Assembly (NCBI GenBank): GCA_964019055.1
Contig: OZ025208.1
Location: 15,556,957 to 15,620,956 of the forward strand
From: Anthopleura xanthogrammica
Lineage: Eukaryota > Cnidaria > Anthozoa > Actiniaria > Actiniidae
Direction of reading: 5' to 3'
Length of the DNA: 64,000 nt
Under the pieces are notes generated by a model, which saw only the letters and a program-made list of their open reading frames with translations, had not been told where the DNA came from and did not search any database. Positions 1-64,000 of the stretch are shown one piece after another; within the stretch, counting starts at the first letter, position 1, and each line of letters begins with the position of its first letter. Position numbers and translations under genes: made by a program.

Positions 1-60
1 TTTGATCAGCCCAGCGATTGTTTCAGGGTATCGATAAAATTTAAGGTTTGAGGTACACCT
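1..60. repeat. Dispersed repeat remnant at window edge
   Basis: The first ~45 bases carry 'cagcccagcgattgtttcag' followed by a stretch nearly identical to 19785-19835 (shared GTTTCAGGGTATCGAT core). The same GTTTCAGGG motif recurs in every unit of the 57-bp arrays at 17.4 and 44.2 kb. This is a truncated single unit of that family. Confidence 0.6.
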
Positions 61-849
61 AATTGCAATAACGTTCTCATATAAAAATAAAAAAATAACA
101 AATAGGAATTAATTATTTTTGCAAAACAGGTAATTATTTCACTGTTTGAAGGCATAGACTGACATGAAATCATATCTTGTTGGTATGTACTAAAACAGTA
201 GAATGCGAACAGGCTTTTGCCGAGGACCAAAAGGAGGGGGAGGGGAGGGGAGGGGGAGGAAATAGCAGCTATATTCTCATCAATCATGAGGGGGCTTTAT
301 AATCAAAATAAGAAATCTTTCTAATTGTTTCCTATTTGTTAGTGGTTTTTTTTGTATATGACGTTCTTGCAATTAGGTGTTAACCCTTTTAACATTTTTT
401 CAGTTTTGGGTATCTATTTTTAGCGCTTTTAACTTAAAACGTTTTATAAATAGATGGTATCCGTTGCTTTAATAACAACAGGCCTTCGCCGACGTCAACC
501 CGCTATCATATTCGCCCTCAGGGAATCATTGTCATAAAATAACAATTAAAAACATATTTCATGAAATTATTGATCGAAGATTTCCGCTTCTGACGCTAAT
601 TTTCTCTAGTGGCGGAAAATTTTACTTTCTAAAGACGTCATCAAGGCAAACAGGTGGTAGATACAATGGGCTTCCATCGACTTATAACGAGGGAAAATGA
701 TAGAGAGAATCAATCTTATTAAGATAAAAGAAAATAAACTAGGAGGGAACTGGAGGGAAGGAAAGGGAAAGATGGATGCAAGGTGGGCGAGATAGATAGG
801 AAAGGATGAAAGAAAGTAGGGACCAAAGATGGAAGGACATTTGTAGCTC
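61..849. other. No gene seen; G-rich tract
   Basis: No convincing coding exon. At about 225-262 there is a purine-rich run of repeated GGGG(A) blocks that could form a G-quadruplex on the plus strand. The rest is AT-rich and unremarkable. Confidence 0.5.
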
Positions 850-856
850 GCATAAT

Positions 857-1400
857 CACAGGGAGCCCAACTTAGATATAAGTAAAAGGTGAAAATAAAA
901 TCGGGAAAAAATCGACTTTAATTTTTTTTTTTAATTCCAGGTCAAGATAATGTCCTCTATAATACGATCAAGCAAAAAAAATCCGTAAAAAAATGCGCGC
1001 GCCTTTGTTTTCCTATAAGCCAGTTCGTGCACATGCGATTTTATCCCAAATTTTGTTTAATTAAAAACAAAAAAAGATGAGAAATTTGGGATAAAATCGC
1101 ACGCGCACTGAAAACGATTCTTAAACTTTCGACTGGCAAGCTTATATAATTCCCCTATGGTATCCTATGTGTGGATATATTGAGACAAAAATAATCCACA
1201 CATAGGATACCATAGAGAAATTATAAAGAAAACAAAGAGGCGCGCGAAAAAAGTGTTCTAGTACATTTTTTACGGATTGTTTATCTCGTTCGTATCATAG
1301 AGGACATTATCTTGACCTGGAATTTAAAAAAAATATTAAAGTCGATTTCTCCCCGATTTTATTTTCACCTTTTACTTTTATCTAAATTGGGATCCCTGTG
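857..1400. mobile_element. Foldback/MITE element, 7-bp TSD gcataat
   Basis: The element has very long terminal inverted repeats (roughly 857-985 against 1272-1400) starting CACAGGGAGCCCAACTTAGA on the left and CACAGGGATCCCAATTTAGA on the right. It is flanked by a perfect 7-bp direct repeat, gcataat (850-856 and 1401-1407). Inside are further nested inverted pairs: a 'tttgggataaaatcgca' pair at about 1035-1105, a 'tatcctatgtgtgga' pair at about 1160-1215, and a 'gcgcgcctttgttttc' pair at about 995-1240. No transposase ORF is present, so it is non-autonomous. It has the same ends and TSD length as the element at 34985-35758. Confidence 0.85.
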
Positions 1401-1407
1401 GCATAAT

Positions 1408-2668
1408 TATCTGTATTATGTACCATGTAGACGAGATCAAATAAAAACATCATTGTTTAATATATAAATAGCTTCTATTACTATCGTTTAAATAATTCTT
1501 ATTAAATACACTTCAGAGTATGTAAGATGTTGTTGATGATGATGATGATGTTGATGATGATGATGCTGGTAATGATGAATAAAGCTGTATCATGATAACG
1601 ATCGATACTGGTATTCCATGTTGCTATGGTGATGATAGTAATGATGGATGAATCATCCTGTTATCATAATGCTGATGTTCGTGTCACTTATGTAAAGTTG
1701 ATGAAAGATTCACACACTGTTAACAGGTTCTTTGTCGTTCACACTCAAACATATTGACAGTTTAAAGCTCACAGTTAATTAGAGCGCTGTTTCCGTATGA
1801 GTAGGAAACATATAGCATTGACTTACAGCAAGTAAACAGTACAACAAGCCGTAACATTGAAATGGCTTCCCATCATCTGGCAGTAAATCATTCAATCACG
1901 ACGCGTAGTTACTGCCAAGGTAACGTAAGGTATACACCCTATGCATAAGGGCGTGGCCATGGAAATACCTTAGTTCATCAGTTATCGAAAAAACCATTGC
2001 TTTCATTGTAAAGAGTATATCGATTTTAGTAATCTTCAAAATTTTCAGCTTACTAACATTAAATGATAAAAAGCTACAGCTGTTTGAAATTAGAAAGATT
2101 TGTATGGAAACCTTAACAACAACCAAGGCCTGACCAACCTCGTTTTCATGTTTTTGGCACATTTCAAATGCTTATAACTCTGCAGTGATTTAATATATAA
2201 CAACAGAACTCTACCAAATTACTAATTTAGACATGCTCTTTCTTGTAATCAAAATATATTTTTGAAATCATTGATGATTCATGGTGCTCGTTCCCAGTCT
2301 TTACTCTTTATGCATAGGGTGTATGGTACAGCTACACTATGGCTGCGAATCTGCAGTGCCGTTTCCCACTCATATACGAAAACCTCTCTATTGTTATACC
2401 GACGGCAGACTAGCTTATCAATACTTGCTCCACTTATAGTGGATAATTAAGGCTAGAGCTTCAACCATCGATCGACCAAACCGACCAGGTTATCCACACA
2501 CACACTCATTTTTGTTCATCCACTCCTACCATAACTGACCAAACCGACAGTACACCACCTTGCACCTCGGTTATTTTATAGAGTCAACATAGCTATTATC
2601 CATAATCTTTTGTTCGTCCATTCCGACCATCGACCGACCAGACCGACCATGACCGTCCATCGCAATTA
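1408..2668. other. Intergenic; dispersed repeat and inverted pair
   Basis: A GAT/GATGAT-rich microsatellite lies at about 1518-1575. Segment 2085-2170 is a diverged copy of a repeat also found at about 62410-62480 (shared core TTTTCATGTTTTTGGCACAT). An inverted pair around 'acaccctatgcata' joins about 1930-1948 to 2305-2326. Repeated 'gaccaaaccgacc' motifs occur at 2470-2660, downstream of the SH3 gene stop, so this may be its 3' UTR. Confidence 0.5.
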
Positions 2669-4994
2669 TCAGCACCAGGTGCCCCATTTAGAGTTATTGC
2701 TATCATCTATACCACCTTGTTCGTACATGCCGACCCTCGGGCGACCAGGGTTTCGTGCGGATATTTCAGAATCTGTTTCCCATTCCTCCTTCTCGTAACG
2801 GTGGAATGTACAGAGAGGGTCCTGAAAACGAACTGCTTGAGAACTGCTTGCTTCTGATGTAGAACTCGATGATTCCACGCTGCATGAAGTCCTGGGACCT
2901 AAAATGACAAGACAGCATAGACACATTTAGTAACTGGCTTTTCAAGATACGGACACACAGTGCAACATTGCGCGCAATGTTGCAGGCAATCGATGCGGCG
3001 GGCCATGTCACACGACGCAATTTGCTCCACGCAATGTTGCTGAGGTAGAAAACGATCCTACTTCTGCAACATTGCCTGCAACATTGCGCGCAATTAATAT
3101 GTTGCGTCGTGTGTCGGCGCCTTAGTGAAAATCGAAAAACCGTGGGCACCCAGAAATATTTCAGAAATCGTATATCTTTCGTTGAGCAATCTGAAACAAC
3201 TCTCTAACTGCAGGAAGTTCGACTGATTTGTAGTCAGATAAACTTCATGTAGTTAGAGAGTCGTTTCTGATTGTTCAAAGAACAATAAACGATTTCTGAA
3301 TTATTTCTAAAATGCTATTGTACGTGCGCGGGAATAACCATGACGTATACGATTGTTCAGCTTTTTGAATTATTTCTTGGGTACCCACGGTTTTTCGATT
3401 CGCACTGTAATATAACCAGACCTTTTCTAAGATATTTAACATGGTGCATTACGGATACACATGTAGCTTGTTTGTACTTGTAATGTTGTTTGTACCCAAG
3501 CTCGTCTAACTAAGAAAAAGGCCGCTGGGTATAGTAAATCGGATAAGGGGTGGTGTGGGAACAGCATTTTGTCTCATCAAACTTATTATCGAGAACTCCC
3601 TCGATCCCCCGCCCTTGATGCCCTTCTCCGACGGCAGCTACACAGGAAGCACCCCAGAACCTAGCTCCGTCGAACACCAGTCCCCTAACTTTCGAAAAAC
3701 GATGCTAAAAGGTCTCGACGATGTTTCTAGTCCTAGATTTTCGAATTTTGTTACCTTTGTTTTCCACTTAAAATTAGAGTGGATACCGTATGAATAAGAA
3801 AAGGCACGGTACAAGGCACGTAATTGCCGTTGAACCAATTAGAGCGCGGGAGATCACTGTTTATCCAATCAAAATGCTTGGATACGACAACGTCACGGTC
3901 AAGACACGGCACGCGTGCATGAATATTTCACAGTCATACGAAATCAGGAAAACTGCTGCAACAGTGTTTGGTACGCTATTATCTGAGTCAGGGAGAGAAC
4001 CATGCATCAGTGACGTACTCACCTGAAGATGACACAACAGACCGTCTTGTTAAATAAACAGAAGGTACAAATCCTTCACGACCAGAACGTGTAGCAACCC
4101 ACCACCAATCTCTATCATCTCTGTTCAATACCCGTACTATATCACCTTTATAAACATCCATATCGTTTTCATCCTGAGCAAAAAAGTTATACAAAACCAA
4201 CATGTGCATATCATTACTCTTGCGCCGGAAATGAGAAACATTCCTTTTCTGTCGCTGGCGAAAACGCTCAAGAGCTTTCCGATTCCAAAAAATCATGTCA
4301 GGAACCCCCGAAGTTTTCCGAATATAAAACGACTCATCTTCGGAATCGCTCGACGACGAGGTATTTCTGAAAATCCCCTCTTCGCTGAAGCTTTTAGTTT
4401 GTAGACGCTTAAAATCACTTTGAGATTTTGATCTTAAAGCATGTTTATCGGTGAAGGATTTCTTGTTTAACAAGTCCATATCGTCTAAAAATTCCTTAAA
4501 AGAAACATCCCCGCAGAACTGCTTTCTTGGCTTGTTTGCTGGATTTGAAGGATTACATACTGATTCCCTAGATAAGTTTGCATCTATCTTCTTGTGAGGT
4601 AACGAGCAGAAGTTAAAAGGAATAAAGCCCCTTTTCCCATTACCATTCAAAGCTAGTACTTTATCATTATCGCGATACAATAAATGCACAATTTCTCCTT
4701 TCGAGACTTTAAGTTCTGTATTCTCAAGCCGTGGTTCAAAATCCCATAAGACTTTTGCTTTTAAAAAAGCTGGATGCCGCAAAGAAGCGTTCGACAATCG
4801 CCTTGTAAGTTCAGTTTTTGAAAGATCTGGTGATGGTATTGAGCCATTCCCATTAGATGCCGTGCCGTGGCTGCTGATGCCACTATCATTATCATCATCA
4901 TCTTCGCCTTTTGGTGGGTCTGGGACGATTCCTTCCGTTAACAACGGCCTCAAAGTAGCAATGTTTTTCTTCTTCGCCTCTTTTAATTTGTAAA
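2669..4994 (-). CDS. SH3-domain adaptor protein (Dlish-like), two 3' exons
   Basis: Two exons are supported. An internal exon (4994-4023) begins after a ccacag acceptor and ends at a consensus CAG|GTGAGT donor in phase 1. A terminal exon (2898-2669) begins after a ttttag acceptor, continues the same frame, and stops after ...KWGTWC. The internal exon encodes two SH3 domains. The first begins KAKVLWDFEP and ends GKRGFIPFNF. The second begins LVLYNFFAQDEND, has a WWW core, and ends GREGFVPSVYL. A Ser/Lys-rich linker separates them. The terminal exon is acidic and Ser-rich and ends in cysteine. SH3 domains bind proline-rich partners; the arrangement recalls the Drosophila Dlish/SH3 adaptor of the Fat-Dachs pathway, but that assignment is inference. 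The internal exon starts at phase 1, so a 5' exon with the start codon is missing; I could not find it in the window. The intron (2899-4022) is filled with foldback repeats. Confidence 0.75.
2960..3116. repeat. Nested palindromic element
   Basis: The segment GCGCAATGTTGCAGGCAAT (about 2971) is inverted as ATTGCCTGCAACATTGCGC (about 3072). A second inverted pair, cacacgacgcaa / ttgcgtcgtgtg, lies at about 3008 and 3103. This is a non-coding foldback element inside the SH3-gene intron. Confidence 0.7.
3122..3410. mobile_element. MITE with ~35-bp TIRs
   Basis: The terminal inverted repeats share AATCGAAAAACCGTGGG (left from about 3130, right ending about 3405). A second, inner inverted pair around 'actctctaact' lies at about 3200-3215 and 3252-3268. 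There is no ORF. It sits inside the SH3-gene intron. Confidence 0.7.
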
Positions 4995-6019
4995 CTGTGG
5001 AAATAAAAACAGATAATTAGCTAGAATTAGCATAAAGCGCTCGTAGGGTTATTTGCACTACTTTGAAAGACCTCAGTGTTACTTGTGTACGACCTCAATC
5101 AATCAAGAAAGCTTTAGTATGTGCAACGTTATAAAAAGCCTTGTAAACTTAATTTTAGTCAGTGCTGCGTGCGTGAATCTCGAAAACTAAAGCAAACAAG
5201 TTAAAGGAAAACATGTAAAATCCTGCAAAAAAAAAAAAAAATTGCGCTAGAATTAGTAATGGTAAGTAAGAAAAACCGAACCTGTTCGCCAGCAATTCAA
5301 CATGACGTAGCTAAAGTTCGGTACGTTACAATCAATCATGCTAACTTTATGCATTGTGATTGGGTTATGGGAGAACCCATTTCAGTGCTCTACATCCAAA
5401 GCTTCCTTGTAAAAGTACACTCGACGAAGAGAATATTAGATTTTGTGTTTGGTTTCTTTCTTTCTTATCTTTTTCTTTCTTAAAGTTTGTTTCTTTGTTT
5501 TCTTTTTATTTCATAAAGTCCAACGTTCAACGTGGTTTTATAACATTCTCTGACATAATATTAATGACTGAACTGTTGAAACAAAGATTATAATATAATG
5601 CTCGCGCGTGGTTAGGACAAATAAACACATGGGTTGTGACAAGCAGTAGTGATAAATTTAGCAGAATGTCCGCTTCGCTATGAATAGAGTAATTAATAAT
5701 AATGTCAGAACAACACTGAAGCGAACAAGTGCCAAGTGTAGCACTTAACAATGGCTGAAAAAGAGAGCGAACTATGTGGTAGCAGGTAGAGAGTGAATGA
5801 GTAGTGATGAATAAGTTAGTTATTTTAACATGAAGTCTAGACGTCGTATTTCATCGGTATTTCGTTATGTTATAATGATGCTCGCAATGAAAATGGCAGC
5901 CATTTTGGAAGATATAGAAATGGTGTTGGAATACATAAAAAAAGGCAGTCATGTACACATATCGACCATCTAACAGTGACTGTCACTTCTATTCGCTTAG
6001 GAATGATTCCAAAGCACCT
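4995..6019. other. No gene recognised
   Basis: Sequence upstream of the SH3 exon. It contains a poly(A) run near 5227-5240 and pyrimidine-rich stretches near 5450-5510. No 5' exon for the SH3 gene could be identified. Short ORFs here lack family resemblance. Confidence 0.4.
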
Positions 6020-6159
6020 ATAGATCCCTTGCAGCACGTCAGAATGCAGCTCAATTTGGAGGACAAAACAATGCGTTCCAATTCTCAGGAGATTGAAATT
6101 CTTTTGTTTTGTCCTCCAAATTGAGCTGCTTTGACGACACGTACGTGAAAGGGGTCTAC
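6020..6159. mobile_element. MITE, GCAGCTCAATTTGGAGGAC family
   Basis: Palindromic element bounded by TATAGATCCCTT and a matching AAAGGGGTCTA end. The inner arms GAGGACAAAACAA and TTGTTTTGTCCTC flank a short loop. Siblings lie at 54223-54353 and 57213-57350, with a truncated relative at about 62687-62745. Confidence 0.75.
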
Positions 6160-6160
6160 A

Positions 6161-6890
6161 GTGAACATCATCATCCAACATGACTTCCCCTTTAATCCCT
6201 CTAAAAATAATTACAAATCACCTACGGTGAACATCAGCCAAAATGGCTGCCACTTTTATCCCCTTAGGAATAATTCCAAACCACCTACTGTGAACATCAG
6301 CCAAAATGGCTGCCATTTTTATAGGCATGATTACAAACCACCTATAATGAACACCATCCAACATGCATGCTGCCACTTTTATTCATTTAGAAATGATTAC
6401 AAACTACCTATAGTGAACACCATCCAACATGGCTGCCACTCTGATTCCCTTAGGAATGATTACAAACTACCTAAAGTGAACACCATCCAACATGGCTGCC
6501 ACTCTGATTCCCTTAGGAATGATTACAAACCACCTATAATGAACACCATTCAACACGGCTGCCACTTTTATTCCCTTAGGAATGATTACAAACCACCTAT
6601 AGTGAACACCATCCAACATGGCTGCCACTCTGATTCCCTTAGGAATGATTACAAACCACCTATAGTGAACACCATCCAACATGGCTGCCACTATGATTCC
6701 CTTAGGAATGATTACAAACCACCTATAGTGAACACCATCCAACATGGCTGCCACTTTTATTTCCTTAGGAATGATTACAAACCACCTATAGTGAACACCA
6801 TCCAACATGGCTGCCACTATGATTCCCTTAGGAATGATTACAAACCACCTATAGTGAACACTATCCAACATGGCTGCCACTCTTATTCCT
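6161..6890. repeat. 63-bp satellite, ~11-12 units
   Basis: Tandem units of 63 bp around ATCCAACATGGCTGCCAC, followed by 'ccttaggaatgattacaaac'. The first units are divergent and of variable length; from about 6410 they are regular. Because 63 is a multiple of three, long ORFs of a 21-residue repeat appear on both strands (6161-6949 plus, 6467-7036 minus). These are repeat artefacts, not genes. Confidence 0.9.
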
Positions 6891-7034
6891 TTACCGTGAT
6901 TGCATATAAAAACTGGAAGATTTTTCGAGACCAAATTTTGAATTACTAAAAGATAATGCCTTTCGTGACTTCTTTGACTTCCATGAGGACAAACAACTTC
7001 GCGAGGAGAATTATAAGACGAGATAACAATATGC

Positions 7035-7310
7035 ATATTAGGGATAGTGATGGCAAGGAGGAATTTCTAATTCTAGATACGAACGTGCGTTAATTGCGTC
7101 GTTAAACATGTATTTCCTCGTATTCAGTGCAAAAATAACATGTTGGGGATGGTGAATGCGAGGAGGAATTTCTAATTCTAGCTACGAACGTGCGTCGTGA
7201 AACATGTATTTCTTCGTATTCAGTGCAAAAAATAACATGTTGGGAATGGTGAATGCGAGGAGGAATTTCTAATTCTAGCTACGAACGTGCGTCGTGAAAC
7301 ATGTATGTTC
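7035..7310. repeat. ~97-106-bp tandem triplication
   Basis: Three copies of a unit containing 'gaggaatttctaattctag', 'acgaacgtgcgt' and 'aacatgtat' start at about 7053, 7158 and 7255. Copies 2 and 3 are nearly identical; copy 1 carries a small insertion. Confidence 0.85.
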
Positions 7311-10300
7311 TTCAGCTTCAAGACCAAAAGCGTGGGGGGAGGCTTAAAATTTGCACGTAAAATAGAGACGTAGGAAGAGATATGGAAATGCAGACATGTT
7401 CGTAAAGTAAATTGAGCAATACTGAATGCCCTGAAGCATTGTGCATTTTCAAAACATCACCTGAGCATCGAACTACTACATATATGAACCTACATTTAAT
7501 TCAAGTTCGAAAATTTTTGCTTTTCTCTGTATGGTAAACAACACAGTCGAGTGTTCAATATTTTTAAACACCTTAAAATAGCATTTCGAGGTAAACAGTA
7601 TTGAATAATAACACTCAATAAAATTTATGATTGAATAGCAATTTGAGTGAAAATCATTTTAAAATTATTCACATAATTTTGCTATCCTCTTGCTCGAAAT
7701 TTCAAAAATTAATACCTCAATTTAGGAAAAATATTCCAAAGTAGAGCTGAATTAGTTAATCATTCGAAAAAGATGTGAAAGCAGTTTGTAAAAATAGATT
7801 TTTATAAATATGGTAACTTGGAGACGAAGTTGAGTTGTACGTAGGAGGTTATTCATCAACACAGTGAATACAAGTTGACCATTTTCATCACTAACTTTCG
7901 CAACTGAATGCCGCTGTTGTTCCAAATGAACGGAAATAATTTCTTCATTTTTTCACGGTCCAATTTTCAAGAGCTTAGCTTTTTTAAATAATAAAATAAT
8001 GAATAAAGAATGAATAAATTAAATTCCTCTATTTTTAACAGTCATTTAGCGTAAAAAATGCGGTATTTATTGGTTATTTTGCGGCTAAATTTTCATTTCA
8101 AAAGATCAGTGCTTTCTAAATGAAAACAAAAATTCAAAACAAGCTAATCCTTGTAAATAAAAGGAAAAGTACCGAAGAAATGCCTTGAAATAATGAATTT
8201 AACCTTGCTTACCATAGAACACTTTTTTCCACATCCTAAGTCGTAGAAAAACAGAAAATCGGAGTGTTGTGTGTTGTATATCGTCGCACCGGTTTAACAC
8301 GGAAAATTGAATAAAGATGTGAGAGGCGATTGACGATCTCATTTCCATGGGATATTAATCAGTGAGCAGACAGCCCTAAGCTAAAGCTGTGTTGCTATAG
8401 AAACAGAATGATTTTATATACACGGACTGTTGATATGATTTTTAACTTTTCAGCATCGCGAAGGACTACAATTTTAACGCTTAAAATTATAAAGCGACGA
8501 CGACAGGACTACAATTATCAAGACCTATCATGTGGTTTACCGGAAGTGTAAAAACCGAATGAAAAAATAAACTCTTTTCTTTAAAGATTTTCAGTTTTCA
8601 TATTACATACAAATCAATGAAAATTTTAATTTCCACATTCTTATAACTTATGGCTTAGCGACAAAACGACTGAACGTCAAGCAGTCATGAAATTTGTCAG
8701 TTTTCACATATTTTTTTCTAGAAATACTGTCTATTTTGGTGCCGCTTTTATTCTTTCCTTGAAAGACAAAATAGATTGAGAAGAAGATTAGATGCTTTCA
8801 AGGTAGAATAAACTGATAAAACGTGTGGAATTTTTAGAGGAAATATGCGGGAAAATTTGCCCAAAAATATATATATTAGAGAGAGGAATATAAGCTTTAC
8901 GTATATATATAAATAAATCTAAATTGTAGCTCTGTAGTATTCAGTAAACAGTACTTTCATTCAGAATTAAAGCAGAAAATAAACATTTCCTAGTAAGAAT
9001 GGAGCTGCATTATTTCAGAATGATATGAATATAGAAGAAAGTTTATAAAATTTAAATTCATCAATCGTACGGTACGGTGACACAAAATTCTCACATGAGT
9101 GCACTGATATTTCATTGTTTCTCCGGCTCTAGGGTGTAATATTTACGTAAATAGAAGTATGTTTGCAGTATTCTGTTTTTGACTAATGGACTGAAGGTCT
9201 AATGGTCGAACAAACATTAAAGATTTGATTACGAATCGAACGACTACAAGATGCTTGTAGTGAATGTTGCTTTGCAGGCGAAGAGTTACGGTCTGTTCAT
9301 CAAAACACTAGCTATTAAATATTACGGCTGCTGTGACTTCAGCTATTGTACTTTAATAGAAAAACTAACAGAATAATAAATAATAAAAACAATAATTTAA
9401 AAATCAAACGAATGGAAAAACCGGTCAGTTTGAGGATAATATGAATTTATACTCACCACAGAATTTTCGTATCATTTGAGTTTAAATTTATTCCTCGTTG
9501 ACCTTAAACCACATCATTCATGAAACGCCACACTTACTAGAAGTTGAATGAAGACAGCTATGCAAGCGTCTATTCTGTACTCTTTGTCAGTGGATCTGTA
9601 CTACTCACTCACTTTGAATCTGAATGACCACCTGCTTAGAGTCTAATTGTGGGTGTATTGTCGATATGAAAGCCTTCCTCATTGGCTTATTTAGAATTAG
9701 TATAGGATTACACCAACCGAAGGACGATGAGTAGCTAGAGTACTAGTTTGCTAGTGAGTGGTGAATAATGAGAATCGATCGTAAAAGTCACAATATGCAT
9801 GCATAGGAGCTGTGCATGGGTTAGTTTCGCTCAAGCATGAATAAAAAAGCGGGTTAATTATTCAGCTATATACGTGTTTTTCTATCGCTTTTTTTCCTTC
9901 TTTCCCTTACTTCCTGTTATCTAACACCAAAGAGATAACCGTATTCAGTAGCTAATGGAACTTTTATCACAAAAAAAATTTACAAAATAAAGAAAAAGGA
10001 AAGACTATGGAAGAAATAAAGGAACAGTTTCAAGAAAATAATTTCAGTTATGCCATTTAAACATATATATAAACATTCTTTCCGAATTTAATTTTTCTCA
10101 AAGTGTTTCTCTTCAGTTATTCCAAGCCATTTGACAAGTAAAGTCTTAAAAATATTAAAGGTTTTCAGCATGTAAATGGCTGTCAACACAGTCTATTATG
10201 TAGTAACCCTGCGATAATTCTAGAATATAGGTCTCTAACGAATGCATATAAATAATGTAACCATTGATATTGACATGCATCATCTTATCTAACGGCATCA

Positions 10301-10800
10301 TAGCTGACTGGCTGTACTTTCAATTAAAGCACAAAACAGCGTTGCTTTCAACGATTATATATCGATCGATGAACATGCAATATTGCACGGAACCTTTAGA
10401 CGAGAATTGTCTTTTAATGCATTTGAAATTGAGAAATAATGATCAGGTTAGACTAGCCCGTCGTGATAAGCATGATTGGACATCATTTTAGCTATAAATA
10501 GGTATTATCTAACTTACTTTATTATTGAGTAAGGGTATCGAATCGTGTGGTTCTAGGCATTACTCGTAACCCTTGAAGCCGTTTACATTCTTTGAGAATG
10601 AATAATGGACTATTTTAAGAATATGACTAATAGTCGAACCCTACTTTCCAGACACCGTTTAATTGCGCATGCGCAAATCATTCCTAGGTTGTCACTCATT
10701 AAAAGCCGTCACTTAATAACAAGAAGTGTTTTAAACTCGAAAAAAAATCTTTATATTTACGACGAAATGTAGATTTATTTTATTTTTCTCCGTAAGTCAA
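7311..10800. other. AT-rich region, no gene seen
   Basis: About 3.5 kb of AT-rich sequence with only short unsupported ORFs, no recognisable domain, and no clear repeat arrays. I see nothing I can name here. Confidence 0.4.
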
Positions 10801-10935
10801 TTGGGCTAGTAAAACTGAAAGATAAATATCAGTGATGAACGATCAAACGTTTTCGGTTAATTAAGATGGTATAATAACAGCCGAAAACGTTTCGTCAATG
10901 GTTATTCATCGATAATATTTGTCTTTTACTGGCCC
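10801..10935. mobile_element. Palindromic MITE
   Basis: Left end TTGGGCTAGTAAAACTGAAA is inverted on the right as ...TTTTACTGGCCCAA, and the inner arms AAACGTTTTCGG / CCGAAAACGTTT are perfect. Length is about 135 bp with no ORF. Confidence 0.75.
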
Positions 10936-11365
10936 AAAAAGTGATTTTAAAATGTAAATTACTTTTATTTTTATTTTTTTGTTTCGTTTTCATGGTTCTT
11001 TAATTTGAATTTTTAATACTGTCGCTTTTAAAGTTCTCTTCGCCTGGCTGATCATTGAAGTATCATGAACAGTTTCATTTAAATTTAGGCGGGAAAAAGA
11101 CGCGCTCGTGTCTCGAGTCTGACGCATGCGCAGGCGGTTAACCTAGGTTTGCCTTGATTGTGATCCAAGGCCAAAGAGGAACCCGAGAAGATCTGAATAT
11201 TATATGTAATTCTTACTAAGAACTAACACATGGGAATGAATGGTTCGAATTAAGGTAGATATATAGAAGAGGTCATTTTATAGAATCATAGTTTTCAATT
11301 TAAGAAAAATATTTTTTTAATATATATTAGAAAAGCTAATGGCGGAGCTATTTCAAAAAAGATAG

Positions 11366-12023
11366 GTGCATGTTGCATGTTGCATGTTGCATGTTGCATG
11401 TTGCATGTTGCATGTTGCATGTTGCATGTTGCATGTTGCATGTTGCATGTTGCATGTTGCATGTTGCATGTTGCATGTTGCATGTTGCATGTTGCATGTT
11501 GCATGTTGCATGTTGCATGTTGCATGTTGCATGTTGCATGTTGCATGTTGCATGTTGCATGTTGCATGTTGCATGTTGCATGTTGCATGTTGCATGTTGC
11601 ATGTTGCATGTTGCATGTTGCATGTTGCATGTTGCATGTTGCATGTTGCATGTTGCATGTTGCATGTTGCATGTTGCATGTTGCATGTTGCATGTTGCAT
11701 GTTGCATGTTGCATGTTGCATGTTGCATGTTGCATGTTGCATGTTGCATGTTGCATGTTGCATGTTGCATGTTGCATGTTGCATGTTGCATGTTGCATGT
11801 TGCATGTTGCATGTTGCATGTTGCATGTTGCATGTTGCATGTTGCATGTTGCATGTTGCATGTTGCATGTTGCATGTTGCATGTTGCATGTTGCATGTTG
11901 CATGTTGCATGTTGCATGTTGCATGTTGCATGTTGCATGTTGCATGTTGCATGTTGCATGTTGCATGTTGCATGTTGCATGTTGCATGTTGCATGTTGCA
12001 TGTTGCATGTTGCATGTTGCATG
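11366..12023. repeat. Heptanucleotide satellite (TGTTGCA)n, ~94 copies
   Basis: A perfect 7-bp tandem repeat about 657 bp long. Seven is coprime to three, so all six frames stay open as heptapeptide repeats; none of these ORFs is a gene. On the plus strand every junction creates TGCATG, a recognition motif of RBFOX-type RNA-binding proteins if transcribed. Confidence 0.98.
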
Positions 12024-12159
12024 CCAAGCTTGAAATAACGTCAGTGCAGAAGATATTATGCCGGAAAAACCTGCAGACAAAGTTTAGGGAAATTCCATAT
12101 TGTTGATTGTCGTGATGGCCTTTAGCTGATTGCATTTCATTTACCAATGAATCCTTCGT

Positions 12160-12305
12160 TTGTACATGACGTCATAGCCGCCATGTTGGAAGAATTTGAC
12201 AAAAGATTTTTCAATGAATTATTTTGTTATACCTTCCAACATGACGAACATGACTTTTGTTATTTTACTCCCTTGGGAATTATGATGATTGTAAACCAAG
12301 AATAC
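12160..12305. repeat. Dispersed element related to both 33-bp and 63-bp satellites
   Basis: The left half, GCCGCCATGTTGGAAG followed by TTTGACAAAAGA, matches the 33-bp unit at 40.2-41.2 kb. The right half, CCAACATGACG followed by TTATTTTACTCCCTTGGGAA and 'attgtaaacc', resembles the 63-bp unit at 6.2-6.9 kb. Confidence 0.6.
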
Positions 12306-13523
12306 CAGTCATTCTCCAATCGTACCCTACTTGTTATCACAATTAACGACCTTATTGTAGCCTACAGCGACATAATTGTTTAATTTGAAACACTCCTATT
12401 CCATTGACCTCACTCATATCAAAATATTTTTTAGTCCCAAAATATCTCTTCCAGAGGCTGTTTTCATGAGGATAGTGTTTCAGAGTCGATCGATCGGTCA
12501 ACGAGAAGAATGCACAAATACCGGTGATATAGTTGTATACATGCACTCTCTGAACTATAATGAATTCATCCCAAGGCTTACGTCAACCTTTAATCGATTC
12601 TAATCAACTCAGTTTCTTATACGTCAAGGCTGTGCTTCAAGTCCACGACAGACAATCGTATTTGGAGTCCACCCACGTTTTCTGTGAAAACGTATAACGA
12701 TTTTTTATTGTCGTTCCCCCTTCTGAAGAAGTCTCTCTCTTTTCGCCGAATCAGTTCCAAGCCGTTCGCCGGTATTCCCAAGCAAAGTATTAAGAACGAG
12801 AATTGAAATCTTTAGTTTAAGAAAGTACGTATTGTATGCAATTCAGCAATAGTTGATTAGACCTTGGCTCTGTTAGCTCTGTTAGAGTTATGATGGACAG
12901 GTTAAAATGCACGGATATCGAGTTATCTAAAACTTGTAGTTGACGTCCTTTTATATGTACACAAGACAAGAACATTTATCCAAAGCCTCTTCTAGGCTAT
13001 TGTTCGTGTGTCCTGGCTGTCACTATTGGCTAACATCTTTCGGATTTTTCTAAGTCGTAGAAGCTAAGTATCAGCAGTGATTGTTGAAGAGAGTTAGAAG
13101 TCAGGTAGGATGAAAGATTTTCAACAGAACAAAAGAAAACAATAAAAAGTAAGGTCAGAAGTTATGAATCCTGGCAACTGACATTCTACTTCCCTATCTA
13201 AAAGAAAACGTATTTTTAAGACTTATCAGAACGCTAGTCGCTCCAAGCCGGAAAGAATATCACGCAAAAAATTTAGTTAATTAGGAGTTAATCTGGAAGA
13301 TCCTTCTACAAAGAAGTGATAAGAGCTTAAAGAAGAGATCTTTCAGATTCTAAGCATTGTGGAATTAGCTTGAAGGATGCTTGATGAACGTGGTTCGTGT
13401 AAGCTGACGTAAAATCCACATGGAACGATAGTACAGTTATTTTAATCTTTGAAAATCATGTCAAACGAGTTCCGGGGACGAAAATGTTCAATATTTGACA
13501 CGAAAGATACTCAGATAACGCCG

Positions 13524-13525
<2 letters not shown>
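12306..13525. other. No gene recognised
   Basis: Single-copy-looking sequence with short ORFs lacking family resemblance and no clear repeats. Confidence 0.35.

Positions 13526-13559
<34 letters not shown>
13526..13559. repeat. (GA)n microsatellite
   Basis: Uninterrupted GA dinucleotide repeat of about 17 units. Confidence 0.95.
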
Positions 13560-13561
<2 letters not shown>

Positions 13562-14982
13562 TATATAAGTTTGTTTGTAGAGCTATTTGCTCAAAAATGA
13601 CTTTGATTTTGGGCTTTTTTAAATTTAAAATCAAAGCATTTTCTCCGATGATACAATTTTACAAATTAGTGAAATCACAACTTCATTAAATCGAACTATT
13701 TTGGTTTTTGGGACTACGAAACGCTTGTTGCAAAAAAGGCATTTCTAGCCAACCAAATTTAATACAAATTGACAAGAAAATCTATATGTTTACAAATGAG
13801 ATGAAGTTTCGAAGGTGAAAACAAGCATGAAAATAAATGCCAGGGATTATTACATTTGTGTTTATTAAGTTTCTCTCTGTGTGGCAAGAGAATTTTGTAT
13901 GAAGTTGAAATTGCACGACCGCCACACTTGGTGATAACAGGGACCCCTAAAGGGAAGGAATGTCAGGTTTTGGGATGGAAACGAGAGGCTTTAGAGTCAA
14001 CTATTTCACTAAAAAGCCATGCAAGTTGTACTTACCTACACTGGCAGGCTCGCTAACCATTGAACAGCAGAAAGCCATGTCAGAGCTCGAGGAGAAGAAG
14101 TTGTGTTCGTCTTCAACTGGAGAAACGTGGAAATTCTATAGTGTAGATGTTATTTGCCTTTCATCGAGTTTTAAAAGAAATATATAATTGCTTTTCCTGC
14201 TGGAAAAAAAATTGTCTCGTCAAAACATGAGTAAAAGTTAGCAACCAAAGAAACCACCTAAGATTGACGTCAATACTTCTGTTGATGAATTCCTCTAACC
14301 ATTACTGAATTGGTCACTAATTTCTTCGTGGTTAAGTGAATTTAATATCATTTCTAAAGCCTAACCCTTATGGAAAAGTCATTAACTTCATACTCTAACC
14401 TTGTCACAACATATCGATATCTTCATAAATGAGTTACGAATCTAAATTAAATAGGCACTTAATATCAATATAATTGGACAGCTAACTGTAGTTTTTTATT
14501 TTACCATACCTGTTATATGTTATGTTAACGGTCATATAGAAGTGTTGGATCTGTTTCAGTTTGTCCTTGCTTGTCGGCGAAGCTAATTTAAGGGTGTACA
14601 CGATACTTTAGATTAGACGGTGATTAAGCCAATCTAATTTGCATTACAATATGGACCAAGACCTCAGTGCAAATTCTTCCAAGCTTGTCTAGAATTACGA
14701 TGGATAAATCAGATCAACATGTCAGCGTGGCCCAACATCAATTGGCATCTGTGCATCCTTGACATATGTTCTTTGATAGCTATCTCGGGTTATGCAGTAA
14801 GGGTCAAGATACCATACGTAGAACATGTACAGCCTATCATCTTACGTATGAAGTTAGATTCTCGTTCACAAGGGGAGAGGAGATGGGAGTTACAAGCAAA
14901 GATGTGTATGGGACAAAAAAGGGGGGGTTAGTGCATGGTAATGGTTTTTTTTCGGCGGTGAGAATGTTAAAGTTTTATTTCT
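13560..14982. other. No gene recognised
   Basis: Short plus-strand ORFs at 13856-14187 and 14719-14931 show no recognisable domain and no paired splice sites I could support. Nothing else identified. Confidence 0.35.
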
Positions 14983-15043
14983 GGGGGGGAGGGGGAGGGG
15001 GAAGGGGGAAGGGGGAAGGGGGAAGGGGGAAGGGGGGAGGGGG
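14983..15043 (+). repeat. G-rich (GGGGGAA)n tract, G-quadruplex candidate
   Basis: About 60 bases made almost only of G5 blocks separated by A or AA. Many consecutive G-runs of four or more satisfy the usual G-quadruplex pattern. Confidence 0.85.
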
Positions 15044-15726
15044 TGCGAAATCCCCAGATGCTCCCCATCACTGCCTACACACTGAGGTGCAGCAAATTTC
15101 GCCGCGGTTTTCAAGTGCACATGTACAACGCGATGCAGTGGTCTACCGGATATCATCCTGACCCCCGATACTACGCGGCATTCCTGTTTATGTCATCAAA
15201 AAATTATTTCGGATGTACTTTATATTGAACACTGGAAATTTTAGGTCTGTTACTAAGGCATAGGGAATTTTAAAATATAACCCCCAATTACTTTTGACCT
15301 AGCCCACCCACCCCCCCACCCCCTAATATTTTTGGCCTTGCTACGGCCCTGAGCTTCGTACGCAGGCTTCTCTTTCCTTGTTCGTTCACAATGCCACCAC
15401 AAGTTAACTGTTTCTTCAATCTTTTCTCATTTTTTTTCTTTCTTCTTTTTTCTTTCTCTCTCTCATCCTCCCTTCCGTCTTTCTTCCGTTCTTTCTTTCC
15501 TTCCTTTTCTACTTTAAATACCAAATATTAACTAATCAAATATATACCCCAATTAAATTTTTAACATCGGCAAAACTAAAAAACACACACACCCAAAAGA
15601 AAAAGAGAATAAAAAGGAAAAAGAAAAAGAAAAAGACAAGAAAATATAAACTCAAGGAACACAGAAGGCTAATCCATTCTTTGGGTTTCCTGTGTAATGG
15701 TCAGCGGTTTCTTGTAAACATTCAAT
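15044..15726. other. Polypyrimidine/polypurine sequence upstream of exon
   Basis: Contains a C/T-rich run at about 15420-15515 and an A-rich run at about 15595-15650, directly upstream of the putative start exon at 15727. No other gene seen. Confidence 0.4.
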
Positions 15727-17269
15727 ATGGCGTCGAAAAAAGAAGAAGACAGCAGTTCGTCTCCTTTACTTCAAAATAATCAAGAAAATCTTTCAGTAAA
15801 AGGTAAAATAACCTTATTATATCAAGGAATAGATCCCTAATTATCATTGATGCTTGTTTTCCCGTGCTATCGTCGTCAAGAAATATTGAAAATAATCATA
15901 AACGTTGGTACGTGATTATGTAATCTTTTAGACTGAAATACGTAGTACGTACTCAACGTGACTTTCCTTCTTTGCTGAATAAAGTTCCCTATATACGATT
16001 GTCATATCACACGTTTAATTATGCTACTTGCTATAAAGAGGTCCATTAGTTCATCATCAGCAACATCAAACTCATGCTTATTTTAAGGAGCAACTGAGAC
16101 TTGGTTGGTTAGTGTGCTGCCTGTTAAGCAAGATGCCATAGTTTGATCCTGAATGACTTCACACACTTGTTTTAAGGAGCAAGTGTGGCTTGGTTGGTTA
16201 GTGTGCTGCCTGCTAAGCAAGATGCCATAGTTTGATCCTGAATGACCTCACACACTTGTTTTAAGGAGCAAGTATGGCTTGGTTGGTTAGTGTGCTGCCT
16301 GCTAAGCAAGAGGTCTATAGTTTGATCCTCAGTGACCTCACACACTTGTTTTAAGGACCAAGTATGGCTTGGTTGGTTAGTGTGCTGCCTGCTAAGCAAG
16401 AGGTCCATAGTTTGATCCTCAGTGACATCACACACTTGTTTTACTAGGACCAAGTGTGGCTTGGTTGGTTAGTGTGCTGCCTGCTAAGCAAGAGGTCCAT
16501 AGTTTGATCCTCAGTGACATCACACACTTGTTTTACTAGGACCAAGTGTGGCTTGGTTGGTTAGTGTGCTGCCTGCTAAGCAAGAGGTCCATAGTTTGAT
16601 CCTCAGTGACCTCACACACTTGTTTTAAGGACCAAGTGTGTCTTGGTTGGTTAGTGTACTGCCTGCTAAGCAAGAGGTCCATAGTTTGATCCTCAGTGAC
16701 CTCACACACTTGTTTTAAGGATCAAGTGTGGCTTGGTTGGTTAGTGTGCTGCCTGCTAAGCAAGAGGTCCATAGTTTGATCCTGTATAAAAATACAAAAA
16801 TATATTCAAGCAAGTGAATGTACAAGAATATATTCAAGCAAAAACAGGTATTCGGACCCAAGCTAAGGAATGAGGGAGGGTTGTAGGGGAGGGGGAGAGA
16901 GGTTGTTTAAGAGATGTGTAGTTTTTTAACGACTGTATAATGAATGGTATGATACATACAGAATAAAGAAAAGATTAATTGTGAGTGAAGGCAACGTTTC
17001 GAAACATGTACTGCTTGATAAGCAAGAGGTCCATAGTTTGATCCTGAGTGACCTCACACACTTGTTTTAAGGAGCAAGTGTGGCTTGGTTGGTTAGTGTA
17101 CTGCCTGATAAGCAAGAGGTCCATAGTTTGATCCTCAAACTCACCATCATATGTGAATAGAGTTGCTTGTTTGCTGTCCCCTGCATTTACGTATTCATTA
17201 TTTTTATCTTGCAGAGCCACAGAGCACGCATTTCAGATCATCTCTTTCCTTCTGCTGGTCTGAATTTAA
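15727..17269 (+). CDS. Unrecognised gene, two putative 5' exons
   Basis: Exon 1 (15727-15802) starts with ATG in an AATATGG context and encodes MASKKEEDSSSSPLLQ..., ending in phase 1 at a GTAAAA donor. Exon 2 (17215-17269) follows a ttgcag acceptor, keeps the frame (GluProGlnSer...), and ends at a GTAAGT donor in phase 2. The N-terminal acidic/serine stretch followed by ProLeuLeu resembles cytosolic tails of multipass membrane proteins, but I cannot name the family. I found no downstream exon in the right phase. An acceptor at about 18309 leads into a strongly hydrophobic reading, but in a different phase with an intervening stop. The intron carries the ~90-bp tRNA-like array. The evidence is splice-site compatibility and composition only. 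Confidence 0.35.
16086..16783. repeat. ~90-bp tandem array of tRNA-like SINE units, ~8 copies
   Basis: Units of 89-92 bp each contain 'tggcttggttggttagtg', which resembles a pol III A box, and 'catagtttgatcctca', which resembles a B box, spaced as in a tRNA-derived SINE head. The layout is close to the single SINE at about 42393. Minus-strand ORFs in this array (16172-16453) are artefacts. Confidence 0.85.
16998..17141. repeat. Two further tRNA-like units, separated from the main array
   Basis: One partial and one complete copy of the ~90-bp unit lie ~215 bp beyond the main array. The spacer contains AT-rich 'atatattcaagcaa' direct repeats and a G-rich run, and interrupts the array. After the last unit comes 'catatgtgaatagagt', which recurs at about 44092 (cacatgtgagtagagt). 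Confidence 0.75.
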
Positions 17270-17384
17270 GTAAGTGTGAAAGAATCATATTTAATTAGAA
17301 TATCCGGTCCTTCCCTTGGTTGTTCGTAGTTCAAGCACTCTTATCCCTTCCTCCGTAAAACCTGATATGCTGAATTCCAATTCA

Positions 17385-18285
17385 ATCTGTGAGTTAGACA
17401 TGCCCTGACTTAGATCAGCCCAGAGGTTGTTTCAGGGTTCAATCTGTGAGTTAGCCGACTGACTTAGATCAACCCAGAGGTTGTTTCAGGGTTCAATCTG
17501 TGAGTTAGCCATGCCCTGACTTACATCAGGCCAGAGGTTGTTTCAGGGTTTAATCTGTGAGTTAGCCATGCCCTGACTTTGATCAGCCCGCAGAGGTTGC
17601 CTTTTTCAGGGTTAAATCTGTGAGTTAGCCATGCCCTGACTTAGATCAGCCCAGAGGTTGTTTCAGGGTTTGATCTGTGAGTTAGCCATGCCCTGACTTA
17701 GATCAGCCCAGAGGTTGTTTCAGGGTTCGAGCTGTGAGTTAGTCATGCCCTGACTTACATCAGGCCAGAGGTTGTTTCAGGGTTTAATCTGTGAGTTAGC
17801 CATGCCCTGACTTTGATCAGCCCGCAGAGGTTGCCTTTTTCAGGGTTAAATCTGTGAGTTAGCCATGCCCTGACTTACATCAGCCCAGAGGTTGTTTCAG
17901 GGTTGGATCTGTGTGTTAGCCGTGACTTAGATCCGCCTAGAGGTTGTTTCAGGGTTGGATCTGTGAGTTAGCCATGCCCTGACTTAGATCAGCCCAGAGG
18001 TTGTTTCAGGGTTTGATCTGTGAGTTAGCCATGCCCTGACTTAGATCAGCCCAGAGGTTGTTTCAGGGTTCGAGCTGTGAGTTAGTCATGCCCTGACATA
18101 GATCAGCCCAGAGGTTGTTTCAGGGTTCGATCTGTGAGTTAGCCATGCCCTGACTTAGATTAGCCCAGAGGTTGTTTCAGGGTTCGATCTGTGAGTTAGC
18201 CATGCCCTGACTTTGATCAGCCCAGAGGTTGTTTCAGGGTTTGATCTGTGAGTTAGCCATGTCCTGACTTAGATCAAATTGATGT
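17385..18285. repeat. 57-bp minisatellite, ~15-16 units
   Basis: The unit reads 'atctgtgagttagccatgcc' followed by 'ctgacttagatcagcccaga' and GGTTGTTTCAGGGTT. Adjacent units match closely; some carry a CCTTTTT insertion, and a repeated higher-order block is visible. The same array and upstream leader (AATTCCAATTCAATCT) occur at 44.2 kb. Confidence 0.95.
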
Positions 18286-18684
18286 TTTATTTGGTTCTCT
18301 CCATTCTAGGTGATACGCACAGTATATCGTTCCCATAGTGTTGGTTAATGTCGTCATCATTGTCGTTCTGGTACTCCTAATATAATAATGGAACGAACTT
18401 CTGCCTTTTATTCATTGCAAGTGATGATTTCAGAGCTGTTAGTTAAAGACGAGTCCAGCTATCATACTCTATTCTAATAATAGTGCTATGGGAATGCTGA
18501 AAGACTGAGTGGCCACAAATGAGGTGATAAGTGTTGCACAATTGCGAAAACCGCTCTATGAACAATCATGAAGTGCAGGGCAAGTTTAACGCAAGTTGAC
18601 CACTACATCGTACCATAACAGGCCTGGCATGAATTATGACGGTCACATCCAAAACTGGCAATAAACCAGACGATGTAATTTGAA

Positions 18685-18985
18685 GGTATCCCTGCCTGCC
18701 AATGGTACAGAGATGTCGTAGATACGCTGATATATAGGTGCACGATCACTATCCCTGCCAGCCAATGGTACCGAGATGTCGTAGATACTCCGGTATAGGG
18801 ACACGATCACTAACCCTGCCAGCCAATGGTACGGAGATGTCGTAGATATTCCGGTATAGGGACACGATCACTAACCCTGCCAGCCAATGGTACGGAGATG
18901 TCGTAGATACTCCGGTATAGGGACACGATCACTATCCCTGCTAGCCAATGGTACGGAGATTTGGTAGATACACTAATATGTACAG
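18685..18985. repeat. 61-bp minisatellite, ~5 units
   Basis: Units begin CCCTGCCAGCCAATGGTACG and continue through GAGATGTCGTAGATA and GGGACACGATCACTA, with a spacing of exactly 61 bp between the inner units. Confidence 0.9.
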
Positions 18986-20091
18986 CAACAGCATTTCATG
19001 AAGTATACTCCTAACAATATCATTGATTGTAGCTAAATAAAGCTAAAGTCAGGTGATCGACGATATACACAAAGAACAAGAGATGGTTGTGGCCATGATG
19101 AAATCAATCATGCTGACGCTCTGAAGATGCTGATGCATGATTTTGATGATCGCTCTTCTTGTGATGATGGTTGCATTGTCCATATTGAGATTGTTTACTA
19201 GTTATTGCTGTCTTACCATAGAAATACCCCGGTACAGAGCGAAATGAAATAATGGGTTCATAATAGACGAATGATCATTCAGGGAATCATCACAAACATT
19301 TTTTTTTCCACAAAAGTTATTCATTTTCCTAGAACCACTATTGATTTCCTAGGAGTCCCAAAAGGGTTAGTTGCACTTTAAATGACCCAGTAATTTAGCT
19401 GTTATTACGAAATGTTCGGTCCTGAAGCCGGCTCACGATTACACTGTTACCAGCCACTGGTTTGACAAAATTATAAAGGTATGCTGCTGACAGTACAACT
19501 TATGTGAATAGAATAAGAGGCGATCTGTATAGATCTACTTTTAGATATCTTAAACTAGGGGAAAATTTTGTCCTGGTCTAAATAAATGGCTTTGTTAAAC
19601 TAGTTGGACCATGTTACCAGTTTCAAGTTACCATGATTCCCAAGAAACGGAATTCAATTCAGCGTAAAATTTTTGGAAACCACGCATGGATTCACATGGA
19701 TGGAATTGTGTCGAGACTTGCTATTCAATTGAATATTCAAAATTCTTGGAAACCATCCATTGACCTAGTCCTCGAATCTGCATAATTTGGTTAGCCCAGA
19801 CGTTGTTTCAGGGTATCGATGAAATTCGAAAATTGTCCCAAAGAAATTAAATTTAGAGAATACTCACTTTATGTATACTATATTTTTTATAACAAAATTT
19901 GGGAGTATAAATGAAATGACGAGAAGATATTTCCGTTTGGTTGCCATTTAGGTGTATCAGAAAACTGTACTGGGAAACAAAGGGTCCTTACTTTATGCTC
20001 TTCTGTTTAATGAAACCTAGTTTTTGGTTAAAATAAAACTGCCTTTTTGGACAAAGAACTCGACGCGTGGTGAAATGAAAGTCGAAGTACA
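18986..20091. other. No gene recognised
   Basis: Holds a single remnant of the 57-bp family at about 19787-19830 (TTAGCCCAGACGTTGTTTCA) and otherwise unremarkable sequence. Confidence 0.4.
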
Positions 20092-20330
20092 CATTAGCGA
20101 CCTTCAGATTCGACTACGAGTACGAGAACGAGTACGAGTACGAGTTTTGAAATTGGCCCTGTGCTCGTGCTTAACACTGAATCGTATTCGATTTCCTATT
20201 TTTAATAATCTTAAGTTTCAATCTACGTACTCCACCACGGCTACGAAATTATAGTGCCAATCTTTGAGAGTTTAAAACTCGTACTCGTACTCGTTCTCGT
20301 ACTTGTAGTCGAATCTGAAGGTCGCTAATG
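20092..20330. mobile_element. Foldback element with CGAGTA-repeat arms
   Basis: Left end CATTAGCGACCTTCAGATTC and inverted right end GAATCTGAAGGTCGCTAATG are perfect. Inner arms are repeats of CGAGTA on the left and TACTCG on the right. About 239 bp, with no ORF. Confidence 0.85.
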
Positions 20331-21462
20331 GTGGTTTGTAGGAAGAGTATGACTAGGTGCCCGGACAATTGTAAACAATATGAATCATGACTAGGAGTAT
20401 TCTTCCAAAAACTATATTTACAGATAATATTTAGCAGTTATTCGCCGAAGGCGAAGTGATTATCGATGAATATTTACCGAGCGGCGAGTCTTCGAACTGC
20501 GAGGTAAATATTCATCGATAACCACTGAGCTTGAGGTGAATAATTGTTTTAGTATGAATAAAAAGGTGATTATTTCAAAAAAGAAAGAAGGAAACAACAT
20601 TGAAAGTGAAAATATTTTATTTTTTAAAAGCGCGACGGTCACGCTGACAGCCATTTTGTCCGAAAAGGTGATTATCGGCTGATAATCCGAGATAGAAAAC
20701 CAATCAGAGCGCGCGATTTTGTATAATCACCTTTGTATTTATACTAATATAAGATATTGCACAACAATTATGAACTTAATCCGTTAAAATTATATATACA
20801 TTAGTAAAAATAACTTTTAGCTATTTCTATACAGTACGAACCCGCAACAAACGAAGCATGTTACTTCATCTACTCATAGTTAATAGAGGGGACTGCCTCT
20901 ATTAACTATGGTCTAGTTCATCTAGTTCAGTACTCGATTACAACAGATACAGCACTGTTAAAAGTAAAATAAGTATTACAAATTGCGGGCAATAATGTTA
21001 AGTAAAGGGCGCACCTTCGAACCCTTTATACGTGAATCCCTGGCAAAATATTGGCTTTACCTTTTACCTTTAGTGTATTTCTTGGCAAACTTACAAACGT
21101 TTCACCCACTTGCTCTGCAACAAAGGCCACTAAAGACCGTTTATTACTTTGTCACTTTCGCTAGTTCTAAGAGTGATTTTGTATTAGTAACGTTTTCTTT
21201 TGAACTTGGAGCCAGGAGACGTAAGCAACAAACATTAAGAGAAAAAACTAAAACCAGCTAAACGAGGCAGTAAGATACATCAGGGAGAAAGAAAGTATTT
21301 AAGTATCCATTGGCTTCTCAGTTAGGTAACTTATTGAGTGGTGTTACTGCAACTGAAGTCACATCTCACAGGAATGCTTTTTTAAAAGAACTGTGAATCT
21401 CAATCAAATCTTCAATGCATTACAATTCCTCGGTTTCAACTTTAGCCTCTTCAAGACCTGAA
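20331..21462. other. Intergenic with small palindromes
   Basis: Contains an inverted pair around GGTAAATATTCATCGATAA at about 20465-20525 and a shorter palindrome at about 20878-20910 (AGTTAATAGAGG / CCTCTATTAACT). No coding exon is supported before the GTPase remnant. Confidence 0.5.
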
Positions 21463-21465
21463 TGA

Positions 21466-22113
21466 AAAGGAGTCGGGAAATCGACGGTCGTGAATCAAAT
21501 CCTTGGTAAAAATGTCTTCCCGGTAAGCACTTCAATGGAAGGTGTCACGCGAGGAAGACGAACATCAGAAGAAGAGACTGAAAAAGAGACCAGAGATGAT
21601 GAAGGAAAAGTGGAATACAAGATCAAGATTATCGATACAGTTGGGGTACGAGATAAAGTGGCACAGAGACGTAAAAAGATTGTGACTGAAATCAAAGATT
21701 ATTTATCAAGGAAAGCTCCCGAAGGAGTAAATCTTTTCTTGTTTATCATAAGGAAAGGGATCTTTTCTGAAGAAGAAAAAGAGACTTTTGACAGCATTAT
21801 CGGTAGCTTCAAGGAAAACGTGAAACAAATATCTGCTTTGATCGTCACTGGCTGTGAAGGACTTAGCGAAGAAGGTCGAGAGAAAGAAATAAGCGCAATA
21901 AAAGAAGGTCAAAAAACAAAATCTTTGACTGAGTTTATGGGCAAAGGTGTCCATGCAGTTGGTTTCCCAAATGTTGAAGATGCTCTAGCAGAATTGAAGG
22001 AAGTGTATGAAGAAGGAATCCAAAGAGACCGTGAAAAATTAAGGCAGGTTGTTTTGGGTTCTGGATTGACGATTTCGCAGCAAGATATCTTTAAACGAAA
22101 GAGGTTTTTTTAG
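21466..22113 (+). pseudogene. GIMAP/AIG1-like GTPase, 5'-truncated
   Basis: The readable frame begins KGVGKSTVVNQILGKNVFPV and continues through the DTVG (G3) and TGCEG (G4-like) motifs to a stop at 22113. It ends ...DIFKRKRFF with no CaaX box or membrane segment. Compared with its paralogues the beginning is lost: an in-frame TGA (21463-21465) lies two codons before Gly-Val-Gly-Lys-Ser, so the first half of the GxxxxGKS P-loop and the first beta strand are missing. The first ATG in frame lies inside the former switch-proximal region. It is the only plus-strand member of the cluster. Upstream sequence is not homologous to the paralogues, which points to a rearranged 5' end rather than a point mutation. 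An undetected upstream exon is possible but no acceptor fits. Confidence 0.75.
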
Positions 22114-22684
22114 ATCTTTTTGGCAGAAGTAAGCCTCAGTAAACAGCGCAAATACCACTTTCATAACTATCACTTTCGGATAGCAACATATTTTTACTTC
22201 TTCAGTCATAACAAGACTATATGTAAAGGACAAAAAAAACTTCAAAAGTAAAGCATACAATTGTTTCTTGACTAAGTTAACGTTGGTTGTTTTAAAAATA
22301 AATAAAAGTTCAAAAGCTGCTAATTACTCAACGCGCTGAAGTCCCTTCCCGGCTACAAAGCGAATCTCAGCTAGATGCAGTTAACCTGGCAAAACTGGAC
22401 TGGTACACAAGAAACTACTTTATTAGCAATTAAAGTTCAATATTTATAACATATTTTAAAATATCTTTATTTTACATTCATAGCGACTGCCCACGTTCTT
22501 TAAACATTTCTCACAGTTTCTGTAAACTAATTTCTAAAAGTTGGTTATAAATTCAGTAATTCCAAAGTCTTTTAAACAGCAAAAGTACTACAGTATTGTC
22601 CTATGTAAAGCACTCCTGAAGAATATAGATCATTATTATTAAGCTCATTTACAAGTATAAAAAATTTAATGAGACTTCTCAAAG
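22114..22684. other. Intergenic between divergent-end GTPase copies
   Basis: Spacer between the 3' ends of the plus-strand remnant and the minus-strand GTPase. It contains AATAAA-type signals for each strand (plus near 22296; minus, read as tttatt, near 22466). No gene. Confidence 0.4.
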
Positions 22685-23416
22685 TTACAGAATAGTGCAC
22701 ATTCTCAATTTTTCCCAGAAGGGTTTTTTAAACATTTCATTGCCTAGATAAATTGTGCTTGAAGAAATCACTAGATCTATAAGTTCTTTTTTATCTCTTT
22801 TCATTGTTTGTTTGTAAGTTTCTTTCAATTGTGGAAGCATCGCCTCAAGATCTGGAAAGCCGACAGTCAAGATTCCCTTGCCCATAATTTTTGCATATTG
22901 TTTTGTCAATTCATTTGTCTTGAAAGATTTAACAAGTTCACATCGGCCTTTATCACAAAGACTTTCACAATGAGTTAGCACCAAAGCCGATGCCCCTGAA
23001 ATTTCCTTCTCAAAGTTCTTTTTCAAGAAATCAAAAGCTTCTCTCTCCTCATTTGTAAAGCGAATTCCGGATCCACCACTAAAAACAAACAAGACCAAGT
23101 GAACTCCTTCTGGTGCTTTCACTTGGAAAAAGTTTTTGATTTGCTCCAAGACCTTAGGGTTCTTAATTGTTTTATTGGTGCCAGAAAATCCTGCAGTATC
23201 GATGATTCTAAATGTGAAATCCCTCTCTTCCTGGTTTGGGTTATCTACTTCTACTTCAATGTATTGAACATCTTCTGTCACACTCTGGTAATCCCGCCGA
23301 ACTTGAAAACTCTGGCCATAATTTGAGAATTGGTTAGCGACAGTGGACTTGCCTGCGCCAGACTTGCCAACTATTACGACAATTCTCTTCTGACGAATTG
23401 TTTCTATTCCCGCCAT
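22685..23416 (-). CDS. GIMAP/AIG1-like GTPase with CaaX box (CTIL)
   Basis: Intact 243-residue ORF. It has a P-loop GKSGAGKS (17-24), G3 motif DTAG (73-76) and a G4-like position THCES (148-152), where typical small GTPases have N/TKxD. Length and motif order fit the GIMAP/AIG1 family of septin-related GTPases that assemble on membranes and act in immunity and cell survival. The last four residues, CTIL, form a CaaX box; a final Leu favours geranylgeranylation, so the protein is probably membrane-anchored. Closest in the window is 33439-34149, which has the same SGxGKST and CTIL features. The start ATG is the first in frame and is followed almost at once by the first beta strand. No introns in the ORF. 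Function in this organism is inferred from family only. Confidence 0.85.
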   Translation of the reverse strand: MAGIETIRQKRIVVIVGKSGAGKSTVANQFSNYGQSFQVRRDYQSVTEDVQYIEVEVDNPNQEERDFTFRIIDTAGFSGTNKTIKNPKVLEQIKNFFQVKAPEGVHLVLFVFSGGSGIRFTNEEREAFDFLKKNFEKEISGASALVLTHCESLCDKGRCELVKSFKTNELTKQYAKIMGKGILTVGFPDLEAMLPQLKETYKQTMKRDKKELIDLVISSSTIYLGNEMFKKPFWEKLRMCTIL

Positions 23417-23786
23417 ATTAAACTATATTCGTAATCAGTACCGAAGATGTCTAAGGAGAGTACAGATGAAATTATGTCGAACTTAAAAAGAACTTCAACT
23501 TATAGAGTCTTGATGACTAAAACCTGACTAACTGGTTTGACTTAGTCCCCGTATGTATTTTTCCAAAGCTGAATGCTTGATTGCCTTTAAGAAAAAAGCG
23601 TCGCTGCCCAAACCTTTGTTGATCATGAGAGAAACCAGTTGAACCGGTATTGGAATCTAAATCAGTATCAACTCCACACGGCCCACTGATATAACAAATG
23701 ACATTTACTTTTACATCTTCTTGGTGAGTCCCAGTATATTTATAAAAGAACGAAATGATGCTTCTTTTAATGTGAAAAATAAAGAT

Positions 23787-24482
23787 CTAATTACTTGTGA
23801 ACCATTTCTGGAACAAGGACTTTGGTTCTTCAATGACCTCCTGTGGCAAAGTCATTATTCCAGAACTTAAAACAACTGATCTAAGTTCCTCAGCATCATT
23901 TTTGATTCCTTCTTCGTACTCTTTCCTTAGGTTATCAACACTAGGGAATCCAACTGGATAAACATCTTTCCCCATGAAGTTAACCAATGATTCTGTTACT
24001 TGATCGTTTCTTGTTTCATAAACGATTTGTTTACGATCTTTCTTGTCAAGTCCTTCACAGCCAGTGATGATCAAAGCAGATATTTTTTTCACCTTTTTCT
24101 TGAAACTTGCAATTGCCTCATGGAAATTCTTTTCTTTTTCTTCAGAAAAGTCCCTTTTCCTTATGACAAACAAGAAAAGGTTTACTCCTTCGGGAGCTTT
24201 CCTTGTTAAATAATCTTTTACTTCATCCACAATTTTTTTACTTCTCTGTGCCGCTTCATCTTGTACCCCAACTGTATCGATAATCTTGATCTTGTATGCC
24301 ACTTTTCCTTCATCATCTTTGGTCTCTATTTCAGTCTCTTCTTCTGAGGTTCGTATGCGTCTTAAAGTGCTTACCGGGAAGACATTCTTACCAAGGATTT
24401 GATTCACCACCGTCGATTTCCCGACTCCTGTCCGACCAAGAACTACCAAGTTACGCTTCTCTGTGATTGTAAACTGGTCCAT
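23787..24482 (-). CDS. GIMAP/AIG1-like GTPase without visible membrane anchor
   Basis: Intact 231-residue ORF. It has a P-loop GRTGVGKS (16-23) followed by VVNQILGKNVFPVST, G3 motif DTVG (69-72) and a G4-like TGCEG. It belongs to the subgroup shared with 21466, 28557 and 31142, in which the segment after the P-loop is almost identical. Here the conserved SMEGVTRGRRT switch region is shortened to a basic Leu-Arg-Arg-Ile-Arg stretch, which may alter nucleotide handling. The C-terminus (...FQKWFTSN) has neither a CaaX box nor a hydrophobic segment, unlike its neighbours, so it may be soluble or may dimerise with anchored paralogues (inference). Confidence 0.85.
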   Translation of the reverse strand: MDQFTITEKRNLVVLGRTGVGKSTVVNQILGKNVFPVSTLRRIRTSEEETEIETKDDEGKVAYKIKIIDTVGVQDEAAQRSKKIVDEVKDYLTRKAPEGVNLFLFVIRKRDFSEEKEKNFHEAIASFKKKVKKISALIITGCEGLDKKDRKQIVYETRNDQVTESLVNFMGKDVYPVGFPSVDNLRKEYEEGIKNDAEELRSVVLSSGIMTLPQEVIEEPKSLFQKWFTSN

Positions 24483-26209
24483 TTTTTCTTAGTTAACTTA
24501 TGAAAACCTCACGCCGATCATGCAAATAGACTAGAGATGCAGAACTTTAAGCTTGTTTGCCTCAAATTAACTTTACGGTTCACGGAAAGACACACAAATC
24601 CCCGATGTACCGAATTTTAGCATGACGTCACGATCATCGCGCGCCCGCGATTCAGGCAGCGGTAAAATAAATAAGTATCCATAGCAACTAATTAAAAGCG
24701 GCTGGCCGTGCTGGCTGGCCGGCGATGAGCTGCGAAATGGTTTACCAAAATAAAGTGAAAAAATTGCTTGTTGTTTTTAACTTTGAATGGGATTTTTTTA
24801 TAATTATTTAGCTCAAATATCTACTTATATGAATGCCAAGGCCAAAGAAAAGGCCTCATCAACAATTTAATTCCAGCAATCAACCACCGAGTCAACCAAA
24901 AACAAAGAAATTACACGAAAATCACTCTCTTACGTCCGTTAATGTTCAGTGCGATCTTTGTTGCTGTTTGACTGTTTCGGCCGAAAACCAGCAATTGAAA
25001 CTTGATCTTGGCAAACAACGAGAGCTAGTAGATACCTGGAAACTCAGCTATGAAAAAGAGAAAGAAAAAAACATCGAAATTGGAAAAAGAAGTAGCCGGA
25101 CTACGAGAAGAATTACTATGCGTACGAGATAAGTATGCCAAAGTAGCAAACTTAAATTTACGAATTAGACTTAAAGATGAAGGAGAAACGTTGAAGGCCG
25201 ATATCAAAAACGAAAAAAGTAGAACAGTACAAAGAGGCCATGACGTTCGTGGGGCAAGGGCAAGACTTACACGAGAAAAATAGGAGACAAAAAGTGACTT
25301 AATTTAAGCAACACTTTTAATCGAGGGGAAAACGGAAAAAAACACCAGAACAGTACAGTTTATGAGTTGTATCAGGTTTGCACAACATGCTGGGTTACTA
25401 TCCGACCAGAAAATGAGTTTGACAATTTATTTATTATTTACTACATTTTTCAACCGAGACCCTCGATCCCCCCAATTTCGTTGTTTCCCCTACATAACAA
25501 CGATAGCTGATTGGAACTTGCTTTTGGAGGAAGGCGACAAGTTCCTTTTAAAGCGATTTCTATCAACAACGGAATATGAGATTCATTTTTGGGATGATGA
25601 CAGTCACAAAAATCACGAAGATAGACATGTCTTCGGAGTTCATACCTGGCATCCAGGAAAGGGTCATCCAGTCAGATATGTTCTAGGCAACCTTCTTATT
25701 GCCAGTGGTTCAGGCAAAGACCAAGCAGATGCAGAGTATCATGTTGCCAGCAAAATATATGGGATGAAAAATGCTGGGGCATTAATTGGTGACAACGCCT
25801 CAACACAGTGTGGAACAAGAAATGGAATGGCAGCTATGTTAACAGCAAATTTCAAAAAGGAAGTTTTCTTTGTTGGGTGTTACCCACATGTGTTGAATAT
25901 TATCTTGAAGCGGGCAGCCTATGCTGGGTTTGGTTCGAAAGGGGACCAAACATCATTCAATGTCATGCAATTACATTACAAGGTAATACATTGAAATTAT
26001 TTGCCTTGTTTAGTATATTATTTTTTTTTATATAGACAACTACTGGACATGAGCAAGCAAATGCTATGATTGGCTACCCTACTAGTAGGCTATGGGCTCA
26101 TAAACCATGAGTGGAGAAAACTGGAGATTTTCAACAATGGATGACTATTTTGACTGAACTAGAGATAAAATCAAATGTTATATCTCTCATAATCCAATAT
26201 TTGTATATA

Positions 26210-26500
26210 CCGTAAATGCTCTATCAAGCCCCCCGGGGGGCTTATTTATTTCAGACACGTTTGAGGGGGGGCTTATTGGAGAGGGGGGGCTTATTGATTT
26301 TTAGCTGAAACGCACAACACAACACGGTAAACTCAGGAGTAAACGGAAGTATTACTATGGATTACTATGTATTACTATAGATTCACTTGTGTTAGTCTCT
26401 CAAGTATGATTTACCATTATTTTGTTGTGAAGGGGGAGGGGATGGGGCTTAGAAGAGGGGAGGCTTATTAGAGAGGGGGGGCTTAATAGAGGATTTACGG
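26210..26500. mobile_element. G-rich MITE with TA target duplication
   Basis: Ends CCGTAAATGCTCTATCAAGC and (inverted) CCGTAAATCCTCTATTAAGC, flanked by TA on both sides, as in Tc1/mariner-type insertions. The interior has several GGGGGGGCTTATT blocks. It is inserted in an intron of the hAT-like gene. Confidence 0.8.
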
Positions 26501-27332
26501 TAAATATACTATATATATATATTACTGACAGTAAAACAATTATCCAACTGAATCCTCTCATTATACATGACTGAATTGTTAAGAAGAAAGACAATCAAAA
26601 TACAGTAATATTTAGACTAATACTACTCATTATAATAATTGGTAGGTTGCCTGGGTCCATCATGACAGGCCATCCGAATACAAAGCTTTGTATGTATCTC
26701 TCAAAATATTACCAAAAGAACCTCTCCTTCCCCAGACCTTCATCGACACAAGGTGGACATACATGCATGATCACCTTCAATGATGGAGTAGATATGGTTC
26801 TGAATGCACAAAGCTGGCAAAGGTAATGGTGTCAAAGCTGAAAAAGAGTGATACACATTATTCTGTTTGGCAAGAAATCATCAAGATGTCTGTCCATCCA
26901 ATGATCCAGGTATGTAAAAATCATTTACTTAACATACTCAATGGCACATTTAGAAAAAAAAGCATTTAATACAATTTATATTTGATTGCTTTGTTAGTCT
27001 TTAAATTAATAGTATAACAATACTGTATTGAGAATAGTGAGCTATCAAGCTGTTTACACATTTACACCTTAATTTACACCCAAGGTTGAAAGAGCCTTCC
27101 TCCAAGAGCTGATGGATATTTTCATTATGCCTGCACTGAAGAAATCAGAGGGTCCAGATAACGAACTTTGTTTTGGAGCAGGATATCTTGCTAGACTATG
27201 GCCTGGAGGAGTAAGAGCAATTATTAATGTTGATAAAAAAATATTTTTGGTGGGGTGAAAGGGGTAAGGCTAGTGTATAAGTTTGAAAGAAAAATAAATA
27301 TAGTGTAGATAAATAAAAAAACATCAACATAT

Positions 27333-27365
27333 TTTCAACAACAACAACAACAACAACAACAACAA
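27333..27365. repeat. (CAA)n microsatellite
   Basis: About ten CAA units inside an intron of the hAT-like gene, followed by A-rich sequence. Confidence 0.9.
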
Positions 27366-28556
27366 AAAAGAAAGAAAAAAAGATAGAAAACGACAATGAA
27401 AACAGTTTTAAATTTTGTTCCTCCTTTTCTCATATCTCATCTCATATCTCAGCCAATGAGAAGTAAGTTTGTTAGTCATTGAGAAAGCTATTTACTTCAA
27501 ATTGGCTGGAACATGGGATATACCAAGAAGGTTTAGTTTATATTTCTAAATAAAGTACAAATTAAAATTGGGTTGTATTCTATGTGTTTCTATCTTTTGA
27601 CAGGTTCGGGAACATGTTATGACAATAAAGAAATATATACACCAACCTGCCAAGTGGTTTCCAAAAACTGAGAAAGCCATTGTTAATTCACTGAGGTGTG
27701 ATGAAGTTGCAAAAAATCACATGAGACAAAATGTACAGAAACCAATGCTTGAAGAATGTCTACTTGTTCTTCATGATCATGCAGCTATAAGTGGTTTACT
27801 TTTCCCAAGTTGTTTTTGGAATGGGTGCAGATACTAGATTTAGACACTTCTTCTGGAGAGCTGTGCTGAGAGTTCTGGACATGCTGCCACCAGTCCTTTT
27901 CACATTTGATGATCACTCCCATCCATGTGAGGACTTTTTCTCCCCACTCAGAGGAAGGCCAGTTTCTTTTATGAAAGTCTTGTTGATGCAGCATTAGATC
28001 TGAAGTCTCTCGAATCTCTATTATCACACTGTGAGGCAGAAGGACTGTTGGATACAAATAAGTACCTCAGCCAAACTCCTGATATTCATTGGTTTACAGA
28101 ATTTGAAATTTTAACCATGGTTGCAGCTGATTCATCTAATCTTTGTAAGTGGTCCTCAAAATGGACAATGTATAATGACAGTCTCCTCCTGGAGATTAAA
28201 TCAGTAGCTGAGAGCCAAAACCCTCAGCTCATCAGTCCAAAGTATGAGCCATTTCTCTATAAATGGTTTGCAACATACTTGTTTGCAGTCCCTGTAAATA
28301 ATGTGGTAGCAGAGAGGCAATTCAACATTGCCTCCATACATGTCGATAACAACTAGTCAGAGCTAAGCAAACAGGCAACACAGCTTTTTGTTGAGAATGT
28401 TCTGCATGAGCCAGAAGAGAGATATAAATAAGTCTAGGAATTGGCTGAGGGGTCTCGGCCAATCGAAAGCGAGATAGTGAGTAAAATGTATAATAATCAT
28501 AAATGGCTGCAGAGAGACGATTTGTTTGTTGGCGACTACTAAGATTTATTTAATTT

Positions 28557-29411
28557 TTAAAAAACTGATCCAAAATATTTGTTTAAGGCTGCTAGGCCTA
28601 AGTCTACATACTGTTTTACAAGTAAGAAAATTCCCCTGGTATATTTGGCTCCATAGGTAGCATCATATACCAGAAAAGCAACCCCAAGAACGAGAGCGGC
28701 AGAGACTAAGATTCGTCTACTTGTTATGCTTTCTTCAGGCTGCCAAGCAGTCATCACATCGGCACAATCAAAAATAAGTTTTCTAAGTTCCTCAGTATCC
28801 CTTTTCATTCCTTCTACGTACTCTTCTCTCAAGGATTGTTTTAAGTTATCAACGCTAGGAAATCCAACAGGATAAATACCTTTACCCATGGAGTCAGCAA
28901 AAGATTTTGTGTCTGGACCGTTTTTTATGGCTATTTTTGCGTCCTCTCGACCTTCATCGCTAAGTCCTTCACAGCCAGTGACGATCAAAGCAGATATGGC
29001 AGTTTGTTTGTTCTTGAACGCGGCCATGATGCTTTCAAATGTCTGCTTTTCTTCCTCAAAGAATACCCCTTTACGCATGACAAACAAGAAAAGATGCACA
29101 CCTTCGGGAGCTTTTCTAGATATAAAACCTTGGATTTCTTTCATGATCATTTCAGCATCTGTCTTTACATCTTGTAGACCAACTGTATCGATAATCTTGA
29201 TCTTGTATTCCACTTTTTCTTCATCATCTTTGGTCTCTATTTCAGTCTCTTCGTTACAGGTTCGTCTTCCTCGCGTGACACCTTCCATTGAAGTGCTTAC
29301 CGGCAAGACATTCTTACCAAGGATTTGATTCACCACCGTCGATTTCCCGACTCCTGTCGGGCCAAGAACTATTAAGTTACATTTTCTACTCCTTTTATTG
29401 GCCGCTTGATT
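28557..29411 (-). CDS. GIMAP/AIG1-like GTPase with C-terminal hydrophobic segment
   Basis: The open frame runs from 29411 (just after an in-frame TAA) to a stop at 28557. It has a complete P-loop GPTGVGKS, then VVNQILGKNVLPVSTSMEGV, DTVG and TGCEG. The C-terminus has a hydrophobic stretch (SAALVLGVAFLVYDA) suited to membrane insertion, so anchoring differs from the CaaX-type paralogues. No ATG precedes the P-loop in this frame: the sequence equivalent to the paralogue start reads ...AANKRSRKCNLIVLG. The first in-frame ATG (29336) lies inside the P-loop helix and would give a dead GTPase. Either a short upstream exon supplies the start (an 'atcaag' acceptor-like site is at about 29405) or the 5' end is broken. 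Strong DNA identity with 31142-31831 implies recent duplication. Confidence 0.75.
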   Translation of the reverse strand, partial: NQAANKRSRKCNLIVLGPTGVGKSTVVNQILGKNVLPVSTSMEGVTRGRRTCNEETEIETKDDEEKVEYKIKIIDTVGLQDVKTDAEMIMKEIQGFISRKAPEGVHLFLFVMRKGVFFEEEKQTFESIMAAFKNKQTAISALIVTGCEGLSDEGREDAKIAIKNGPDTKSFADSMGKGIYPVGFPSVDNLKQSLREEYVEGMKRDTEELRKLIFDCADVMTAWQPEESITSRRILVSAALVLGVAFLVYDATYGAKYTRGIFLLVKQYVDLGLAALNKYFGSVF

Positions 29412-30704
29412 TTAAACACCAGTTCGGTAGACTACGGACATGAAATTGTAAAAGCGATTCACTGGATTATTAAGATTAAAATCAGAATGCTCCTATTCCA
29501 GGTATGGTTAGGCAAAATCAGAAGCTAGAGTTTCTAGCACGCTGAACGCTTCTAGAAAGTCACAAATGACAATCTATCTGCTCAACTTAAGGTAAATATG
29601 GGGAATGCTACTCAAATTGGATTGGAAAATCTTTACCAAGTGAAAAACAATTTTAACTTACTAAATAAATAAATCGGAGCCCTTTCATGAATTATACAAA
29701 ACTCAAACCGGTTTTTTAACGAAATAACGGGTTTTTGTTTGCCATGAATTCCAAGAATCACCATCAATCTGTAGGAATGCACCCGTCCGCCAGTGGAATC
29801 ATTTTCAGGCACATTTTGCCCAAACACGAATTAAGCCCACCATGCACGGAACTACAATAATTCAAAATACAATTGCCATATTCAATTTGTCCTAACTTCC
29901 AAAAACGTTTGTCAGTTGACCATTATCAGAATGTAATCTAAAAATAACCTGACGCTCAGCAGGAAAGCATGCATGACTGCAATCTCGAACTTGACATGAT
30001 GTCCAAACGTTATATGCACAATGTTTTCTCACAGAAAATGGATTAAAGGAATATTTCACTTCTATATTTCTTTCGATAGCATATCATTGCTATGAAACTT
30101 TTGGTGTTTTTTCTTTTAATTGTTGATGAAGGAAGAAATGTTGTCCACATACATGATGTTGCAGCCAGTTATACTCGATGGAAGTTACTTAAGATGAAGA
30201 AAAAATAAATATCATAAACTACATTAGTTGAAAGGCTACAATTAGTACGGCGAAAGGAACTTCATTTCCATGGCGGGTTTTAAGTACTAAGGGCATCTAT
30301 ACTTATTATTTAGAGTCTAGAGGGAACCCTGCTCTAGAAAAGTATTTCATTCACATCTAAGGCATTTTATTCGCGTTGCTTCGATATCCTGTGTAGTAAA
30401 CACGGAAATTGCTTCACCAAACAACATGCTCTTTCAGAAATGAAGTACACAATACAATTTACGGGTGTGATAAGGCAGGATGATGCGAGTTAAGGTGCAT
30501 AGGACAAACAAACCCCTTCCTTTTTGACGCTATGAGTTAGGAAGATTCAATATATGCAAAAAGGCATGAAAAATCCTAATCAAAATAGTTTATTCTTATT
30601 TATTCTTTATTACCCTCAGAAGTCATTATGAAAACTGCTTAGTGGTTACAAGTGGAGCCGCTGCGTTGGCGTTGAGTGTAACAAGTGAATAAGAAGGAAA
30701 TTTA

Positions 30705-30827
30705 AACCCAGTTCAAACGTTGATCTTCTCATGAGCCAAACCAGTAATGACATAAAGAAGAAAGCCTTATTATCCATTGTTTTCAATGTGTTCGGTTATG
30801 AGTATATCGACGTTTGTACTGGCGTTT
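30705..30827. mobile_element. MITE, GATCTTCTCATGAGCC family
   Basis: Left arm CCCAGTTCAAACGTTGATCT plus TCTCATGAGCC, with a diverged inverted right arm around GGTTATGAGTATATCGACGT. A better-preserved sibling is at 52018-52140. Confidence 0.65.
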
Positions 30828-31039
30828 CGAAAGTTAGTCCTTCGTCGGAGTAAATGAAGACCTCGTAGGTTATTATGAGGTTCCTTTAAGTTTTGACTAT
30901 CTGAACTTAATAACAGAGTAATTTATGGTCCAACAATGGGGTATTCAAAACGTTGACTTGCTTGCTATTTTTCATAGCAGCCATTTTGGTTAAATGGAAC
31001 AAAAAAATGTTTATTAGTCTCGTGTTCTTATATATGATC

Positions 31040-31110
31040 AACCAACATGGCCATCATGTTTGTTATTTCATACTGACTCTTGGAAATGATTACAAACCAT
31101 CTATACCATT
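31040..31110. repeat. Single diverged unit related to the 63-bp satellite
   Basis: Carries CCAACATGGCCATCATG, then 'cttggaaatgattacaaacc' and 'atctata', in the same order as the 63-bp satellite unit at 6.2-6.9 kb. Confidence 0.65.
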
Positions 31111-31141
31111 TTTAAGCACACACAGATAGATGCCACAAATA

Positions 31142-31831
31142 CTAAAACAGTGAACAACAATCAAAAAGTCGGTTATTATTCCCCTCAAAAGCATTAGCAC
31201 AATCCAAAACAAGTTTTCTTAGTTCTTGAGCATCATGTTTCATCCCTTCTTCGTACTCTTCTCTCAAGGATGGTTTTAGGTTATCAACACTAGGAAATCC
31301 AACAGGATAAATACCTTTACCCATGGAGTCAGCAAACGTTTTCGTATTTGGACCGCCTTTTATGGCTATTTTTGCGTCCTCTCGACCTTCATCGCTAAGT
31401 CCTTCACAGCCAGTGACGATCAAAGCAGATATGGCAGTTTGTTTGTTCTTGAACCCGGCCATGATGCTTTCAAATGCCTCTTTTTCTTTCTGAGAAAAAA
31501 CCCCTTTACGCATGACAAACAAGATAAGATGTACACTTTTTAACTCTTTTCTAGACATAAAACCTTTAATTTCTCCCAAGATCAATTTAACATCTATCTT
31601 TACATCTTGTAGACCAACTGTATCGATAATCTTGATCTTGTATTCCACTTCTTCCTTAGCATCTTTGGTCTCTATTTCAGTCTCTTCTTCTGAGGTTCTT
31701 CTTCCTCGCGTGACACCTTCCATTGAAGTGCTTACCGGGAAGACATTCTTACCAAGGATTTGATTCACCACCGTCGATTTCCCGACTCCTGTCGGGCCAA
31801 GAACTATTAAGCTGCGTTTTTGTAGCTCCAT
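31142..31831 (-). CDS. GIMAP/AIG1-like GTPase with CaaX box (CSLF)
   Basis: Intact 229-residue ORF starting MELQKRSLIVLG. P-loop GPTGVGKS (12-19), a full SMEGVTRGRRT segment, G3 motif DTVG (70-73) and a G4-like TGCEG. It ends ...RLFDCCSLF: the last four residues, CSLF, fit a CaaX prenylation box, and the neighbouring cysteine could be acylated (inference). This is the best reference copy for the subgroup and shares long near-identical stretches with 28557-29411 and 21466-22113. The start is unambiguous because it sits ten residues before the first beta strand. Family role: membrane-associated, septin-like GTPase. Confidence 0.87.
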   Translation of the reverse strand: MELQKRSLIVLGPTGVGKSTVVNQILGKNVFPVSTSMEGVTRGRRTSEEETEIETKDAKEEVEYKIKIIDTVGLQDVKIDVKLILGEIKGFMSRKELKSVHLILFVMRKGVFSQKEKEAFESIMAGFKNKQTAISALIVTGCEGLSDEGREDAKIAIKGGPNTKTFADSMGKGIYPVGFPSVDNLKPSLREEYEEGMKHDAQELRKLVLDCANAFEGNNNRLFDCCSLF

Positions 31832-32545
31832 TTCTTGCTTAGTTTCAATACACTATAGATTAAAAGTCGAGAGAAAAGCGCGGAATACTCGATTGGGCGG
31901 TGTCAAATTACATCAGAACTTTAGTGACCCTAGCAGTTCGCTACTGCACGCTTTACTGATTTAGAAAGGACTGTCAGAGACTTGTCAATGAAATGGTCTG
32001 ACTGGTTTATTCCAAAACAAGTGAATGTAAAAACATAAAATATTTGATCACTTTTCGTCGACCATTTCTTTTTCATTAGACATGCATGGATATTGTTGCA
32101 AAAATTGAAAACTTTTTCATCTGAATGCAGAATTCCTCAATATTGTCATTCAACCAGTTTGAACTGGTTTCAACAGGTTAAAAAGAACCGTCAAGAAAAT
32201 AAAGATATATAAGTGGTATTTAGCGGAGAACGTCTCGTAATTTTACTGGACTACTCAGTCCTTCGTCAAATATCATATCTACTGTATAGAATTTTTTTGG
32301 CCTTTAATCTTACGAACGAGTATAGCAGGTCACTTTAATTGATGGCAACTCTATTTTCCATATACCAAACCATATACCCCAGAGAAGGGTTTTGCATATA
32401 TCCATATCTTAATGACTCGGTCTGCAAAATACTGATTCCTCGTATTCAGAATTACTTTGTAAATAATCATGGCAAAAAGAAAATGACACTTTTCCTTGCA
32501 CAGTTTGAATGGTATTAGTAATCACACGTATCGTTTTCACTTCTT
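31832..32545. other. Intergenic, no gene
   Basis: Upstream flank of the CSLF GTPase gene. Contains 'ggactactcagtccttcgtc' near 32250-32270, typical retroelement-end debris. Nothing else identified. Confidence 0.35.
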
Positions 32546-32554
32546 ACAGCTTGA

Positions 32555-33240
32555 TAACAAGCACAAGTGAAGGCTTGAAGTGAAGCAGTTCCTTCGAATT
32601 CATCACTTTTACAAGCGTCGTGCTCCAAGACCAACCACCAAGAAAGAAGAACAAAAACGAAAGGGATTTGCAACCTTACCGTATGTAGGAGGCGCCAGTG
32701 AAATGAACCAGAGTTTTCTTACACAATATAATATTATGGCGGTGTTATGGCATGCGTGAAACCACACTACACTTTGAGGCAAATACTATCAAAGCCCAAG
32801 GACACAGCTCCAACACAAGAGGAAAACAGCCAGGAATAGTGTGTGCTATTCCTTGCGATGAATGTGATGCTAAAGTAAAGTAAAGTAAAGTAAATCTTTA
32901 TAAATTGCTTTATAAAATACTGCTTATGTAGGTGAGACTGGAAGATCCTCGAACATCAGAAAACGTGAACATGAGGCTAGCGTACGATTGCAAAAGCCAG
33001 AAAAATCCATCTGTCCTAGCTGAGAATGTCGTTAAGACAGGTCATGGAATACTATGGAAAGACGCAAAAGTTATTTACCATTAGTTGAGCGCGGGCAGGG
33101 CAACAGAACGTAGCTCGTGCAAACTATGTAACTTCAAATATAATATCGGTTATGACAAGAAACTGCATTGAATAATCCCTGAAGATGAGCGCTTATGCCC
33201 GAAAGCACGGAAATAAATTATCATATGGTTGAAGAAACTT
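32555..33240 (+). pseudogene. Penelope-like element relic with GIY-YIG endonuclease
   Basis: Plus-strand reading fragments include KEEQKRKGFATLPYV (about 32640-32700), GIVCAIPCDECDAK (about 32836), YVGETGRSSNIRKREHE (about 32925) and, one frame over, VVKTGHGILWKDAKVI (about 33030-33080). This order matches the 3' part of Penelope-like retroelements: the reverse-transcriptase C-terminus, then a GIY-YIG-type nuclease. The relic is broken by a (TAAAG)n insertion at about 32874-32895 and a frameshift near 33015. It ends in 'gatgagcgcttatgcccgaa', a common element tail. It lies between two GIMAP-like genes. Confidence 0.75.
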
Positions 33241-33438
33241 CTAGTTAATAATGATCAAGACACCAATCTACAAAACAACACTTAACTTGATAACTGGCGC
33301 ATTCTGTGAGGGCATTTGGAAAAAAAAAAAATTTGTAATAACTCTAGCAAATCAGCATAGTCAATGATGCGCTTATTAAAGAGCTTTTTCTACGTTTTTA
33401 CCCTAACAAATTTTGGCAAGTAAGTAATTTTATAAAAC

Positions 33439-34149
33439 TTAAAGAATAGTACATTTCTCCTGCAAAGTTTCCCAAAATGTTGGTTGAAAAATTTCCGCAC
33501 CTAAACGCTCTTCACTGGAAGACTTCACGACTTCCAACAACACATTTCTATCAGTCTGTATGTCTTCCTTGTAAGCATCTCGCAGTTTTGGTTTCATTTT
33601 CTTGATATCTGGAAATCCAACTGGGTAGAATCCTTTTTTCATGAACTCTGCAATTGGTTTTGACTTTTTATTGGCTTTAAACTCTTCAACGAATCTTTGC
33701 CGACCTTCATCATCACTTTCATCACAGTTTGTGATCACCAAGGCAGAAAACTGTGGAATGCTGTCTTGAAAGTGGTTGGTAAGAATCTTGAAGGCTTCTT
33801 CTTCCTCTTTCGTGAAGCGCCCTCTTCTGAATACAAAGATGATTAAGTTCAACCCTTCGCTTAAATTGGCTTGTAAATAAGTCTTCATTTTATTCAAAAT
33901 TTCTTTGTTGCTGAGATTCTGATCGAAATAACCAATGGTGTCGATAACCTTGAAGTGATATTCCTTCTTTTCTGCTTTTATTTTACATTCCTTGTGACAA
34001 CAAGATGAATCTGCTTTATCATCATCATGATACTCTTTAACTGTAAAGGCATCAGGACTATTTAGAAGCTGGTTGCAAACTGTACTCTTTCCTGTTCCAC
34101 TTTTACCAACAACAAGAACATTTCGTCTTTCGATTTGTCTTGCTGCCAT
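33439..34149 (-). CDS. GIMAP/AIG1-like GTPase with CaaX box (CTIL)
   Basis: Intact 236-residue ORF starting MAARQIERRNVLVVGKSG. P-loop GKSGTGKS (15-22), G3 motif DTIG and a G4-like TNCDES. It ends CTIL, a CaaX box predicted to be geranylgeranylated. It groups with 22685-23416 by the Gly-Lys-Ser-Gly P-loop, the CTIL tail and the conserved FW-E-L near the C-terminus. These two form a second subgroup interleaved with the VVNQILGKN subgroup. It is the last member on this side of the window. Confidence 0.86.
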   Translation of the reverse strand: MAARQIERRNVLVVGKSGTGKSTVCNQLLNSPDAFTVKEYHDDDKADSSCCHKECKIKAEKKEYHFKVIDTIGYFDQNLSNKEILNKMKTYLQANLSEGLNLIIFVFRRGRFTKEEEEAFKILTNHFQDSIPQFSALVITNCDESDDEGRQRFVEEFKANKKSKPIAEFMKKGFYPVGFPDIKKMKPKLRDAYKEDIQTDRNVLLEVVKSSSEERLGAEIFQPTFWETLQEKCTIL

Positions 34150-34288
34150 TTTGTCCTATTTTCAGCGCTTTGAAACGCATCTGGTTATAGTCGAAACACA
34201 TTCAATAACCTAACGCCAAAGGTGAGCGTCGTGTACAGGCAAGTACTGATTCAAACCATAGACTGGAAGCAATGACGTGAAACGCATA

Positions 34289-34743
34289 GAGTGCAAATAA
34301 TATAACCGTGAAATAGTTAGCTAGCTAACTAATGACTAATTATGTCCTAAGTTCTGCCTAAATTTGATTAGTGGAGAAATAAGCGAGCCGCGACGGGTCT
34401 TGCACGTGCAAGCATGTTTAATTAGTCAAATGATCACCGCTACGCTGCGGTTTTGTAATGCGGAATAAAAAAAAAACCGTGATAATTTGAACAAACTTTT
34501 ATTCCACATTAATCTATCAGTATTACAATTCAAATAGTTGTATCTGCGTCTTGATTTATTGACCTGTGTCTTCATTTTTAACTCATTAAAAGTCAGAAAC
34601 ACATTCTTTTGTGCACTGAGTCGTTGATCTAGAAAAAGCCCGTGCTCCTGTCATGCCTCGCTGATTTCCTATGTCTTGCCTAACTAAGCACTAACTATCT
34701 CCTATTTCTTGCTATCTATTTCACGGTTATATTATTTGCACTC
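34289..34743. mobile_element. MITE with TA target duplication
   Basis: Terminal inverted repeats GAGTGCAAATAATATAACCG (left) and its inverse (right, ending GCACTC), flanked by TA on both sides. About 455 bp with no transposase, consistent with a Tc1/mariner-type non-autonomous element. Confidence 0.75.
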
Positions 34744-34984
34744 TACCAAATTCGGCAATTTGTTCAAGATAAATATTTATTATTAGCAGCAACACGCTTC
34801 TAAAATACGATTTTTTCTATTTATGGTGAAGAAGGAGGATATGTTTTACTATAGGTAAAAGAATATAGTTAGATCTGTATAATTTCTATATTAAATGTAA
34901 TAAATAGAAATGAAGCGCAGTGCGAATTTGCATGTAACCCGTCACATTTATTAGCTAACATTAGCGCGTATTGTAAAGTTGCAC

Positions 34985-35758
34985 CACAGGGAGCCCACAG
35001 CCACTGGTAGAATCAGTGATTAGAATAAAATCTATCATGCGTATAATGCACGTGCTAGCTCCCGCACGAGCTTGGCGCCTGATTGGTTGCAGTTCAAGTC
35101 TGAATGAATTATTAGCTGCTAACGTTGCTAGCGTAGAATATAATGACAAGGGATGAAACTTCAAGAATTTTTCGTTCTATCTGCGCCTCGAGTAAGGGGG
35201 GACGGAAGCGGAAATGAACAATAGCACCGGAAATGAGCGTCTTCCGTTTAAAGCTTTGGAAGATAGTAATGACAATGAAATTCCTTCAAAATCGTTATTA
35301 TAGATACAGAAAAAAGTTATTTTAGATGCAGAACGGAAGTAAAAACATCGATTTTGATGACTACCTGTCAGATTTATAAGATTCCATTTTACTTCTGTCC
35401 CCCCTTACTCGAGGCGCAGATAGAACGAAAACAAGATTTTAATTTGTTGCCATTTTTTCAAGACATAAGTCCATGCTGATTTTTTCTGTCCACACAGAAC
35501 GTTAGACAAACGTTAACTTTCCAAGTATCAGAATTTTGATGTTTAAAGCTTAAAAGACATTACATGATTTTTTAAAAGCAATTTTATTCGAGGGGTCCAT
35601 TTGAAGTTTCATCCCTTGTCATTATATTCTACGCTAGCAACGTTAGCAGCTGATAATTTATTCAGACTTGAAGCTCGTGCGGGAGCTAGCACGTGCATTT
35701 ACGCATGATAGATTTTGTTCTAATCACTGATTCTACCAGTGGCTGTGGGCTCCCTGTG
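34985..35758. mobile_element. Foldback element, 7-bp TSD gttgcac
   Basis: Ends CACAGGGAGCCCACAGCCAC and its inverse, flanked by the perfect 7-bp direct repeat gttgcac (34978-34984 and 35759-35765). TIRs are about 190 bp. Inside lies a second foldback (about 35167-35432) whose arms carry CTGCGCCTCGAGTAAGGGGG. No transposase. Same terminal sequence and TSD length as 857-1400. Confidence 0.88.
35167..35432. mobile_element. Foldback nested inside the larger foldback
   Basis: Left arm TTTTCGTTCTATCTGCGCCT and inverted right arm AGGCGCAGATAGAACGAAAA, each continuing into CGAGTAAGGGGGGAC or its complement. It may be a separate element inserted into, or an integral part of, the 34985-35758 element. 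Confidence 0.75.
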
Positions 35759-35765
35759 GTTGCAC

Positions 35766-38700
35766 CTAAATAGCGGTCTTTTACCACAAGATACGATTAT
35801 CAGTCCGTATATATGCCACAAAGCTATACAGTAGTCGAAGTAAATCAGTAAAGGAGATTCGAATACATTTGATTTTGATGATTTTCTTTCTCACAACTTT
35901 GTGTAACCATGTAGCGTATATTTCTAATACCACTTATATTTATTCAAAATAAGTTATGAAAACTGATCTATAAATTGTAAAGTTTCCATAGAATATAAAT
36001 TATACTTTATTCCAGACATTTTGGTGTAGATTTGATGCTGATCGACCTTAATGATCGGGAACAGTGTACAATTGAAGTTTTCTGTTTATAAATTCGACAC
36101 GTACAAAACATACAATAAATTTTTGTCAACATTTCGTATTTAGGGTATTTCTTCTAGTTACAAAGCCTTGATTTCTATATCACTTTAGGATGCATTTGTC
36201 GTTTAATTGTTTGATATAATGCTACCAAATCAACTAGTCTAGCTCTAAAGGTAAAGGGATAATTGTAGTTGGAAGTTTGCTGACTTATTTTCGACAAGCG
36301 AAATCTCATTTGCATTTGTTATAGCTTTGTGAAAAAAAATGTAAGGGACTGTTAAGGCTATTTTTCAGAAGAGCAAAGAATATTTTACAAAAATGTAAGT
36401 CCACGATATCTTATCTATGGTATACAAATTCTTTGCTGCGTTTTTGAAAGAAATCGGGATGTTTTGTGTCTAGAAATCAAAGTTTTTTTATCGGATGTGT
36501 GCTTACTCCTGTTTTTTTAATTCAAAAAGGTTACTTTAGATTTTTTGTTGCTGCTTGAAATTTTGTGAATATTGAATAGCAACTACATGACTCGATAACT
36601 TGTTAAAAAGAAACATATTTTAATATTATATTATATTATATTATATTATTATATATTATAATAGGGCCTTGTTTATGCTTTAAATTTTCTACATTAGTCA
36701 ATTTTGTCCTTCTTATATATAAATCCTATATTTATAGAGCAAGAAGTAAGTGTTGTCAGCTGAATTTAAAAGGCTTCAAAGCATATCTCCAATATTATAT
36801 ACAAATTGAATATAATATCGCTGTAAAAATAATAATATGCATATCCATCTGACAAAATATAACAACTTAAAAAAGCGTTAAACATTATGTGAAATTTAAA
36901 CTTTTATTAATTTGTAATTGATCTCATTACATGTGAAAGTTAAATAAAGGCGGGGGGGGGGGGGGGGAGAAAGAAACAAGCATTAAGATAAGAATAGCGC
37001 GTGAAATATTTAGAAGGTATGGATTTAAAAAGTGATACTTTTTCTCGACAAATAACTGCATGCTTGCAAGCGCATTCTCGAGCCCATGAATGTTGTCGAA
37101 ATCCTTTCAAATTAGATTTTACATTGTGAACTAGATATATAACTATGTAAAGAGGCTAAAGCAATGACGTCAATATATTGTTTATAGCAGGCGCTACACG
37201 TTTTACTATAAGTCGATCGTGTTTTTACTGAGTTGTTTGTATGTTTGCTTATTACAGAAAGATTATGCGATCTGTGAACATATGAAATTCATTTGTGATA
37301 AATATCTTATAAGTATTTCATGTTTAAATAGTAAATTTCACCGCCTGAAAAGAATAGCATGCTGAGTAATTACCAGGCCCCACGCGGTTATTATTAATTA
37401 TAGCTATGTATAATGCAAATTACTTATCACATAAACAACAAAAGTTGTGATTACGTTATTTCGTATCGATATCTATCATTTTATGACATAAATAGTACAC
37501 ATTTCATATTATCAAAAAAATCTTCCTTGTGACGCTATTGGGTGCCACCGCATTGCTTCCAGTCATAACAAGTCTGACCTGTTTATTTTGTTGTGAAAGG
37601 TCTTTGTGTTTGCGTAGGGGACGTTCTTAGGGTCGTCACGCAAAATTTCTCTCCCGAACGTCTGCTTGCTTGAGAAGAACATTTCTTTCCAATTGTTATC
37701 ACGAGGCAACTGAAATCTTTTAGACTTTTTTAGACTTTTTATTTCTTTACACACAAAAATTACAATATAGTGAAAGAACAAAGACAAAGTTGATATTTAC
37801 AATTTTATAAATATATAAATTTATAAATAACAAAAAAAAGAAAATATTGAAAGTGTGTGTGGTGACCAAAGTAGTGTAAACTTTCGAGTTGGTCACCACC
37901 TAAATAAATTCTTATAAATCGACTCATTGTTTCTCGAGGAGCCGTCTAAAACCGTCGATAGAAAATTTCACGCCTACACGAATTAAATGCTACATCGATG
38001 CTGTTAGTCTAAGTTTTAGAAATCTAAGTAACGATGTGTGTATGCGCGATAGCGAAAACAATAGACCCGCGGCAGGAGCAGCCGTTATTTAGGAGTGGAG
38101 TCGAAGTGTAAATTTTAAAATTTTTATTTTATTTTTTTATTTTTATAAAATTTTTAAATTTTTAAACTAGCAAATAAACTAGTTAGAGCTGCACGTCGGT
38201 GTATAAAGCATTTATGTTGGGAATGCTATAGCGTAACATAAAAATAACTTTACTCAACTGCCGTTTCAGACGTCACTCCTTTATTTATATCGTTCCTGTC
38301 ATTTAGTTTTGTGTTGAAAGTTTTACAGTAAAAAGGTCAAATACCAGGCTTCTGGATTTTGGAATCTTAATGATCATTCGTTGATTTTTGGGACTGTTGG
38401 AAAGGAATGTTCTGCTCAAGTACATGGCATCCGCTGAAGACCTGAGAAGAACCTTCCGAGACACCCACAATCAAAACAGAGGTCCGACACTCAAAGCAAA
38501 GGTACAAAACTCAAAAATTCAAATTCTCAGGATTGGAAACCCAAAACTAAAACAACTGGGAGTTAAAAGGCCGTGGCTCTGCTGTGAAATGATATCCAAA
38601 CTTCTTATAATACTAAACTGAAAACATTTTACTAATGTCTGGATAATACTTGACGGATCTAAGGTTTGAGTGAATTTCCAATAACCAAGGAAAATGTGAC

Positions 38701-40223
38701 CGCAGTGGGAGGCTAATAAAGAATACAGATCAGAGCAAACATAACAGGGGAACAGTCCGGATTATAGTAATATATGGTCAGATTTCTAATTAGTGATCTG
38801 GCCAATGAAGGGCGGATCCAGGAATTTTTGAAAGGAGGGGTCCAACCAGCTGATCGGAAATAATGACGTAGAAATGACGTCATGTTTACCAAGGTAATCG
38901 ACCGCCGTAGGCTTGAGCAACTAGGGGGGTTGGGGCATGCTCCCCCGAAAAAAAATTGAAATTCAGACTCTCGGAAATGCGATTTCCAACGGTTTGAGAG
39001 GCATTCAAAAGTCGAATATTCCATTTGGTTCAAAAGAAGTGAAATCTTGAAATCGAATTTATAAGCTAGCTTGATATTTTTTTGCCGCATTTGACGTTGC
39101 ACGATATTTTTTTAAGGATCGAGCACAAACCGCTACTCTGACTTTGACCTTTGCGTCGGTAAACAATCCAAACCATATTGCGACTAACCTAAATACTATA
39201 GTATACTGAGTTTTTTTTTCTCGTGTCACATTATTAAAATAACATGACATGGATTTGGACCAACACCAGAGGAAAGCTCTTGAGCTTATCCTCGCCGATT
39301 TGAATGTTTTCGTTGCTGGAGAAGCAGTTAACCTCGCGCGCGGGTCACTCAGTCTCGATTGAACGATTGAACATATTTACGCTCGTATCGTTACAGTGAA
39401 GGTTAAAATATCTCTGTTCTAGAGTAGCGGTTTGTGCTCGTGATTTCCAGATCCACGAGTCTTTAGTTTCAAAATACGTTTCAAATTACGACCGCCGGAG
39501 TTCAGGCGAAGATTACCGAAACGGGTTCGCCAGTGGTTCGTTTGCTTACGTTGGTGCTGCATCTGTCATCGGTGTGTAAATAGAGTGCCACCGTACCTGC
39601 CAAAATAATTGGATTAAGCGAGCAGACGGGAGGACAATGGATAGCTGCCTCGTTGCCTACCCCGGTACTTTTAATGGTACTGAAGGCGATTTTGATTAAC
39701 TATATTAACGATCCGGCGGTTAAGTATTACTGACGTAACGAACATCGCGCGGTCGCGTTGCTGTTTTTACAACCAGAGCCAAGTCACGAAACGGCCGTTA
39801 CTGGAATAAGTACAAATCGGTTATTCAAACCCTTTGACCTTTGAAGTAAAACTAATTTTAGCAGCAAAGGAACACAAATACAAGATAAGTAACAAAAGTA
39901 ATAAAAAATAATAATCGGGGGAAAACTATAGAAATCCAACCACTTTAGGAGTCCTAGTGCCTTTGCATGGACGCGAAAACAACACATGCCATACACACTT
40001 ACGCGCTAGGCCGGAAGTAGTATGGACGGATCATTTTTTCAAATTAATCTCATTTCATAAGATGACAGTAAATGGCTTAATGTTATAAAAGAGCTTTTTT
40101 TTCTCAGGTGAACGACTATCAATGAGAACTCGTATCTAAATTTATTAATTTTCAGATTACAAACTATTACACACTAGCCTAACCTATGGGTGACTTGAAA
40201 TTATTTTTAAGAAAAAGACATTG
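35766..40223. other. AT-rich region without intact gene
   Basis: Includes (ATATT)n at about 36628-36658, a poly(G) run at about 36953-36967, and a repeat containing GGGGCATGCTCCCCCGAAAA at about 38930-38955. A possible helicase fragment at 39249 is listed separately. No other coding exon supported. Confidence 0.4.
39249..39362 (+). pseudogene. Possible PIF1-like helicase N-terminal fragment
   Basis: A 37-codon reading, MDLDQHQRKALELILADLNV, runs on to FVAGEA. The spacing of Q-x-x-A-L-E and N-V-F-V-x-G-E-A resembles the region just before the Walker A loop of PIF1-like helicases (including Helitron-type). The GTGKS that should follow GEA is absent; the reading continues VNLARGS and stops. Too short to be certain. 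Confidence 0.35.
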
Positions 40224-41176
40224 CCGCCATGTTGGATGATATGACAAAAGACATGGCTACCATGTTGGATGATATAACAAAAGACATGGCCTCCATGTTG
40301 GATGATATGACAAAAGACATGGCCGCCATGTTGGGTGATATAACAAAAGACATGGCCGCCATGTTGGGTGATATAACAAAAGACATAACCACCATGTTGG
40401 ATGATATAACAAAAGACATGGCCACCATGTTGGATGATATAACAAAAGACATGACCACCATGTTGGATGATATGACAAAAGACATTTTCGTCATGTTGGA
40501 TGATATAACAAAAGACATGGCTACCATGTTGGATGACCATGTTTACAAAAGACATGGCCGCCATGTTGGATGATATAACAAAAGACATGGCCGCCATGTT
40601 GGGTGATATAACAAAAGACATGACCACCATGTTGGATGATATAACAAAAGACATGGCCACCATGTTGGATGATATAACAAAAGACATGACCACCATGTTG
40701 GATGATATGACAAAAGACATTTTCGTCATGTTGGATGATATAACAAAAGACATGACCACCATGTTGGATGATATGACAAAAGACATGGCCGCCATGTTGG
40801 GTGATATAACAAAAGACATGACCACCATGTTGGATGATATAACAAAAGACATGGCCACCATGTTGGATGATATAACAAAAGACATGACCACCATGTTGGA
40901 TGATATGACAAAAGACATTTTCGTCATGTTGGATGATATAACAAAAGACATGGCTACCATGTTGGATGACCATGTTTACAAAAGACATGGCCGCCATGTT
41001 GGATGATATAACAAAAGACATGGCCGCCATGTTGGGTGATATAACAAAAGACATGACCACCATGTTCGATGATATGACAAAAGACATTGTCGTCATGTTG
41101 GATGATATAACAAAAGACATGGCTACCATGTTGGATGACCATGTTTACAAAAGACATGGCCACCATGTTGGATGAT
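40224..41176. repeat. 33-bp satellite, ~29 units, in the NADSYN1 3' flank
   Basis: Units of 33 bp, GCCACCATGTTGGATGATAT followed by AACAAAAGACATG, with a higher-order variant (GATGACCATGTTTACAAAAG). Since 33 is a multiple of three, 11-residue repeat ORFs appear on both strands; these are not genes. The array ends only about 6 bp from the stop codon of NADSYN1 copy A, so it probably forms most of that gene's 3' UTR. A minus-strand AATAAA lies beyond it (40141-40146). Confidence 0.93.
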
Positions 41177-41181
41177 TTTCA

Positions 41182-44100
41182 TCACTGATTGCCGAGGCGT
41201 AAATACTTTTTCCTGTTCATGTCTTCATTTACATCACCAGATGATTGACAGCTGTCAAGAAACATTGTAACGTCTCTCTTCCTCTCACTACAATCACTTC
41301 GAATCATGTCAGATGACATCAAATGATAATCTTTGTGGTTTGGGTACTGACTCAACTCTGACTCAACTTCCACTGGTTCAGGTTTAATACGAATGAGAGC
41401 AGGACATGGTGGAGGACAGGCAGGTGGACATGCTGGAGGGCAATTCGAAGCGACCAAGTTGACTTCTAATTCAGCAATATTATTTCTAGGAAAATGGGCT
41501 GCATAACTTGAATGTTGAGGCTCCAGCGCGCTGTTTCTAGCATTCCTTTCCACAAATGCTTTAACATGGAGCATTTCTTGCTGCGTCGTACAATCACTGT
41601 CAGGTTTTTCAGTCTTCACTCTTGTGGAAGAAGCAGAAGAGGAGGAGGCATCAGGTTCTGGCACTGACACGTTGTTACCATGGTGATACTGTTGCTGACG
41701 TCGTTGGCCGGGTACTGCTACTTGTATCCTTTGTAGGTGGTCATCAATGGTACTAAATTGCCAGGACCATTGGATGTTGTAGAGGAAGGGGCGGTGATCA
41801 AAACGGTTGTCGTCCGGGGAATAGGCTTCCGCGTGGTAGGAAGGCGTCAGTGTCGTCATCTTGTGGCGGTTGATGGAATAGTAGCGAAAGAACTTCTTCA
41901 CTTTTTCGGCCACTTGTACTGGGCTGCACTTGTCTCGCCAGATGTGTACCAGTTTGCAGAACATGCTGTAAGGACCACAGCGCATGAAACTGCGGTAACG
42001 ACCGAAGACCGAGAGCTCTTCGTACGTCATACCCATATCCTCCTTCAAACACAAGGAAATTCTTTATGAATAATATAGGAACTTTGATTGGCTGACGAGG
42101 GACGTCATCTCGAGCCAATCAGCGCTCGAATTTTTGATGAGGTATGGGATTATTTATGAGATACTGGCTCTTAAATGGCTTGCGCTTTCGACCAATCAAG
42201 CAGCAAGAAAGAGCAAGCCAACCAATGATAATACCTGAATATGGATTTGGACCATTTGAGAGCTATCAAGACAGCATAGTGTCTCTTGGAGTTATGCTGT
42301 CTTACGTTCAGATGTACAACTTGGAACCCTTACTAAAACACTAAATAGCCACTCCAACTTTTTCCATGCAATTAACCCACGATCATCCATGAGCAAGGAT
42401 GGCACAGTTGGTTAGTGCGCAGCCTTCAGTGCAAGAGGTCCGAGTTCGATTCCCAGTGACCTCGCATTCTTGTTTCGACTTCTTGCCTTTCTGTGTAGCT
42501 TTGTGAGGGTAAAATGAGCGCAAAATGAGGGTAAAATGAGCGCATCGTCGGCCTCATGTTTATTAGTCTTTGACTACAACGAGCTACCGACGTAAAATAA
42601 AGACGCTTTACCTTTTACCTTTTTCGTGGCGAAATTAGGTGAAGGTAAAGCCAACCAAAGAGTCGCGATAGAGGGAACTTATCAACTTGCAATCGGAGAA
42701 AATTGATGGCATTTGATGGTAATAGTGTTAGCGATGCTCTACATTTACAGCTATGAGCTTAGATTAATACCAGTCCATGGGAAAGCAAATATGATAATGG
42801 AATTAACATGATAGATATGTACACTATTTAATAGACCTCTTTACCTTCGTTGTTTGTTGTGCCCATTTCAGACCACGTGATGCCACTCTTGGGAGTTGAT
42901 TCTTTCATGTGTAAATATTTTAACAAAAGAACATTTCTCAAGGGAATGTCATGTGGTCTGAAATGGGCAATTTGCATACGAAGGTAAAGAGGTCTATTAG
43001 AAAGTAACTTACTACCTACCTCATCAGTTTGTCGTATCTGCCCTTCTGACAAAGGTTCGAGTTCAGCCGTTGGTGGAGCACCAAGGATGGTTATCAAGGA
43101 GTTTAAATTAAACTTCTCCACGCAGTAGAATATGAACGATCGTAAGTCTTGCTTGCTTATTCCTCCGATAGGGTTGATGTCTGCACTGGAACAGTCGTAC
43201 TTTGTGAAGTAGCCTCTTAAGCTAAGAGTGAAACAAAAGGTAGTCTGTTTTCTTTTTCTCTCGCGTGCTGTGATTGGCCAAGAGATGTGGTAATACGAGT
43301 TACAAAATCGTGCAACTTGTCGCACGAACAGAACGATGTTGACCGTATTACGACCCCGCACACAACTTGTCACACAACAAAAACCGATGTTGCAAGTTGC
43401 AAAATTTGTAGTAAAAAGTAAAAGCACTTTCTACTTTTTTCTGCAAGCAGCGACAACAAAAAATAAATAAATTTGGAGGGGCTAATCATCCTTGCTTGCA
43501 GCTGAAGAGCTGAATTACGAAGGACGCAGCTCAACGTGGTCGAGTCGAAGGCATACGAAGGCGCCTCGGGCAGCCGCCATACGACTCATGTCTGACCACG
43601 GAGCACAGCTGAGATCGAATCGGTCAACAACGTGACCGTGTCGGATACCATTACTTTTGACTGTTATCCAAAATATACTCTAACTTCAAAGTAAGGTTAC
43701 CTTTCATCCACATTCGCTGACCCCAGCACAAGAAGACTACCTTCCAACCCACGTGACCACATGATAAGCTGCGCAAACAGATACGAGAACACCATGCGCA
43801 ACCTGGCCTGGACGTTCTGTAGTGCCAGGTTCTCTCGGTCTGAACCTCCATGGACTTTGAACTTTGGGATTCTCGAGGTGATGAGGGTGAAGACAGCAAG
43901 GATAGCAGTAACTGCAGAACTTATGTTGATGTCTGGAAAATGAATAAAAAATAAGTCATTGATCAGGGTTTTAAATATTAATATTGAATTATTAAATTAT
44001 TAAATGTTGGGAAAATCAAGGGTGGTGTAACCGTAGAAACCTTTCTTTCACTCCTGGGGTCTTGTGTTCAATTCCTGGGCTTGGTATCACATGTGAGTAG

Positions 44101-47100
44101 AGTTTGTTTGGTCTCTCCCTTGATTCCAGGGTTTGAGGGTAGAACCCAGTTTTCCTCCCTCTGCAAAACTTAACATGCTAAATTCCAATTCAATCTTTTA
44201 GTTAGCTGCACCCTAACTTTGATCAGTCCAGACATTGTTTCAGGGTTTGATCTGTGAGTTAGCCGTGCCCTGACTTAGATCACCCCAGAGGTTATTTCTG
44301 GGTTAAATCTGTGAGTTAGCCGTGCCCTGACTTAGATCAGCCCAGAGGTTGTTTCAGGGTTTAATCTGTGAGTTAGCCATGCCCTGGCTTAGGTCAGCCC
44401 AGAGGTTGGTTCAGGGTTTGATCTGTGAGTTAGCCATGCCCTGACTTAGATCAGTCCATAGGTTGTTTCAGGGTTAAATCTGTGAGTTAGCCATGCCCTG
44501 ACTTAGATCAGTCCATAGGTTGTTTCAGGGTTAAATCTGTGAGTTAGCCATGCCCTGACTTAGATCAGTCCATAGGTTGTTTCAGGGTTAAATCTGTGAG
44601 TTAGCCGTGCCCTGACTTAGATCAGCCCTAACATGGTTTCAGGGTTAAATCTGTGAGTTTTCCGTGCTATGACTTAGATCAGCCCAGAGGTTGTTTCAGG
44701 GTTGGATCTATGAGTTAGCCGTACCCTGACTTAGATCAGCCCAGAGGTTGTTTCAAACTACCACTAGAATTTCTTTTGATGTTGCTTGGACCTCCTCTCC
44801 AGTTGACCACCCCACACAGTGGACTGCTACACAGACCATCCCTTGAATCAAGTTTTTTTCTCCAGTTATCTGGTTTTCCTCCCTCCACAAAACCAAACAT
44901 GACTTCAAACAATAAATAAATAAGTAAGTTTGCCATCTGTTAATAACAAACTAACATACCTAAATGGTAGCTGCCAATTTCCTGAGCCAGATTACTTGCT
45001 CTCTTCTTTGTCTCGACTGAAGAATTCTCTGTTCCCATGTAACAGGTTACAAAGATTCTGTTCGCAAATTCTTGAGGGTCTGTCGGGATGTAATTACTGA
45101 AAGAAAATACCATAGAAAATATGACTCTGCTCCCTTCATTGCTCATTTATTCATCCATCCATCCCCTCCACCCATCCATCCCTGTCCATCCATCCATCCA
45201 TCCACACATCTACCCACCCATCCATCCATCCATCCATCCCTCCCTGTCCATCTATTCACCCATCCATTAACCCCTGTCAATCCATCCATCCACCCATCCC
45301 TGTCCATCTATTCAACCATCCATCCATTCATCCATCCACCCATCCCTGTCTATCCATCCATCCATCCACCATCACTTCTTTTCCCATTAGTTAATTCAAT
45401 AGTTCAATCCTTCACTCATTATTTCATTTGTTCATTCATTCATTCATTCACCCATCCATCCATCCATCCATCCATCCATCCATCCATCCATCCATCCATC
45501 CATCCATCCATCCATCCATCCATCCATCCATCCATCCATCCATCCATCCATCCATCCATCCATCCATCCATCCATCCATCCATCCATCCATCCATCCATC
45601 CATCCATCCATCCATCCATCCATCCATCCATCCATCCATCCATCCATCCATCCATCCATCCATCCATCCATCCATCCATCCATCCATCCATCCATCCATC
45701 CATCCATCCATCCATCCATCCATCCATCCATCCATCCATCCATCCATCCATCCATCCATCCATCCATCCATCCATCCATCCATCCATCCATCCATCCATC
45801 CATCCATCCATCCATCCATCCATCCATCCATCCATCCATCCATCCATCCATCCATCCATCCATCCATCCATCCATCCATCCATCCATCCATCCATCCATC
45901 CATCCATCCATCCATCCATCCATCCATCCATCCATCCATCCATCCATCCATTCATTCATTCATTCATCACAGAATTTCTTACTCACCTATCATGAACAAT
46001 CCTCCGTGCCTCCTCCAACACTTGCTGGTTTCCATTCTTTACAGCCTGACAAACCAAGTGACACATTGATGCAACAATACAAGCTGTTGACGAACTGTCT
46101 ATACCTGCAAAAAATATAAAGATAACCTTATTAGATGATAATGATTATCATTAATGTGGTGTACCGGTAGTTGATCAAGAAGACAAGACAGATGAGCATA
46201 ACAATGTTATGTAAATGGTGAATTGTCAAGTTTTCAGTATGATTCATCAAAGTGTGCTTACTTCAATGAAAAAAAGAGAAAATTTAGTTGTGTGGATTGC
46301 CTGTGGTACAGTATATTAACACCAACAAGCTTATATTGCTTCAAGGCAATGATATTTCGGCTAATATGGATTACTCATGAGAATAAAACATATGAGGGAT
46401 GGCGAAGCACATGCACATTTTAAAGTGGGGGGGGGGGGGGGGGGTCGAAATAAAAAATAGAAAAAAGAAATTAGTACCTCCACTTAAAGGCAAGAAAAAG
46501 CCAGCCTGTCCACTTCTCCTTAGATAATCCCACAACCAACAGGCAGGACCAAGGCTGATCTCTTCTTCGGCAGTGTGGTAATGAAATTTGATTGGTTGAG
46601 AGATTGGGATAGTAAGATCGTCATCCTTAGTTACGCAAAACTCTGTCTTGATGCGTGGATAGCAGGGGGTCAAGGATTCAGCTGCACGGCTATATGTAGG
46701 TGAAGAAGAACGATAGGTGCGCACATCTTCTAAATCTAATGTTGCAGTCACAACTTCAACTTCTTGTAATGAGAACTGTGATCCTTGTGCGACAACCTCA
46801 CCATTGATTATTATCATAGAACAACCATCATAGTATACTCTCTCAGCATCACAGCCACGCAAATTGGAATACATGTAGATACCACCACCCTGGAAAGTGA
46901 TATAAAGTATACGTCCATTGGTTAGTAAGTTGAAGTCTGTCCTAATCAAAACTGGAGGACATGAATTACGATGATTTCGTCTACGCATAGTTTCATCTAC
47001 TGAAGTTCGCCTACGTATCATAAATTCACCTACTGAAGTTTGCCCACGTATAAAATACTTGTACGTTGTAAAACCTATCTATGAAGTGTGAGACAGTAAA

Positions 47101-47235
47101 CATACTGTCAAAAAGGGAAAAAAATATTTCTCGTGTACAAAGAAAGAAAGTTTAATATGAATGTGAAAGCAAATAAAGTGAGAGAAATATCTTGAAAACT
47201 TTTGACGCCGAACGAAAAACAGTAGCTTTCACAAT

Positions 47236-47328
<93 letters not shown>

Positions 47329-49148
47329 TGTTTAATTCAACCACAATTCCAGACTGACGACTGAATTACAGTGGAGGTCAGCTAAATAATTACAATTAAT
47401 ATATATTAGGTTACATAGATGTTATTGAATATTAAATAATTAAATAATTAAGGATTTGTCAGTGACTTCATAACCCCAGCCAAGCAATTTACCACATTAT
47501 AGTACACTCGACAAAATTACTCGATTCTGATTGGTCTAGAGGAGTACAATTAGAGCGTTAATTGGTACTCCGTAGGAGTACAACTTAAGTCGCTATGGAA
47601 ACACGGCCAAAAGCGGCAAATTTCCCCAGTGAAATTCCCAAAAAAATCAGTGTCTTATAGATTAAAATGCAAAAAGTTCAGAAAACTATTCGATACACAC
47701 ATAGGAAGGACTCTAATTATGATTACTAGAAAAATTCAAGATGTAATAAATCATGTTTTGTAGTAGAAAGTCGTTTTTTCTTTCTAGTTTTCGCCAAACA
47801 ATTTGAGTTGGAGCTTTGAATGTTCTCATTTTATTACCTGTTTGTCTTCTGTGGTTTTCTCGAAAAATAAATTCAAAACCACATCTACAATATGTAGAAA
47901 ATAGCTAACAATAGTTTTAAAGCAAATTTCTTTCCGTTCAGCGAAAACACAGTGAGTAGAGGTTCGTTTTTTGTTTAGAAATAGTTAAGATCAAATCTTA
48001 CCGGCAAACTGTCGAGCAGTTGTAGAGAGGCGAATTCAGCTATTTATCACAAGTTAATTGATCCTAAGTTGTCAATCCAGTCTTGAAATAATAAAATCTT
48101 CAGATAATTTACCACTCAATGAAAATAGTAGTGAAATTCTTCAAGCTACAGGAGGGAATAATATCCAAAGCACATGGTCTGATCGCTGGCGACTCGTTCA
48201 CGGCAAGTTGTACTTGAACGACATATTTATCGCTTTTATCCCTTTTGATGTTGTCCAGCTAACTTGTTTTAAAAGAAAGTATTTTTGAAATTGTGTTTTT
48301 GCAGTTATTAGCAAATGCTAAGAGGAAAAAACATATTTTAACGAACTGTAAACTCTCAACTTTCACTTAGTTTTCACACAGTACGTTTTCAAAGAAAAGT
48401 CGCTTCTTGATTCGTTGTTTAGCTGTCAGTACTGTCATTCAATAGTTCTAAACATGTAAACATGCATTAAAATGGCTTTTTACTAGAGATGTAAAATTAT
48501 TATCTAATATTTTGTAGTTCAAATCATACATAAAATACTAATTTAAAAAGGTTTTACAGCAACGTTAACACTTTCTATGTTGTTCTTGACTTAGCTTTCT
48601 TGGAGAAGGGTCGGTTATAGCATAGGCAATGAAGATGGATGAATGCCTTCGCTTCGCATTTTTTATAAAATTTTGTTGAGTGAACTATAAATAAAAAATC
48701 ACATGACCTTCTCGTACAATTTGGAATTAATAGGCACTCGTAATGTTTTGAAAGTTCTTTAATTGCAAGAACTTTCAAAACATTACTCGTACCTATTAAA
48801 ATCCAAATTGTACTCGAGGTCGTGCGATTTCCTATACTAACCGTACCTTAAATGTCGCACCTGTCCCTAATTTCACTCTCTTGTCTAGCTTCCGTAATTC
48901 ATGATAGCTGCCACTACCATTGGTAATAATCTCAACTCCATCCATTGCCATGGCAACATGGTTGCTACTGACGCTAAACAATTCTTCGCACACCTCACTT
49001 CCAATACATGTGTCTGGTGTGGAGATCAACCCATCTCCAAATTTGACGGTAGTCTGCCCTGTTATTTCAGAGATTATTTTGGGTAGTTTGAAGTCTTCAA
49101 TCATTCTAGGCTATAGCAAAATATGGAAAAACTTTAGCTAATAATATA

Positions 49149-49204
<56 letters not shown>

Positions 49205-49292
49205 GAAACTTATTTCATTGTTTTTTTTTTACATTTAAAATTGTAAATCTCACTACGAATAGGTAATTTACAACTGACTACTTGAATTGAAG

Positions 49293-49331
<39 letters not shown>

Positions 49332-50874
49332 TAATAATAATAATACCATATTTACTGGTGTATGAGTAATTCTCATCCTTAAAAATTCTCTTAAAAAATT
49401 GAACTCGACTTTCTGTATACACCAGGTCACCAAAAAAACATAGAATTGCAGCTAAATCGAAAGTATCTGCTACTTAATTTGGCTGTTACACATTGACCTA
49501 AATGAATACAAATTGTTTAGTGTGATTTTATGTGGCCTGTGAAAAAAGTAAAGTATACATAACTTAGCAGACTCTAATTCCAGTGTTTTCTTGTTTAGTC
49601 AATTATAAAACTCATGAATAATCAATGAGGAAAACACAATAGAAATCAATGTCCGTGGAGGAGGTTGTATATCTGATACAAAATCGTCCTAATTTGCATA
49701 AACTTTAACTCCAATTTTCTCAGACAAATTCAATTTTATCTTTAAAATTATAGTAGAACATGAATGTATACACCTAGACATTTCATAAGTAGTTCAATAA
49801 ACTCGTAGATCGTGTTTTATAAGGTCTAAAACCTGATAAAACACTCCTACCCATTTATTAAACAGTACTTATAAAACTTTGTTCATGGGCCAAGTAAATT
49901 ATTATTATTTGAGATTTTTGCCCACAGGACCTACATGGATATGTTGGACAATAGGACACAGGGTCGGTCCCCTTCGAGGTACATTGCACCAATTTCCTAC
50001 CCCCTTAAAATCACCATCCCCATCCCACAATCAAACAATCAACCCATTAAGAAATCATAAGTAAAGGCCAGACACTGAGGGTGGTCACTGACAGGGTTTC
50101 TTTACGTCCTTATTGTTATTTACATCCCTGATACAGGATAAGATAGTGTTGAGAGATAGGACCCCCCATATTACGTGGTCATCCATGCCATGTGAAGGTC
50201 CAACGATTTCTAGATGTTATTACAAAGGCTGCACCTTCTCAGTTGTTTTGAGACCTTGAATGTTGGTCCCATCAGAACTCAAACCACAACTTCCCAATGA
50301 AAGTCTTATGCTCAACCAACTGAGCCAACCGATGTTCAATTGTTATATTCCTACTATTGAATCAGCCCAATTTACTTATTGTAAGTCTTATTTATTGTAA
50401 ACTTAAGCTTAAATATTGAAAAATAAAGTGAAAGTGAAAGTGAAACTTAATAATGAATAATACTTATAATACCTTTGTCCATGGAGTGAACCATCGTCCT
50501 TCTCTGTAATTCCCATCATTACAAAGCGTCATTTTAGGCCTTATGAGTAATATCTGTCCATCAAGGAATATTACTCTACAGTTATACCGTACATTCTTAT
50601 GCATCAAAGGCATCCCAACATCACAGATTATCCCACGAGTCAAGGGAGACTTCAGTAGGTAGGCAAGACCTTGAAGTGAATGCATCAGTGTATCGCTCTC
50701 GTAGAAGTGATCCGCACAGCCATAACCACAGATTTCAAGCTCTGGGCCTAGTCTGTAGGCAGCACCACGATCTTTGGATATCTGAATACTTTCAAGAATC
50801 CTTTTGACATTTCCTTCGAAATCCAAGGCCCATTGGTTTAGAGAACATGTGGCGAGGGTAACTCTACCACGCAT
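41182..50874 (-). CDS. NADSYN1: Glutamine-dependent NAD+ synthetase, copy A (intact)
   Basis: Eight exons with gt/ag sites: 50874-50473, 49110-48847, 46889-46478, 46104-45987, 45096-44960, 43932-43701, 43221-43020, 42042-41182. Together they make an 875-residue frame. The enzyme converts deamido-NAD+, ATP and glutamine to NAD+. The N-terminal nitrilase-type glutaminase shows the Glu-Lys-Cys triad: E45 (PELEICG), K114 (IRPKM) and C175 (SEVCEELF). The synthetase part has the ATP-pyrophosphatase loop SGGIDSS (about 358-364), [22 protein letters not shown] and [15 protein letters not shown]. The last exon continues about 180 residues past the conserved end (WQF, about 684). This extension holds two PsiKxE SUMO-type motifs (VKTE at 731-734, IKPE at 808-811) and a [15 protein letters not shown] stretch. 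Introns hold a (CATC)n array, a 57-bp array, AAT repeats, MITEs and SINEs. Copy B lies upstream in the same orientation. Confidence 0.92.
42393..42622 (+). mobile_element. tRNA-derived SINE in NADSYN1-A intron 7
   Basis: The head has a pol III A box (TGGCACAGTTGGTTAGTGCG) and B box (GAGTTCGATTCCC) about 30 bp apart, followed by a tRNA-unrelated body and a tail ending 'ctttaccttttacc'. It cannot fold with a proper acceptor stem, so it is a SINE rather than a tRNA gene. Confidence 0.8.
42831..42997. mobile_element. Palindromic MITE in NADSYN1-A intron 7, TA-flanked
   Basis: Ends ATAGACCTCTTTACCTTCG and the inverse CGAAGGTAAAGAGGTCTAT, flanked by TA. Inner arms GCCCATTTCAGACCACGTG and CATGTGGTCTGAAATGGGC. 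A related, diverged element is at 57349-57532 in copy B. Confidence 0.85.
44040..44900. repeat. SINE-like leader plus 57-bp array, ~10 units
   Basis: The leader (about 44040-44200) has 'gtgttcaattcctgggc' (B-box-like) and CACATGTGAGTAGAGTTTG, then CTAAATTCCAATTCAATCT. About ten 57-bp units follow (44200-44755), identical in type to those at 17.4-18.3 kb. A tail with TCTGGTTTTCCTCCCTC runs to about 44900. It sits in intron 5 of NADSYN1 copy A, next to the exon 5 donor side. Confidence 0.85.
45145..45983. repeat. (CATC)n tetranucleotide array, ~500 bp pure core
   Basis: Imperfect CATC/CACC repeats from about 45145 become a perfect (CATC)n run at about 45450-45950, ending in CATT units. It lies in intron 4 of NADSYN1 copy A and stops about 20 bp from the exon 4 donor. 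Repeat ORFs on both strands (Ile-His-Pro-Ser or Met-Asp-Gly-Trp) are artefacts. The same intron in copy B has only short CTTC-rich sequence and no expansion. Confidence 0.97.
47238..47328. repeat. (AAT)n microsatellite
   Basis: About 30 AAT units in intron 2 of NADSYN1 copy A. The minus-strand poly-Leu ORF over it is an artefact. Confidence 0.96.
48694..48832. mobile_element. Foldback MITE beside exon 2 of NADSYN1-A
   Basis: Perfect inner arms GTAATGTTTTGAAAGTTCTT and AAGAACTTTCAAAACATTAC, with outer arms CACATGACCTTCTCGTAC / GTACTCGAGGTCGTGCG. It ends about 15 bp from the exon 2 donor site. Confidence 0.8.
49142..49345. repeat. Two (AAT)n microsatellites
   Basis: AAT runs at about 49142-49203 and 49292-49345 in intron 1 of NADSYN1 copy A, separated by ~90 bp. 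Confidence 0.93.
50216..50336 (-). mobile_element. tRNA-derived SINE head, antisense
   Basis: Reverse complement shows GGTTGGCTCAGTTGGTTGAG (A box) and GTGGTTTGAGTTCTGATGG (B-box region). In intron 1 of NADSYN1 copy A, upstream of the exon 1 donor. No acceptor stem, so not a functional tRNA. Confidence 0.7.
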
Positions 50875-52017
50875 CTTGGTAACTCGCTTCTTTAAAATAC
50901 AACAATCTGTTCACCCTCAATACATAAATGCCAACAAATGTACTTCTAGGAATGAAAAAGAATTTGAAGAATTTTAAAAGAATTTGTAAGATGAAAATAT
51001 TATTGTAACTTTGAGATAAAAAACCTGGGAAGTCTTAGGAGCCTGCAGTGTTATTGTCAGCAGTACTAGTACTCATTCCTCCTCGTACGATTTTACCCAA
51101 GAAAGTACCGCCTGGTTAATAATGAGTAAGACCCCAGGGTTTTTGGGTATATTGGTATCAGGGCATTTTAGACCCCGGTATTCGGTATTTCCCATGATAT
51201 TTATGGATATAAGAGTATCTTGTGTTTGGAATAATTTATGGATTACCCAGTGTCTGATCCACCAGCATATCTGACTTCCCGTTAAAGATACCTTGCATAA
51301 TTAGCTATGACGTCACATGTGAAAACGAAAAATATTGGTATCATGGAGGGAAAATATCGGATATATTGGTATCACGGCAACCCCCTGGCTGAGTGGAGCG
51401 GCGTATGGAATGGAACAGGTCCTTCAAGGGACCTTGATTCGCATACCCAGGCTACAGTAGACATGATAGCAAGACGAGCATCAAAAGAACCCCCCCCCCC
51501 CCCCCGCCCCCCGCTATGCCACTGCCTGCTGTGTTATTGTCAGCAGAAAGGCTAGTACTCGTTCCTCCCACTACGATTTTACCTCAATAAGTAACGCCTG
51601 GTTATTTTTTGTTCAGTTAATCAAGGACCCTCATGACAATCAATGTTCCGTTGTGGACTTTTTGCACTTAAGAGTAGATTTCGTACGAGTGTGAAAAGTC
51701 ACGGCACATGGCACGGTTACGGTGCGGCGCGGACACGGAACCGAATGTCAAATGTTTTCATACACGGCACGGCACGGATTATTAAAGTAGCGTCGAGAGA
51801 TATCACAGATATCCACTCCAAGCTCCACGTCTGTTGCCCTTGTGGTTACGACAGGGAAATATATACGAAGACATGGTTTTCTTTTATGAACCTCTTATGG
51901 GCCAATTAATACTATAAATTTAAACGATACTGGCTTTTTTGTTTGTAAGCCATAACAGCACCCTACACTAACCCCACGAGGGCGTAGTCGGAGTGTTTAT
52001 ATTTCATGTTATACAAG

Positions 52018-52140
52018 GCTAAGTCCAAGCATCGATCTTCTCTTGAGCCGAACGCATTAAAAAAATGGATAATAAGGCGGCATTCTTTGATATTATTAGG
52101 TTCGGCTCATGAGAAGATCGACTTTTGAACTGGGCTTAAA
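52018..52140. mobile_element. MITE, GATCTTCTCATGAGCC family
   Basis: Left arm TCGATCTTCTCTTGAGCCGA and right arm TCGGCTCATGAGAAGATCGA form a foldback with a ~45-bp loop. Related copy at 30705-30827. Confidence 0.8.
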
Positions 52141-52550
52141 ACACAAAATACGCAGGGGTGTTGATCACTCGTGATCAACTTAATTCGAATTCTTTAAAAT
52201 TTGTCGAACGTTTAAAAAATTTACCAATAGACATGTACATGGCATAATCTTGTGCCACAGGTAAAATTTCCCTTTCAGTCATAGTAAACATATAAGACGC
52301 AAAAAATAAAACCGAGTTAATCTTAAGTCTTTCTTATAAAACGAGTAAAAAGTAAAAATCCTATGCTAAAGTAAAACCCAAAACCATAAAAACAAAACGC
52401 GTACTTCAATATATTAATATGAAAACTAAAGCTGAGCTAATCTCTTAGATTTACATTTATAAAACGAATAAAAGTAAAAAAAATAGGATGAATATAAATA
52501 GACAAATGAATAATGGGAAACATATCCGTGGGGGGTACTTCGGGTCGTTT

Positions 52551-52775
52551 TATACGGGGATGCTCCGCCCGGACTCTCGAACCCTTACCCTTTTCTATGC
52601 CAAATTTCAGAAAAAAGGTACCCTTTTTATACCTTTTTACCTGAAAAGGTACCCCTTTCATATACCTTTGAAGAAAATTTTCTCCCTTTTTATACAAAAA
52701 CTCGCAAATTTCCACCCCTTTTCTATACGTCCAGCCTGAAAAAAGTACCCCTTTCGGGCGGAGGATCCCCGTATA
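52551..52775. mobile_element. Foldback element with CCGCCCG arms
   Basis: Ends TATACGGGGATGCTCCGCCC and GGGCGGAGGATCCCCGTATA are near-perfect inverse copies. The interior has repeated 'aaaggtacccctttt'-type blocks. No transposase. Confidence 0.75.
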
Positions 52776-53045
52776 TTCCATTATAGGGAACATATCATGG
52801 ATTTTAGTACGGTGATCACCAAATGAAGTAGATACATGCACTTTTTATTAGCAATTACCAGCAACTATTTCAAGCTAGAAACACTCCCTAAATCCGCCTC
52901 TCAATTTCAACAATTCCTAGCGGTCACGTACGTATAATGTAACCATTTTTGAACAATTAAGTTTAGCTAATACAAGTTTACCTAGTTTACCGGCTGTTTT
53001 GTTATCATGACACATTTCATATTGAAAGGATCTTTTTAAGTTGTG

Positions 53046-53481
53046 ATTTAAAGTTAATATGACAAGAAAATGTTTTGGTCATTTCTAGAAGTATAAGAGG
53101 TGCTGAATTGGACTTCGATATCAAAATCACATTAACAGTTAAAAGAACCAAGAACCATTTTTTTATAGTGGCATAGGGCAAGCGTTGCAAAAAAAATAAC
53201 GTTACAAGGCCTAGTCACATGGTCATTTTTCAAAGCATATATAGAAGGATTAAAAAAAAAAAAAGTGTTACAGATGTTTTTCTCGAATTTATTTCCTTGA
53301 AAGATGTCCCCAGCGCGCGACCAAGTCAGTGACCAGGTGACTAGGCCTTGTGACGTCAGTTTGATTACAACGCTTATATACTACACCAACATCGCAATTT
53401 TGATATCAGAACCCAGTTTAGCGCCTCTCAAACTTCTAGGAATGACCAAAAAAAATTTCATGTCAAATGATACACTTTAAA
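53046..53481. mobile_element. Long foldback element downstream of NADSYN1-B
   Basis: Arms TTTGGTCATTTCTAGAAGT (about 53073) and the inverse ACTTCTAGGAATGACCAAA (about 53430), each extending ~70 bp to 'gatatcaaaat'. Inner pair GGCCTAGTCACATGGTCA / TGACCAGGTGACTAGGCC. Sits within 65-500 bp of the copy B stop, so possibly in its 3' UTR. Confidence 0.8.
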
Positions 53482-54222
53482 ATCCCCGATATTACTCAAT
53501 ACTCTCGTGTTGCATTTTGTGTGAGAGAAAGATCCTTGTTGGACTCAGGCGACAGTTTTGGCTGTGAACATCGGCGCACAATCACCATTAGGTAATTCAC
53601 CATTCATTTTTGAGGCACAAACCGAAGAGGAAGAGAAATCTTTTCCTGGCAGGAACACGTTGTTGTTAAGGTCATGCTGTTTTTCAGGTTTCTGGCAGGG
53701 TACTACTACTTTTTGCAGTTTGCGGAGGTGGTCATTAATGGTAGTAAATTGCCAGGACCATTGGATGTTGTAGAGGAAGGGTCGGAGGTCAAAACGGTTG
53801 TCGTCCGGGGAATAGGCTTCCGCGTGGTAGGAAGGCGTCAGTGTCGTCATCTTGTGGCGGTTGATGGAATAGTAGCGAAAGAACTTCTTCACTTTTTCAG
53901 CCACTTGTACTGGACTGCACTTGTCTCGCCAGATGTGTATCAGTTTGCAGAACATGCTGTAAGGACCACAGCGCATGAAGCTGCGGTAACGACTGAAGAC
54001 CGAGAGCTCTTCGTGTGTCAAGCCAAGATCCTCCTTTAAGCACAAGGAAAACTCTTCATGAATAAAATGAAATAGACCCTTCTAACGTGGCAGCCATATT
54101 GGCCGAAACAATAGATTTTTGCTCGGCTAGCCTCGCAATAATGCACTGCGGGATGATCAGTCGAGTTTGAGTTTAATTGTCGTAGGAATAAACGTGCACG
54201 TGGATGCTGCGTAGTAAAGGTT

Positions 54223-54353
54223 TATAGACCTTTCGGAATGCAAATCAATTTGGAAGACAAAACAATAAGTTCCATTTCTCAGGAGATTGAATTTTTTTCG
54301 TTTTGTCCTCCAAATTGAGCTGCGAGACTGGCTACGCGTAAAAGGGGTTTATA
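54223..54353. mobile_element. MITE, GCTCAATTTGGAGGAC family
   Basis: Bounded by TATAGACCTTT and AAAGGGGTTTATA, with inner arms GGAAGACAAAACAA / TTGTCCTCC flanking a loop. Same family as 6020-6159 and 57213-57350. In intron 7 of copy B. Confidence 0.72.
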
Positions 54354-54525
54354 CTAACTCTTAAATGGCTTTCAACCATTCATCAAAAAGCAAGAAACCG
54401 CAAGCCAGGTAATCATAATCCCTGAACATAGATTTGGACCATTTGAGAGCTTTCAAAACATACAGCATATAGTCTCACACGTAAAGCTTGGAACCCTTAC
54501 TAAAACACTAGTTAAGGACGTTCGC

Positions 54526-54751
54526 GGAGGACATTGTTCGCGCGCAGTGTTTCTGCTAGCTAGCGACTTATGTTTGCGCGCAAGTGATTTTCGTCGAGAA
54601 AAAGGCTGCACTTTGATATCATGTCACTCTTCAGTGAGTCCGGTGACCCCCATATTTTATTTGCTTATCGAACTCATATCTGACGACTTTATTTCACCAT
54701 GCGAAGTTTGAAGGAAAAAAACATGGGAAACGCATTTGCCCGCGAACGTCC
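54526..54751. mobile_element. MITE with TTAA target duplication
   Basis: TIRs GGACGTTCGCGG and CCGCGAACGTCC, flanked by TTAA on both sides (54522-54525 and 54752-54755), the target type of piggyBac- and Kolobok-like transposons. No transposase. In intron 7 of NADSYN1 copy B, not in copy A. Confidence 0.85.
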
Positions 54752-57212
54752 TTAACGTTAACCACTACACTTTTTCTTCTTCAAAAAACTTTTAACTACC
54801 CACCTCATCATTTTGTTTGGACTGCCCATTTACCAGAGGTTCCAGTTCAGGCGTTGGTGGAGCGTTGAGGATAGCTATCAAGGCGTTAAATTTAAACTTC
54901 TTTACGCAGTAGAAGGCGAATAAACGTAAGTCTTGCTTGCTTATTCCTCCGATAGGATTGATGTCTGCACTGGAACAGTCGTACTTTGTTAAGTAACCTG
55001 TTAAGCTAATAGTGAAACAAAGTAGTTTTTGGTTAGCTTGCTATTAAGTTTTATTTTCACTGACACGTCACGGCAAGGCGCGGTCAGTTCCCCTTAGTTT
55101 TTCATAGTCTTGTGAAAACTCCTCTGAGGTTTTCACCTACATGTCGATCTTGCCTTAAATTATGCACGATCTCACACGGTTCTGTGCCATGATATGTGAT
55201 CTACACTAACATGCATAACTATGAAAAACACGTGTCGTGACAAAGCATTCTAATTGGATAACCAGTGGTCTCGTGCGATGTGATTGGTTCAATGGTTGTC
55301 GTCATACCAGGATGCTGTTGTATGGCACTTTTCACGGTCGTAGGAAATCTACTCTAACTTCAAAATAATCTATATATATAAATCAATTTATATCGATAAA
55401 ACTTCAAAGTACGGTTACCTCTCTTCGACATTCGTCGTCCCAGAACCAGTAGGCTACCTTCCAACCCACGTGACCACATGATAAGCTGCGCAAACAGATA
55501 CGAGAACACCATGCGCAACCTGGCCTGGATGTTCTGTAGTGCCAGGTTCTCTCGGTCTGAACCTCCATGGGCTTTGAACTTTGGGATTCTCGAGGTGATG
55601 AGGGTGAAAAGAGCAAGGACAGCAGTAACTACAGTACTTATGTTGATGTCTGAAAAATGAATTAGGAATGAATAAGAGAAAGCATATAGCTATTTAAAAA
55701 AAAGTTGAATTGGCAAACGGCGATTGGCAGCGGTCATATTGGTTGAAGCCAATAGGTTTCGAATCCCTTGGGTACCCTTGCCCACGCTTTGAGGCGTTTA
55801 AGAACGTTTTTGCTCTCATGGGAATACACATGGCCGAGGTGTGATTAAAGCCCATTGAAAATACACTACATGAACGAGCAATACCACTCGCCATTTGAAG
55901 TCTTCGCTGAATGTTAATTGATCTGTTAAGCCGAGCCCTGACTGATATCAGCCAAGAGGTCGTTTCTAGATTTTCTGATTCGCAGCAAGTAAATACTATA
56001 CCTAAATGGTAGCTTCCAATCTCATGGGCCAGATTGCTTGCTCTCTTCTTTGTCCCTGCTGAGGAGTTCTCTGTTCCCAAGTAGCTCGTTACTAATATTC
56101 TGTTGGCAAATTCTTGAGGATTTGTTGGGGTGTAATTGCTGAAAGGAGATGTGGAGCAAAATATGACTCACTCCATTGCTTATTCCTTCCTTAATTCCTT
56201 CCTTCGTCCCTTCGTCACAGTACTTCTTACTCACCTATCATGAACAATCCTCCGTACCTCCTCCAACACCTGATGATTGCCATTCTCTACAGCTTCACAA
56301 ACCAAATGACACATTGATGCAACAATAGAACCTGTGGATGCACTATCTATACCTGTAAAAATATACAAATAACTGTATTACATTATAATGATTCACTTTC
56401 TAATTGATTTTGGGATTTTGTTTCGAAACCGTAGTAGCATTTCGCGATCGTATCCCAGCAGGTGAGCACGCGATTTTTTTTGTTGACTCGTTTTTCAGCC
56501 ATGTCCACCCGCTCGACCCCAAAGCCCTTTCATTCGTACTACGCATGCTTGACGAAATGCCAGAAACTCTGGGAAACCCTAGGCACTAGGTAACCAGAAA
56601 TGTGGCCGGGTACTTGGTATTTAATGCGCATGCTCGCAGGTAACCCAATCAAAGGCATACGTACCTCCACTTATAGGCAAGAAAAATCCGGAATGACCAC
56701 TTCTCCTCAGATAATCCCACAACCAACAGGCAGGACCAAGGCTAATCTCCTCTTCCACAGTGTGGTAATGAAATTTGATTGGTTGAGAGATTGGGATAGT
56801 AAGATCGTCATCCTTAGTTACACAAAACTCTGTCTTGATGCGTGGATAGCAGGGGGTCATGGATTCAGCTGCACTGCTATATGTAAGCGAAGAAGAGCGA
56901 TAGGTGCGCACATCTTCTAAATCTAATGTTGCAGTCACAACTTCAACTTCTTGTAATGAGAACTGTGATCCTTGTGCGACAACCTCACCATTGATTATTA
57001 TCATAGAACAACCATCATAGTATACTCTCTCAGCATCACAGCCACGCAAATTGGAATACATGTAGATACCACCACCCTGGAAAGTGATATAAAGTATACG
57101 TCCATTGGTTAGTAAGTTGAATGGGACGCTAGACAATGGTGGGCCACAGCATCTCTTTCTTCGATCCCCCGCCCTCCCTCCCCACCCCAGCTTCAAGTCT
57201 GATGCACTAACT

Positions 57213-57350
57213 ATAGACCCCTTGCAGCACGTCGGAATGCAGCTCAATTTGATGGACAAAACAATAGATTCCAATTCTCAGGAGATTGAAATTCTTTTGT
57301 TTTGTCCTACAAATTGAGCTGCTTTGACGTCGAATGAAAGGGATCCGATA
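57213..57350. mobile_element. MITE, GCAGCTCAATTTGGAGGAC family
   Basis: Begins TATAGACCCCTTGCAGCACG and has inner arms GATGGACAAAACAA / TTTTGTTTTGTCC. Nearly the same sequence as 6020-6159. In intron 2 of NADSYN1 copy B. Confidence 0.8.
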
Positions 57351-57532
57351 GACCTCTCTACCTTGGGCGTAATATTTTCCCATTTTAGACCAGGTGTCAT
57401 TCTCCCGAGAAAAATATTCTTTGTTTGAGTTGCATCCATACTCATGTGTTAAGCAAAGAAATGATAATCTAGGGAATGACACGTGGTATGGAATCATGGG
57501 AAATGATTACGCTCAAGCTAAAGAGGTTTATG
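57349..57532. mobile_element. MITE related to 42831-42997
   Basis: Ends ATAGACCTCTCTACCTTGGG and the inverse ...AGCTAAAGAGGTTTAT, with inner arms CCCATTTTAGACCA / TGGTATGGAATCATGGG. It abuts the preceding MITE and the palindrome that follows, so three elements are stacked. Confidence 0.7.
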
Positions 57533-57694
57533 CTCCCTTCCGTAGTTTTCCCACAATGCCTTATGATCCCAGCGAAAGCTCGAGGTCAGGGTAAAATTTG
57601 CATAAAAATGTATAAAAAATATGCAAATTTTACCCTGGCCTCGAGCTCGCGCTGGGATCATAAGGCATTGTGGGAAGACTACGGAAAGGAGCAT
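57531..57694. mobile_element. Near-perfect palindromic element
   Basis: Left arm TGCTCCCTTCCGTAGTTTTC continues through CCCACAATGCCTTATGATCC. The right arm is its inverse, ending TACGGAAAGGAGCA. Total 164 bp with a ~15-bp loop, capable of a very stable hairpin. In intron 2 of copy B, 40 bp from exon 2. Confidence 0.88.
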
Positions 57695-58722
57695 TGGACC
57701 TTCACTTCCCTAGCAATGTACCAAATAACCGTACCTTAACGGTTGCACTTGTTGCCAGTGTCACTCTCTTGTTCAGCTTCCGTAACTCATGACAGCTGGC
57801 ACTTCCATTGGTAATGATCTCAACTCCATCCATCGCCATAGCAACATGGTTGCTATTGACGCTAAACAACTCTTCGCATACCTCACTTCCGATACATGTG
57901 TCTGGTGTGGAGATAACCCCATCTCCAAACGGGGCGGTAGTCTGCCCTCTTATTTCAGAGATCATTGTGGGTAGCTTGAATTCTTCAGTCACTCTTGGCT
58001 GTAGGAAAATAAGAAAAAAGTTGTAAATACACTAAGATATAGAAACAAAATCATTAAATCACATATCTTTTATTAGTATTCTTTATATAAATAACACTAA
58101 TTAATATAAGATGACTATTTTATATAAAGTTCTCATCCTTATTAGTATTCTTTATATAAAAAAATACTAATAAGGACAACTTTATCAGCGATAAAGGTAC
58201 CTCAGTCCAAGTTTAGATGAAGACTTAGAGCCTCATCAAGGTCAGTGCTCCGCCTCGTGCTTTTCAACCTGATAAAACATTCCTGCGTGTTAAACAGTAC
58301 ATAATGAATAATACTTATACCTTTGTCCATGGAGTGAACCATCGACCTTCTCTGTAGATCCCATCATTACACAGCGTGGTTTTAGGCCTTATGAGTAATA
58401 TCTGTCCATCAAGGAATATTACTCTACAGTTATACCGTACATTCTTATGCATCAAAGGCATCCCAACATCACAGATTATCCCACGAGTCAAGGGAGACTT
58501 CAGTAGTTTGGCAAGACCTTGAAGTGAATGCATCAGTGTATCGCTCTCGTAGAAGTGATCCGCACAGCCATAACCACAGATTTCAAGCTCTGGGCCTAGT
58601 CTGTAGGCAGCACCACGATCTTTAGATATTTGAATACTTTCAAGAATCCTTCTAACATTTCCTTCGAAGTCCAAGGCCCATTGGTTTAGAGAACATGTGG
58701 CGAGGGTAACTCTTTTACGCAT

Positions 58723-61700
58723 TTTTCCACTACAAAAAATGCCAACAAATCTTCTCTATGAACAAAGACTGAAATTAATAAAAATAATATGTTAAAGACG
58801 GAAATAATTTTGTGATATACCTATCACCTTAAGCCCGGGGGTGAATGTGGTGGGGACCGTTCTGTTCAATTTGTGCATCATATTCGTGCACTAGAAGTCT
58901 GAAAAACGATCTTATTTTACACTAATTTAAGGATAAAAAAATGAAAAATAAAAACTGTCAATATGAGGTGGCAAAATATTGCCAGTTAGCAGTCGGACGT
59001 AGAAATGGCGATACTGCAAAACTGAGGTATTATGAAGCCCTTGAAAATAGAGTTATAAAAGTTTATATCTGAGATAAATCTATAGATTTCAGGAGAGATT
59101 TTTGATATTTTGCATACATTTACAATGATAGTCATTATTGAGTGGGATAATATAAGAAAGAAATAAACGTTTCCCGGGTCGCAGGGCTACTATGGATGAC
59201 ACATTAGTTTTGCAAATGTTCTCGATTCTGATTGGCTAACATTTTTTCTCCGATCATCTGGAAAACTAACCGTTGTGATACGGTCAGTGAAAGATACGGT
59301 ACGTGCTTAAAAAGCTCGATAATTCTTCACGGAGAATACTAATCCCCCAAAAAAATCTATATGAGTATTTTCCTCTGATTGGGATAGTCTAAACACAACT
59401 GAAGCCGTTTCATACGCTGCTCTACTCATGTGCCGAACTTTATCTAACATAGTTCGCACGAAACAAGCTAAAGATAAACGTTTGCGCATGCGTGAATTCC
59501 AGCACGTTTTCCGAAAATGTCAAAGCATTTCAATTAGAAAAGCAATGCTTATTCTTTTTCCGAATGTACGCTGAAAAAATTGCAAGTGTACTTTTGTAAG
59601 ACGAAGATACTGTATTAATAAAGAAAATATGAAAGAATTAGCCTTAAGTTTCAAGAACTGACTTTATAATAAGTTTTTCCACTTTGTAAAGTCCATTTGT
59701 CAGGGAAGTTTGTAAGTCAAATTTGCACATTTTTACAACTGAAGACATGGAGCATGTGTAGACGTTTTCCCCGCTCGTGTTGGTGGGTTCAACACGTTTT
59801 ACTAAAAAAAATGCAAAGATTTTTCAAGGTAATTTTTCGAGTTTTCAAGAAGTTTCCTATAATCCTTGCATTTTGAAACTCTCGACTTTATATGCAAATC
59901 CAAAGCACTTCCTCAGGACAAAGCAATAGATTTTTTACTCCAAATTGAGGTGCTTTGGGTTGAATTAATCCAAAGGGCCGATATCAATAACTTTGTCACG
60001 TACAAAGACTTTCCGTTTATCTCCTTTGTATTCTATCCATTCTTATAGACCAGTTTTAGCGTTCTTGACGACGGCAGTCAACACGTATATAGACGTAGCG
60101 ACGAAATCTTTCAGAAACTTCTAGAATCATAGGAATAATGCTCCATTGTTAATTTTTGTGAGCGTTTTTGACAATGACATGATCGATTAGGATGAACTCG
60201 ATCAGCCCACGCCGATTTCCCAACGCATATTTAATTCAACCTTACAAAAACGAAGATATTTCTTTGAATATAGGAAACTATGTACCTCAAAAACTACCTA
60301 AAAATTCGTCCGGGTACCGAATAAGGCCAGCCTGATACCCATTTTTATAATGACCCAGAAAGCTAGCCATGATTTGAGTCGTCTGTGTTTTTGTTTTTTT
60401 TTTCAATCAAAATTTTAACGGTCTGTTTGTAGTAAATTTTTGATCAACAGCAGCCGAAAACCCAGACGTCATGGGCTGTGTTGGTTGTGTAATTATGAAA
60501 ATATGTGCAACATATTTGTCGTACCATATTTAATGGAGTGGAATGGTTTGGAAACCTATTGTCCTAGGTTTTTGTTAGACTTTATTCATTGTTATATGAT
60601 GTTGACTGTGCACAGAGAAGGAAAAGTCGAAAAGTTTGGTCATAGTAACTTAGGGAACATATACGATTGTTTTCTTAAAAATGTTTTAAAAATGTTCTAA
60701 AATTGTTAAAATTGTTTGTTGAAAAAGGAAAAAACACTCGTTTTAATGAACGCTTTCTTATTTATCATGTAGTAACTGAACTGCATCTAGGCTGAATTAT
60801 TTATCCTTTTTTTGTAATCTTAAAATGAAAATTTTACACTTTCAAAACAGTTCGTATATACATGAAAATAGTACGGAAGTATTTTTAGTATTTTCAGCCG
60901 CTTTGTTTCATTGTGCACGGTCAATACACATGATGGTACATTTGAACATCGCTCGCCAAACAAAAACCTTAAATAATAGGTTTCTAAGCCATTCCGCTAT
61001 ATTAGCTATGATCGTACAAAATGGTTGTAGCGCGTTTACCGTACTCATTAAATTGAAACTTCTGGATTAAACTGATTCATACGATGCTCTTTTGCTATAC
61101 TTAATTTATCGATTACGTTTGGCACATGAGCTGAGGGGAGTGGCATATATAACGGGCTTGACATGATGCAGACCGAGTATCAGTCCTTCGAGGGGCCTTC
61201 GCATGGTGCCAAGAGCGTCCAGGAAACCAGATATGCAATTTCCTAGTTGTTAGGTGGGTCAATGTGGATGGGTACTTGGTACCTTAAATTAATGTTTTAG
61301 AGACGTGCATAAAAATAAAATCAAGTTGATAGCTGTAAAGTACTCACCAGAAGCTGACCTTCAATGTACTCCAGCTGAATCGTCTGCTTACCTGTGAAAG
61401 CTCAAATGAAATCCAGTGCAATGCAGTAATATTTAACCATTCGGAACCTACTTTTTGATTGCCTCATAGTAAAGCACCTCGTTTGTTAGGTAAGGTTTAG
61501 GGTCTATTGTTTGGAAGACCATGAAGTACAATCTATTGTGGTTATAATCCTGTATATTGTTTTTTTTAGCCTAACAAAAGAAGTACCATGGGGCAATCCA
61601 AAGCAAAAACCAGGTTTCGCCGGAATGGCTAGTACTAGTCTTACTACGTTGCATTGGATTTTGAGCCTGGCCATTGATCCATCGATTCTGGTAGTACTGT

Positions 61701-61800
61701 ATCGCATCGTATTTCACTTGGACATAAATATATTGATAACCATTTTTTGCCAATTATGTCCAATTAAGCAGAATACATGTATTTGATGTATTGTAGAGAG
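58723..61800. other. Upstream of NADSYN1-B; no gene seen
   Basis: An inverted pair with CTTTATTAGTATTCTTTATA lies just inside the gene (58065-58165). Upstream there is a CTCGATTCTGATTGGCTAAC motif (59220), a diverged MITE at about 59870-59965 (CAAAGCACTTCCTCAGGACA) and short ORFs without resemblance to known proteins. The copy B promoter is expected here, but no element is identifiable. Confidence 0.4.
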
Positions 61801-64000
61801 ATTAACGCTATGATTTTCATAACAAGATATTTCACTTCCCCAAGGAGAAAGTTTATATTGTTTTGCCCTTTGATATAATATGCCGTGGAAAACCTCTATT
61901 GTGTGTAGCTAGTGTATTGTACTTTAGTAAAATTCTACTACTATACTATTGCAAATCCTGCATTCTGATTGGCTAACGTACTCACTATCTATCAGCCGAT
62001 AGATAGTGGGTAGAGAAAGCCGGACTTGTTTTGAAAAAATGGCGGCTTTTCCTTCGCGCTTTTGTGAAGTTTAGTTTAGTTTAGTATAGTATAGTTTAGT
62101 TGAGATTTTTACTAAAACAATTAGAAGACTCACTCTCGATTTCTATCGGCTTTGATAGTTGACTCGGGGCCGGAGCCCCTCGTCAACTATCAGCCAATAG
62201 AAATCTCGAGTTCGTCTTCTAATTGTTAAATAGACCTTATGCAAAACCCATAAATGAGGATTACTGTACTAGTGTTGTTTTCCACTCAGGAGCTGATCAG
62301 CTGCTAAAGTCATAACAGGCAGCATTCGAAAGCATATGCAAAGATTAGTATTTAAGCAAAATTTGAGTGCTCTAGCATAAATACTAGGGAAGTTACAGCA
62401 ATTTATAATTAGAAGGATTTATATCTGAAACACAGCCATGGCCCGACCAGCCTCATTTTCATGTTTTTGGCACATTTAAACACTTAAAACTCTGCAAACA
62501 ATTACCATTATTCTTTGAAACTGTGCACAGTTACTAATTCACTGATGGTATTTCATGTGAAGACAAACTCTTTTCTCAATTCAAATTATTTCAAAAATAT
62601 TTTATTACGCTTTCCCTTTATGCAAATTGGGAGCGACTGATATTGCATAAGCTTCCAGCACGTTCGAGTTTATGGCTTAAGAGAATAGAGCCCTTACAGC
62701 GTGTCGGAATGCAGCTCAATTTGAAGGGCAAAACAATAGGTTTTTGACAAAAACAATTGCGATAAAATATTATGTAACATGGTTAAAAAACTAGATATTG
62801 AAATATAAACTGCGACGTTTCGACTTAGCCTAAGTCATTATCAAGCAACGAAAATAAAATAACGAGACTATATACAAGAAAATGATGCACAAAGGAATGT
62901 AATAAAGCCTCAAAGACAAAACAGCTAGCTTAGGCTCTTAAAAGAACCTTAATAAATAATATTTCATAGAGAAGGTAATCGAACTTAAGAGAGCTTGACT
63001 GTAAGATTCGAGAAATATCGGGAGTTTACGGCGGATGGAAAAAAATTTTTTTTTCGCAATTTCCCCCAAAATTTACCAGTGGATTGAGCCTTCGATGGTA
63101 AAACTTTTTGTGTATTTTCAAGTTCTAAAAGCTGTTATTTTGGGAGAAATTGAAATTTGAATTTTCTTCATATCAAGCACTCGATTTATTACGCTAGTAA
63201 GCCTGATTACTGAGAGAGCAACTTTAAAAGTGCTAGCGCGAAATTTTGAGGCGATAAATTATCAAATATTTTTGATAAACAGTTAACTATGGACTTGTAA
63301 TATGTTTATGTTTCTTAATAATTGGTTATAATTAAGAAATTAAACCAAATTTTGTTTTTGTTCATAGTTGGTGAGTAGTCGTGTGCCAGAAGTGATACCG
63401 AAAACTGCTTCGGAAAAAATTACAATTTCCAGAGTGTCCAACCAATATTCCAAGTAAAATTACCAGTGAATATGAAGATAATAAGCTATTTGAAGGGAAA
63501 CAACATAAATTACCTTGGGTTTTTGAGTATAAGCATTTTTTTTCTGGAGTGACAAAACATCAGATTACAGGTGTTCTTAACGGCATCCGCGAACTGACCT
63601 AAATTTAAAGAGCTACTGAAACAAAACAAATTCTGATTTTCTTTTCTTAAATATACGAAATTTAAGTAAATAAAGTTTGTTAGGCTATCCTTATTGAATT
63701 TATACCTGTACATTCATCGAATATTTTTATTTAATCATGCAGGGGACGGATCTTAACGCTTCAATATCATTAGCGTTAGACGTCGTATATAATTTGTAGA
63801 TTTCAATGATGTTTACGTACCTCAACTTCAATTTTCAATTTGTTTTGATTATATAAAAAAGAAATGCTAAATTTGGGGAGAAAATAAGTCTTTTTTGTTG
63901 TGATTTTTGTGTAAAACTTGCCATAGATATGGCTCAAGTAATTTCCTTTTCGAGTATAAGACGTTAGTTTTCTAGTTTTTTATTGTTGCTTGTATACTTA
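61801..64000. other. Repeat debris, no gene seen
   Basis: Contains a TTGATAGTTGAC-armed palindrome (62113-62229), a relative of the 2085-2170 repeat (62410-62480), a truncated MITE (62687-62745), and 'ctgcgacgtttcgacttagc' plus AGTCATTATCAAGC at 62810-62850, a pattern seen at the ends of Penelope-like elements. The last ~1 kb is AT-rich and unrecognised. Confidence 0.45.
62113..62229. mobile_element. Palindromic MITE
   Basis: Left arm AACAATTAGAAGAC...GATAGTTGAC and right arm GTCAACTATC...CTTCTAATTGTT fold back around GGGGCCGGAGCCCC. Confidence 0.8.

Follow-up and report, generated by a model that had tools for sequence, protein, structure and literature searches.

Introduction

Foldback-like transposons that duplicate 7 bp of their target are known from Galileo of Drosophila, which belongs to the P superfamily (PMC4168063). 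Host proteins have also been connected with this superfamily, as IRBP18/Xrp1 of Drosophila has been linked to the repair that follows the excision of P, and the IRBP heterodimer binds P-element DNA according to a title cited in the same source (PMC7776569). In placozoans, the terminal repeats of Mutator elements contain the chromatin loop-anchor motif, for which the authors consider either that an architectural protein came to recognise the motif or else that integration was targeted (PMC12221973).

Here we analyse a window of 64,000 nucleotides (the whole stretch of Anthopleura xanthogrammica DNA under study) together with the genome from which it comes, and add two foldback families with 7-bp duplications, the form known from Galileo. 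The larger point is that the tip of these elements exceeds its reversed control about 360-fold, is mostly partner-less among the listed sites and is present in other kinds of mobile elements. A first-pass annotation of the window had proposed a transposon family with 7-bp duplications and a distinct transposase; the transposon and the 7-bp rule are right, the transposase is unproven, and what makes the system interesting is that its tip is reused throughout the genome.

Boundaries and architecture of the two window copies

Copy 1 reads gcataat, then CACAGGGAGCCCA...TGGGATCCCTGTG, then gcataat, and copy 2 reads gttgcac, then CACAGGGAGCCCA...TGGGCTCCCTGTG, then gttgcac, both terminal ends of either copy corresponding to CACAGGGA(G/T)CCCA (Table 1). 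The first-pass annotation had described copy 1 as having long terminal inverted repeats and a perfect gcataat duplication, and copy 2 as having the same 13-base ends, an unrelated body and a perfect 7-bp duplication of its own. All of this is borne out: the arms of copy 1 are 135 nt long and 87% complementary, both duplications are exact when read directly, and a BLAST comparison of the two copies aligns the 13-bp tips (E 0.011) and nothing else above chance, all remaining rows having E values of at least 0.51. A single family comprising both copies is thereby ruled out. Both copies are foldback elements of the non-autonomous cut-and-paste kind, and they represent at least two sequence families, A and B, with one tip.

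Table 1. Positions of the two foldback elements and their parts in the window
Feature	Position	Strand	Remarks
Left target-site duplication of copy 1, gcataat	850..856	.	read directly
Foldback element of family A (copy 1), 544 bp	857..1400	+	longest stop-to-stop frame 61 aa
Left tip of copy 1, CACAGGGAGCCCA	857..869	+	
Left inverted-repeat arm of copy 1, 135 nt	857..991	+	87% complementary to 1266-1400
Nested hairpin of copy 1	1027..1108	.	arms 1027-1053 and 1082-1108, 93%
Second nested hairpin of copy 1	1145..1225	.	arms 1145-1176 and 1194-1225, 94%
Right inverted-repeat arm of copy 1, 135 nt	1266..1400	-	
Right tip of copy 1, CACAGGGATCCCA, T variant	1388..1400	-	
Right target-site duplication of copy 1, gcataat	1401..1407	.	
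Left target-site duplication of copy 2, gttgcac	34978..34984	.	
Foldback element of family B (copy 2), 774 bp	34985..35758	+	longest stop-to-stop frame 75 aa
Left arm (inverted repeat) of copy 2, about 180 bp, starts with tip CACAGGGAGCCCA	34985..35164	+	
Right inverted-repeat arm of copy 2, 158 bp, starts with tip CACAGGGAGCCCA	35601..35758	-	
Right target-site duplication of copy 2, gttgcac	35759..35765	.	held once in the joined empty-site query
Copy 2 with the 130-bp flanks used in the empty-site search	34855..35895	.	flanks are a piece of an abundant dispersed repeat

Several other features of the window were observed in passing. Copy 2 adjoins a cluster of frames that by eye resemble one another and appear GTPase-like (21466-22113, 22685-23422, 23787-24488, 28557-29411, 31142-31852 and 33439-34155), and both frames put to Pfam from this cluster (21466-22110 and 28560-29411) match AIG1 (PF04548). 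Frames between 25308 and 28356 resemble a decayed hAT transposase by eye, and the two that were scanned have no Pfam match. Like frames in like order suggest, again by eye, a possible local duplication (41182-42063/53545-54081, 46371-47078/56621-57277 and 50464-50910/58315-58755), within which 50467-50910 matches carbon-nitrogen hydrolase (PF00795) above the cut-off and 46374-47078 falls narrowly below it. At 11284-12171 and 45021-46119 there are long tandem repeats of simple sequence in which several frames stay open.

Copy number, target-site duplications and empty sites

The genome comprises 290 Mb in 125 contigs. With copy 1 as a query, 40 of 1,569 candidates were scored and gave at least 135 match rows; with copy 2, 40 of 336 were scored and gave at least 204. 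The longest element pairs, as judged from match positions in the family A listing, span about 1.9 kb, and the locus covering most of one such pair (L008) has frames of up to 181 aa that look repetitive. The elements thus far described are short, lack a long frame, end in inverted repeats, are flanked by target duplications and are multicopy, as are MITEs and other non-autonomous foldback elements, and for copy 2 empty sites with a single target were found as well.

Thirty-two copies (22 of family B and ten of family A) were tabulated for their duplications, having been picked because both ends appeared among the listed matches; the two window copies are among them, and a pair that shares its flanks (L149/L150) is counted twice. 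The duplication is exactly 7 bp long in 25 of the 32 (B 18, A 7) and 7 bp with one mismatch in five (B 3, A 2), the remaining two being a 6-bp duplication in family B and an 8-bp duplication in family A. Such a tabulation had been put forward by the first-pass annotation as a check on its reading, and the dominance of 7 bp upholds it. Among sampled loci outside the table, exact 7-bp pairs were found at L009, L028, L063, L065, L107 and L115, 7-bp pairs with one mismatch at L004, L007 and L038, and an 8-bp pair at L002, while inverted tip pairs have no clear duplication at L011, L023, L026, L077, L094, L123, L125, L186 and L187. By eye, the target at L028 (C1:1630700-1632000) seems to lie inside an inverted repeat, with GCAGCTCAATTTGGAGGACAAAAC and its near complement on either side.

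The family A target is palindromic, C occupying the last position in 11 of 14 readings; these readings are seven sites taken on both strands, and G in the first position follows by construction. No clear GTNNNAC target was seen in family B (17 sites).

To look for empty sites, we joined the flanks of each of ten elements around one target copy and ran them as a single query, of which only the flanks of copy 2 are represented among the scored places, those of the other nine elements, including copy 1, falling outside the scored list. All 40 scored places (of 4,201 candidates) align unbroken across the junction over 258-260 letters with 98-99% identity. These alignments imply that gttgcac was single before the insertion, that the boundaries given for copy 2 are correct and that copy 2 inserted into an abundant dispersed repeat. 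The possibility that the 7-bp repeats are part of the element, which empty sites were expected to reveal, is thereby answered for copy 2, as its joined flanks, with a single gttgcac, align at 40 of 40 scored places. Divergence from the consensus in family B amounts to 1.3-5.3% (20 aligned copies), and this low value suggests that the family moved recently.

Candidate transposases

The explanation that we consider likely as a whole is that families A and B are short foldback cut-and-paste transposons without a transposase of their own, for which a transposase acting in trans would accept ends starting with CACAGGVANCCCA and would cut the target with a 7-bp stagger; this transposase may belong to the P superfamily and be Galileo-like. 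The tips, the long inverted repeats, the copy number, the 7-bp duplications, the empty sites of copy 2 and the low divergence of family B are the directly observed parts of this explanation. Taken separately, the assignment of the mobiliser to the P superfamily seems somewhat probable given the duplication length, the CA tips, the foldback form and the palindromic target of family A.

P transposases are represented in the genome by 26 matches to PF21787, with PF21788 found in the same frame in five of eight frames scanned, and one of the P frames matches the solved Drosophila P transposase in phmmer (E 9.3e-12). Three P elements could be delimited, two of which have CATAGTTAATAGAGGG ends and exact 7-bp duplications (tcaagag and atttgac); the third, with a CAGAG end, is without a duplication. 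The two elements with CATAGTTAATAGAGGG ends (L055 and L051, on contigs C11 and C3) contain long open transposase frames. Their exact duplications indicate that the P transposases of this genome are able to make 7-bp cuts. Duplications of 7-8 bp are characteristic of the P superfamily, and the tabulated copies show exact 7 bp in 25 of 32 and exact 8 bp in one of 32. The P-like transposase suggested by the first-pass annotation stands as the best lead, since two of the three P elements delimited have exact 7-bp duplications and since Galileo, of the same superfamily, is foldback-like and makes 7-bp duplications too (PMC4168063). A full-length copy with a transposase between the present ends, which the same annotation had envisaged, did not turn up at the 15 loci scanned, which take in 16 of the 26 PF21787 matches, and CACAGGVANCCCA within one mismatch was absent from all of them (stretches of 3.4 to 9.4 kb, with only 3.4 kb at four loci and limited flanks at most of the 15). 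The tips of the P elements themselves (CATAG, CAGAG) are unlike CACAGGG.

Tips of the hAT type likewise start with CA, and hAT targets are likewise palindromic. Together with the lack of these tips among the scanned P loci, this speaks for a non-P transposase that makes 7-bp cuts, whether hAT-like, Dada-like or of an undescribed superfamily, although we regard such a mobiliser as unlikely given that two of the three P elements examined in the same genome make 7-bp duplications. Members of hAT leave an 8-bp duplication, a length seen exactly in one of the 32 tabulated copies. Dada, which had been named beside P in the first-pass annotation, does make duplications of 6-7 bp, but its members Dada-U6 and Dada-U1 have no terminal inverted repeats and its insertions are described from small RNA genes (PMC3706591), whereas families A and B have arms of at least 135 nt, copy 2 lies in a dispersed repeat and the window holds no tRNA or Rfam RNA above threshold; Dada is disfavoured by the inverted repeats and the insertion site. 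KDZ was rejected, as it has only four matches and none of their loci carries the tip within one mismatch.

Genome-wide distribution of the tip motif

Across the 290 Mb of the genome there are 3,656 exact copies of the tip CACAGGGAKCCCA and four of the reversed pattern. For CACAGGVANCCCA there are 13,694 exact sites against 38 in the reversed control, and 29,156 against 1,873 when up to one mismatch is allowed, so that the sites with one mismatch (15,462, about 1,835 of them expected from the control) are about as numerous as the exact ones. The base preceding CACAGGVANCCCA is A or C in 11,309 of the 13,694 exact sites, where local composition predicts about half. Chance as the source of the tips is ruled out by the reversed-pattern control, and the first-pass judgement that a chance reading was improbable gains further from the exact 7-bp duplications of 25 of 32 copies and from the empty sites of copy 2.

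Most of the listed motifs are partner-less, which the first-pass annotation had not foreseen. Among the first 100 listed exact GGGAK sites, all on contig C1, 84 lack an exact inverted partner over a distance of 2.5 kb, and the other 16 make up eight convergent pairs inside that range. A sample of 115 distinct sites (C1, 0.1-15.8 Mb) leans towards unpaired sites because six close convergent pairs were left out of it, a choice of which the figure of 84 of 100 is free. Mates were sought in this sample mostly over about 200 bp inward, and over 1.5 kb for the first 30 places; 22 sites have a mate (some without a duplication) and 93 have none in the stretch searched, these being 19 family A-like sites, four family B-like sites and 70 that are neither (37 G and 33 T). 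None of eight unpaired sites followed for 4.9 kb has a mate with a matching duplication; at one of them an inverted motif with one mismatch lies 718 bp away but lacks the duplication. Mate and duplication were also scored together for 72 sites, about half of which had only about 200 bp inward. Seven sites scored no higher than 4, where the duplication-swap control gave 0.27, and the seven are recognisable elements. Diverged mates of otherwise ordinary elements are therefore not supported by this control as an account of the unpaired motifs.

The unpaired motifs lie in varied surroundings. For ten of them, the motif and roughly 100 bp of flank on each side served as the query (40 of 191 candidates scored), and nine gave no further copy of the motif in its context, seven of these being without any other match. 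The tenth, L010, lies in a dispersed repeat that carries the motif along, and L021 (a simple-repeat flank) and L016 (one 68-bp match) have partial matches outside the motif. In another family, in which a hairpin is followed by CTAG, the motif lies just inside the 3' end, and two members (L194 and L201) agree through CTAGTT and diverge beyond it. An alignment that stops at a hairpin plus CTAG and then diverges is what a Helitron end is expected to give. The 34-base form of this Helitron-like end has 252 genomic matches, with none in the control. Its parts, as seen in L194 and L201 and at C1:50067-50100 and 251 others, are the motif, the hairpin ACGCTC-CAA-GAGCGT and CTAG, and a related copy at L065 has a hairpin with paired changes (ACACTC/GAGTGT). 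Direct arrays with 33-44 bp spacing are found at L012, L024 and L118, and C1:3661177-3661379 holds six tip motifs in one orientation at a spacing of exactly 38 bp. The inward 20 bases of 160 sites clustered into sequence-sharing groups and 84 singletons. By eye, tRNA-like GGTTCGATTCC stretches stand beside the tip motifs of L190 and L195, which are perhaps tRNA-derived SINEs, and L191 appears coding-like, from which it would follow that some motif matches have other reasons.

The motif was not reported among the matches listed in literature searches on 7-bp, foldback and P-like elements and on loop-anchor transposon motifs, and searches with its letter strings listed matches that, judged by their titles, are not about transposons; we do not claim that it is absent from print.

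Origin of the unpaired motifs

We hypothesize that the unpaired sites, which fit decayed pairs poorly, may better fit a host-protein site common to several mobile elements. The tip motif would then be also, or primarily, the site of a host DNA-binding protein, for instance of the multi-zinc-finger type, that would have over ten thousand sites in the genome, a possibility to which we give somewhat less than even weight. Unrelated transposons, the foldback elements among them, would have this site in their ends or close to them and may make use of the protein bound there, so that a host site adds to the transposon reading and does not replace it. Consistent with this are the excess of CACAGGVANCCCA over its control (13,694 against 38) with A or C before it in 11,309 cases, the 84 of 100 listed sites without a partner, the 70 of 115 sampled sites with neither a mate nor a family A or B interior, the eight of eight followed sites without a duplication-matched mate in 4.9 kb and the nine of ten without a second context copy (40 of 191 candidates scored). 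The motif moreover recurs in the Helitron-like 3' end, in another dispersed repeat (L010), in direct arrays and in apparently unique DNA. At the 33 unpaired T-variant sites the preceding base is C in 17, A in 15, G in one and T in none, and inward conservation is almost nil.

This site is nevertheless putative, and all letters examined for it come from contig C1. Groups of unpaired sites have about 30 bp of inward sequence in common, as transposon ends would, and at least one site (L191) is coding-like by eye. Promoter-like composition was rejected, no G+C or CpG peak being seen around 18 sampled sites, and so was an orientation like that of loop anchors, the clustering not being significant (82 sites, p 0.09).

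Alternatively, the unpaired motifs may be left over from numerous old families of transposons within this superfamily, having lost their other ends and having no present function, which we think doubtful. In 89 unpaired sites, family A sites included, enrichment is seen for T at position -6, A at position -2 and C at position -1 (p 1.2e-3, 3.7e-6 and 3.8e-10), and these bases match the palindromic target of family A. When family A and B sites are removed, however, T at -6, a base that would be the mark of an insertion target, is no longer flagged (16/33 and 14/36), C at -1 persisting (17/33 and 17/36). A at -1, found in 28 of 69 unpaired sites, occurs in none of the 14 readings of family A but in nine of 34 of family B. 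Old remains would also agree with the near equality of one-mismatch and exact sites, as copies about 8% diverged would give it, yet intact 13-mers should then keep recognisable mates, which seven of 72 sites have against 0.27 in the control, and the motif is present in other repeat classes too. One locus of the kind that such decay would leave is L067 (C1:3461468-3461868), where a 35-bp insert retains 27 bp of a family A end and 8 bp (TCCCTGTG) of the other between two exact 7-bp duplications, ctcatac; it looks like an excision footprint.

Returning to a host-protein site, we tentatively propose in its more specific form that the outer 13-14 bp (A or C, then CACAGGVANCCCA) may constitute the site of an architectural or regulatory protein of the host, which would be present at more than ten thousand places and be carried by the foldback elements, the Helitron-like family and other repeats. 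If this were true, the host protein would be involved in transposition, or else its sites would be spread by the transposons, as may be compared with the placozoan Mutator. The IRBP heterodimer reportedly binds the outer terminal repeat of the P element. The cases of IRBP18/Xrp1 and of the placozoan Mutator make a host factor plausible for the present motif and prove nothing.

Comparison with known systems

Galileo is the closest published analogue that we found. As described in PMC4168063, it resembles families A and B in its long inverted repeats and in its 7-bp duplications with a few of 8 bp, and its palindromic target (GTANTAC, GTATTAC) is similar to that of family A (seven sites) and not to that of family B (17 sites). 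Its subfamilies with almost identical terminal 40 bp have been taken as moved by one transposase (PMC2775673). The present elements differ from Galileo in that no transposase-coding copy was found (15 P loci scanned), in arms of 135-180 bp as compared with up to 1.2 kb and in the bodies of families A and B, which do not align. A genome-wide spread of the tip, as seen here, is not mentioned in the available text of the two accounts of Galileo (PMC4168063, PMC2775673).

The P elements with CATAGTTAATAGAGGG ends of the same genome share with families A and B the 7-bp duplications (both elements examined), the CA tips and the inverted repeats, but have another tip sequence and code for a transposase. 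Zebrafish Pdre2 and the Drosophila P element likewise have terminal inverted repeats, and internally deleted relatives in zebrafish are gene-less, as families A and B are, whereas the duplications of Pdre2 and of the Drosophila P element are 8 bp long and the Pdre2 tip is CATACCTGTCAAC (PMC10983969, PMC7776569). Dada shares duplications of 6-7 bp with families A and B and differs from them in that Dada-U6 and Dada-U1 have no terminal inverted repeats and insert into small RNA genes (PMC3706591).

The placozoan Mutator resembles the present tip in that a motif of transposon ends occurs at many genomic sites; it is a Mutator element studied with Micro-C and chromatin data (PMC12221973), whereas the present case concerns elements with 7-bp duplications and is known from sequence counts. 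Should a host protein bind the tip, these sea anemone families would, independently of the placozoan case, exemplify transposon ends that are genome-wide binding sites.
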